The notes under the pieces: generated by a model
The model's input: only the letters and a program-made list of their open reading frames with translations
What the model was told of the DNA's origin: nothing
The model's database searches: none
Shown: one piece after another, positions 1 through 38,334 of the stretch
Layout of the letters: every line of letters starts with the position of its first letter
Position numbering within the stretch: the stretch's first letter is position 1
Position numbers and translations under genes: made by a program
Source: a virus
IMG/VR virus record: IMGVR_UViG_3300027028_000014
Location: 1-38,334 of that record
Reading direction: 5' to 3' (one strand)
Length of the DNA stretch: 38,334 bases

Positions 1-104
1 TTATTATGCTTTTCAAAGAATTCGTCTAACCCCCGTTTGGCATACGCCCGATTGAGTAGCATATCTTGTAGCATACTGTCCTCTTTCAATTCTGTGTGTA
101 TCAT
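1..104 (-). CDS. Partial ORF at left edge, probable host gene (5' part)
   Basis: An open frame on the minus strand starts with ATG at 104-102 and runs out of the window after 34 codons. A purine-rich GAGGG lies 5-9 nt upstream of the ATG, which makes this start plausible, although the frame stays open upstream to about position 207. The visible residues (MIHTELKEDSMLQ...) are ordinary soluble-protein composition and I do not recognise the family. It lies outside the phage repressor block and is separated from it by about 290 bp of non-coding sequence, so it is most likely chromosomal DNA flanking the prophage, or the first gene beyond the left end. Confidence 0.4.
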   Translation of the reverse strand, partial: MIHTELKEDSMLQDMLLNRAYAKRGLDEFFEKHN

Positions 105-394
105 AAAACCCTCAATATCGCGGCATATTAAGGGGTAAGAACAAAAGGTACACTTAATTGATATTGTAGAATATGGCTGAAAGTGTGTGTGTACGGGAGT
201 TGTAGCGTTTTAATCTGAAAAATCAAAAGCTGCATGTATTTGGAATTAATGTACAAATTATGTCCGGTGCAAAAGGCGTGTGAGCAAGATAGACGGAGCG
301 TAATGTAAGAATAACCTCCACTGAATGCCACAAACGCCCTGTAAATCCGTAATAATAGCCTTCAAAGCCCCTTCAATAGTGTTTTGAAGGCTAT
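105..394. other. Non-coding left-end region of the prophage
   Basis: No convincing gene lies here; the short minus-strand frames have no supporting signals. The stretch contains GTACACTTAA at 148-157, which recurs in the same orientation in the right-end repeats (37849-37858, and as TTTCACTTAA at 38043-38052), and a terminator-like hairpin at 354-395. By position this should hold the left transposase-binding sites of a Mu-like element, but the exact terminus was not located. Confidence 0.4.
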
Positions 395-395
395 T
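354..395 (-). terminator. Hairpin after the TerB-like gene, probable terminator
   Basis: A perfect 13-bp stem (AATAGCCTTCAAA at 354-366 with TTTGAAGGCTATT at 383-395) closes a 16-nt loop immediately after the stop codon of the minus-strand gene. The T-tract is weak on the minus strand and A/T-rich on the plus strand, so it may act in both directions. Confidence 0.5.
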
Positions 396-1201
396 TAATT
401 TTGAGATATTAGACGTGGAAGGATGAGTGAGCATAAATCTACGTTGTCGGAAAAGCGGATAAATGGGCTTTTCCCGGTGTCTTTTTGGATGTCGATGCCG
501 TTTTTGTGGGGCGTAGTGTCTAATATTTTGTTGAATTTTATAGTTTTATTTCCTTTTAAACCCATGAATATCAATCGTTTATTGGTAATGTAGATGCTGC
601 CTGTGTCTATTGTTTGCCACTCGTCGCGTGAGACTACCTTTGGCTTGATACTGCCCATGCGATAATATACTCCCTTTGCTATTTTGATGCGAGCTGTGCT
701 TGATGTATAATTGATGCGTTGAGTGACTTTTCGCTGTTCCAGCCATTCTACTTCATCAGCCATAAAGTGCAGATTTTCAGACCTTTGTAAGTTCATCGGC
801 GAAGGTATGACGGGTAGTTCTTCGTTTTCGATAAGCCAATACATACGGTAGCGATTGAGCTTCTGACGTGTCGCTCCTGCGCTGTCTAACTCCAAGCCAA
901 GACTGCGGCATATCTTGTCGAGTTGGTTTTGTTCTTCATCTGTGATGCGCTGGTCTGCCATTGATTCGTCGAGAAAGTCAACGAGTACACGCTTTGCGTT
1001 GCGTTGGTAGATGGCTTCTGCGGTGGTTGTGTCAAGCGATAACTGGATCCGCAGGGTTTCCAATTCACTTTTCTCATCGCGTGTGAACTCACCGTCTTCT
1101 AAGGCTTTTCTGACAGCAGCATCATAGATTCGCTTTTCTTCTGTGTCTATGAGTTCAGGTGTTTTCTTGATTGATTGAATTAGTCTTTTGAAGATGCCCA
1201 T
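395..1201 (-). CDS. TerB-like / GRAM-like domain protein
   Basis: 268 aa. The first ~115 residues are acidic, helical and contain two EF-like/TerB-type helix pairs (for example DAAVRKALEDGEFTRDEK and ESMADQRITDEEQNQLDKI), reminiscent of the tellurite-resistance TerB fold. The C-terminal part (about residues 190-255) has the look of a GRAM/PH-like domain, with GSIYITNKRLIF followed by alternating beta-type segments. No signal peptide or membrane segment is visible. It lies directly downstream of the repressor in the same direction and is probably co-transcribed, so it should be expressed in the lysogen. Such a position suits a superinfection-exclusion or host-benefit gene, but that is inference; biochemical function is unknown. 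Confidence 0.6.
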   Translation of the reverse strand: MGIFKRLIQSIKKTPELIDTEEKRIYDAAVRKALEDGEFTRDEKSELETLRIQLSLDTTTAEAIYQRNAKRVLVDFLDESMADQRITDEEQNQLDKICRSLGLELDSAGATRQKLNRYRMYWLIENEELPVIPSPMNLQRSENLHFMADEVEWLEQRKVTQRINYTSSTARIKIAKGVYYRMGSIKPKVVSRDEWQTIDTGSIYITNKRLIFMGLKGNKTIKFNKILDTTPHKNGIDIQKDTGKSPFIRFSDNVDLCSLILPRLISQN

Positions 1202-1249
1202 TTTGGTTAAATTTTACAATTAGGTTTACAGATAGGTTTACAATTAGGT

Positions 1250-1819
1250 TTACATTGAAGGTTTTATATTGACAAATTTAGTTGCACGTTCTGTGACACT
1301 GATTATGCGACTAATCTCATTCCATGAGACTTCAAAACCTTCTCCAGATAATTTGTTGAAAGGAAATAAAAACAGTCGCTTATCATCCATTTTTTTGACT
1401 TGCCTTACCAATGTTTCATCATTAAATTCTATTACGTAAATTTTGTTATTAATTATCCTATCAAAATCATTAATCGGCTTACCGGATAATGTGTCTCCTA
1501 TCATATACAAAGGATACATCCCGTCGTCATTTACAATAATCTTACATTTTACATCACTGTTTTTTTGATATAAAACTTGTGGCTCTTGCAACGTTGTTGC
1601 AGGTGTTTTCTCGTTTTTTGATAAATCCTTCCTACATAAGTCGTCAATTGAAATGTCAAAAATCGTGGCAATCTTGTCCGCTATTATGACATCAGGCATA
1701 GAATCACCATTCTCATACTTCGATAAAGTGGTGCGAACTATCCCTAATTGCTCACTTAGCTCTGATTGAGTGATTTTATCAGTTTTTCTTAAATGTATGA
1801 TATTCTTGGAGATAAACAT
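1250..1819 (-). CDS. Phage repressor, XRE HTH plus S24/LexA-like C-terminal domain
   Basis: 189 aa. An N-terminal XRE helix-turn-helix spans about residues 5-60, with recognition segment around QSELSEQLGIVRTTLSKYEN. After a linker, residues 90-180 resemble the LexA/CI dimerisation-peptidase domain. In self-cleaving members the motif is DSM...GD and a Lys lies in LVK; here the Ser position reads DGM (G100) and the Lys position reads LVR (R139), so the catalytic dyad appears absent. It is divergent from the early operon and faces the 1820-1958 control region, the standard arrangement for an immunity repressor that shuts off transposition genes. If the dyad is truly missing, induction would have to use another route than RecA-stimulated self-cleavage. 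Confidence 0.85.
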   Translation of the reverse strand: MFISKNIIHLRKTDKITQSELSEQLGIVRTTLSKYENGDSMPDVIIADKIATIFDISIDDLCRKDLSKNEKTPATTLQEPQVLYQKNSDVKCKIIVNDDGMYPLYMIGDTLSGKPINDFDRIINNKIYVIEFNDETLVRQVKKMDDKRLFLFPFNKLSGEGFEVSWNEISRIISVTERATKFVNIKPSM

Positions 1820-1848
1820 TAATAATAATTAAATGTTATAAATACAGT

Positions 1849-1868
1849 CATTTTAACGCCTTAAAATG
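1849..1868. promoter_or_regulatory. Candidate repressor operator dyad
   Basis: CATTTTAA-CGCC-TTAAAATG is a perfect 8-bp inverted repeat with a 4-nt centre, 30 bp upstream of the repressor start and in the divergent promoter region. Its symmetry and position suit binding of the repressor dimer and autoregulation. No second identical copy was seen. Confidence 0.45.
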
Positions 1869-1878
1869 CCACAAAAAC

Positions 1879-1909
1879 TTGCAAATGTCAGTTATTATGG
1901 CGTAATTCG
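1879..1909 (+). promoter_or_regulatory. Candidate early promoter (Bacteroidetes type)
   Basis: TTG at 1879-1881 and TAATTCG at 1903-1909, 21 nt apart, partly match the Bacteroidetes -33 TTTG and -7 TAnnTTTG elements. Downstream, CGCAA occurs twice (around 1907 and 1926), which could be additional operator half-sites. The match is imperfect, so confidence is low. Confidence 0.3.
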
Positions 1910-1958
1910 CAATTGTAAGTAAATCGCAAGTCAATTATTAGTAAAGATAAAAGAAATT

Positions 1959-2234
1959 ATGACAGCAGATATATTGGATAGAAAAGAATCTGTCATTTCC
2001 TTACGAGAAGCATTAGGAAAATTTAAGGGTTGGTCAAACAAATTGGCTGACATGGTTAATAAGGACAGGCAGTACGTATCTCATGTAATGCTTAATGCGC
2101 CTGATTCTAAAGAAGCTGATGAGGTAATTGAGAAAGGTATTGAGTTGTTGGCAACTATGAAAGCCGATAAGGAAAGACTTAAAAAAAAGCGTCAGGGGAT
2201 GTATAGCAAAATCAAAAAAAATACTGAAGCATGA
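1959..2234 (+). CDS. Small early DNA-binding regulator, Ner/Cro-like position
   Basis: 91 aa, basic C-terminus. Residues ~15-50 (LREALGKFKGWSNKLADMV then QYVSHVM) look like a helix-turn-helix and resemble the N-terminal HTH of the MuB-like protein encoded downstream. It is the first gene of the early operon, divergent from the repressor, exactly where Mu encodes Ner and lambdoid phages encode Cro. Its stop overlaps the transposase start (ATGA), indicating translational coupling. I infer a role in down-regulating the early and repressor promoters; sequence similarity to Ner itself is not evident. Confidence 0.55.
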   Translation: MTADILDRKESVISLREALGKFKGWSNKLADMVNKDRQYVSHVMLNAPDSKEADEVIEKGIELLATMKADKERLKKKRQGMYSKIKKNTEA

Positions 2235-4177
2235 TGATTGAGGTGAGTGGTGTGTTATATGTGACGTTTGAATTTCTTTCAAACTTAGGCGTTAAGGCGA
2301 GTACCATAAAGTTAGGTGTTCATCGTAATAGCCGACAATGGCAATCCACAAGACACCCTGATGATAAACGATGCTTGCTCATAAGGTATGAGACGCTTGG
2401 CACAAAATACAAGAAGCTAATACATGAGAGCATAGGCAACCCTTACGAATACTCAAGCACAACAATATTGAAAAACTACGTCCGCACGAACCCCACAGCG
2501 ATGTCGTTTTTTCAAGAACACTATCCCAAAAAGAAAGCTATACAACTCACACAAGTCGTGAGTTGGTTCGACTTCTTGAATCATTGGATTACGAAGGCGC
2601 AGATACGGAAGTTGAACGCGCCCATTAAGACGAGAAAAGAACTGTTGGAAGCGGTTCAGACGATTATGCTCAACGAGATTGACGCTTTTAAAATATCAAA
2701 TTTCAGGGAGTTTTGCAACCGCTTGAAGCGATATAAAGACGAGGGTATGGATTGCTTCATTCATAAGAACCTTCGCAACCAAAACGCCCGAAAAATCACC
2801 AAAGAAGTCGGCAAAAAGTTGTTGGCTATCGCCGGGCAACCTTGCAAGATGCCTTTGAGTCGTGTAGCGTTCTTTTATAATCAGAAGAATCCGAAGTTAC
2901 AGTTGAGCGGCACGGCAATTGAGAATTGGCTCAATTTGCCGGAAAATAGAATTGTATGGGAGTCGATGCGCCACGGGACTTCTCACTCATATAAGAAGTT
3001 CGCTCCTACGATTACACGCGAAAATGCAAGGCATCCTGATACCATGTGGAACATGGATGGCACTCCGGTAGATTTATATTATCGCGGTGTGCATCCGGTC
3101 ACAGGAAAGGTAAATAATTTCAGGACGATTCAAATATTTTGCATTACAGATGTGCATAGTTGGAAAATATTGGGCTATTGCCTTTCGGATAGTGAAAACC
3201 ATGTAACCGTTATCAGGGCATTGAAGGATGCTGTGAGAAAAACACAGCGATTGCCTCGTCAAATATTATACGATAACGGTAGTGCAGCAGACCCCGTAAA
3301 GGAAACGCTTAAAGCGATGGAGAATAGGGGAGTTATTGCATTTCCGGCAAAGGCAAAAGCCCCTAAGTCAAAAGTCATAGAGCCGCTTTTCGGACATTTT
3401 CAACAGGAGCATTTCAGATACTTCAACAATTGGAGTGGACAAAATATAACGGCTCGTAAAGACGATAGCCGTTTTAATCCCGATAATTTTAAGAAGCATG
3501 TCAGTGAATTGCCAACTCGTGAGGAGTTGGAAATGCAGATACACCAACTGGTGATACTATGGAATCATTCAGAGCCTATCCCTGACGGCAAGCGCGAAAG
3601 GCGCAAGAAGCCGACAGACTTGTACCGTAAGGAACTATCGACGGGCTATGCAATTGAGCCTTTGGACTTCGCAGACATGTTTTGGGTCAGAAGGAAAAAG
3701 ACGATTAAATACCAAACAGAAGGTATTTGCATGGAAGTCGAAGGCGTGAAGCATAAGTACCAAGTCATTACGGATGACGGCTCATTCTACACACATCACT
3801 TGGGCGAGTCTTTTGAGATAAAATATGACCCTGATAATTTGGAGTATGTCCACCTGTATCAAGATGGCAAGCCCGTCATCTGGCAAGGTCAAACGGTGAT
3901 AGCTTCAAAAGAATATATCCCAATGGCACTCCACGATATGAGTGAGGGCGACGGGGTAAAAAGAGCGCGATTGCAAGCACATCAAAAGGCTGTGAAAAAA
4001 CATATCAATGAAGGCATTGAACAAGCATGGCAGGACGTAGAGACGTATGATTTGAGAGCAACCCATGAGAATGTCCACAAGGACGCTTACAACTCGGCAG
4101 AGGCAGAGTTGAAGGCATTACTCGCAAATGTATCAGATGAGCCTTCGATTGAAGAAATGTATAACAATACTTTATAA
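2231..4177 (+). CDS. MuA-like DDE transposase
   Basis: 648 aa, close to MuA (663 aa). The DDE/integrase core carries the three metal ligands at D276 (in WNMDGTP), D348 (in LYDNGSA) and E384 (in KVIEPLFG), giving a D-35-E spacing. An N-terminal DNA-binding region (about 1-250) precedes it and a Mu-transposase-C-like beta domain follows at about 470-560; the last ~100 residues are acidic/helical, as expected for the segment that contacts the ATPase. It should cut and join the phage ends for integration and replicative transposition. The start overlaps the preceding stop (ATGATG; either ATG could be used). The next gene encodes the MuB-like ATPase, as in Mu. Confidence 0.95.
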   Translation: MMIEVSGVLYVTFEFLSNLGVKASTIKLGVHRNSRQWQSTRHPDDKRCLLIRYETLGTKYKKLIHESIGNPYEYSSTTILKNYVRTNPTAMSFFQEHYPKKKAIQLTQVVSWFDFLNHWITKAQIRKLNAPIKTRKELLEAVQTIMLNEIDAFKISNFREFCNRLKRYKDEGMDCFIHKNLRNQNARKITKEVGKKLLAIAGQPCKMPLSRVAFFYNQKNPKLQLSGTAIENWLNLPENRIVWESMRHGTSHSYKKFAPTITRENARHPDTMWNMDGTPVDLYYRGVHPVTGKVNNFRTIQIFCITDVHSWKILGYCLSDSENHVTVIRALKDAVRKTQRLPRQILYDNGSAADPVKETLKAMENRGVIAFPAKAKAPKSKVIEPLFGHFQQEHFRYFNNWSGQNITARKDDSRFNPDNFKKHVSELPTREELEMQIHQLVILWNHSEPIPDGKRERRKKPTDLYRKELSTGYAIEPLDFADMFWVRRKKTIKYQTEGICMEVEGVKHKYQVITDDGSFYTHHLGESFEIKYDPDNLEYVHLYQDGKPVIWQGQTVIASKEYIPMALHDMSEGDGVKRARLQAHQKAVKKHINEGIEQAWQDVETYDLRATHENVHKDAYNSAEAELKALLANVSDEPSIEEMYNNTL

Positions 4178-4194
4178 CATAAAACTCGCAATTT

Positions 4195-5058
4195 ATGATT
4201 ACCAATGATTACAAAACCCGTGTCAAAAATGGCATACTCGAATTAAAAAACAAGGGGCTATCACAGCCAAAAATCGCTGTACAATTAGGCGCAGGTGATG
4301 CTTATATTTCTAATATTCTTAATGATAAATGGGAACATATATCGGACGAATACTGGCGCAAACTTGGGTCAGGATTACGAATTGAGAATAAGTGGGTAGT
4401 ACAACCAATGACTGCAAATTTCAAAGTCATATTCAATCTGTGTAACGATGCTTGTGACTATAATAAATTCGTAGCACTAACAGCATACACAGGAGCAGGG
4501 AAAACCGAAACGCTGAAGATGTACAAAAAAGCAAATCCGACGACATCAGCATATATATTATGTGAGGAAGATATGACTCGCAAAGATTTCATTCAGGAAA
4601 TTCAGAAAGCTATCGGTGTAGAGTTCTCCGGTAATCTACGCAGCCAGCGCAAACAAATCTGTGATTGGTTGATAGCTCAAAATAAATTCGTGCTACTCTT
4701 CGATGAAGCGGATAAGCTGCGCGACCCGATATTTAGAGTTATTAAAATGATATTCGACTTAACGGAGAATAAAGCAGGAATCTTGATAGCCGGAACTCCG
4801 GTGCTTCTTGAAAACATCAACCGAAAAGCAAAGCGCAATGTGATAGGTTTTCGTGAATTTAAACGTCGCATTATGTCCTACAAGAGCGTAAAAGGCTTCA
4901 AAACACAGTATGAAGATGTCAAAAAAATATGTCGAGCCAACGGCTTAAATGTCGAAAAATACATTAAAAAAGCATTCGATGAATCTACGAATTTTGGGGA
5001 GTTGAAGTATAAAGTACAGATGATGCAAATTGTTCAACAGAAAAATACAGCAGCATGA
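4195..5058 (+). CDS. MuB-like AAA+ ATPase, transposition target selector
   Basis: 287 aa. An N-terminal HTH (about residues 12-45, GLSQPKIAVQLGAGDAYISN) precedes an AAA+ core with Walker A TGAGKT (K103) and Walker B LLFDEAD (D170, E171). Size and domain order match MuB (312 aa) and the Tn7 TnsC-like family. In Mu this protein coats target DNA, recruits the transposase and gives target immunity; the same role is inferred here from motif and neighbour. It follows the transposase by 17 bp and overlaps the next gene by ATGA. Confidence 0.9.
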   Translation: MITNDYKTRVKNGILELKNKGLSQPKIAVQLGAGDAYISNILNDKWEHISDEYWRKLGSGLRIENKWVVQPMTANFKVIFNLCNDACDYNKFVALTAYTGAGKTETLKMYKKANPTTSAYILCEEDMTRKDFIQEIQKAIGVEFSGNLRSQRKQICDWLIAQNKFVLLFDEADKLRDPIFRVIKMIFDLTENKAGILIAGTPVLLENINRKAKRNVIGFREFKRRIMSYKSVKGFKTQYEDVKKICRANGLNVEKYIKKAFDESTNFGELKYKVQMMQIVQQKNTAA

Positions 5059-5450
5059 AAATACAATTAGACCATAGAACATATATAAAACTAATTACAG
5101 GTATTCCTGATGCTTATTACGAATGCCTGATGTTCCAATATGGAAATGACTACATCAATAATACTTCTGGTGGTATGGCAAAAGGAAGGTGTTATGAAAC
5201 CGATAAAAAATACTGGAAGTGGTGGCTGAAAAAGTTCAGTTTTTTTGAGGCTAAATTCGTCGAGTATCTTCAAAAACAAGGAAGGAAACAAAACACCAAA
5301 CGCCACAACAGAGATATGTTTTATGGTTTTTTCGAGCATAATATAGTTAGGTATGGTGTAGTAAATGACAGTTATATCTCATTAGAAAAAACTGTATTGG
5401 AAAAGCGGAAACCTAAAGAAATAACCAAGTACACATCAATGTTAAACTAA
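5055..5450 (+). CDS. Hypothetical early protein
   Basis: 131 aa, basic and aromatic-rich, with a WKWWLKKFSFFEAKF segment in the middle and no recognisable catalytic motif, signal peptide or membrane helix. Its ATG overlaps the stop of the MuB-like gene by four bases, so it is translationally coupled to the transposition genes and expressed with them. I do not recognise a family. Position would suit a replication or host-takeover accessory factor, but nothing in the sequence proves this. Confidence 0.6.
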   Translation: MKIQLDHRTYIKLITGIPDAYYECLMFQYGNDYINNTSGGMAKGRCYETDKKYWKWWLKKFSFFEAKFVEYLQKQGRKQNTKRHNRDMFYGFFEHNIVRYGVVNDSYISLEKTVLEKRKPKEITKYTSMLN

Positions 5451-5461
5451 AACTCGCAACC

Positions 5462-5716
5462 ATGATAACAATAAATCAAATCAACGCACACCACAAAAAC
5501 GTCAGCGACAAACTGAAACTCCAAAGCCTGTACGATGAAGTAAAACGCATCAACGCAGACTTAGCATATACCCATAAAGCAGAAATCAACCCGGAAAGTA
5601 AAGCGAAGCGCATAAAAGGTTACGAAAACAGCCTTGCAGAAAGGGGGGGGGAGATTGACCGACTCAAAAAAGACATTACAGTGTATAATAAATTGTATAA
5701 CAATATTTCAGTATGA
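5462..5716 (+). CDS. Small coiled-coil early protein with a G9 tract
   Basis: 84 aa, charged and helical, with heptad-like leucines at both ends (LKLQSLYDEVKRINADL and EIDRLKKDITVYNKL). Codons near residue 61-64 run through nine consecutive G residues (5643-5651), encoding Arg-Gly-Gly-Glu; a one-base slip would truncate the protein. Family unknown. It is followed by an ATGA overlap with the next gene. Confidence 0.55.
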   Translation: MITINQINAHHKNVSDKLKLQSLYDEVKRINADLAYTHKAEINPESKAKRIKGYENSLAERGGEIDRLKKDITVYNKLYNNISV

Positions 5717-6138
5717 CACAGAAACAAGCAAAGGCGAAAGCCATACAACTACTCGGCAAGAAAGCCGAAATTGACGATGCACTCAAGGAGTATAATCAAC
5801 TCGAAGCGGAGTTGCTTGAGTATCACAAAACATCCGGTGATTGTGCTTTCCACGAAAATGTCACCATTGAGGACAAAGTGACGAAAGGACGTACAACGCT
5901 CAAAGCCACTGACGACTCACTGACTGACAAAGCACAAAAAGACGAATTGGTCAGTTACATGACGGGAAAATTCCCTTATTTCAAAAAATACCTTGAAGTC
6001 AAACCAAACACCAAGCGCATCGCCAGTGATTACGAGAAGAACGAAGAACTGCGCCGCATGATGGAAGAAGCGTCTGTGAAGATTCAAACGACAGAAGATA
6101 AGACTATACCTGTCCTCAAAATCAAGGAATCAGCATAG
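5713..6138 (+). CDS. Hypothetical early protein, helical
   Basis: 141 aa, highly charged and mostly helical at both ends, with a central segment (about 45-75) richer in beta formers and Thr. No motif that I can assign. In Mu the nuclease inhibitor Gam sits in this part of the early region and is also helical, but I see no sequence similarity sufficient to call it Gam. It is the last protein gene before the tRNA/hairpin region. Confidence 0.55.
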   Translation: MTQKQAKAKAIQLLGKKAEIDDALKEYNQLEAELLEYHKTSGDCAFHENVTIEDKVTKGRTTLKATDDSLTDKAQKDELVSYMTGKFPYFKKYLEVKPNTKRIASDYEKNEELRRMMEEASVKIQTTEDKTIPVLKIKESA

Positions 6139-6161
6139 CGTCCTTTTGTATTGGTTAGTAA

Positions 6162-6182
6162 GCCGGGCATGAGCAGCCCGGC
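6162..6182 (+). ncRNA. Hairpin H1 before the tRNA
   Basis: GCCGGGC (6162-6168) pairs perfectly with GCCCGGC (6176-6182) around a 7-nt loop, ending only four bases before the tRNA 5' end. It may be a processing signal for the tRNA or a member of the hairpin family downstream. Confidence 0.5.
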
Positions 6183-6186
6183 ATAT

Positions 6187-6260
<74 letters not shown>

Positions 6261-6299
6261 CGAATGCTACGAATTTAGGTATTCTTAGAAATGATGATG

Positions 6300-6323
6300 A
6301 CTCTCTGCCTTCGGGCAGGGAGT
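6300..6323 (+). terminator. Hairpin H2 with UUCG tetraloop
   Basis: ACTCTCTGCC (6300-6309) pairs with GGCAGGGAGT (6314-6323), ten pairs with one G-U, around the extra-stable C(UUCG)G loop. Followed by TTTATT, so it could be a terminator or the 3' boundary of the tRNA transcript. Confidence 0.55.
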
Positions 6324-6369
6324 TTATTGACCCCGAAAAAAAAGACAAAAAAAATGCGGGTTATATGTT

Positions 6370-6397
6370 CTGCCGGGCGCAGCGATGCGCTCGGTAG
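6370..6397 (+). ncRNA. Hairpin H3 with GNRA-type loop
   Basis: CTGCCGGGCGCA (6370-6381) pairs with TGCGCTCGGTAG (6386-6397) around GCGA, a GNRA tetraloop; twelve pairs including two G-U. No T-run follows, which argues against a simple terminator. Confidence 0.5.
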
Positions 6398-6434
6398 CTT
6401 ATTCGCAAAAGATGCTTCATGAGTGCTTAAGTAG

Positions 6435-6464
6435 GCTGTCGGGCATCACTGGATGTCCGGCAGC
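6435..6464 (+). ncRNA. Hairpin H4
   Basis: GCTGTCGGGCATC (6435-6447) pairs with GATGTCCGGCAGC (6452-6464) around ACTG; thirteen pairs including two G-U. No T-run follows. Confidence 0.5.
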
Positions 6465-6502
6465 AATTAGTTCAGAATCAAAATGGTGTTCTCATAGTGT
6501 GA

Positions 6503-6534
6503 AAGCTGTCGGGATTGATGAAGCCCGGCAGCTT
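6503..6534 (+). ncRNA. Hairpin H5 just upstream of the GemA-like gene
   Basis: AAGCTGTCGGG (6503-6513) pairs with CCCGGCAGCTT (6524-6534) around a 10-nt loop. It ends nine bases before the ATG at 6544, so it could affect ribosome access to that gene as well as being part of the repeat family. Confidence 0.5.
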
Positions 6535-6543
6535 ATTTAGAAA

Positions 6544-6903
6544 ATGAAATTAGACAACAAATACATCAGTGCGATATACGCATCGCTGGCAGAGCAGGGA
6601 TTGACACCCGAAAAGGCATCATTGGTTGACCAATACACCGATGGTCGCACTACGTCGGTAAGTGCAATGCTTACAGATGAAGCGGTTGCACTCATCAGCA
6701 AGCTGAATGAAGATAAGCAAGCGATGAGGCGCAAGGTAATTGCGATGATGAAGGAGTTGGGCTATACAGTGGCAACGATGGAAGAGTGGTTATTGGTCTA
6801 TGGAAAGCATAAGAAGAAATTGAACTCGCTTAGGTATAAGGAACTCGTAGAAGTAGTCACGCAGATAGAAAGGATTAAAGCGAAAAAATACAGCAAGGCA
6901 TGA
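6544..6903 (+). CDS. GemA-like (Mu gp16-like) regulatory protein, probable
   Basis: 119 aa. The segment RRKVIAMMKELGY followed by a Trp, then HKKKLNSLRYKELVEVVTQIE resembles the C-terminal half of GemA/gp16 proteins of Mu-like phages, which in Mu influence host gene expression and DNA supercoiling. The N-terminal half (PEKASLVDQYTDGRTTSVSAM) fits the usual family lead-in describing a short helical domain. It sits in the early/middle region as gemA does in Mu. No similarity check was possible, so the family call is tentative. The next gene overlaps its stop (ATGATG). Confidence 0.55.
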   Translation: MKLDNKYISAIYASLAEQGLTPEKASLVDQYTDGRTTSVSAMLTDEAVALISKLNEDKQAMRRKVIAMMKELGYTVATMEEWLLVYGKHKKKLNSLRYKELVEVVTQIERIKAKKYSKA

Positions 6904-7232
6904 TGAAGATAGATGTAAGCATGACCATTGAAGTCGATAGAAACCAGTGCTTCGCTATATATGAGTGTGTGCATCTTCTCATGTTAGATGTCAAGGAAAA
7001 TAATAATGGTGGAAGTGTATTTATAATGATAGACGCTCTGATAACATTGGATTTCAAATTATATAAAATGGTTCATGGTTTCTGGACAAAAGAAAAAAGA
7101 AAACTCACATTGCATCCAAAACAACTTGCTATATTACATGCGGTTTTTTCCCGGATTGACTTCACCATCGAAATATACGAGGCTAATTTTCTGAATCAAT
7201 TATATGGTAAGATAGACCAAAAACTAAAGTGA
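6900..7232 (+). CDS. Hypothetical protein
   Basis: 110 aa, mixed alpha/beta, Met- and aromatic-rich (for example FAIYECVHLLMLDVK), no signal peptide or recognised motif. It overlaps both neighbours by four bases and is thus embedded in a translationally coupled early/middle operon with the GemA-like gene upstream. Function unknown. Confidence 0.55.
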   Translation: MMKIDVSMTIEVDRNQCFAIYECVHLLMLDVKENNNGGSVFIMIDALITLDFKLYKMVHGFWTKEKRKLTLHPKQLAILHAVFSRIDFTIEIYEANFLNQLYGKIDQKLK

Positions 7233-7516
7233 CTAAATCAACACAAATAAAGGTGAAGAAGGCGTATGTCTTTCGACAATACGCCTACAAAGTGGGCTAC
7301 CACAAGTCATTCGTATATCCGGTCATAGCTGACTTACTTAATGTTGAAGAGGATAGATTGTATAAGTATTTCTCCGAAAAAGAACCCAATAATATAGTCG
7401 TGAAAAACTTACAACTCTATAAAAACTTCATAGACTCGGCTCACAAAAAACACACACAAAAAGCTAAAAAAGAAATAAAACTAAACACTCCCCATAAGCA
7501 ACAAACATTATTCTAA
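7229..7516 (+). CDS. Small basic protein, possible DNA-binding middle regulator
   Basis: 95 aa, starting at GTG (7229) that overlaps the previous stop (GTGA). Strongly basic. Residues ~10-50 (FRQYAYKVGYHKSFVYPVIADLLNVEEDRLYKYF) could form a helix-turn-helix-like unit, and the C-terminus is Lys-rich. In Mu the middle regulator Mor lies in a comparable place, but no Mor motif is evident. Function unknown. Confidence 0.5.
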   Translation: MTKSTQIKVKKAYVFRQYAYKVGYHKSFVYPVIADLLNVEEDRLYKYFSEKEPNNIVVKNLQLYKNFIDSAHKKHTQKAKKEIKLNTPHKQQTLF

Positions 7517-8406
7517 TGAGCAGACTGAAAAAATTCATAATGAAGTTGATACCAATTTCCAATAAGGAAGATGGTAGCTTGAATCAAAACCCCAACATAA
7601 GCGGTCATCCGATTAAGTTGGATGATTTCCTTGCACTGCTCAATCAGATGCAGCAACTACTTGGATGGGAACAAAAGAAGTTCTGCCGGAACGGAGAGAG
7701 CGTACTACTCTCAAGCGAAATTGAAATTGATACATTCACAAACACTTATTCACTGCCGGAAGGAACATGCGCTATATACGATTGTAAAATATACGTATTC
7801 GAGAACACTTCTGTGTCTCCACAACCCGGAGAAACGGTGTATGTATGCTTGAACGACACCCCATGCGGTGAACGAACGGTGTACGCATCAGGCGCAGATT
7901 ATCAAGTATACTGCATCCGTCAAGCGAAGTTAGTCAGTGACTCATCTATAAGTGAAGGAACGCCAGGATACATAAAACTTGATGATGTATGCTATCCCAA
8001 TCTTCAAGACTGCGAATGGTTGGATTACACACCGGACTTAGAGTGCCTTGTGCCACAAGATGTACAGAACCCAAATGCCGCACAGCCCGAACTCAGTTTT
8101 TCATACATGATAGACCGTCGATGTAATCTCATGCACATCTGCGGAAAGATTTCAACTTACCAAGTTCTCTTGCTGAAAGCAGACGACAATCCGGCATTCA
8201 TCTACTTACCTCCGAATGTAACCGCACTATGCGGATTCAATCGTGTCATTGTCAATAGAGCTGCACAACAGCCGGAAGGCGTATTGCTTGAGCTTGCGCT
8301 CAATGCAGGTGCGAATCGCTTGATACTGCGTCCGGTTGACCCAACTTTCAGTTGGGCAGGTACTAATATTAATATTGAGTTTTCAGCATCTATTAGAATA
8401 GCATAA
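7516..8406 (+). CDS. Beta-rich, Cys-containing protein, possible virion or surface protein
   Basis: 296 aa. A short helical N-terminus (about 1-55) is followed by a beta-rich body with many Cys (CRNGESVLL, CAIYDCKIYVFEN, CIRQAKL, CEWLDY). The C-terminal ~100 residues (LCGFNRVIVN...LRPVDPTFSW...INIEFSASIRIA) look like a jelly-roll or fibre-head beta sandwich. No signal peptide. It resembles the style of tail-fibre or head-decoration proteins but stands immediately upstream of the lysis genes, overlapping the amidase start. Function is not established. Confidence 0.55.
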   Translation: MSRLKKFIMKLIPISNKEDGSLNQNPNISGHPIKLDDFLALLNQMQQLLGWEQKKFCRNGESVLLSSEIEIDTFTNTYSLPEGTCAIYDCKIYVFENTSVSPQPGETVYVCLNDTPCGERTVYASGADYQVYCIRQAKLVSDSSISEGTPGYIKLDDVCYPNLQDCEWLDYTPDLECLVPQDVQNPNAAQPELSFSYMIDRRCNLMHICGKISTYQVLLLKADDNPAFIYLPPNVTALCGFNRVIVNRAAQQPEGVLLELALNAGANRLILRPVDPTFSWAGTNINIEFSASIRIA

Positions 8407-8945
8407 TGAAAATCACCCAATCACATATCACCAACAGCGCAGCTCGTTCCGGCAAAAAGCTGAAAGCAGCCAAGCGGATAGTCGTTCATTGGACGGGCAA
8501 CCGCGACAAGGGTGCAGGAGCAGTAGCGCATCGTTCTTACTTCAACAAGCCGGGTATCTCTGAAAGTTATCATTACTTGGTAGAGAATGAATTTGTTTTG
8601 GAGATTATTCCTCTTGATGAAATCTCCCATCATAGTGGCAAGTTTTGGGGGCGAGTGCGAGAGGGCATCGAGTGGCAGCGATTTTCAGAACTTGCACCTA
8701 ATCCCAATTATCACAGCATCAGTATTGCAATCTGTGTGAATGTTGATAGTGATTTCGGAAAAACATTTTTCACTAGCGCAAAACTCACGGCTCAATTGCT
8801 CTGTGATTTCGGACTCTCAATAGGTGACATTTTTCGACATTTCGACCTCACAAGAAAGAAGTGTCCGCTTATGTTCGTTGAGCCCGAAGCATGGGCACTA
8901 TTCATTCACGCTGTACTCGACGAGTACGAAAAATTGAACGCATGA
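8406..8945 (+). CDS. Endolysin, N-acetylmuramoyl-L-alanine amidase (Amidase_2)
   Basis: 179 aa, no signal peptide. The Amidase_2/T7-lysozyme zinc ligands are visible: H28 in VVHWTGN, H145 in FRHFDLTRKKCP and C153 in the same motif, with Lys151/152 at the conserved position before the Cys. It should cut the amide bond between N-acetylmuramic acid and the stem peptide during lysis. It lies upstream of a protease and a two-helix holin candidate, all with ATGA or near overlaps, forming the lysis cassette. Because it lacks an export signal it needs a holin to reach the peptidoglycan. Confidence 0.9.
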   Translation: MKITQSHITNSAARSGKKLKAAKRIVVHWTGNRDKGAGAVAHRSYFNKPGISESYHYLVENEFVLEIIPLDEISHHSGKFWGRVREGIEWQRFSELAPNPNYHSISIAICVNVDSDFGKTFFTSAKLTAQLLCDFGLSIGDIFRHFDLTRKKCPLMFVEPEAWALFIHAVLDEYEKLNA

Positions 8946-9883
8946 ATACATTACTCGCTAACTTACTATATACCCTCAACCGCTTCTCCGGCAAGCACTG
9001 GAAGGAGGAAAAATACCTACTTCAATGGTCATTAAGGCACATAGGTATGGAGAAAGTTTGGAAACGATATGGGTATGGGATATTGGAAAAGGAAGTAAGT
9101 GAGCCTATCGCAGTGGTTGACAGAGGTATAGATGTTCGACATCCGGAGTTTGCAGATAGAGTTGTATGGCGTAAAGATTTTCGTGGCGTACACTATGACT
9201 TTGAATTTGATAACCAGTACCCAAGCACACACGGCACTCATGTAGCCGGGATAATCGGTGCAGGTATTGATGGTAATGGGATAATCGGTGTGAGTCCATT
9301 ATGCGAATTTTGCTTTATAGAGGTGCTTGGATTTTCCGATACCGGATTCCAAGAAGTATTCCGAGAAATAAGAATGTCGGAATCCACTGTTGCGAATTTC
9401 TCTGTTGAACTTGGAAAACCAAACAATGGTATGTCAATAGTCGGCAATGAAGAAATTACGAAGACCGCGAAAAAATGCCTAATCATACTTGCTGCCGGAA
9501 ACGATAGTAAGATAATTACCAATGACTATACGACACACGCGGATATACTCCCGGTTGGTGTGTGCAACATCAATGATAAAATCCCCTCATACATGAATAG
9601 AGGTGAACATATTGTATTGGTAGCTCCGTCGCAGACAGGGCTTCCAATGGCAGACTGGAGAGGTTCAAGAGGCAAGAACACAACTGACTACACCCATGAC
9701 GTGGATGGCACGTCATTCGGCGCACCATTGGTCGCAGGTGTCGCCCACTACATACAAGAGGTTGTCGCGCCCGGCATCTCTCCGAAAGATTTGAAAGAAT
9801 TACTTATACAAACGGCTCGTCCTATCGACGAACACCACAGGTGTTTGGACGCTTGGGAAGCCTGTAAAAAAGCAGCAGCATGA
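8942..9883 (+). CDS. Subtilisin-like serine protease (S8 family)
   Basis: 313 aa from the ATG at 8942, which overlaps the amidase stop (ATGA); the longer frame from 8891 is rejected because it would run inside the amidase gene. The complete subtilase triad is present: D60 in VVDRGID, H97 in HGTHVAGI, S258 in DGTSFGAP, with oxyanion Asn N187 in AAGND. No signal peptide and no long propeptide: only ~55 residues precede the catalytic domain. It lies between the endolysin and a holin candidate, so a role in lysis (degrading envelope or surface-layer proteins) is the likeliest inference. A virion-maturation role is less likely because a separate prohead-type protease is encoded at 22065-23117. Confidence 0.9.
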   Translation: MNTLLANLLYTLNRFSGKHWKEEKYLLQWSLRHIGMEKVWKRYGYGILEKEVSEPIAVVDRGIDVRHPEFADRVVWRKDFRGVHYDFEFDNQYPSTHGTHVAGIIGAGIDGNGIIGVSPLCEFCFIEVLGFSDTGFQEVFREIRMSESTVANFSVELGKPNNGMSIVGNEEITKTAKKCLIILAAGNDSKIITNDYTTHADILPVGVCNINDKIPSYMNRGEHIVLVAPSQTGLPMADWRGSRGKNTTDYTHDVDGTSFGAPLVAGVAHYIQEVVAPGISPKDLKELLIQTARPIDEHHRCLDAWEACKKAAA

Positions 9884-10068
9884 AACAATTTAACAGCGCA
9901 TTACTCAAGCTACTATTAGGCTCATGTGTATTGGCATTTGTAGTGCAAGTGATAGGCATGGAAGAAAACCCGGAGATGACCATGTGGGACAACCCTTTCG
10001 TTTGGACGTCGCTTCTTCTTCTTCTTCTTCTTATGTTTCTCTTCATGCGCTCAATCGGTAAGCCATGA
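9880..10068 (+). CDS. Small two-helix membrane protein, holin candidate
   Basis: 62 aa with two hydrophobic helices, about residues 8-27 and 40-57, separated by an acidic turn (MEENPEM), and a basic C-terminus. Size, topology and place next to the endolysin fit a class II holin. The second helix is built on seven CTT codons in a row (10012-10032). It overlaps the protease stop by ATGA. No family signature can be read by eye. Confidence 0.65.
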   Translation: MKQFNSALLKLLLGSCVLAFVVQVIGMEENPEMTMWDNPFVWTSLLLLLLLMFLFMRSIGKP

Positions 10069-10412
10069 TACCAGACCATATACATATCACCACCATGTTC
10101 GGCGGTCAGTACATCAGCCTTTCTACTGAACGCAAAGCCGACATCAGAAACCGATTACTTGAAGTCAATGACGAGATAGGTTTTGAAGTCAAATTTGCGC
10201 CCAAGCTACACGGGCGTCCGGGCAAATGGAAAATTGACTATGTGACCTGTCACATAATCGCTGATGCAGATAATAGTACAATGACCTATGGACGTGGCAG
10301 CAATTGGTATAAAGCCTTTTCAGACTGCCTTAAAAACTATATTGAAAATGAATCAAAGAAGAATCGAAGCACCCAAAAAACCAGAACTGCCACAACACTT
10401 GAACCTGCGTGA
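10065..10412 (+). CDS. Hypothetical protein in the lysis region
   Basis: 115 aa, starting in an ATGATA overlap with the holin candidate. Mixed alpha/beta with a basic Ser/Thr-rich C-terminal tail; no signal peptide or membrane helix. Family not recognised. Its 3' end overlaps the start of the zinc-ribbon ORF by 65 bp. Confidence 0.5.
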   Translation: MIPDHIHITTMFGGQYISLSTERKADIRNRLLEVNDEIGFEVKFAPKLHGRPGKWKIDYVTCHIIADADNSTMTYGRGSNWYKAFSDCLKNYIENESKKNRSTQKTRTATTLEPA

Positions 10413-10584
10413 CTTCTGCCACTTCTGTGGCGCGGAATTGGACTTTGCTGAAGTCTTCAAACAATTGGCAAAGGACAAATCGCAATGTCAATACTGCCAA
10501 GCACTTACAACAGATGAAAAAATCGACGCATACAAAAACTACCATCAAGGTCACAAGCTATCAGTACGTAATATCTCGTATTGA
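10348..10584 (+). CDS. Small zinc-ribbon protein
   Basis: 78 aa from the ATG at 10348; the upstream ATG at 10288 would overlap the previous gene more. Two Cys pairs, CHFCG and CQYC, about 30 residues apart form a plausible Cys4 zinc ribbon. Mu encodes a zinc-finger protein, Com, that activates translation of its DNA-modification gene; this ORF is similar in type only. It overlaps genes on both sides in different frames, so it could be partly over-predicted. Confidence 0.5.
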   Translation: MNQRRIEAPKKPELPQHLNLRDFCHFCGAELDFAEVFKQLAKDKSQCQYCQALTTDEKIDAYKNYHQGHKLSVRNISY

Positions 10585-10822
10585 AATAGCGAGAATCACT
10601 AATTACATCCGAAAGGCAGAATTAGGACATGAATCAATCGAAGTACATGTGTACAGAATACGATTTAACGTAAGTAAAATAGCCTACCGATATAAGGTAG
10701 GACTCCGCATCGGCGACACCGCTTACGAAACTCATGATGAACATTTAGAAAAAACGCCTATTAAGGCTATAAATTTATTAATCGTCCAATATTGGGCAGA
10801 AAAATTACAGGAAAATGAATAA
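10514..10822 (+). CDS. Hypothetical protein
   Basis: 103 aa if started at the ATG at 10514, which overlaps the zinc-ribbon gene by 71 bp. The longer frame from 10409 reads low-complexity, Thr/Lys/Asn-rich sequence that looks like a shadow of the zinc-ribbon gene, so it is not used. The body (ISRIEIARITNYIRKAEL, then IEVHVYRIRFN) is a regular alpha/beta mix. Family unknown. It overlaps the start of the PAP2-like gene by 8 bp. Confidence 0.5.
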   Translation: MKKSTHTKTTIKVTSYQYVISRIEIARITNYIRKAELGHESIEVHVYRIRFNVSKIAYRYKVGLRIGDTAYETHDEHLEKTPIKAINLLIVQYWAEKLQENE

Positions 10823-11669
10823 AAAATTTCAATACAATTATTCCGACCACGAACATCCACCACATATTTGGGAAACAGCAAGAGAAGACCTGCAAGACTG
10901 TCTCATGCCCGAAGACATGGAAGCCATTGACCTCTATTTTGAGGGCAGACGTGAGACAGTAGTCAAGGAATTTGATGCCAAAAAAGAAGTCCAAGAAGTC
11001 ATCGACTATGAACTTGAAGTTGGCGAAGTCTCACAGGATTGGCAACACATGGGTGGCAGAGGCAACGTGCTGCACATCAGTTACAATTACTGCAAGAGTA
11101 AACGAGCGCAAGAAGTTGGAAAATGTGATACCACTAAAATGGTGAAGCTCGACGACAAAATGGGTAAAGAAGAAGTCGCTGCATATGTATCACAAGACAC
11201 ATGGGAAAGAACGATGCTTGAGGGATGGGAAATCATGGCGCATGAAAATAAACTTAATTTCAGTGAGCGCAAACTTCTCTACCCGGCATATACATTATTT
11301 GTGCCGACAATGCTCAACGTCACCTTTGTGGGAAAAGACGCAATTAACCTCGCTCGTCCTGTAACGGTAGCCGGGATTTTAGACATCAAATTCCCAAACC
11401 TTCAGCCAAGTACAGGACACCCAACTTGCGGAAGTGGTCACTCGGCAGTAGGCTTTGCGATGAAGAAGTTTTGGGAAGAAATCGCAAGTAAAGTACTCGG
11501 ACGAGAAATCAAAGTATCCGAAGATTTCAAACAGTGGTGCGAAGAAGTCGGCACTGGACGTTTCTCTCTCCGTCACCATTTCATACGTGACCACGAAGAA
11601 TCAAGACTTGCAACCGAACAATTTTGGGCGATGATATGGAATCATGTTCGGAGTACCTTATTAATGTAG
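10815..11669 (+). CDS. PAP2 / vanadium-haloperoxidase superfamily phosphatase-like protein
   Basis: 284 aa. The three-part signature of this superfamily is present in order: K174-x6-R181-P182 (KDAINLARP), G206-S-G-H209 (GSGHS, where PSGH is usual), and R249-x5-H255-x3-D259 (RFSLRHHFIRD, with Gly before the Arg where Ser is usual). The spacing is correct for a single active site that hydrolyses phosphate esters through a histidine intermediate. No signal peptide or obvious transmembrane helices are visible, so it looks soluble, more like bacterial acid phosphatases or haloperoxidase-type members than lipid phosphatases. It is the last gene of the lysis-region operon and is followed by a strong terminator. 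Substrate is unknown; an envelope lipid-phosphate or nucleotide is possible. Confidence 0.7.
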   Translation: MNKKFQYNYSDHEHPPHIWETAREDLQDCLMPEDMEAIDLYFEGRRETVVKEFDAKKEVQEVIDYELEVGEVSQDWQHMGGRGNVLHISYNYCKSKRAQEVGKCDTTKMVKLDDKMGKEEVAAYVSQDTWERTMLEGWEIMAHENKLNFSERKLLYPAYTLFVPTMLNVTFVGKDAINLARPVTVAGILDIKFPNLQPSTGHPTCGSGHSAVGFAMKKFWEEIASKVLGREIKVSEDFKQWCEEVGTGRFSLRHHFIRDHEESRLATEQFWAMIWNHVRSTLLM

Positions 11670-11680
11670 CAATGAACATA

Positions 11681-11698
11681 GTCGGCAAAAGAGCCGAC
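11681..11698 (+). other. Short hairpin after the PAP2-like gene
   Basis: GTCGGC (11681-11686) pairs with GCCGAC (11693-11698) around a 6-nt A-rich loop, 12 bp after the stop codon. It has no T-run and precedes the true terminator; it may protect the 3' end or act as an RNA-processing element. Confidence 0.4.
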
Positions 11699-11708
11699 GA
11701 CTAACATA

Positions 11709-11748
11709 AGCAGGGGAGTCCTTAAACTGCTCCCCTTGCTTTTTTTTT
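11709..11748 (+). terminator. Rho-independent terminator of the early/lysis operon
   Basis: AGCAGGGGAG (11709-11718) pairs with CTCCCCTTGCT (11730-11740, one bulged T) around an 11-nt loop and is followed by nine T residues (11740-11748). This is the strongest terminator of the window and marks the end of the operon. Confidence 0.85.
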
Positions 11749-11751
11749 CAC

Positions 11752-11784
11752 AATAATAATAATAACAACAACAACAGCAGCAGC
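11752..11784 (+). repeat. Trinucleotide microsatellite (AAT)4(AAC)4(AGC)3
   Basis: Eleven triplets in one phase change from AAT to AAC to AGC and lead directly into an ATG at 11785 that starts only an 11-codon frame. Read in phase they would encode Asn8-Ser3. Probably a slippage-derived spacer or the remnant of a gene end. Confidence 0.7.
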
Positions 11785-11852
11785 ATGACCCGAAAGCCTT
11801 CTTTTAAGGCAAAAATATAAATCACATTTATTAATCAATTTATTTGAAATGG

Positions 11853-11894
11853 AAGCGAGTAGTATGTATGGTTTTATAGACTACTCGCTTTTTT
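11853..11894 (+). terminator. Hairpin terminator upstream of the 122-aa gene
   Basis: AAGCGAGTAGT (11853-11863) pairs perfectly with ACTACTCGCTT (11880-11890) over a 16-nt loop and runs into TTTTTT. It may terminate a short transcript arising after 11750, or attenuate the gene starting at 11906. The 236 bp between 11670 and 11905 otherwise hold no gene. Confidence 0.65.
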
Positions 11895-11905
11895 AAATTT
11901 TGAAA

Positions 11906-12274
11906 ATGGAAAAAAAATACATAATAAAAATTATCGGCGACACTGTCTTTTCAGAGCAATACGAAGTGTATTGTGAAGATGTGATTAAAGCATCGGAAAT
12001 CGCCAAGCAATTAGACACCTCAAAAAAAGGATTTAGCGTCGTCGAGTCTGCGGAAATGGGGGGCAAGTTGTTAATAGCGGATGAGATAAATACGGCAGAT
12101 GAAGCTCCGTTCAAAACGGACACTGAAAAATTTGAGGAAGTTGTTCGACCTGTGTTAAAATACCTATGCGAAAATCATCATCCACACATGACTGTAATTG
12201 TAACAGGAACAAGTGCCGAAATGATGGAAGGGAAAAAAAGCATTGGACAGATAATGGATTACGTATTAGATTGA
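11906..12274 (+). CDS. Hypothetical acidic protein
   Basis: 122 aa from the ATG at 11906; a TTG two codons upstream is possible but less likely. It follows a run of A residues directly after a terminator, so it starts a new unit. Predicted mixed alpha/beta: IIKIIGDTVFSEQYEVYCEDVIKASEIA, then TVIVTGTSAEMMEG near the C-terminus. No signal peptide. Family unknown. Confidence 0.55.
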   Translation: MEKKYIIKIIGDTVFSEQYEVYCEDVIKASEIAKQLDTSKKGFSVVESAEMGGKLLIADEINTADEAPFKTDTEKFEEVVRPVLKYLCENHHPHMTVIVTGTSAEMMEGKKSIGQIMDYVLD

Positions 12275-12298
12275 AAGTAACTCCCTATCTTGCACCCC

Positions 12299-12406
12299 AT
12301 GAATACAATACTCGCAATTATCGGATTAATAATAATCATACCATTGGGTATGAAATTCAATAACTACATCAGGCGCGGTCAGCATCGACGGCGACGCAAA
12401 AAATGA
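12299..12406 (+). CDS. 35-aa membrane peptide with basic tail
   Basis: ATG at 12299 to TGA at 12404-12406. Residues 3-17 are strongly hydrophobic (ILAIIGLIIIIPLG) and the C-terminus is very basic (RRGQHRRRRKK), so it would insert as a single N-terminal helix with an arginine-rich cytoplasmic end. Its stop overlaps the next ATG (ATGA), supporting that both small ORFs are real. Could be a spanin-like, holin-like or regulatory membrane peptide; no family recognised. Confidence 0.5.
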   Translation: MNTILAIIGLIIIIPLGMKFNNYIRRGQHRRRRKK

Positions 12407-12549
12407 GAGCTATGAAGCTATCAAGTTCAGAAAAAAAAGCTATTATCTTTACGGTTATTTCTGTTCCTACTGTCCTTCTTTCAGACAATTGGGCAGTCAT
12501 GCTTTTGGCAGGTATTTCAATAAGCTATCTGTGGGGATTTGTGGAATAG
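12403..12549 (+). CDS. 48-aa membrane protein with two helices
   Basis: ATG at 12403, overlapping the preceding stop by ATGA, to TAG at 12547-12549. Two hydrophobic stretches, about residues 13-24 (AIIFTVISVPTV) and 31-46 (AVMLLAGISISYLWGF), separated by a short polar turn, give a hairpin topology like small holins. It ends 11 bp before a candidate promoter. Confidence 0.5.
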   Translation: MRAMKLSSSEKKAIIFTVISVPTVLLSDNWAVMLLAGISISYLWGFVE

Positions 12550-12560
12550 AAAAAAATCAA

Positions 12561-12593
12561 TTTGCATTTCTAAAAGTTTTAACATACTTTTTT
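12561..12593 (+). promoter_or_regulatory. Candidate Bacteroidetes-type promoter
   Basis: TTTG at 12561-12564 and TACTTTTTT at 12585-12593 are separated by 20 nt. This fits the Bacteroidetes -33 TTTG / -7 TAnnTTTG layout except for the last base of the -7 element. Transcription would start near 12600, at the edge of the structured RNA that follows. Confidence 0.5.
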
Positions 12594-12596
12594 AGT

Positions 12597-12717
12597 GCAA
12601 CACTTGATTAGGTATTTCCTTTTCATTTTATTTTTATTGGAAAATTACGAAACAGAGAGGACCGTTCCAGTCTTAGGGAAACCTTTGTCAGGTGTTGCGC
12701 GGGACTCTCTTATTTTT
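12597..12717 (+). ncRNA. Structured leader or small RNA, possible pseudoknot
   Basis: Two long-range stems cross each other. Stem P1: GCAACACTTG (12597-12606) with CAGGTGTTGC (12689-12698), ten pairs including one G-U. Stem P2: AGAGAG-GA-CCG (12654-12664) with CGG-GA-CTCTCT (12700-12710), nine pairs around a symmetric tandem G-A loop. A small AGG-GAAA-CCT hairpin (12675-12684) lies between. P2 is followed by TATTTTTT, as in a terminator. The stems either form a pseudoknot or exclude each other as in an attenuator. Confidence is for a structured RNA, not for any named class. Confidence 0.55.
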
Positions 12718-12721
12718 TCAT

Positions 12722-12904
12722 TTGGTCATTGAGATAGATACCAATACGCCAAACGCTGACCGTATCGCGCTCATCCAAATGCTTTCAAATATGATTCAAG
12801 GGCTATCCGAAAAGGAAATGACAAAGGAAGTTATGGATGGTTTGAAAGTAGGCGCGAGATTCCAAAAAGCAGTAATGTTCAACGAATTTGAAATCACAAC
12901 TTAA
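12722..12904 (+). CDS. Small hypothetical protein, start uncertain
   Basis: 60 aa from TTG at 12722; the frame is open to GTG at 12692 (70 aa), but that start lies inside the structured RNA stem, and an internal ATG at 12780 would give 41 aa. The readable part (ADRIALIQMLSNMIQGLS, then GLKVGARFQKAVM) is helical and soluble. It follows the structured leader closely and is followed by a terminator, suggesting a single-gene unit controlled by that leader. Family unknown. Confidence 0.45.
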   Translation: MVIEIDTNTPNADRIALIQMLSNMIQGLSEKEMTKEVMDGLKVGARFQKAVMFNEFEITT

Positions 12905-12910
12905 TCACAA

Positions 12911-12937
12911 CGGGGGCATTGCACCCCCGATATATTT
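12911..12937 (+). terminator. Terminator after the small ORF
   Basis: CGGGGG (12911-12916) pairs with CCCCCG (12924-12929) over a 7-nt loop, followed by ATATATTTTT. A good intrinsic terminator between the 60-aa and 63-aa genes. Confidence 0.7.
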
Positions 12938-12944
12938 TTGAATT

Positions 12945-13136
12945 ATGGTCTTAGATTTAGATATAAGTAAAATGAATGATGCGAGCAAGAAAGAATATGC
13001 TCAAGAATTAAATGATAGGATGTTAGAATGCACTAAAAGGCATTTTGAATTAATAAGGGAGTTTAAATCAATTGATAAAGAAATGGAAGCAATTGGAGAT
13101 AAATTACAGGCGATTAGAGAAAGTAAAGGGGCGTAA
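12945..13136 (+). CDS. Small coiled-coil protein
   Basis: 63 aa, highly charged with a continuous helix (SKKEYAQELNDRMLECTKRH, then REFKSIDKEMEAIGDKLQAI) that should form a coiled coil. It starts just after one terminator and stops within the next. No family is recognised. Last plus-strand gene before the convergent late operon. Confidence 0.5.
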   Translation: MVLDLDISKMNDASKKEYAQELNDRMLECTKRHFELIREFKSIDKEMEAIGDKLQAIRESKGA

Positions 13137-13148
13137 AGCCCCTTTTTT
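13125..13148. terminator. Bidirectional terminator between convergent operons
   Basis: AAAGGGGC (13125-13132) pairs with GCCCCTTT (13138-13145) around GTAAA, followed by a T-run on the plus strand; the A-run before the stem gives a short T-tract on the minus strand too. It separates the plus-strand genes from the minus-strand head operon that ends at 13152. Confidence 0.8.
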
Positions 13149-13151
13149 ATT

Positions 13152-13559
13152 TTAGCAGTTCAAAGACGCTGCCAACTTAAAGCAAAGCCCCTCACTCACT
13201 TCACCTATCGGCAAGCACACATACCAATAACTTTCCTGCGCCTCATTCGTGTGGCGCGTTTTCTTATCATCATCTACGGGTTCGCTCCACTTCAATTCCA
13301 CTGCCGGGTCACATGCTCCGGTGATGGAGTAGCCGGGTGGTAGGTCTGTGAGTGTAAGCGGCACATCTACCTCCACTGCGCCGGGTAGTGGCTCTGGTAG
13401 CGGTGTGGTGGGCTTGGCGTTCACTATGATGTCATTGTCCGGGTTCATACCGTCAATGATTTCGAGTAGTTTCTTTTGTGTTTCATCTCCGATTTTGCAG
13501 AATCTTAGAAACTCTTTATCGCATAATTTGTCGTAGAATATGGCTTGGAATAAATTCAT
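13152..13559 (-). CDS. Hypothetical late protein, last gene of the head operon
   Basis: 135 aa. Helical N-terminus (FQAIFYDKLCDKEFLRF), a Pro-rich linker (about residues 50-62, PTTPLPEPLPG) and a beta-rich C-terminal half ending in Cys. It overlaps the preceding gene by four bases. The sequence looks like a small virion accessory or decoration protein, but no family is recognised. Confidence 0.5.
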   Translation of the reverse strand: MNLFQAIFYDKLCDKEFLRFCKIGDETQKKLLEIIDGMNPDNDIIVNAKPTTPLPEPLPGAVEVDVPLTLTDLPPGYSITGACDPAVELKWSEPVDDDKKTRHTNEAQESYWYVCLPIGEVSEGLCFKLAASLNC

Positions 13560-14107
13560 TCTCTTCTTATTTTAATGATGCCCGGCTTCGGTTGCTCCGG
13601 AGCAGGGCATGGTTCAGTAATTTTAACTTCGAGGGGCATTTCTTTTACTTGAGTGGGTTTTTGTGGTGTTCTTTTGGTGAAGCATACATTGGCTTCGTAT
13701 TCTATCTTGTGGTGTATGATATTGGTCATTTGTTCGTCGAGGTCTTCACGTTTGAATACAAACTCGGATGTGTGTGGTGGTTTGAAGTCACATAGTTTTT
13801 CTGCGATGACATCTATCAATTCAAGGTCACTGAAGGCGTGTTCGCTTTTGTCTGTATTGGCTTTGTAGTTAGTGGCAAAGAGGTGAATGATAATGGTGTA
13901 CAGTCCTTCGTATTCCCTTACCATATTTTTGTAGCCTTCATCTGAATTTCCGACAAGCTGTATAAATGCGGCAGGGAAAGCAACGGCATTGGTGCGATTG
14001 GTTTCACCTCTAAAATCTTCCTCTTGTGAGTTGTATCGCCCGGTAGTTTTTACGCAGCCGTCCAACCGTTCACAAATGCCTTGTATGATTTCTCCTCTTT
14101 GATTCAT
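13556..14107 (-). CDS. Probable tail terminator / head-tail joining protein
   Basis: 183 aa. A core of about 130 residues (RGEIIQGICERLDG, then FPAAFIQLVGN, YEGLYTIIIHLFATNY and HHKIEYEANVCF) shows the helix-then-antiparallel-sheet order of phage tail terminator/neck proteins, followed by a Pro-rich basic tail. It sits directly after the virion morphogenesis gene, where neck proteins normally lie. No motif is decisive, so the call rests on fold pattern and neighbours. Confidence 0.5.
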   Translation of the reverse strand: MNQRGEIIQGICERLDGCVKTTGRYNSQEEDFRGETNRTNAVAFPAAFIQLVGNSDEGYKNMVREYEGLYTIIIHLFATNYKANTDKSEHAFSDLELIDVIAEKLCDFKPPHTSEFVFKREDLDEQMTNIIHHKIEYEANVCFTKRTPQKPTQVKEMPLEVKITEPCPAPEQPKPGIIKIRRE

Positions 14108-14589
14108 CGTAGTACAGTTCTGAGACGGTTGCGGATGGTTCTCCGTATGCGCCTATTAAGTTCTTTTGATGCGCCGATATATTGACGCTGAGGTATGTTG
14201 GTGTTCATCTGACGTGTGTGCGCTCCTACCGATGTGCGCCCGGCTCGTGTGCGTCTTGTTTGTTGTCGCACTCGTGCTGTGCTTGTGATACGTCCACCTT
14301 CATTATGTATTTTTGCATATGGGCGGTCACTTCCTATCCATACGCGGTTTCGAGTGGTGCGTGTTACACGAATACTGCGCTTTAGTGCGCCTGTCTTGAC
14401 GAGTATAGCTCGTCCGGTATCACGCTGCTGACGTTTCTTCCATCGCTCCACACCGCCGTCCTGAAAGCCCTGTTTGCGAAAGTTATCTTTCGCAAAGTTG
14501 ACGGCTGTGTTGCCGATTACTTTGGGCAGCTCGCGCCTGAATTTTTCATAACGCTTTACGACATTTTTGAAACTATGTGTGGTTGCCAT
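14104..14589 (-). CDS. Phage virion morphogenesis / tail completion protein (Mu gpG-, P2 gpS-like)
   Basis: 161 aa, very basic. The hallmark segments of this family are visible: LVKTGALKRSIRV, then WIGSDRPYAKIHNEGG, then IPQRQYIGASKEL near the C-terminus, with an N-terminal helix ending in a WKKR segment. These proteins complete the tail or neck before head joining. A central Arg/Thr-rich stretch (about residues 100-125) is unusually basic. The gene overlaps both neighbours by one to four bases. Confidence 0.85.
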   Translation of the reverse strand: MATTHSFKNVVKRYEKFRRELPKVIGNTAVNFAKDNFRKQGFQDGGVERWKKRQQRDTGRAILVKTGALKRSIRVTRTTRNRVWIGSDRPYAKIHNEGGRITSTARVRQQTRRTRAGRTSVGAHTRQMNTNIPQRQYIGASKELNRRIRRTIRNRLRTVLR

Positions 14590-16475
14590 TACTCTGCTGC
14601 TAATGTTAGCTCAACGTTGCGGCTTACGCCAGTGAGCCACTCACCCATTTGTGAGTTAAATTGTTCGGGTGTCAATCCATCTGTATCCATGTTGACTTTT
14701 ATCTGGCCTACTAGGTTGTTGATGTTTAGGGTGACGTTGCGTACCCTGTCACCTCTACCGCTTCCAAAAAAGTCTGCATCGACACGCGCTGTTGTGGGTG
14801 TCGATGTGCCGATTGTCGTGGGTGTCGTCACCGGTGAATTTGGTGTGACCGGTGGCGTTGTGGGTTTTGGTGGTTTTGTGACGTTCTTATCGAGTTTTTC
14901 AATGGTGCTATTGAGTTTATTGAGTCTCGCATCTAGATTGCCTTGCCGGATCGCGCTCAATAGTTTTTCATTATCGACACCGTTTGCCTTCAGCACTCGC
15001 GTGAGTTCGTCAGTAGCTTCTACGAGCTTGCCTTGATTGAATAGTTCACGGGCTTGGGTGACATCGCGCTGTATGTTCACTTGTTGCCGGGCAGATAGCC
15101 CGAAGTCATTGATTCCAATCTTTCCGGCAAGCCCTGTGCGGAATACGCCAAGTTCTTCGAGGAAGTCAATGTTGCGGCTCGTATTACGTCCATTTAGCAA
15201 GCCGGACGCATTGGCGATGCGTTCATTTATTTTGAATAGCTGCTCGGCAGTTTTGAAAACCGCACTGAAAAAACGCTCTGCTCCTGCTGCTATTTGTGGC
15301 ATTTTGCCGTCAATTTTATTGAGGAAATCTAACGCAATCGGTAGCACTCGCTCCCCGATGTCGGACAGTATCACAGATGTTTTATTTCTCAACATTTCTG
15401 TCATGACAAATACATCTTTTTTTGCTCCGGAAAATGCCTTGTCAATGTTGAAATCTGTCTCATCAAATTGCCTGAAGGTTTCCAACAACTTATCTCCATT
15501 GATAGCGGCTTCGCCAATCAATGCCCGGAGTCCTTCGCCTCCGGAGAATTGGTTGACAAGATTATTGATGTCGCGGTCTGACTTTCCGAGTGCCTTGAAT
15601 CGTCCGACCAATTGCTCCATTATCTTATCGACCTGTTTTATCTTTCCGGTTGTCTTGTCAAAAGCCCGGACACCCAACTTCTCAAATGTCTTGAGTGTCG
15701 ATGGCTTGAGTAAGTCGGTAAATGCTGACTTTGCCAATGTAGCGGCTTCGTCTGCTGATTTTGTTTTGGCTGTAAAAATCGAAATCAGTTTGTTGGCAGA
15801 GTCGAAGTTTTGTCCGGCAGATGCAGCCGAGCCAAATACATTTGATTGTACTGCTGCCAGTTGTTCGTAAGTGATAATTCCGGTCTGAACAGTTTTGGCA
15901 TTTGATTGTAAAAACGAATCAAGCTCATCAGCTCCAAAGCCAAACGCTTTCATTCCTTTTACAGATGCTTCTATTTGTTGGTTAAATTTTGATTGCGTGG
16001 CAGTTGAGAAGGTTGCTATCCGGGCATTTATTTTCGCCACTTCTTCTCCGAACTTCCCTGTTCCTGACTGAACATCGAAGAATCCTTGATTTATTTCCTT
16101 GAGGGATTTCCCTGCATCGAAGGCGGTTGCCTTTAGTAGTTTCCTGTAATCTTCAAGTTGTGCGCCGGATTTGTCTTGGTTGAGGTTGATGTTGCTGCGA
16201 AATTCCTTATTGAATAATGCAGCTTCTCTTGTCGCTGCACCCAATATGCCTACAAGCGCAGTACCTCCTGCTGCGGCTAAGTCGAAGGGGTCAGGGAGTA
16301 AGTTCAATGCTTTTGTCAGCACTGGCGACTTCCCTATTATACGGTCTAATTTGGAGTTGAAGCCGTCCGTTTTTTTATCGACGACATCAAGCCCCTTCGA
16401 TGCGTTCCGTAACGCATCGCCCAAGAAGTCTTTGACTCCTAAAATTGTTAAGGTTCTATCTATCGTCGTTGGCAT
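14589..16475 (-). CDS. Tail tape measure protein
   Basis: 628 aa. Residues ~130-340 have the phage TP901-type tape measure core (segments such as VQTGIITYEQLAAVQSNVFG and DLLKPSTLKTFEKLGVRAFD), an Ala/Gly-rich hydrophobic patch near 65-85, a long helical middle, and a Pro/Thr-rich linker at about 530-560. Tape measures set tail length and are ejected with DNA. Unusually it lies downstream of the portal-MuF gene, overlapping it by 20 bp, on the strand opposite to the sheath, tube and chaperone genes that normally adjoin it. Confidence 0.85.
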   Translation of the reverse strand: MPTTIDRTLTILGVKDFLGDALRNASKGLDVVDKKTDGFNSKLDRIIGKSPVLTKALNLLPDPFDLAAAGGTALVGILGAATREAALFNKEFRSNINLNQDKSGAQLEDYRKLLKATAFDAGKSLKEINQGFFDVQSGTGKFGEEVAKINARIATFSTATQSKFNQQIEASVKGMKAFGFGADELDSFLQSNAKTVQTGIITYEQLAAVQSNVFGSAASAGQNFDSANKLISIFTAKTKSADEAATLAKSAFTDLLKPSTLKTFEKLGVRAFDKTTGKIKQVDKIMEQLVGRFKALGKSDRDINNLVNQFSGGEGLRALIGEAAINGDKLLETFRQFDETDFNIDKAFSGAKKDVFVMTEMLRNKTSVILSDIGERVLPIALDFLNKIDGKMPQIAAGAERFFSAVFKTAEQLFKINERIANASGLLNGRNTSRNIDFLEELGVFRTGLAGKIGINDFGLSARQQVNIQRDVTQARELFNQGKLVEATDELTRVLKANGVDNEKLLSAIRQGNLDARLNKLNSTIEKLDKNVTKPPKPTTPPVTPNSPVTTPTTIGTSTPTTARVDADFFGSGRGDRVRNVTLNINNLVGQIKVNMDTDGLTPEQFNSQMGEWLTGVSRNVELTLAAE

Positions 16476-18981
16476 AGTTAATCAAAATCCCTTTGCGTTC
16501 AGCGTCCACGTCTTTTACTTCCGTAATAGACTTTATTCTTGGTTGTTTCCCGTCCTTTTTTTCGACCACTATTTTGTGGGCGACTGACTTGTGAAAGGTG
16601 TAATAATGGCGATTACCATCTTCCATATAATACACCTCGTCGGGATTGGTGATAGTATTTTCGATAGATGCAACTAAGTTGCGATTACGCTTAATGAGTT
16701 TGTTTACAGTTGAGTTCGATAGCGTGATGGGCTTTTCAGAATAATCAATCAGTCGTATGGCTGACTTAATATCCATGTCGTTGTCCCCCTTTTTATCGGC
16801 GAACCATTTACGAGCTTCACGGGCAGTCATGCTACCCGTGAAATCGCTCGTATCTATATCGGCGTGTTTCGGCCTCTCAAATTCCTCGAAGCTCAAGCTG
16901 TCAACATCATATTGCCGGAGGTACATTTGATTTTGTTGAAACACGACACCACTATCTCCTCTGTTGATGTCCATACCTGCCTTCTTCATGGCAGCGTATT
17001 CGTCACCACCGAAGGCGGCGACTGCATCATCCAATGTCTTTGTTTCTTCGGGTTCTTCATCTGTTTGGATTACTTCGCATCGACAGCCCCATCCATTCGG
17101 AGGGTAGAACTGTGACCATATATTGTCGTCCACCGCAGCAGTGAAGCCGTCAAGGGCTTCGTGTCCGGGTCTTACTCGTTCATCACCTATGGTTTGGTAG
17201 GTGAGGTATGGGAATACTTCCTTATCGGCTTGCGCCTGTTGCCAAGCACGGGCGTTTTGACTGACTGCTTGAGTAAAATTGTACTCGGTGCGGAGATAGT
17301 TGAGGTTGTAATCTTTTAATAATGGCTCTGCCTTCAGTTTGAAGTCGCTGAAATCCCTTGCATCATTGACGAGCTTGTTTAGGTCGATGATGGTTGCTGC
17401 TGACTTGGCTGCGCTGAATCGAAATAGGTTATTTTCGAGATTCCATTGCGCCTGATGGTCAGGAGCATTCCAGTCTTCTTCAATTTCTCCCCAACCGGAA
17501 AAGAGCGCATCACGCAGGTTGCTCAATTGAAAAACGAAGTGTCGCCAGTTGAGTCCTTTGGATTGTCCTTCCCATGCTTCCCGGAGTAGTTGTTCTTCTA
17601 TGGGGTCGATGCCTTCAGTGGAGAAGTCGAGCGTTTCAATGTGACTATGATTGCACATTGAATCGTAATTGATGGTGTTTCCAATTAGCTTAATTTCGCT
17701 TTTTTTTTTCGGGATGTAAGATTGTTCTTCGACTTCTTCCTCTGGCTCATCGGGTTCGTCTTCCGGTTCGTTTGGCTCGTCCGGGTCGTCTGGGTCGTCA
17801 TTAGGTTCGGTGTCGTTTGACTGTGAGACTTCTTCGAGTTCCATTCCAAACATTTCCTCCAGTGTTTCTTTTGAAGGTGTGTAGCCAAGTTCTTTCAAGC
17901 ATTTTAATAGCTCGGCTTGTTCTTTCTTGGTTAGCTTTTCGGTTTCATCATATCGAAATTCACCATCTATATTGTAGCCGTGTTTCTGAAGTAGTGATTT
18001 TAGTTTAGTGTTGAAGGTGTTTGTGACTAATATTTTGTACGCTTGAATTGCTGATTTCTCTGCCCTTTCGTGTACCTCTCCTTGTGACCGGGAACTTCCA
18101 TCGAAAGTGGTCATCGTCTGAAGTAAGAAAAGCATACTGATTTTTTGGTCGTGGTGGTTGGTCTTTTTTTCATAGGCTTGTGACCATGCGCCTTGCTTGG
18201 TGTCAATGAGTTCGTATCCAGTTCCGGCAGCCATGATTATTTTGGCATTGCCTCCTTGATTCTTAGCGGCTTTGATAGCTTGGGCTTCGCCTTTTGGGTC
18301 ATTGGGGTCGTACTCAAATTTCTCTTTTGGGCGTGAGTATTCGGCACTCGCACAATCCCAATCTTCTTTGGTGCATAATTTTGGTAGTATTTCGGTGGCT
18401 GCTTTTGCGAGTAATCCAATATCGCGTCTGCCACCTACTTCCATAAGAAAGGCATTGTATGGAGCTTCACAATAATTGATGACTTGTTGTTGTGACCAAT
18501 CGACTTTTATCTCCTGATATTCCGGTCTTACATGGTGACGTGGAATTAGCTCTATGCCCGGCGTGTTTTCTTCATTGAAGTTTTTTTCCAAGAAATTCAT
18601 CTGAATAAGTGAGTGACCATACCACTCGCTTTCCAGTATGTATTTGATGACTTCTTGCATGTATGGTTTTTCGAGGAGTTGATTGATGGGGTTGTCGCTA
18701 TCAGCTTCACCGTCCACAAACCATTTGATTTTTGTGTTGGTACACATGCATACAATCCTTCTCATTACGGCGCAAAGATGGTTGTCAAGTTCCATGCGTT
18801 TGTATATTTCGTAGAGTCGAGTGCGGTCAGGTTCGATGACGGCTTCAGCATCTTCAATGGCATGTTGCAATCCTATTATATCGTCAGTTCGACGTGCTAT
18901 CTGCATGACCGTGATTCGTTTGTTCACGACATGTTGCTCGTATTGTCTATATCCTATGCTTTGATTGACTTTTGATGTCAT
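16456..18981 (-). CDS. Portal (gp29-like) fused to MuF with a C-terminal toxin-like domain
   Basis: 841 aa. Residues ~1-380 form a DUF935/Mu gp29-type portal. An acidic Asp/Glu/Pro linker follows (about 385-420). Residues ~450-690 match the MuF/SPP1-gp7 head morphogenesis domain, with the typical GDERVRPGHEALDG and a Cys pair in NGWGCRCEV. The last ~100 residues (about 739-841) contain TITNPDEVYYMEDG followed by strands such as KIVVEKKDGK, resembling the PBECR group of barnase/EndoU/ColicinE5/RelE-like nuclease domains known at MuF C-termini. Portal and MuF are usually separate proteins; the fusion would place one MuF-toxin per portal subunit. The portal and MuF calls are firm; the toxin call is moderate. 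Confidence 0.88.
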   Translation of the reverse strand: MTSKVNQSIGYRQYEQHVVNKRITVMQIARRTDDIIGLQHAIEDAEAVIEPDRTRLYEIYKRMELDNHLCAVMRRIVCMCTNTKIKWFVDGEADSDNPINQLLEKPYMQEVIKYILESEWYGHSLIQMNFLEKNFNEENTPGIELIPRHHVRPEYQEIKVDWSQQQVINYCEAPYNAFLMEVGGRRDIGLLAKAATEILPKLCTKEDWDCASAEYSRPKEKFEYDPNDPKGEAQAIKAAKNQGGNAKIIMAAGTGYELIDTKQGAWSQAYEKKTNHHDQKISMLFLLQTMTTFDGSSRSQGEVHERAEKSAIQAYKILVTNTFNTKLKSLLQKHGYNIDGEFRYDETEKLTKKEQAELLKCLKELGYTPSKETLEEMFGMELEEVSQSNDTEPNDDPDDPDEPNEPEDEPDEPEEEVEEQSYIPKKKSEIKLIGNTINYDSMCNHSHIETLDFSTEGIDPIEEQLLREAWEGQSKGLNWRHFVFQLSNLRDALFSGWGEIEEDWNAPDHQAQWNLENNLFRFSAAKSAATIIDLNKLVNDARDFSDFKLKAEPLLKDYNLNYLRTEYNFTQAVSQNARAWQQAQADKEVFPYLTYQTIGDERVRPGHEALDGFTAAVDDNIWSQFYPPNGWGCRCEVIQTDEEPEETKTLDDAVAAFGGDEYAAMKKAGMDINRGDSGVVFQQNQMYLRQYDVDSLSFEEFERPKHADIDTSDFTGSMTAREARKWFADKKGDNDMDIKSAIRLIDYSEKPITLSNSTVNKLIKRNRNLVASIENTITNPDEVYYMEDGNRHYYTFHKSVAHKIVVEKKDGKQPRIKSITEVKDVDAERKGILINYANDDR

Positions 18982-19126
18982 TTTAAAATTTACGTTTTAA
19001 GCGTTTTTTGTGCGGTTCGGGGCATTGGGTCGAGTGTTGCTTGAAAAGCCAAATTGAAGGCGATTGAAGGGGTGTGTCCGCCTATTTTCTGTATTTTTAA
19101 AAGTGCAATAATGTTGCAATGAAAGA
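18982..19126 (-). other. 145-bp gap inside the head operon
   Basis: The only sizeable gap in the minus-strand head operon lies between the gp36-like gene and the portal gene. No ORF with sensible start and no strong hairpin is visible. It could hold an internal promoter for portal expression, but no clear element was found. Confidence 0.4.
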
Positions 19127-19936
19127 TTATCGCATTTTCTTCTTTTTACAGTTTGGACAGTTGCAGTTTTTTTTGCAAGGTCGAGATTGGTCTTGGTAGC
19201 AAGCGTCTTGCCGATAGCTGCCTCTTGACCATTTCATTCTTTTGGGTGGTTCGCTAATGATTGTTGTGCCTTTGTTGTTGTCGGGTATGCCGTCGCCGTC
19301 CTTATCTTTTTGAAGTAGTCCATCCGGGCATACATGTCCTCTTGAAATTCGGTTGAGGTCTTCTTGTGCCATTTCGTAGGCGAGTTGTCGATGCTGTGGT
19401 ATGGCGTTGGATTCTGTCCGGTTGTGATACCTATATATTGCCATGTCCATTATCAAGCCGATAATCGTTTCGTCTCTGCGCTGTGCGAAGTATCGAAGGT
19501 CAGTCAGCTTTGTTCCTGCCGGAGCGTCGGCAATGGCGATGAATACACCTCCGTGTTGGCTGTAATAGACTTCGCCTTGTTTTACCTCAGTGCAGTAATC
19601 GTAACATGTGCCGCAGTTTGTTTCGTCATCACAGTAAAAATAGGCTTCATCATGCAACGGTGTAGCTGCCGGAGCATCTTTGATACATATATAATAGGTA
19701 CAGGTTTTTTGGTCAATGACCCAATCGCCTTTTTTGTATTCCATTTTGAATGACCAATCGAATACTCGTTGCTTGAGAAAAGTGGTGTCGAAGCATTTGT
19801 TGAGGTAACTTTTCAGCTTCGCCACTGCCCAACGCTCGGCATTGTGTACGACCTTATCATCGTAGCATATAATCATGTCTGTTACATGTTGGTCGATAAC
19901 GGTTTCGTATTCAGATGGTGCAATATGTCTAAGCAT
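19127..19936 (-). CDS. Mu gp36-like head-completion protein with inserted CBM-like segments
   Basis: 269 aa, longer than the ~140-aa gp36/DUF1320 family. The N-terminus and the segment at about 160-205 (ETIIGLIMDMAIYRYHNR, then AYEMAQEDLNRISRGHVCP) carry the family pattern. Between them (about 65-150) lie two short repeats that resemble carbohydrate-binding modules (KGDWVIDQKTCTYYICI and QGEVYYSQHGGVFIAI, each followed by a DAPA motif). The C-terminus is Cys/Lys-rich (CKKNCNCPNCKKKK), possibly metal-binding. It follows the terminase large gene, overlapping by one base, in the Mu-like order. Confidence 0.65.
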   Translation of the reverse strand: MLRHIAPSEYETVIDQHVTDMIICYDDKVVHNAERWAVAKLKSYLNKCFDTTFLKQRVFDWSFKMEYKKGDWVIDQKTCTYYICIKDAPAATPLHDEAYFYCDDETNCGTCYDYCTEVKQGEVYYSQHGGVFIAIADAPAGTKLTDLRYFAQRRDETIIGLIMDMAIYRYHNRTESNAIPQHRQLAYEMAQEDLNRISRGHVCPDGLLQKDKDGDGIPDNNKGTTIISEPPKRMKWSRGSYRQDACYQDQSRPCKKNCNCPNCKKKKMR

Positions 19937-21450
19937 TATCTTCTTCGTCTGTTGCCACTATATCGGCGTTGGTTGGGGATGAAGTGTATTGGTTTGTTTT
20001 GTTTGGTCAATGTATCAACGATGCAAATTGCGCCTTCCAAAGCATCCGGTGCATCGTCGTTGACTCGCGTTCCTTTTTCAAAGGCGAGTAGTTGGTCACG
20101 TAATCGTTTCATGTGTGGGTTATCATATTCGGTTTGAGATATTTTGACTTTACCAAACTCGAAAAGCGGCTGCATACTTTCGATGCGCTGATATTTATCT
20201 GGTTTTTTGCGTGTGTCTCCTGTGACACGCAGACGTCGCCCATGTTGTTTTTCGTACTCGTCCAGCTTTTCAAAGTGCATACCTTGAATGAAATTGGCTT
20301 CCATATAATGACGAATCAGCGAGTTGTCGCCCACAAATTCATCTAAGGCATATCCCCATGCCCACATCTTTGGAATGCTCACGCGCTCTACAAAGCATTT
20401 GAGTATGTGATAGTTGCTGCCTTTTTTTCCTATCAAGACCACAGCTTTATAGTCTGACTTCATTGAGTTGGTATAAGAGGGGTCGTAATAAGCTACAACA
20501 TGGTCGTAGTGATTGAATGGCAGTCGCTTGACTTTGTACAACCATTCTTCTTTGAATATTTTGCCTTCTTGTACCGGGTTGTTTTTGTATTCGCGCTCGG
20601 CAGAAAAGAAGCCTACAGAATCTATCATTTCCTGCGCTTGTTCGGTTGTGGTTTTTTGATGCCAAGTTGACTCACTGTTTTCGTCGATGAGGTTGACAGT
20701 TGACACATAGCAATCAATGTCGCTTTCTTCAAATTTGGTGGTCACACAGTTTTTGTGGAATTTGTTTTGCGGAATAATGAGCCACCATTTTCCGGAGTCC
20801 ATGATTGCCGGAAGGACTGCTTCTGTAATGTGGTAAAAGTCGGCTTCACTGATAGCATCATTCTTCAGGGAGATGTCTGTGTTATAATCATCTACCGTCG
20901 CATAGTTAGGTCGGCGGTTGCGATAGCGGACACCACGAGGACTTTGTTTTTTTCCATAGCTACGAAAGGCGATGCCGTCTTTCGTAGCAAAAAATCCTTC
21001 TTCCCAATTTCCGAGAGCTTTTTGTTCTCCGAAGTCATTGAGGATTCTTGGGTTGTATTCTAATTCTGCTTGAAGGTCAGCAAGCAGAGCTGTTGCAAGT
21101 TCTTCATTTGCGGCAATGCAAATCATGCCGTCGAGTTCGCCTTTGAATTTTAGATACAAAGGAAACATCACATTGGCATGTGTGGACTTTGCCGCACCTC
21201 TAAACCATTGTAATAAGTAAGTTAGGTTGGGGCGTCTTTCTGCATGTCGAAATACCTTTTTGTGGAAATCTGCCATTTCCGCAGTGCAGTAATGCGGAAA
21301 GTAATACGCACAAAAGGCAGCGTAGTCATTCAACAGGCGTTCAATGCGCTGTCGTTTCGCGCCTGGTTGCTCGTGGATGTCAACGCTTGAACTCTCCGCA
21401 ACACGCTTTACGCGGTCTTCCCACGATGTTATGATGCGTTTAATTGCCAT
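19936..21450 (-). CDS. Terminase large subunit (Mu gp28-like)
   Basis: 504 aa. ATPase Walker A-type loop RGAAKST at 84-90, Walker B YATVDD at 183-188 (Asp-Asp where Asp-Glu is usual), and the RNase H-like nuclease start VVAYYDPSYT near 315, with further acidic residues downstream. It packages phage DNA into heads, in Mu by a headful mechanism. It overlaps the small subunit gene by 11 bp and is followed at once by the gp36-like gene. Confidence 0.9.
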   Translation of the reverse strand: MAIKRIITSWEDRVKRVAESSSVDIHEQPGAKRQRIERLLNDYAAFCAYYFPHYCTAEMADFHKKVFRHAERRPNLTYLLQWFRGAAKSTHANVMFPLYLKFKGELDGMICIAANEELATALLADLQAELEYNPRILNDFGEQKALGNWEEGFFATKDGIAFRSYGKKQSPRGVRYRNRRPNYATVDDYNTDISLKNDAISEADFYHITEAVLPAIMDSGKWWLIIPQNKFHKNCVTTKFEESDIDCYVSTVNLIDENSESTWHQKTTTEQAQEMIDSVGFFSAEREYKNNPVQEGKIFKEEWLYKVKRLPFNHYDHVVAYYDPSYTNSMKSDYKAVVLIGKKGSNYHILKCFVERVSIPKMWAWGYALDEFVGDNSLIRHYMEANFIQGMHFEKLDEYEKQHGRRLRVTGDTRKKPDKYQRIESMQPLFEFGKVKISQTEYDNPHMKRLRDQLLAFEKGTRVNDDAPDALEGAICIVDTLTKQNKPIHFIPNQRRYSGNRRRR

Positions 21451-21910
21451 TGAGTTGAGCGATTTTCAGTTTGATGAAATCTAATAAGAAGGGCATGAAT
21501 TTCTTTGCAGCTTCCATGTCTGCCCGTTCTAAGTAGTCGGCGAACTCGCGTAGTGCAGTGTCGTACATTCCAATGTTAAGCGTCTTTTCGATTTTGCTGA
21601 TGTTGTTGGAAATTTTCGTCATCGCGTCGGCTTCTCCTGCCGTTGGGAAGCGTTGCCCGTCCGGGCGTTTCATTATGGCGTCATTGAGTTGCTTGAGCTG
21701 CATGTACCATGCCTGTATGATTTGTGGTTGTGTGATGGTACGGGCTGTTTTCATGTTATCCCACTCGTCTTCAGCTACCCATCGGGATATAGTTTTGGTG
21801 TTCACCTGTACGATGTCGGCGATTTCTTGCCTTGTCATATTAGTGTCGAGATACAACTCCATTGCGCGGGCTTTTGCCTTCGCGCTTTCCGCTTTCGTTT
21901 TCCTTGCCAC
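21440..21910 (-). CDS. Terminase small subunit-like HTH protein
   Basis: 156 aa from the GTG at 21910; the longer open frame to 22093 would read through the 17-bp hairpin and is rejected. The N-terminus is basic and holds a helix-turn-helix (LYLDTNMTRQEIADIVQVNT) typical of small terminases and Mu gp27-like proteins; the rest is helical. Position immediately before the large subunit supports the call. It is the first gene of the minus-strand late operon. Confidence 0.75.
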   Translation of the reverse strand: MARKTKAESAKAKARAMELYLDTNMTRQEIADIVQVNTKTISRWVAEDEWDNMKTARTITQPQIIQAWYMQLKQLNDAIMKRPDGQRFPTAGEADAMTKISNNISKIEKTLNIGMYDTALREFADYLERADMEAAKKFMPFLLDFIKLKIAQLNGN

Positions 21911-21942
21911 GATACAAAGATGCACATTAATAGTATGTAGAT

Positions 21943-21957
21943 GCAACAAAGTTGCAA
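21943..21957. promoter_or_regulatory. Inverted repeat in the divergent late control region
   Basis: TGCAAC-TTT-GTTGCA style palindrome (6-bp arms on the minus strand reading; plus strand TGCAACAAAGTTGCA) lies 33 bp upstream of the terminase GTG start. It could be the binding site of a late activator (Mor/C-like), but no second copy at the other side was found. Confidence 0.4.
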
Positions 21958-21959
21958 AA

Positions 21960-22000
21960 AAGGAAATCACCACTTCCATAAAAGAAGTGGTGATTTCCTT
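21960..22000 (-). terminator. Perfect 17-bp hairpin between the divergent late operons
   Basis: Arms 21960-21976 and 21984-22000 are perfectly complementary, with a 7-nt loop (CATAAAA). On the minus strand the stem is followed by T6, so it would act as a terminator or attenuator of transcription entering the terminase operon; on the plus strand it lies in the leader of the protease gene. Confidence 0.7.
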
Positions 22001-22064
22001 TACGAAAAGCATATAAAAATGTATGGGAAATTTGCTGCACCTTTGTTTTGAAATTATACAAACA

Positions 22065-23117
22065 ATGCCAGATTTTGTAATTAGTAATGACAAGTTGAAC
22101 CGAAATGGTTATCGGGTGCTGACCTCCGGAATACGCTTAGAAAAGTTCAGAGCAAATCCGGTTATGACCTATAACCATAACCTCCCATCAAGTTGGGGTG
22201 ACATCGGTAGCCGCGAACAAATTCCTCCCGGACGATGGGAGAATTTGCGAATCAATGAAAATAATGAGTTGGTTGGTACGGTGGTTTTCAATATGAAAAC
22301 AGACTTGGGTGTGAAACTTTCAGAAGCGGTTGAGGATGGTTTCATTAATGCTTGTTCGATTGGGATACAAGTAATTACACGTTCAGAAGATGAATCTGTT
22401 GTACTTCCCGGTCAGCGTTATGAGACAGTGACGGAAAGCGAGTTGTTGGAAATTGCTATTGTGGTGATACCCGGTAATGCTGATGCTGTCCGGCTGCATC
22501 ACGAAGGTAGCTATCTGAACCTTTCGCACGGTGATGAAAATCTGTCGCATGTATTGCCGCTTATTGGCGAAAACAAAAAAGAATTGAAAATGACAATTGA
22601 CAAGTCAATTTTGGACTCATTGAATTTAGGTGCTGATGCAACTGAGTTACAAGTTCAGACGGCTATTGATAAGCTGAAAGCCGATGCCAATAATGAGCGC
22701 AAAAAGCGTGAGGCGTTGGAGTTGAAATTCGAGGAGCAAGAAACAGCACAACTTGGGAAGGATGCAGAAGCTATGGTGCAAGGTCACATTGACCGCAACG
22801 CATTGACTGCTGACCGTAAGGATTTCTACCTGAGCATAGCAAAGGAAAGCTCTGAGAAGTTGGATATGGTCGATGCGGAGTTGAAGAAAATTGAGGGCTA
22901 TGAGCGTCCGACCAATCAACTCGCGGCAGCAGGAGCAACCGCAGTTAAGGCAGGTAAGCCTGACACGAAAACGGTAGCCGATGCAAAGGAGTATTACCTT
23001 AACATGGATACAGGCAAGTTAGGCGAGTTGCGTCAGACTAACCCTGCGCGATATGCAGAGTTGGAAGCAGCAGCAGAATTGCACCCTGAACTTTTGGACT
23101 ATAAAAAAGAAGAGTAA
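22065..23117 (+). CDS. Prohead protease fused to scaffold (Mu gpI/Z-like)
   Basis: 350 aa from the ATG at 22065; the in-frame ATG at 22023 is less likely because the protein start MPDFVISNDKLNRNGYR fits the family. The N-terminal ~150 residues resemble the caudoviral serine prohead protease, with catalytic-type His in VMTYNHN and Ser in NACSIGIQV, and the family signature ELLEIAIVVIPGNADA. The C-terminal ~170 residues are Ala/Glu/Lys-rich and helical, as expected for a capsid scaffold removed during maturation. It begins the plus-strand late operon. Confidence 0.8.
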   Translation: MPDFVISNDKLNRNGYRVLTSGIRLEKFRANPVMTYNHNLPSSWGDIGSREQIPPGRWENLRINENNELVGTVVFNMKTDLGVKLSEAVEDGFINACSIGIQVITRSEDESVVLPGQRYETVTESELLEIAIVVIPGNADAVRLHHEGSYLNLSHGDENLSHVLPLIGENKKELKMTIDKSILDSLNLGADATELQVQTAIDKLKADANNERKKREALELKFEEQETAQLGKDAEAMVQGHIDRNALTADRKDFYLSIAKESSEKLDMVDAELKKIEGYERPTNQLAAAGATAVKAGKPDTKTVADAKEYYLNMDTGKLGELRQTNPARYAELEAAAELHPELLDYKKEE

Positions 23118-23398
23118 TGTCATTTTGGGATTTCATAGGCGATAATTGGCAAGGCTTGGCTTTGGGCTTACCGGGAGGTTACTTTGGGTCATGGCTTGTT
23201 GATGTTAATATGCAATTTTCCCATGAAATCACTCAAATGATAATATCCCTTTTAGGCACGATAATCACAGCGTCAACAGCAGCAGCGAGTGGTGTAGTAG
23301 CGACTTACTATACCAAGCAATTTTTCAATCGAAAAAAGGAAGAAGATGACGATGATAAGAAGTCTATCGAAGCCCATGACTCCAGTACCTCCGGTTAA
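23117..23398 (+). CDS. Small membrane protein in the head module
   Basis: 93 aa, starting in a TAATG overlap with the protease stop. A hydrophobic N-terminus (about 10-28) and a clear membrane helix at about 40-65 (MIISLLGTIITASTAAASG) are followed by a charged Lys/Glu/Asp tail. A membrane protein between scaffold and capsid genes is unusual; it could be a second holin, or a lysis-timing or envelope protein. Its 3' end overlaps the capsid frame. Confidence 0.6.
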   Translation: MSFWDFIGDNWQGLALGLPGGYFGSWLVDVNMQFSHEITQMIISLLGTIITASTAAASGVVATYYTKQFFNRKKEEDDDDKKSIEAHDSSTSG

Positions 23399-24695
23399 AA
23401 CTACTCCACGTAGTTATTCGCACCGTTTGGTGAACCGATTCTGGAACTTGTATAGTGAGAAACTTTACAATAGTGATTGGCTGTTCAACGACTCATTTAA
23501 CCTGACAGGTACGGTACAAGCAAGTGCCGGAGGTGCAAGGTATTTGGAGTTTATGTTTGACGTAGAGCCTGTCAAGTTTTTTAAGGTAACAGGGAAGGAG
23601 AATTTTCCATTGCCTAAAAAATACGTTGACACGGCAATGCAAACTGCACCTTTGTGTGCATACGCATCAGAAGCTCGTGCGAATTGTTGGTGGTTGCAGG
23701 ATGGTCTCCGTATCCCTTTCCAATCTCAACAAGTTCAAAATGACATGCTTGCCCTTCGCAATCAGATTGCGACTGATGGTATTTGGAATATTTCACCTCC
23801 TGATAATACGAATCCTGATACGCCTATTTGCTGCCCACCTGACCAAGAAGCAGGACCGGATGGCTATGGCTTGATTACGGGTGAGATGCTTGCGGAATTA
23901 AAAATGTATCTCAATACTGTTTGTCCCGGACTCAAAGACGCCGAGTGGTGTATCATCCTCGACCCGGTGAATTTTATATGGTTGCTGTGCAACGACGAAA
24001 TATTGAAGGCACAACAAGGCTTCATGGGGTCGATGAATAGTGTGTGGGGCAACATTCCACAGACCTATTCATACAAAGGCTTCAACATCAGATGTGATGG
24101 ACGCCTTGCCCGATACAATGAAGATACGCTCACCAAGAACCCACAAGGCAGTACTGACGGTGCTATCGGTGCATTATTCTATGTGAAAGGTGCATACGTT
24201 ACGGCGATGGGTGATGCGCGAATCTTCGGACCGGATGAGGACGCATGTATGCAAGAAGACTACACTTCCATGAGAGCATGGTCTTATGTCGGACTTCCCG
24301 GCTGCGACTGGTCATGTATGCGAAATATCGGCGTCATTCTACGGAAGAAAGTTGGTGAAGCGACAGGTAAGTTTGCGACTATCGGTATGGAGACGCCGCG
24401 TGTGGACGATGGTGGAAAAGCAGCTCCTGCTCCTGCGAAACGTGAAGCTAAACTTTTCGACCCAACTAATCCAGCAGCGCAAATTTCCCAAATTCGTGCC
24501 GATGTGGACGCATTGACGAAGATAGTCACTGACTTCGTAAACTCGCAGTCAACAAAAGCTGCTCCTAAGAAGAAGGCTACACCTGCAAAAAAGACAACTG
24601 CTACCGCCAAGAAAGCAGCCGAAGACGCTGCCAAGAAAGCAGCAGATGAAGCCGCTAAAAAAGCAGCAGCCGACGCCAACGGCACAACCGAATAA
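23376..24695 (+). CDS. Putative major capsid protein with Ala/Lys-rich tail
   Basis: 439 aa from the ATG at 23376 (the frame is open from 23346, but this overlaps the upstream gene further). It lies directly after protease/scaffold, where phages encode the major head protein, and its size and mixed alpha/beta sequence fit. I do not see a specific HK97-family motif, so the assignment is positional. The last ~70 residues are an Ala/Lys-rich repeat (TAKKAAEDAAKKAADEA...) resembling histone H1-type tails, unusual for a capsid and possibly DNA-binding or surface-exposed. Confidence 0.65.
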   Translation: MTPVPPVKTTPRSYSHRLVNRFWNLYSEKLYNSDWLFNDSFNLTGTVQASAGGARYLEFMFDVEPVKFFKVTGKENFPLPKKYVDTAMQTAPLCAYASEARANCWWLQDGLRIPFQSQQVQNDMLALRNQIATDGIWNISPPDNTNPDTPICCPPDQEAGPDGYGLITGEMLAELKMYLNTVCPGLKDAEWCIILDPVNFIWLLCNDEILKAQQGFMGSMNSVWGNIPQTYSYKGFNIRCDGRLARYNEDTLTKNPQGSTDGAIGALFYVKGAYVTAMGDARIFGPDEDACMQEDYTSMRAWSYVGLPGCDWSCMRNIGVILRKKVGEATGKFATIGMETPRVDDGGKAAPAPAKREAKLFDPTNPAAQISQIRADVDALTKIVTDFVNSQSTKAAPKKKATPAKKTTATAKKAAEDAAKKAADEAAKKAAADANGTTE

Positions 24696-24728
24696 AAACT
24701 TTTAGGTCAATAATACAACCATTCAGAA

Positions 24729-24758
24729 ATTGCTACTCTGATTCGTCAGAGTAGCAAT
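24729..24758 (+). terminator. Perfect hairpin before the exported-protein genes
   Basis: ATTGCTACTCTG (24729-24740) pairs perfectly with CAGAGTAGCAAT (24747-24758) around ATTCGT. No T-run follows and it ends 3 bp before the next ATG, so it may control translation of that gene or partially terminate capsid transcripts. Confidence 0.6.
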
Positions 24759-24761
24759 GAT

Positions 24762-26048
24762 ATGAAGATTATGAAAATATTTGTAAAAAAGCTGCTGTTT
24801 ACCACGCTGTTGGTATTGATGAGCGTGTTGGGCATAGCCCAATGCGACTCATTCGACTGTGATAATGTAGTTGGGCGCGATGTAGAGGTCAAACATGCCT
24901 CCGCTCCTGCCGGGACAACCATAACAGCAATACAAGGCACGACTAATTTAGCATCCGGCGCATTTACGCATCCGCAGACGGTGACGATTCCATGTGAGGG
25001 AGCTACGACGATTACATTGAGCTACCCGGATGGACGACCTTATTGGGTGTGGAACGCAGAAAGCTGTATTGCAGAAAATCCGGTAGTGCCGGGCGAATAC
25101 TGTGTTACTTTATCGCTCTCCGGTATAGATGGTCATGTGCTCAAAGATGGCGGTTTGGTCACTCCGATACCACGCGAGGACTTGTCTTGTGAAGCTGATT
25201 TGTGTCCACCACCGCCTACTTGCATCTGCGACTTTTTTCTCGCCGACAGCAAGGGCGCACGAATCGACACCGTAGCATGTGGTGACGAGTTCATCTATTT
25301 TTCAGCAAGTGCGCCGGAAGGGTGTGACGCGCCTGTGGTAGATGGAACTACGATATATTATGAAGGCGAGCCGATTGGTGACTATCCGATACCTCTCGCA
25401 GAGGTCGAACCGGGTACATACACCGTGTCGCTTAATTCAGCTGTGACAAGCTGCGACAATGAGGCGCAAGTGACGTTCACGATACCCACTTGCAGCTCAC
25501 CCTGCTGCACCGCCATACACCTCGTCGATGGCGAGGGCAATGTCGTAGCCGATGCGGAAAACCCCACAGTGTCGGACAGCTATTGCACCACACCTATATA
25601 TGTGCAGTGCGTGGACAATCCTGAATTAGAAATCGTCTCCGGCGATGTCAATGGCACGCCGCTTATCGGTAATCAAGTGCCGGAAGGCATTACTTCAAGT
25701 GGTACTGTGACGGCTTCTTTTGGGGATGCGTGTGAGGTTGCTAGTGAGAGTTTTGGTTTTCCGAGTTGTGATGACGGCAATGGCGACCCGAATTGGTCAA
25801 TTGACGCAGATGGTAGCGTGACGTGGGTTGGACTTGTGGCGTGCACTTTTCTTGTAGAGGCATGTAATGCACCTGCTCAACATACAGTTGTGTTCCTTTC
25901 TGGCGGTGCAGAAGTAGGCTCGACAATCGCGCTCGATGCCAGCAGTAATCCTATTACTGCTACACTTTGGAATAGATGCGCTGCTTGGTCAGTTAATCCG
26001 GCAGATGTACCGGAAAATTTTGACAAGATGGAATTTAAGTGTTATTAG
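24762..26048 (+). CDS. Exported Cys-rich repeat-domain protein
   Basis: 428 aa. Residues 1-26 form a clear signal peptide (KIFVKKLLFTTLLVLMSVLG) ending in IAQ before Cys, a Bacteroidetes-style signal peptidase I site. The mature protein is beta-rich and Cys-rich, with several Ig-like segments. Its N-terminal ~150 residues are homologous to those of the 582-aa protein two genes downstream (both begin QC, then xRD, then TVTIPC and PDG). It lies between the capsid and tail genes. A virion protein would not normally be exported, so it is probably displayed in the periplasm or outside the cell. Function unknown. Confidence 0.7.
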   Translation: MKIMKIFVKKLLFTTLLVLMSVLGIAQCDSFDCDNVVGRDVEVKHASAPAGTTITAIQGTTNLASGAFTHPQTVTIPCEGATTITLSYPDGRPYWVWNAESCIAENPVVPGEYCVTLSLSGIDGHVLKDGGLVTPIPREDLSCEADLCPPPPTCICDFFLADSKGARIDTVACGDEFIYFSASAPEGCDAPVVDGTTIYYEGEPIGDYPIPLAEVEPGTYTVSLNSAVTSCDNEAQVTFTIPTCSSPCCTAIHLVDGEGNVVADAENPTVSDSYCTTPIYVQCVDNPELEIVSGDVNGTPLIGNQVPEGITSSGTVTASFGDACEVASESFGFPSCDDGNGDPNWSIDADGSVTWVGLVACTFLVEACNAPAQHTVVFLSGGAEVGSTIALDASSNPITATLWNRCAAWSVNPADVPENFDKMEFKCY

Positions 26049-26117
26049 AATCAGTTGTATTGAATGGAAATGCTCTCACTAATGACGTTGTGCCTGACTT
26101 ACATTTAATTATAAATT

Positions 26118-26591
26118 ATGAAAAATATTATTCTTTTCGCGCTTTTCGCGCTATCAATTTTCGTCACCTCATGTGAGGTGACACCGGGATTATCGACTGA
26201 CTTCGATGATGTCCCCGAACTCAATAATCCACGCGGCGGCACATCGCCTATTACGCCTTTTAAGGCGGAAGTTATTATCGAGAACAATCAAGCTCGTGTG
26301 GCAGGGGTTCACTATGTGGTTCAGACGAATAATGATGTCGATTCCTATATCGTCAATAATGATTCATTGCTATTCGTGACCAGTCCATTGGCATTCACGT
26401 ATTTTATGCGGGATGTGAAGTGGAAAGTATGGCATGAAGGACAAGCCGATACGCTGACGACTTCCGGCTATCAATCTACATTCGTCCCTAATGGGGTCGA
26501 TGACATCCGTATTCAATGCAAAGGAACGAAAGGCACAATTGCGAATCCGCAGCAAGTGACATCGCTGATGTCGTTTATGCTGATTCAATAA
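26118..26591 (+). CDS. Putative lipoprotein
   Basis: 157 aa. A hydrophobic signal (ILFALFALSIFV) leads to the lipobox VTSC, so Cys19 should be lipidated. The mature part is beta-rich with Asn/Asp/Thr, no transmembrane segment. It is encoded between the two exported Cys-rich proteins. Surface lipoproteins from prophages often block superinfection by masking receptors; here that is only a possibility. No family recognised. Confidence 0.7.
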   Translation: MKNIILFALFALSIFVTSCEVTPGLSTDFDDVPELNNPRGGTSPITPFKAEVIIENNQARVAGVHYVVQTNNDVDSYIVNNDSLLFVTSPLAFTYFMRDVKWKVWHEGQADTLTTSGYQSTFVPNGVDDIRIQCKGTKGTIANPQQVTSLMSFMLIQ

Positions 26592-26601
26592 TTTTTTTAA
26601 T

Positions 26602-26619
26602 TGACGACTAAAGTCGTCA
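26602..26619 (+). other. Short hairpin between the lipoprotein and vWA genes
   Basis: TGACGAC (26602-26608) pairs with GTCGTCA (26613-26619) around TAAA, just after a T-rich stretch at 26591-26598 and 19 bp before the next ATG. Weak stem; may be a minor regulatory element. Confidence 0.4.
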
Positions 26620-26637
26620 GTACATTACAGTTTCATT

Positions 26638-28386
26638 ATGAAATTATTATCATTATTATTATTAGTTTTGTGCAACTTAGTTGCATTTGGTCAATGCGCG
26701 GATTTTCCGTGTGCCGATGAAGTGGTTGCTCGTGACCGCGATTTCGTGGGCTATCCGGTAGGGAGTCAAGTAGTGGCTTCGTTGGATGGTACGGTCTTCG
26801 ATTCGGGGGCTTTCGCACCGCCGATGTACACGGTGACGATTCCGTGTGCCGGGTTCGTGGAGGTGACAGTGACGAAGCCTGACGGTTCTTCTGACTACTA
26901 CGCCTACTATGCCTGTGTAGCACCCAATCCAAGCGGTGACCCCTGCGCTCCTGACTACTGCGTCACTATATCACCGACGAGTTTCAAGCAGAATCACACC
27001 CTTTGGATTGGCGGCGTTGTACCCATTGACTCCACCAAGTTGTGGTGCAATGATGGTAATGATATATGTATCGCTGCCGTAGAGTGCTGCGATGACCCGG
27101 ACGCCTGTAATGACGGCGCGGTTGGAGTTCCTTGTTTTTCTGCGGATGCGGACAATTGCGAAGATTGCAATGGTGAAAGCATCTGCCCTCCTGGAACGAC
27201 GTGCAACGGTGAGAGCGACTGCGGTTGCTTCGACCCGGACGCATGTAATAGTGGGGAGCTTGGAGTTCCTTGTTTTTCTGCGGATGCGGACAATTGCGAA
27301 GATTGCAATGGTGAAAGCATCTGCCCTCCTGGAACGGAATGTGATGGCGCAGGTAATTGCGATGTCGTATGTGACGACTGTCAAGTAGAAGTCGAAGGCG
27401 AATGTGTGCCGATAGATTTTTCTAACGACATAGCTATATCATGTATATTCAATGAAGATGAATTTCAGTTCGAGTTCCTTGTAGAGTCAAGCCAAGAACT
27501 TGAAATATCGTGGGAATATGGCTTGGATTCCGGCACTGGAAACAATGCAACTATCGCCGCGTATAACGACATCAACATCGCGATTATTTTCGACAATTCC
27601 GGTTCATCAAGAAATTATCAGGAAGCCCAACAAGCTGCCATAATCAATTTCATTAATGATGTGAATGATGGTAATGTCTTTTCGGAGTGCGATAGTGTGA
27701 GTATCGCCATTATACCGCATGGCATAGGCCCAGGCGGTCATTGCGTCACGCCACTATCATCCGACCCCTGCGTGAGCGATCCGGTAGCGGATTGTATCTG
27801 CTACTCGCAGTTGGTTTCAGTGACCGATAATTATGCGGACATCATATCGTTCGTGAATGGTATTACTGTCAGCCAACCCAACTCATGCAGTTGCCTGAAT
27901 GGCGAAAATAATGATGTCGGCGCTATAGGTGTGGCTGACGCGGTATTGAGCGGCACTGAAAACCCATATCTAATATACATCACAGACTATACTCCTTTCC
28001 AACAGCTCGGTACTAATGACTGTCCGGGCGGTTTGTGCTGCGGAATTATAGAGTCTCAATTGTCCGCATTGAATACTACATATAATGTAATTGGCGTAGG
28101 ACTTGGCAATCCAATATCCGGTTTGGCCTGTGCGAATTCGTATGGCACGAACATAGCATGGTTGAACTCTGCCGTCAATGACGACCCGACAGACGGCACG
28201 AACGTCATCCAAGTACCCGACCCGACCAGTGACTTCGACCTCACGCCGCTGGTCTCGAACCTCGAAAGTGAAGACATTATTTTCACCATAGAAATATGCG
28301 GAAATACCTATACATACGCCGGAGTCATTCCCTCGTGTTCGACTGAATGCCCGGACATTAACCTATCAGAAACTGAAGGCGAATGA
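26638..28386 (+). CDS. Exported protein with Cys-rich repeats and a vWA domain
   Basis: 582 aa. A signal peptide (LLSLLLLVLCNLVAF) ends in GQ before Cys. The N-terminal ~140 residues are paralogous to the 428-aa protein. Residues ~148-239 hold two tandem 46-residue Cys-rich repeats (DACN, VPCFSADADNCEDC, SICPPGT) resembling EGF-like or TIL modules. A vWA domain follows from about 310, with MIDAS residues D319-x-S321-x-S323 in DNSGSS and a later Asp in YITD near 450. vWA domains bind protein ligands through a metal ion. Such a protein fits adhesion or surface interaction, not capsid assembly. Stop overlaps the next gene (ATGA). Confidence 0.75.
   Translation: MKLLSLLLLVLCNLVAFGQCADFPCADEVVARDRDFVGYPVGSQVVASLDGTVFDSGAFAPPMYTVTIPCAGFVEVTVTKPDGSSDYYAYYACVAPNPSGDPCAPDYCVTISPTSFKQNHTLWIGGVVPIDSTKLWCNDGNDICIAAVECCDDPDACNDGAVGVPCFSADADNCEDCNGESICPPGTTCNGESDCGCFDPDACNSGELGVPCFSADADNCEDCNGESICPPGTECDGAGNCDVVCDDCQVEVEGECVPIDFSNDIAISCIFNEDEFQFEFLVESSQELEISWEYGLDSGTGNNATIAAYNDINIAIIFDNSGSSRNYQEAQQAAIINFINDVNDGNVFSECDSVSIAIIPHGIGPGGHCVTPLSSDPCVSDPVADCICYSQLVSVTDNYADIISFVNGITVSQPNSCSCLNGENNDVGAIGVADAVLSGTENPYLIYITDYTPFQQLGTNDCPGGLCCGIIESQLSALNTTYNVIGVGLGNPISGLACANSYGTNIAWLNSAVNDDPTDGTNVIQVPDPTSDFDLTPLVSNLESEDIIFTIEICGNTYTYAGVIPSCSTECPDINLSETEGE
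27122..27336 (+). repeat. Exact 77-bp direct repeat, offset 138 bp
   Basis: Bases 27122-27198 and 27260-27336 are identical and encode the same part of two tandem 46-residue Cys-rich repeats. The bases before them (GACCCGGACGC) are also near identical. Recent in-frame tandem duplication. Confidence 0.85.
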
Positions 28387-28577
28387 AAAAAATAATTGAA
28401 CACTTAGGTTTGCCGGAAACGGCTAAGGAAGCTGATGCTATTAAGGCTATTAAGGCTATTGAAGCGGCTCAAAGTGCGGCTGAAACGGTATTGAATGCCG
28501 ATGAATATAAGGCAAAATTGCAGACTCAAGAGGTCAAGATTTTGCAACTTCAAAAACGAATCAATCAATTGACATGA
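28383..28577 (+). CDS. Small coiled-coil protein
   Basis: 64 aa, overlapping the preceding stop by ATGA. Contains a repeat of Ile-Lys-Ala (AIKAIKAIEAAQSAA) and a helical C-terminus (YKAKLQTQEVKILQLQKRIN). Likely a short coiled coil. No family recognised. It is followed after 4-bp overlap by a small membrane protein, then the tail sheath gene. Confidence 0.5.
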   Translation: MKKIIEHLGLPETAKEADAIKAIKAIEAAQSAAETVLNADEYKAKLQTQEVKILQLQKRINQLT

Positions 28578-28750
28578 GTGTAGAGCAAGCAAAGAACTGT
28601 ATCACGCAAAACATGGTGACGACTGTACTTGGTACATTTGTTATTGGTGCTGCTGTGGTTTCTGTATTCACACAAGGAGCTTCTTGGGATGTTGTGGTGA
28701 TGGTTATTGCCGGAGCGATAGGGCTTTTTGCGAAAGATGGTGATAAATGA
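28574..28750 (+). CDS. 58-aa two-helix membrane protein
   Basis: ATG at 28574 overlaps the previous stop (ATGA) and its own stop at 28748-28750 overlaps the sheath start (ATGA), so it is an intact coupled gene. Two hydrophobic helices, about residues 15-32 (TTVLGTFVIGAAVVSVF) and 37-52 (WDVVVMVIAGAIGLFA), give a hairpin like class II/III holins. A second holin or antiholin within the tail operon is possible; no family signature is visible. Confidence 0.6.
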   Translation: MSVEQAKNCITQNMVTTVLGTFVIGAAVVSVFTQGASWDVVVMVIAGAIGLFAKDGDK

Positions 28751-30120
28751 TTAATGCAATCAAAATAGTACCTAAGTCGGGTGCAGATAGAGATGTCGCG
28801 CAACTTTGTACGGCTGCTCTCATAATCATGGGGCAGATGCCGGAGAGCTATGTCTATGATGGTACTTGTACCTATCCGGTGATTGAACTCAACTCGCTTT
28901 CAGAGTTGGAGGCTCTTGGGGTGACTGAGGAGTGGTCGGAAGCAGATACGGGTACGGATTCGGAAGGGCTACCCAAACAGCCGGATTTGCTGTGGCATAA
29001 TGTCCGTAATGTCTTTTTGAGATGCCCGGACACGAAACTGTGGATTACTGTAATTCCGCGTGTGCCAATGAGTGAGGCGGTCAGTAAAGACCAACCTTAT
29101 GCGACTCAATTGCTCAATAAAATCAATAATAAAGTTGATTATTTGGGCGTGGTGCAGTCCGGTAATGATAATTGGGCATTGCCCGGCTCTGTAGAAGGCG
29201 GCAAGGTTGGTGATGATTATACCTTCGATGTATCGAATGGTTTGGTCAATGGTGTTACTGACGCGATTGGCGTAGCTCAAGGGCTGGTCGATTGCTATAA
29301 TTGTAAAGGCTGTCCGATTGGCAATGTTGTTTTGGATGGTTGGGGTTGGCAAGGCGACTGCGCTGAATTGATTGACCTGAATGAGCAAACTGCACCTAAT
29401 GTGCAAGTGGCTTTTTTCCAAGACTGCAATATTTCTAATTCCGATATTGCTTGGTATGAAAATTCTACGGATGTCGGCTCTGTGGTTGGTATGGGCTGTA
29501 AGGCAGGTTGTCTTTTTAGCTTTGCACAGAAGGACTATACGAAGTTTAATCTGACGGATGCCAGCGCAGGTGTTTATACTGATGGGGTGTATCTTAGCGG
29601 TGGTCACAACGTGGAGAATTTGAACGATGCTGACCCGATTTCGGGTATCACGCCACTTCAAATTTTGCACAATAAAAACTATCTCATTGCGTGTCCACAG
29701 AAGCGCGGTGGAGGTATTTTTATGACTCATAACAGAACTGCCACGAATCGCGCTAATAACGTGAATGATAGTGTTTGTAATGCTATCGCATGCAAAGTGA
29801 ATGACTTGTTTTATGATTGGGCTTGCACCAAATTGAATACATATCAAGTGTCAGAGCCAGTAGGCGGACGATTGAATTTTGGAATAGCGACTGCATGGCA
29901 ACTTGAGTTGCAAAATTTGATTGACAATCAGCTTGGCGCAGCAATTTCAGGCATTGAAAGCATCGTTGTAGATGACATTACACCTGACGTAAATGGCAAT
30001 GTCAATAATTTTGCCAAGTCGGGATGTGTATTCATTACTATCAATATAAGAAAACGTGGCAAAGTCGAGTGTATTCAATTATGTTTTGAAATGACTTTGA
30101 CAGACACTAATACTCAATAA
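28747..30120 (+). CDS. Tail sheath protein, probable (DUF2586-like)
   Basis: 457 aa, right size for a contractile-tail sheath and placed directly before the tube gene. The pattern of alternating sheet and helix with segments such as YDWACTKLNTYQVSEPVGGR and a C-terminal strand region (CVFITINIRKRGK, CIQLCFEM) is that of Mu gpL/DUF2586-type sheaths. Cys content is unusually high, as in several virion proteins of this phage. The sheath contracts to drive the tube through the envelope. Confidence 0.65.
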   Translation: MINAIKIVPKSGADRDVAQLCTAALIIMGQMPESYVYDGTCTYPVIELNSLSELEALGVTEEWSEADTGTDSEGLPKQPDLLWHNVRNVFLRCPDTKLWITVIPRVPMSEAVSKDQPYATQLLNKINNKVDYLGVVQSGNDNWALPGSVEGGKVGDDYTFDVSNGLVNGVTDAIGVAQGLVDCYNCKGCPIGNVVLDGWGWQGDCAELIDLNEQTAPNVQVAFFQDCNISNSDIAWYENSTDVGSVVGMGCKAGCLFSFAQKDYTKFNLTDASAGVYTDGVYLSGGHNVENLNDADPISGITPLQILHNKNYLIACPQKRGGGIFMTHNRTATNRANNVNDSVCNAIACKVNDLFYDWACTKLNTYQVSEPVGGRLNFGIATAWQLELQNLIDNQLGAAISGIESIVVDDITPDVNGNVNNFAKSGCVFITINIRKRGKVECIQLCFEMTLTDTNTQ

Positions 30121-30121
30121 T

Positions 30122-30556
30122 ATGGCGACAGGAAATAGAAGATGCGCTCAAGCTGATATGCGTATCAATATTGCAGGAAGTGAACTCTACTCTATCTCTG
30201 ATGCAGAGTGGGGAGTAGATCGTAGTAATTCATTTACTCGCGGTGCAGGTGGAGAGCCTTATGAACTGAAAAAAGGGAGCAAAAACTACTTTTTCAACTT
30301 TACAATATCTAACTGCGAGTTAAAGGAGATTTTCCAATTATTGAAGACGGTTAATCCGGGCTTAGAAGATTTGACCGATGCAGGTGATATAAATGTGTTG
30401 GCGTATTTTCGAGATAGTCAGGGTGTGTACTGCATGGACATCATTACGTGTTTTTGCTTCAATAAGCACGTCAATGGAGCTTCATTAGACGGTGACGGTA
30501 CATCAAGTTTTACTGTGCCTGTCGGAAAAATTCTTTTTGACCAACCAGTACAATAA
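30122..30556 (+). CDS. Tail tube protein
   Basis: 144 aa, directly after the sheath gene and before the chaperone gene, the standard order of contractile tails. The protein is beta-rich with the usual tube layout (ADMRINIAGSEL, then a central helix KEIFQLLKTVNP and a C-terminal strand pair). Called mainly on position, size and fold pattern. Confidence 0.65.
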   Translation: MATGNRRCAQADMRINIAGSELYSISDAEWGVDRSNSFTRGAGGEPYELKKGSKNYFFNFTISNCELKEIFQLLKTVNPGLEDLTDAGDINVLAYFRDSQGVYCMDIITCFCFNKHVNGASLDGDGTSSFTVPVGKILFDQPVQ

Positions 30557-30558
30557 TT

Positions 30559-30936
30559 ATGAAAAATTATATATCAAATCCAAGCAATGAACAGGTCAAA
30601 AAATGGCTTGACCAATATCCTGACTTGAAATTCATTAAGTCTGAATGTGGGACTAAGATTATTTGGGTAAAACCTTTTCATTACATTGGTTCTATGTTTT
30701 TGAAATTGTATCAGGAAATTAATCAGTTTTATGCCCGTCAGGACTTGATTGGTGGCGGTGACTTGATACTCAAGAACCTCGCAATAGGAGGTCATTCGGA
30801 CTTTCAAAATAAGCAAGGCGAAGACTATACATTGGCGTGTAAAAGTGCTATTGCTTTTTTTCCGATGCCGGAGATGAGTACGGGAGACGCATCAGACTTG
30901 TTGAAAGACATGCAATTGCCCGGCAAGACGAAATAG
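30559..30936 (+). CDS. Tail assembly chaperone, frame-0 product
   Basis: 125 aa, mixed helical, placed between the tube and baseplate genes. It contains a T TTT TTT slippery heptamer at codons 99-101 (GCT TTT TTT CCG). Ribosomes that do not shift stop at 30936 and make this product; those that shift -1 continue into the overlapping frame ending at 31064. Tail phages commonly make such short and long chaperones that load onto the tape measure. Here the tape measure is encoded about 14 kb away on the other strand. Confidence 0.65.
   Translation: MKNYISNPSNEQVKKWLDQYPDLKFIKSECGTKIIWVKPFHYIGSMFLKLYQEINQFYARQDLIGGGDLILKNLAIGGHSDFQNKQGEDYTLACKSAIAFFPMPEMSTGDASDLLKDMQLPGKTK
30855..30861 (+). promoter_or_regulatory. 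-1 programmed frameshift heptamer T TTT TTT
   Basis: Seven T residues are in the correct phase (GC[T TTT TTT]CCG) of the chaperone gene. The -1 frame that follows is open for 67 codons up to the stop at 31062-31064, while the frame-0 stop lies at 30934-30936. This is the classic arrangement for tail-assembly chaperones (gp41/gp42-like in Mu). Confidence 0.7.
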
Positions 30937-31064
30937 ACCAAAATAGAAAATTTAAGGATGCGGTGATTAGCTATCATTATAAGATAGCCGACCCAAGCGA
31001 GCTGCCTGTCGATGTTTATTATAAACTGTGGTATGCTTACGCATACTTCAACAAAGGAAAATAG
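30861..31064 (+). CDS. -1 frame extension of the tail assembly chaperone
   Basis: This segment has no good start of its own and is expressed through the slip at 30855-30861; the fused product would be 168 aa (101 frame-0 codons plus 67). The extension (NRKFKDAVISYHYKIADPSE, then YYKLWYAYAYFNKGK) is well-formed protein sequence, not random translation, which supports the frameshift. Confidence 0.65.
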   Translation, partial: SDAGDEYGRRIRLVERHAIARQDEIDQNRKFKDAVISYHYKIADPSELPVDVYYKLWYAYAYFNKGK

Positions 31065-31087
31065 AGCAGCTTAACGGCTGCTTTTTT
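31065..31087 (+). terminator. Terminator after the chaperone frames
   Basis: AGCAGC (31065-31070) pairs with GCTGCT (31077-31082) over TTAACG, followed by TTTTTT. Immediately after the -1 frame stop and 3 bp before the next ATG; may reduce downstream transcript or act on translation. Confidence 0.6.
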
Positions 31088-31090
31088 ATT

Positions 31091-31663
31091 ATGTCTCAAT
31101 TTTTACCACAAGCACTTACACCTAACGATAGTGACATTTACACTGATAAAAGAGTAAATGTCAAGTTCCCTATTTTTTGGGAGAATATAAAATATAAGGT
31201 TAAAGTTGATGGTGAAGTAAAGGAGGTGAGGCTTTTTGAAGAATTGCCTTTGGACTCAAGCAATGGGTTGGATGGTTGGCTCATGCCTCCATCATCTATG
31301 ATTACAAGGGTAATTAAAAAGTCTAAGTTAATCAAAACGCCTATCAATGGTGGAGGCTCGGTGGTCATCGAAAGTTTTGGTTATGATGTCACCAGTGTTA
31401 CCATCGTCGGTACAATGGTGAACTCTAAGGAGTTCAATAAGCCGGAAGACCAATTGCGCTATTTGAACCTCATTGAACGAGCGATGACAGCCACCTCATT
31501 CGTTATCGGGGCAGAGCAATTGGAATGGAAAGGTATTTATAGGTTGGCGATAGAAACGATTGAGACGATAGATAAGCCGGGCGAGTTGCATAGTACTGAC
31601 TTTGTGATAAGGGGCATAGCTGACATCCCGGTTGAATTGAGAACTATACCAGAGGGCATATAA
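31091..31663 (+). CDS. Baseplate/tail protein (DUF6046-like), probable
   Basis: 190 aa from the ATG at 31091; the longer open frame from 31028 lies inside the chaperone extension and terminator and is rejected. Beta-rich (VNVKFPIFWENIKYKVKVDG, then VVIESFGYDVTSVTIVGTMV). In Bacteroidetes Mu-like phages a protein of this type precedes the LysM-type baseplate protein; I call it by position and pattern only. It overlaps the next gene by one base (TAATG). Confidence 0.5.
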   Translation: MSQFLPQALTPNDSDIYTDKRVNVKFPIFWENIKYKVKVDGEVKEVRLFEELPLDSSNGLDGWLMPPSSMITRVIKKSKLIKTPINGGGSVVIESFGYDVTSVTIVGTMVNSKEFNKPEDQLRYLNLIERAMTATSFVIGAEQLEWKGIYRLAIETIETIDKPGELHSTDFVIRGIADIPVELRTIPEGI

Positions 31664-32094
31664 TGGCAAGACCGTCAGATAAATATTATATCCAAGTCGA
31701 GCGTGGGCAGTCAATTGAGGATGTCTCCATACAAGAGTATGGTGGGTTTGAAGCTGCCGGACTGATTTGGTGCGATAACCAGCTTGAGCCGGATTCTATT
31801 TTGAAGACGGGGCAAGTGCTTTGTATTCGGAAGCAGCTACCTGATTCACTTGGTTTCTTACAGGAGTTTCGTGATTTTTTTGCAGAACGAAAGGAGCGCG
31901 AATGTAGGGTCGTCAATTGTGGCGATTGGTGTAATTATGAAAATATTTGTGATGATGCCGGAGAGGTGATTTGTGATGATAGTGGATGTCCTATTGTCGT
32001 CACGGTTTGGAATGATAACAGGTGCATGATTACCGATATGTCGGGGCAACCTATTACTTGGAACAACGAACATATATATTATTATGGCAATTAA
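31663..32094 (+). CDS. LysM-like tail/baseplate protein (gpX-like)
   Basis: 143 aa. Residues 5-60 have a LysM/tail-protein-X pattern (VERGQSIEDVSIQEYG, then LIWCDNQLEPDSILKTGQVLCI). The C-terminal half is Cys/Asp-rich (CGDWCNYENICDDAGEVICD) with likely metal- or disulphide-stabilised loops. Such proteins bind peptidoglycan or lock the tail tip to the baseplate hub. Overlaps the following gene by 11 bp. Confidence 0.65.
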   Translation: MARPSDKYYIQVERGQSIEDVSIQEYGGFEAAGLIWCDNQLEPDSILKTGQVLCIRKQLPDSLGFLQEFRDFFAERKERECRVVNCGDWCNYENICDDAGEVICDDSGCPIVVTVWNDNRCMITDMSGQPITWNNEHIYYYGN

Positions 32095-33700
32095 TATCAA
32101 GGAACTTTTCGATAATTCATTTTTGAAACCTAATCCCACGGATAGATTTTTCATTTGTCGCATTGAAGATAATGAACTTGGTCATTATACTTTTGAAAAT
32201 TTATTGCAGTGTATTTTGGCTGAAATTCAGCCGGGTGACGGAGGTGCTGCACCTTTAGATATAAAGGCGTTAACGGCTTTGAATTTAGGTGCGGAAAAAC
32301 CTGATGGTGAATGGTGTATTGCCATTCAATCACCTGATAGCAATGCTCCTAAGCTTATTACGGTAGAGCAATTTTTGGAATGCTATGGCGGTGGTGATAC
32401 TGAGGTATCGTTGGTTTTCCCGGAAGGGAAGCCGGGCGAAAATGCCCTACTACCTTTCGTCGATGCAGGTGTGAATGGTAGCGTGTCGCTCGATGCGCTG
32501 GCTGCTTGCATCAATAAGCCCGTCATTACGTCGGTCACGCCGCAGGTATGGTGTCCGGGCGAAAGCGGCGAGGTGAAGCTGCGTGGCTTCTGTTTCGCAC
32601 CCGGCGCGACGGTGGATGTCTTGAACGGCATCGGCGGCGGCGCGCCAGTGCTGACCATTACCGAGATTACCAGTAATTGCATCACGGCAACGCTCGATGT
32701 GCCGCAATCTGCCGGGCTATTGGATTATGATTTCGCGGTGACGAATCCGAGTGGAGCGGCTTATATTTCTCCTGGGATTTCGGTGGTTTCTGCGGAAGAT
32801 AAGGTGAGCGATGAGTTAGTGATTATCGAGAAGCCTGAGGAAGATGCGATGTTTCTTTTTGAGGGTGGAAATGCGGCGAGCGTGGCGAATGTGAGGAATT
32901 GTTTTGAAAAGATGGTAATTAAGTCTGTTGAGCCTAATTTGGTGTGTGAAGGCGAAACTGTTGATTTGATTGTGAGAGGAAGTTGTATTAATTCTAACAA
33001 TATAGAAATTTTAATGATTGGTGGTGGAATACCGGTAGGTGGTTTTACGGTGAATAGTATTTCAGCGCAATCAATTTGGGGTTTTCGCGCAAATGTAACT
33101 ATTCCAGTCGGGAATTCATTCAATTATCTATTTGGGATTAGAGTGATTGATAATGATTTTCCAGACATCTCACGATGGGGAGTTTGCGAAAATGCTGTGA
33201 GAGTTCTCATCAATCAATCAGTCAATGTAAGCGATGAGATTCACTTGAATCAAGTGACCGAAAACAACGGCACATTCAGCTTTTCTGGACCTCGCTACGG
33301 TTCAGCACACTCGAAGAAGGGGTTTGTGAAGGGTGATTTTACTTTAAAATTTACGGCTGAAAACAATCCATATATCAAGGCTGGATTAGTCGCTGACCGT
33401 TCCGGCAATGGCGCGAATAGTCATTTTCCGCACTTCTTGGTCATTGGTAATGATATTAGAATTTATTATGATGATATGTCATGGAATCAATGGGTATGGC
33501 GCAATGCGACTGGCAATGCCGGAAGCCCTGACCTGGCGATGCAATATGATAGTGCTGCGGAGCGATTGGATTTCTTGGTTAATTCAGTTGTTGTGTATTC
33601 TCATTTTGGGTTTTATCAGCGTACTATATATCCGTATTTTGGGCTTCGTCGAGGTCGGGTAGGTTCACCGCTTATGACTGGTTATATTGATACATTATAA
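32084..33700 (+). CDS. IPT/TIG- and lectin-domain baseplate adhesin
   Basis: 538 aa, no signal peptide. After a ~130-residue N-terminal region come two IPT/TIG-like Ig domains (about 145-240, starting KPVITSVTPQVWCPG; about 280-385, starting MVIKSVEPNLVCEG), then a C-terminal ~150-residue beta sandwich resembling a laminin-G/concanavalin-type lectin domain (segments GDFTLKFTAENNPYIKAGLV and DIRIYYDDMSWNQWVW). This is the most likely receptor-binding protein, as no other tail fibre is seen. The first Ig domain (about 32440-32770) is visibly G+C-richer than its flanks, pointing to domain exchange. Confidence 0.65.
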   Translation: MAINIKELFDNSFLKPNPTDRFFICRIEDNELGHYTFENLLQCILAEIQPGDGGAAPLDIKALTALNLGAEKPDGEWCIAIQSPDSNAPKLITVEQFLECYGGGDTEVSLVFPEGKPGENALLPFVDAGVNGSVSLDALAACINKPVITSVTPQVWCPGESGEVKLRGFCFAPGATVDVLNGIGGGAPVLTITEITSNCITATLDVPQSAGLLDYDFAVTNPSGAAYISPGISVVSAEDKVSDELVIIEKPEEDAMFLFEGGNAASVANVRNCFEKMVIKSVEPNLVCEGETVDLIVRGSCINSNNIEILMIGGGIPVGGFTVNSISAQSIWGFRANVTIPVGNSFNYLFGIRVIDNDFPDISRWGVCENAVRVLINQSVNVSDEIHLNQVTENNGTFSFSGPRYGSAHSKKGFVKGDFTLKFTAENNPYIKAGLVADRSGNGANSHFPHFLVIGNDIRIYYDDMSWNQWVWRNATGNAGSPDLAMQYDSAAERLDFLVNSVVVYSHFGFYQRTIYPYFGLRRGRVGSPLMTGYIDTL

Positions 33701-34644
33701 TGCACAACATGACCTGCGACATACGGATTGGGGTGTTCCAATTCGATTTCGTCCATGCGGTAAGAATCCGTAAGTCATGGAAGAATCTCACCGACACGGC
33801 GGTGGTAGAGCTGCCGCGTAATTTGGCGTTGAATGGCGTCAATATCCGCGATCAGATACGGCGCGGCGATGAGGTGATTATCAATATGGGCTATGACTAT
33901 AATCATCGTGAGGTGTTCGTTGGTTATGTCCGTGAAGTAGAGCCGGGCGTTCCTGTTAAGATTCATTGCGAAGACAGCATGTGGCAGCTCAAGCAGACGA
34001 ATTATAAGCTGTCGTGGCGTGATGTGTCGCTTCAAGAGCTATTGGAGGCGATAATTACGCCATCGGGTTTTCTGTTTACATCCCTTGCCGATGCACAGCT
34101 CGGTCCGGTGCGCTTGCTGAAAGAACCGAGTGCGGCTAAGGTACTTCAGATGCTGAAGGAACGGTACGGCTTGGTGTCGTATTTTCGTGGGCGACGTCTC
34201 TTTGTAGGCTTTGCTTATTCGATTGAACCGGAGCGAATTGAGTTAGGATTTCAAAAAAACATTGTAAGGGAAAATTTGAAGTATAAACGTCGTGATGATA
34301 TTGAGTTGAAGATACGAGCTATTTCAATTCAGCCGGATGGCAATAAGATAGAGGAAGTCATCGGCTCTCAAACAGGCGAGAGCCACACGCTTCATTTTTA
34401 TGACCTCGACGCAGATTCTCTACGTGTAGAAGCACAGGAGCATGAGAAGCTGCTTAGAATAGACGGGTATCGCGGCACAGTGACCACTTTTGGAGTACCT
34501 TACGCAGAGCATGGGGATATTGTTGAACTGACTGATTGTGATTACCCGGAGCGAAGTGGGAGATACTTCATAGACGAAGTGTGGGAGCGTTTTGACAGTT
34601 TTGGGTATCGAAGGACGCTGCACATCGGGAGTAGAGTAGGTTGA
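33700..34644 (+). CDS. Baseplate hub protein (late control D-, Mu gpP-like)
   Basis: 314 aa. Starts in a TAATG overlap with the adhesin gene. Beta-rich N-terminus (FQFDFVHAVRIRKSWKNLTD), a helix-rich middle (SLQELLEAIITP, then VLQMLKERYGLVSYFRG), and a C-terminal beta part as in gpD/gp27 hub proteins that sit at the centre of the baseplate and hold the spike. Position between baseplate genes agrees. Followed by an inserted methyltransferase gene. Confidence 0.65.
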   Translation: MHNMTCDIRIGVFQFDFVHAVRIRKSWKNLTDTAVVELPRNLALNGVNIRDQIRRGDEVIINMGYDYNHREVFVGYVREVEPGVPVKIHCEDSMWQLKQTNYKLSWRDVSLQELLEAIITPSGFLFTSLADAQLGPVRLLKEPSAAKVLQMLKERYGLVSYFRGRRLFVGFAYSIEPERIELGFQKNIVRENLKYKRRDDIELKIRAISIQPDGNKIEEVIGSQTGESHTLHFYDLDADSLRVEAQEHEKLLRIDGYRGTVTTFGVPYAEHGDIVELTDCDYPERSGRYFIDEVWERFDSFGYRRTLHIGSRVG

Positions 34645-34672
34645 TTTTTTTGGTTTTTGAAATTGTGGAGAT

Positions 34673-35413
34673 ATGATATTGAGGAGACTTGGAAGGAAGA
34701 CCAAGATTGCAGGAAAGATACAAGCGTATTTTCCTGACCATTCCATGTACATTGAGCCATTTTTTGGCGCAGGTGGAATGTTTTTTAATAAGGAGCGAAT
34801 TCCTTATAACATATTAAATGATTACGATGATAATGTCGTAAATCTGTTTAATGTTTTGATGACTCAGGCGGATGAGTTTCGGGCATTACTTAAAATCATG
34901 CCTGTTCATTCTGATTTGTTCAAGACTTGGAAGCATGTTGATGAAACTGATGCGATTCGGATTGCCGTTAGATTTCTGTTTTACTCGAATTTCGGGTTTA
35001 TGGGGAAAGATACGACAATGACGCTTGGCAGGAGCAATACGAAGCGGATAGCTCTTGGTCGAATTGATGAGACGATTGATGCGCTGATGGGCTGTCAATT
35101 CTCGAATTATGATTTTAGAGAATTGTTCAAAAAAATCAGTTTCAAAAATCAACGTGAGCGTGATAAGGCTTTTATCTATTGTGATCCACCATATTTGGGT
35201 ACTGCGGATAATTATAGCAACTCATTTAGTTACCAGGACACGTCCGATTTGTTTGTTGTAATGATGTCACTTCGGATACGTTTTGCGATTTCAGAGTTTG
35301 CGAATCCGAAGGTTTTGGAGCTTGCCGAAGAGCATGGTTTGAACGTTGTAGAAATTGGAGAGCGTCAGGCACTCAAGGCAAGGAGGACAGAAATATTGAT
35401 AATGAATTATTAA
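34673..35413 (+). CDS. DNA adenine N6-methyltransferase (Dam/D12 type)
   Basis: 246 aa. AdoMet-binding motif I is EPFFGAGG (about 28-35) and catalytic motif IV is D171-P-P-Y174 (in YCDPPYLG), in the order of the Dam/D12 class. Length is slightly below the usual ~270. It should methylate adenine in a short target, probably to protect phage DNA from restriction. It is inserted within the baseplate genes, 28 bp after the hub gene and directly overlapping the next start (TAATG), so it looks like an acquired gene that has become part of the operon. Confidence 0.9.
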   Translation: MILRRLGRKTKIAGKIQAYFPDHSMYIEPFFGAGGMFFNKERIPYNILNDYDDNVVNLFNVLMTQADEFRALLKIMPVHSDLFKTWKHVDETDAIRIAVRFLFYSNFGFMGKDTTMTLGRSNTKRIALGRIDETIDALMGCQFSNYDFRELFKKISFKNQRERDKAFIYCDPPYLGTADNYSNSFSYQDTSDLFVVMMSLRIRFAISEFANPKVLELAEEHGLNVVEIGERQALKARRTEILIMNY

Positions 35414-36015
35414 TGGGAGATAATTTTAAAATATCGAATAACGCAAACCTTCTGGCTCATGCAGCCGGATACCATAAGTTACGTAAGCATATTTCAATAA
35501 CACATGTACTTGCAACTGTGTTGCGTGTAGATAGGGCAGAGGGAACATGTGATGTTGCTCCTGTGAATGACGAAGATGGTGTGATATATGATGTTCGGTT
35601 AGCTTCTGTTATTGATGGAAGTGGGAAAGGTGTTTTTATTTATCCTTCAGAGGAAACTCCCGTCATTGTTGGCATGATAGAAGGTGAGGAGACGAAGTAT
35701 TTTTTAGAGTCGGTATCTTGCTTCGATGCTGCTTCAATTGTCGCTCAAAATGGTTTTGAAGCGGCTTTGAGCGATGATGGAAAACTGGTTTTTAATGGTG
35801 GCGATAATGGGGCGTTGGTCAACATTGACCCATTAAAGCGCATATTGTGTGCGCTTGATGATAAGATAATCAGCATCATAAAGGCTATTCAGAATGCGCC
35901 TGTTGTTCCTACGGATGGAGGTGCGAGCTTTAAAGCGGCTTTAATTACTTCTCTTTTGAATGAGCTAATCCCGGTCAATAAAGCCGGGCTTGGCGATAAT
36001 GATATTTGTCACTGA
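35413..36015 (+). CDS. Baseplate spike/assembly protein (Mu gp45-, gpV-like)
   Basis: 200 aa. Residues ~30-120 form an OB-fold-like strand region (THVLATVLRVDRAEGTCDVA, then PVIVGMIEGEETKYFLE) typical of the gpV/gp45 spike base, followed by beta-helix-like repeats (FEAALSDDGKLVFNGGDNGA) and a helical C-terminus. It follows the methyltransferase, which separates it from its usual hub neighbour. Confidence 0.65.
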   Translation: MGDNFKISNNANLLAHAAGYHKLRKHISITHVLATVLRVDRAEGTCDVAPVNDEDGVIYDVRLASVIDGSGKGVFIYPSEETPVIVGMIEGEETKYFLESVSCFDAASIVAQNGFEAALSDDGKLVFNGGDNGALVNIDPLKRILCALDDKIISIIKAIQNAPVVPTDGGASFKAALITSLLNELIPVNKAGLGDNDICH

Positions 36016-36016
36016 T

Positions 36017-36349
36017 ATGGCAAGAATAACTGACACAAAAGATAATTGGGACATCCTGCTTGATGAGGATGGTGACTTGCTTGTTGAAAATGGTGATTTA
36101 GTCGCTGGTGATGCGACACAACAACATATCAAGCATATTTTAAAAGCTCACAAAGGAGAATTTAAATGGTGTCCTTTGCTTGGTGTTGGTATAGATGAAT
36201 ATGTTTGTTCAAATCATCTTCAAAGAAATCAATTGAAGAAAAAGGTACGTGCTAATTTGAAGTTGGCAGGGTATCATGTAGTTAAAATACACTTCGACGA
36301 AAACGGTGAGTTATGTGTCGAAGCCTATCCTATTTCAGATGGCAGATAA
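36017..36349 (+). CDS. Baseplate wedge protein, gp25/gpW-like (Mu gp46 position)
   Basis: 110 aa from the ATG at 36017; the upstream ATG at 35990 overlaps the preceding gene. The pattern of gp25-like proteins is present: DLLVENGDLVAGDATQQHIK, then LKAHKGEFKWCPLLGVGIDE, then a basic helix and a C-terminal strand. It forms part of the baseplate wedge with the J-like protein encoded next. Confidence 0.7.
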   Translation: MARITDTKDNWDILLDEDGDLLVENGDLVAGDATQQHIKHILKAHKGEFKWCPLLGVGIDEYVCSNHLQRNQLKKKVRANLKLAGYHVVKIHFDENGELCVEAYPISDGR

Positions 36350-37250
36350 TTTTGATATAGCTAAATATATATATGAGCAGGAAGCCCCTGACTTTGACAA
36401 TTTATTTGAAATAGGTGTTGAAGCTAAGGAGTGTGTTCAAGACATTTGTGACCAAATACTTGAAGAAAAAGAGAATGATGCAGACCTGTCATGCTTTACA
36501 TCAAGTGCAAAGCCTTCTTTATGGCGAGGACTGATAAAAGTTTTCGCTATTATTAGCTTCAAGATGCGTATTTGGTATGCAAAATATGAAGCCCGGTTGA
36601 TACAACGAGCGCGAGAGGCACAAATAATGACACCCGATTGGTTGTGCTTTATGGTTACGGAGCACTTTCAATTCGGTGATACTATTAGGTCTATTAATGG
36701 AGTATTACAATATGACGAGATTGATGAATCTAAGCGAATTGTCGGTCAGTGTGCTGTGTCGGAGGTCAATAATGCCAATGGATGCAGAACTCTTGTGAAA
36801 GTGAAGGGTTTAGATGGTGAAGCGTTGAGCGAGGAGGAGCTTGCTGCACTTAATACTTATTTGGCATGTATTAAGCCAGCCGGAACGACTGTTGAAGCTG
36901 TGAGCCTTAACAGTGATGTACTGAAGTTGTGTGCTGAAATTATATATGATGGTCTTATTCCGATAGTAGAGATGCGTCAGGAAGTTGAGCAATGTATCAA
37001 TGACTATCTTCTCAACCTGCCATTTGGAAATGGTGTATTTCGCCGTAATGAATTAATTAAGGCAATATGTACGAAAACTGGTGTTATTGACGTTAATATA
37101 TCGGAACTTTGTGCGAGTATCGCATATGATAATGTTCCTGCATATCAAGAGGTTGGACAGGATTACTTGACACGCTCTGGTTGTTTAGTCATAGATAACT
37201 ATTTTCCGTTATCGGACAAGATAACTTATACGCCTGCTGCCAACTGTTGA
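36339..37250 (+). CDS. Baseplate J-like protein (Mu gp47-like)
   Basis: 303 aa from the ATG at 36339, overlapping the gp25-like gene by 11 bp; the frame is open to 36306, but that start is less likely. Order and size fit baseplate J proteins (MTPDWLCFMVTEHFQFGD region, then VEQCINDYLLNLPFGNGVFRR near residue 230, which resembles the conserved C-terminal helix-turn). It follows a gp25-like gene as in all Mu- and P2-like baseplates. Confidence 0.7.
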   Translation: MADNFDIAKYIYEQEAPDFDNLFEIGVEAKECVQDICDQILEEKENDADLSCFTSSAKPSLWRGLIKVFAIISFKMRIWYAKYEARLIQRAREAQIMTPDWLCFMVTEHFQFGDTIRSINGVLQYDEIDESKRIVGQCAVSEVNNANGCRTLVKVKGLDGEALSEEELAALNTYLACIKPAGTTVEAVSLNSDVLKLCAEIIYDGLIPIVEMRQEVEQCINDYLLNLPFGNGVFRRNELIKAICTKTGVIDVNISELCASIAYDNVPAYQEVGQDYLTRSGCLVIDNYFPLSDKITYTPAANC

Positions 37251-37252
37251 TT

Positions 37253-37780
37253 ATGGATTTCAAATACATTTTAAGAAAAACATTGCCATCCGAATGGCAT
37301 AAAATAAAGATTTTAGCTTTTGCTAAAGTCTTGACTTCACATCTTGACAAAATTCAACGCGAGTATGATAGAGTGACGAGAGAGATTGAATTTTGTCATA
37401 TGTGGAGTCCTCAAGTGTGTGTCATTGAGGAGATGCTTCGCTGTAAATTTAAGTGTGATGGTATTTATATCAGTGATCCAACTCCTGACCCAAGAGTGTA
37501 TATTTTTTGGGATGAGGAAAGACAAAGCTGCCCAATAATATATTGGAACGAGGAAGGTGAGGAGTGTCCGTTTATAAAATGGTGTGAGGAGTATCAAAAT
37601 TCTTGCGACTTTATTGTAAATGTACCTTCCGAGTGCGAGCCATATCTGACACAAATTAAGGCGTTAGTTGAAAAGGTTAAACTGTTTGGCACTCAATTTT
37701 GTGTTGAGGTTTTTGAACAGGAAAATACTATCACCGGAAAATACACAGTTACCTCCCCCTCAGACATTAAAGTCTCTTAG
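37253..37780 (+). CDS. Tail protein I / Mu gp48-like protein
   Basis: 175 aa from the ATG at 37253 (a TTG two codons earlier, overlapping the previous stop, is possible). The N-terminal third is helical and basic (LPSEWHKIKILAFAKVLTSH), the middle is Cys- and aromatic-rich (CKFKCDGIYISDPTPD, then YWNEEGEECPF), the C-terminus helical. Last gene of the baseplate module, where Mu encodes gp48. No tail-fibre gene follows. Its 3' end is the first copy of the 194-bp-period repeat. Confidence 0.6.
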   Translation: MDFKYILRKTLPSEWHKIKILAFAKVLTSHLDKIQREYDRVTREIEFCHMWSPQVCVIEEMLRCKFKCDGIYISDPTPDPRVYIFWDEERQSCPIIYWNEEGEECPFIKWCEEYQNSCDFIVNVPSECEPYLTQIKALVEKVKLFGTQFCVEVFEQENTITGKYTVTSPSDIKVS

Positions 37781-38096
37781 ATGGTAAGACAATGCGTTAG
37801 GTGCGATTTTTCAATAAAACTATGGTGCTAAATTATACGAAAAATATTGTACACTTAAATTTATCAGGTTGTAGGGTCTGATGTAAGAGAGGTTGATTAG
37901 TTAGGATTTTATTACTTTCTCGTATTGCCCGAAAATAGACAGTTACCTTTCTTTTGTTTACGAAAGCGTCTTACATGACAGCATAATGCGTCAGGTGCAA
38001 TTTTTACATAGAACTATCATTATAAATTCTACGAAAAATACTTTTCACTTAAATTTATTAGGTCGTGAGGTGCAATGTAACGGATGTTGATTAGAT
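37736..38096. repeat. Two-copy diverged direct repeat, offset 194 bp, no net indel
   Basis: Copy 1 (about 37736-37902) and copy 2 (about 37930-38096) align without gaps at an offset of 194, for example GAAAATACACAGTTACC (37737) with GAAAATAGACAGTTACC (37931), AATGCG (37791/37985) and CACTTAAATTTAT (37852/38046). Copy 1 includes the last ~14 codons and stop of the gp48-like gene; in copy 2 the same frame has a TAG where the gene reads TAC, so it is a decayed duplicate. Both contain the xTxCACTTAA site also present at 148-157. Confidence 0.75.
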
Positions 38097-38140
38097 TTAG
38101 CTGTCTGTTTGTGACAGCATTTTTTGCTATAATTTTGATT
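37781..38140. other. Non-coding right end of the prophage
   Basis: 360 bp with no credible gene. It consists mostly of the 194-bp-period repeat. In Mu-like phages this end carries transposase-binding sites; the repeated CACTTAAATTTAT segments are the best candidates. The exact terminus was not found. Confidence 0.45.
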
Positions 38141-38334
38141 TTAAGTTCTCTTTTTTTTGTGCGTATTTTGTTTCATATTTTGTGAGGGTTTTGATTTTGC
38201 GTTTTTACATAGATTAGAGCATAATCCATACATGTAGTTATAGCTTTTGCAAGCGCATTCTTTGAATACTTTTTCTCGGGTTAGTTGGGCTTTATTTTGT
38301 TCAAAATCGGGATGATATTTGACAATGTAGGTGA
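38141..38334 (-). CDS. Partial ORF at right edge, probable host gene (3' part)
   Basis: A minus-strand frame enters from the right edge and stops at TAA (38143-38141), 63 visible codons. It contains four Cys (KECACKSYNYMYGLCSNLCK) that could bind metal, and a Lys-rich end (KQNTHKKKRT). Family not recognised. It is on the same strand as the left-edge ORF, so the two could be host neighbours between which the phage inserted; alternatively it is a last phage gene. Confidence 0.4.
   Translation of the reverse strand, partial: TYIVKYHPDFEQNKAQLTREKVFKECACKSYNYMYGLCSNLCKNAKSKPSQNMKQNTHKKKRT

Follow-up and report, generated by a model that had tools for sequence, protein, structure and literature searches.

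A subtilisin-type protease gene coupled to the endolysin gene of a Mu-like phage: a possible accessory lysis enzyme

In the holin-endolysin-spanin cassettes of tailed phages, a signal-less endolysin is coupled to a small membrane protein within one operon. Phage Mu lyses its host by a SAR endolysin with gp25 and without a holin (PMC9239132), whereas the mycobacteriophage esterase LysB is an extra envelope-directed enzyme of the lysis cassette, for which a role in the outer-layer step has been shown experimentally (PMC5707550). A 2025 survey of viral lytic proteins recognises six types, endolysin, holin, spanin, pE and Pei among them; the words "subtilisin" and "phosphatase" are absent from it, and no such lysis protease is found among its types (PMC12596118). 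The open-licence literature searched contained no report of a subtilisin or subtilase in a lysis cassette, and no paper bringing PAP2, prophage, holin and phosphatase together. The locus described here resembles the tailed-phage cassettes in its signal-less endolysin and coupled small membrane protein, but differs from them in that no spanin was recognised and that genes for a subtilase and a PAP2-like protein are added. It also differs from Mu, with its SAR endolysin and gp25 and no holin. LysB is lipolytic and acts on the mycobacterial outer layer, whereas the additional enzyme considered here is a protease, predicted from sequence. In an earlier, sequence-only reading of this DNA, a multi-enzyme lysis strategy for an outer-membrane host with surface proteins was expected to be new; as LysB sets a precedent, extra envelope-directed enzymes in lysis cassettes are already known as a concept (PMC5707550).

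The whole stretch of DNA analysed (hereafter, the window) is an IMG/VR record of 38,334 bases, in which a gene for a MuA-type transposase is followed by one for a MuB-type ATPase (phrog_310, 1.6e-46; phrog_296, 4.1e-39). Further genes encode a repressor, terminase, portal and tail proteins. Judged by its transposase and ATPase genes, the window is a Mu-like transposable phage. Because the relatives of its terminase in bacterial genomes come from Saprospiraceae or Bacteroidetes assemblies, its host probably belongs to the Saprospiraceae group. Core relatives of the phage were found in Saprospiraceae genomes, and the nearest to it in gene order is L093, a prophage of a Saprospiraceae MAG. The genes under study (8406-11669) form the distal end of a run of overlapping genes at about 6544-11669, which is listed below with its terminator and three genes located elsewhere in the window:

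6544..8406, plus strand: proximal genes for proteins of 119 aa, 110 aa, 95 aa and 296 aa; overlapping ORFs
8406..8945, plus strand: endolysin, predicted zinc N-acetylmuramoyl-L-alanine amidase (Amidase_2), 179 aa; PF01510, 1.4e-14; H28/H145/C153
8942..9883, plus strand: predicted signal-less subtilisin-type serine protease (subtilase), 313 aa; PF00082 (Peptidase_S8), 2.6e-27; D60/H97/S258
9880..10068, plus strand: 62-aa protein with two hydrophobic helices (hydropathy), holin candidate; ATGA overlaps on both sides
10065..10412, plus strand: 115-aa protein, function not assigned; ORF with no Pfam or PHROG family
10348..10584, plus strand: 78-aa zinc-ribbon-like ORF, CxxC...CxxC in translation; weak double-zinc-ribbon match, 0.017
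10409..10822, plus strand: ORF, 137 aa at most; overlaps the PAP2-like gene by 8 nt
10815..11669, plus strand: soluble PAP2/haloperoxidase-superfamily-like protein, 284 aa; PF01569, 7e-4; three motifs in order
11708..11749, plus strand: intrinsic terminator closing the operon; hairpin of -17.3 kcal/mol (z -4.0), then a U run
22023..23117, plus strand: predicted S78 prohead protease (head maturation); PF04586, 1.6e-5, above cut-off; PHROG head maturation protease
23117..23398, plus strand: 93-aa membrane protein (hydropathy) adjoining the capsid gene, alternative holin candidate
28574..28750, plus strand: 58-aa two-helix membrane protein (hydropathy), alternative holin candidate; PHROG of unknown function, 1.4e-4

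The four proximal ORFs (6544-6903, 6900-7232, 7229-7516 and 7516-8406) form a continuous chain of overlaps, and the genes of 119 aa and 296 aa have weak counterparts in L093 (3994-4410 and 6068-6871). By eye, the product of 7516-8406, directly upstream of the amidase gene, has the look of a surface or tail-fibre type protein. The overlapping starts and stops along the run (TAATG, ATGA, ATGA, ATGA and then an 8-nt overlap) confirm the coupling of the operon genes. One coupled operon at 8406-11669 had been proposed from the sequence; the overlaps bear out the coupling but not the extent, as the run starts at about 6544 and the terminator, 3' of the PAP2-like gene, lies at 11708-11749. The four genes named in that interval are present, although the actual count is seven: three small ORFs (10065-10412, 10348-10584 and the one ending at 10822) had gone unmentioned, and these separate the membrane protein gene from the PAP2-like gene. 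The zinc-ribbon-like ORF overlaps its neighbours in a different frame, and since the first part of the 10409..10822 ORF overlaps it, the true start of the latter is probably later than 10409. The genes at 8406-11669 are best explained as the distal part of a single co-transcribed middle operon of the Mu-like phage.

The amidase, the only endolysin found in the window, retains at the positions proposed earlier all three zinc ligands, two His and one Cys, and matches PHROG endolysin families with E-values down to 7e-26. Its N-terminus contains no hydrophobic stretch, i.e. no signal peptide, according to hydropathy analysis. Based on these matches, the protein can be assigned with high confidence to Amidase_2, as the endolysin with the predicted activity. 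The genome search with PF01510 missed this amidase itself, so that its negatives are lower bounds.

Family assignment of the neighbouring subtilase is equally secure at the sequence level: it has the Asp-His-Ser order, the HGTH and GTS motifs and the subtilisin fold, and in an alignment of 36 sequences the catalytic residues, located where the earlier reading had placed them, and the oxyanion residue N187 are invariant. An AlphaFold model built with 35 viral subtilases (pLDDT 79.8, pTM 0.83) has subtilisins as its top PDB matches (TM about 0.7-0.8). Hydropathy shows no hydrophobic stretch at the N-terminus of the protein, and thus no signal peptide; an I9 pro-domain is also missing, the mature-type start being preceded by about 27 aa. 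The fold, catalytic residues and lack of both signal peptide and I9 pro-domain are shared with Bacillus intracellular subtilisins and the subtilases of phages SP-15, Goe8, FADO and MTATph1, from which it differs by an identity of about 25%, a very long branch and the lack of the LIPY/LxPY N-terminal inhibitory motif of intracellular subtilisins. Of 40 clusters of viral subtilases, 12 carry the LxPY motif. In the tree, the subtilase sits on a branch of about 4 changes per site with no resolved neighbour, and because of this divergence its function is not transferable by homology. Close relatives of neither this protein nor the PAP2-like protein were found among viral contigs.

The PAP2-like protein carries the K-x6-RP, GSGH and R-x5-H-x3-D motifs in an order and spacing resembling those of soluble PAP2/vanadium haloperoxidase-like phosphoesterases, deviating from KX6RP-PSGH-SRX5HX3D at two residues, both Gly: one replaces the Pro of the second motif, the other the Ser that precedes Arg in the third; the full three-motif pattern appeared in none of 100,000 composition shuffles. 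It differs from that superfamily in falling below the family cut-off (PF01569, 19.8 bits versus a curated 27.2; E-value 7.6e-6 in a one-record search), in its 284 aa and in having no close relative found. Profile comparison placed it nearer to the haloperoxidase-like soluble class (E-value 2.3e-4) than to the membrane PAP2 phosphatases (6.7e-3), both matches being weak. Searches by tblastn in phages returned nothing at E up to 1, solved structures gave no match, and 299 genomes yielded only weak ones. A PAP2 match in G022 was judged spurious (weak, 40 positions inside the terminase region), and a single-sequence model was discarded (pLDDT 37). The N-terminus is not hydrophobic (hydropathy), in agreement with the lack of a signal peptide noted earlier for both protease and phosphatase. 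The motifs cited for a phosphatase are thus all present, with the family match below the Pfam cut-off; as a lysis enzyme the protein has against it this weak match, the three genes that intervene and the lack of any related case found, and the phosphatase part of the suggested three-chemistry lysis strategy is unsupported. It appears to be a co-expressed soluble phosphoesterase-fold protein whose role in lysis is not supported, and this part of the proposal adds little at present.

The 62-aa protein is small, has two helices and is encoded one gene from the amidase, as is typical of holins in size and placement, but it matches no Pfam or PHROG family, and hence no described holin family. By placement and helices, it is plausible that it is the holin. 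What holds of the earlier naming is a two-helix membrane protein beside the enzymes; the holin identity was a guess, with no family match and two rival candidates. Among these, the 93-aa protein is weakly matched at the equivalent position in relative L003, and the gene of the 58-aa protein, located before the presumed tail sheath gene, also has a counterpart there. In phage Mu, neither gp19 nor gp20, the two-helix products of middle genes, is a holin (PMC9239132), which calls for caution over the 62-aa protein.

The lysis genes of related phages were found to be arranged differently. Family searches that recovered the window itself as positive control detected no subtilase or PAP2 gene in any of about 24 related virus records, and profiles built in this analysis had no match among the relatives' ORFs (1.35 Mb fetched, partly overlapping). 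That the combination is characteristic of such phages is therefore unsupported, and the suggested search for protease and phosphatase genes conserved beside amidase and holin in Bacteroidetes prophages came out negative in these records. Where found, the lysis cassette of related phages is, by its predicted genes, conventional, or the amidase is elsewhere. In L075 and L021, the cassette lies between the capsid and presumed tail sheath genes, and combines an endolysin with small membrane proteins and a spanin-like protein whose N-terminal lipobox and C-terminal helix are the mark of unimolecular spanins; in L023 and L085, the amidase is followed by a unimolecular-spanin-like protein; in L072, L076 and L100, the amidase is near a tail-completion gene. 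In the middle region of L093, a spanin-like sequence was seen by eye inside ORF 4316-5455, which the automatic scan did not flag. The scan that recognised the unimolecular-spanin-like proteins beside endolysins in L075, L021, L023 and L085 (lipobox plus transmembrane helix) gave no credible match among the window ORFs, and a hydropathy and lipobox scan found no two-component i-/o-spanin pair in the window; this absence is weak evidence, spanins being hard to recognise. The capsid-sheath interval of the window holds secreted and lipoprotein-like genes.

Two scans of viruses yielded 158 loci, 115 of them with signal-less subtilases below 420 aa, which form 40 clusters at 60% identity. About four of the 40 are found in lysis modules (L151; L165 with L193-L195 and L197; L196; L198). 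The gene order is Phage_holin_4_1, subtilase, Amidase_2 in L151, holin-amidase-subtilase in L165/L193 and subtilase-amidase-holin in L198, whereas in L197 amidase and holin flank the subtilase; L194-L196 have holins near it. The cassettes of L151, L165/L193, L197 and L198, seemingly undescribed in the open-licence literature searched, resemble the window in that holin and amidase genes lie no more than two genes from that of a signal-less subtilase; they differ in belonging to unrelated phages, in their amidase types and in that no PAP2-like gene was noticed. In the L165 lineage, the subtilase is retained next to amidases of different kinds (Amidase_3 or Amidase_2-like) and varying types of holin, which suggests a functional link of this subtilase with the lysis genes. 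The idea that viral subtilases as a rule accompany lysis genes was rejected, the commonest neighbour families being HNH endonucleases, terminase and others in a rough tally of only 25 families without a background set. Four of 40 is close to the chance expectation for a random phage gene (estimated from two to three clustered lysis genes among about 60). In L200 and L201, the subtilase lies between structural genes, and in the named Bacillus and Moorella phages (SP-15, Goe8, FADO and MTATph1) it is away from annotated lysis genes. A protease found consistently away from lysis genes in relatives had been named as refuting the proposal; viral subtilases are mostly placed away from such genes, with about four of the 40 clusters in lysis modules.

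The best single reading, with a probability of about 0.4 and so below even odds, is that the subtilase is an accessory lysis protease, possibly substituting for the missing spanin; its gene neighbourhood suggests that it may act in lysis. The inner membrane would be opened by a small membrane protein, for which the 62-aa two-helix product is the simplest candidate; the signal-less amidase, for which family evidence is strong, would escape and cut peptidoglycan; the subtilase, translationally coupled at the amidase stop codon, would escape in the same way and degrade envelope proteins, e.g. outer-membrane or peptidoglycan-bound lipoproteins, and would so perform the outer-membrane step in a phage without a recognisable spanin. 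This reading is favoured because amidase, protease and membrane protein genes are coupled by ATGA overlaps in an operon closed by a terminator, because the protease retains every catalytic residue, each of them invariant, and is modelled with confidence as a subtilisin, and because it and the amidase, itself of fitting family and placement, both have no signal peptide. The independent viral holin/subtilase/amidase cassettes, the spanin-like proteins of relatives set against no credible match in the window, and the separate S78 head protease point the same way. It is rather unlikely, although conceivable, that a holin-released subtilisin is a third lysis enzyme in some phages of at least two unrelated lineages, here replacing the spanin by proteolysing outer-membrane tethers.

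The subtilase could instead be a cytoplasmic, intracellular-subtilisin-like protease for the degradation of host or phage proteins as the cell is taken over, sharing the operon by chance or for timing. This is a serious though doubtful alternative: phmmer's best solved relatives of the signal-less protein include intracellular subtilisins, non-lysis genes surround most viral relatives and each of the named ones checked, and the operon also carries unrelated small genes, but the direct coupling of its translation to that of amidase and membrane protein, the recurrence within holin/amidase cassettes of a few unrelated viruses and the missing classical LxPY motif argue otherwise. Intracellular subtilisins act in the cytoplasm, where a holin is unnecessary, and this, like the near-chance frequency of lysis-linked clusters and the location of the named phages' genes, counts against an accessory lysis protease. 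That the subtilase and PAP2-like genes are cargo (morons) of this phage alone, serving lysogeny or acting against competing phages with no link to lysis, would agree with the absence of both from the approximately 24 related records and with the variation among relatives of the genome stretch that holds them; it is improbable given that the genes lie within a tightly overlapping operon and are not organised as an independent unit having a promoter and a terminator to itself. Packaging of the subtilase in virions, or a part in their maturation, as an entry enzyme or in structural-protein processing, is the least probable of these explanations. The surface-like appearance of the upstream gene product and the viral subtilases encoded between structural genes would fit it, but the recognised structural genes of the window are in other operons (13152-37780) and in no relative is a subtilase beside structural genes. 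A head-maturation role was rejected, as a separate S78 prohead protease is encoded at 22023-23117.

The amidase-plus-protease version of multi-enzyme lysis is plausible and testable, in view of the coupling, the lack of signal peptides and the few viral cassettes, although most viral subtilases lie away from lysis genes. If the subtilase does act in lysis, phages in which no spanin is recognised would have a proteolytic route to rupture of the outer membrane, and the recurrence of subtilases in holin/amidase cassettes of unrelated viruses offers more than one system in which to test this.

Proteins resembling unimolecular spanins, each with a lipobox and a C-terminal helix, were found at five loci of Bacteroidetes-type Mu-like phages:

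L075, 3976-4467, unimolecular-spanin-like protein
L021, 4937-5440, unimolecular-spanin-like protein
L102, 15377-15925, unimolecular-spanin-like protein
L023, 4385-4894, unimolecular-spanin-like protein
L085, 16188-16754, unimolecular-spanin-like protein

Two of the five were scanned against PHROG, and neither had a match there.

In the window, the position occupied by the lysis cassette in several related phages, between the capsid gene and the presumed tail sheath gene, is taken by three genes (24762-28386), the products of which (428, 157 and 582 aa) each carry a signal peptide or a lipobox. The last of them (582 aa), as judged by eye, resembles a von Willebrand A-type protein. Large secreted proteins are likewise encoded at this position in prophage L094.

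The middle operon of the window contains an ORF for a zinc-ribbon-like protein of 78 aa (10348-10584), nested within other reading frames, and is separated from the early genes by a tRNA-Met gene with anticodon CAT (6187-6261). A DNA methyltransferase gene (34673-35413; phrog_56, 4.5e-45) lies amid the tail genes.

On four unrelated viral contigs, a subtilase gene was found within a holin/amidase cassette:

L151, 5251-7325, cassette with subtilase
L165, 4918-6945, cassette with subtilase
L197, 3748-6444, cassette with subtilase
L198, 4066-6247, cassette with subtilase

Some viral subtilase genes are flanked by virion structural genes, e.g., in the viral loci L200 (3815-5618) and L201 (4324-5295), with a placement, for instance, immediately 5' of a gene resembling that of a prohead protease.
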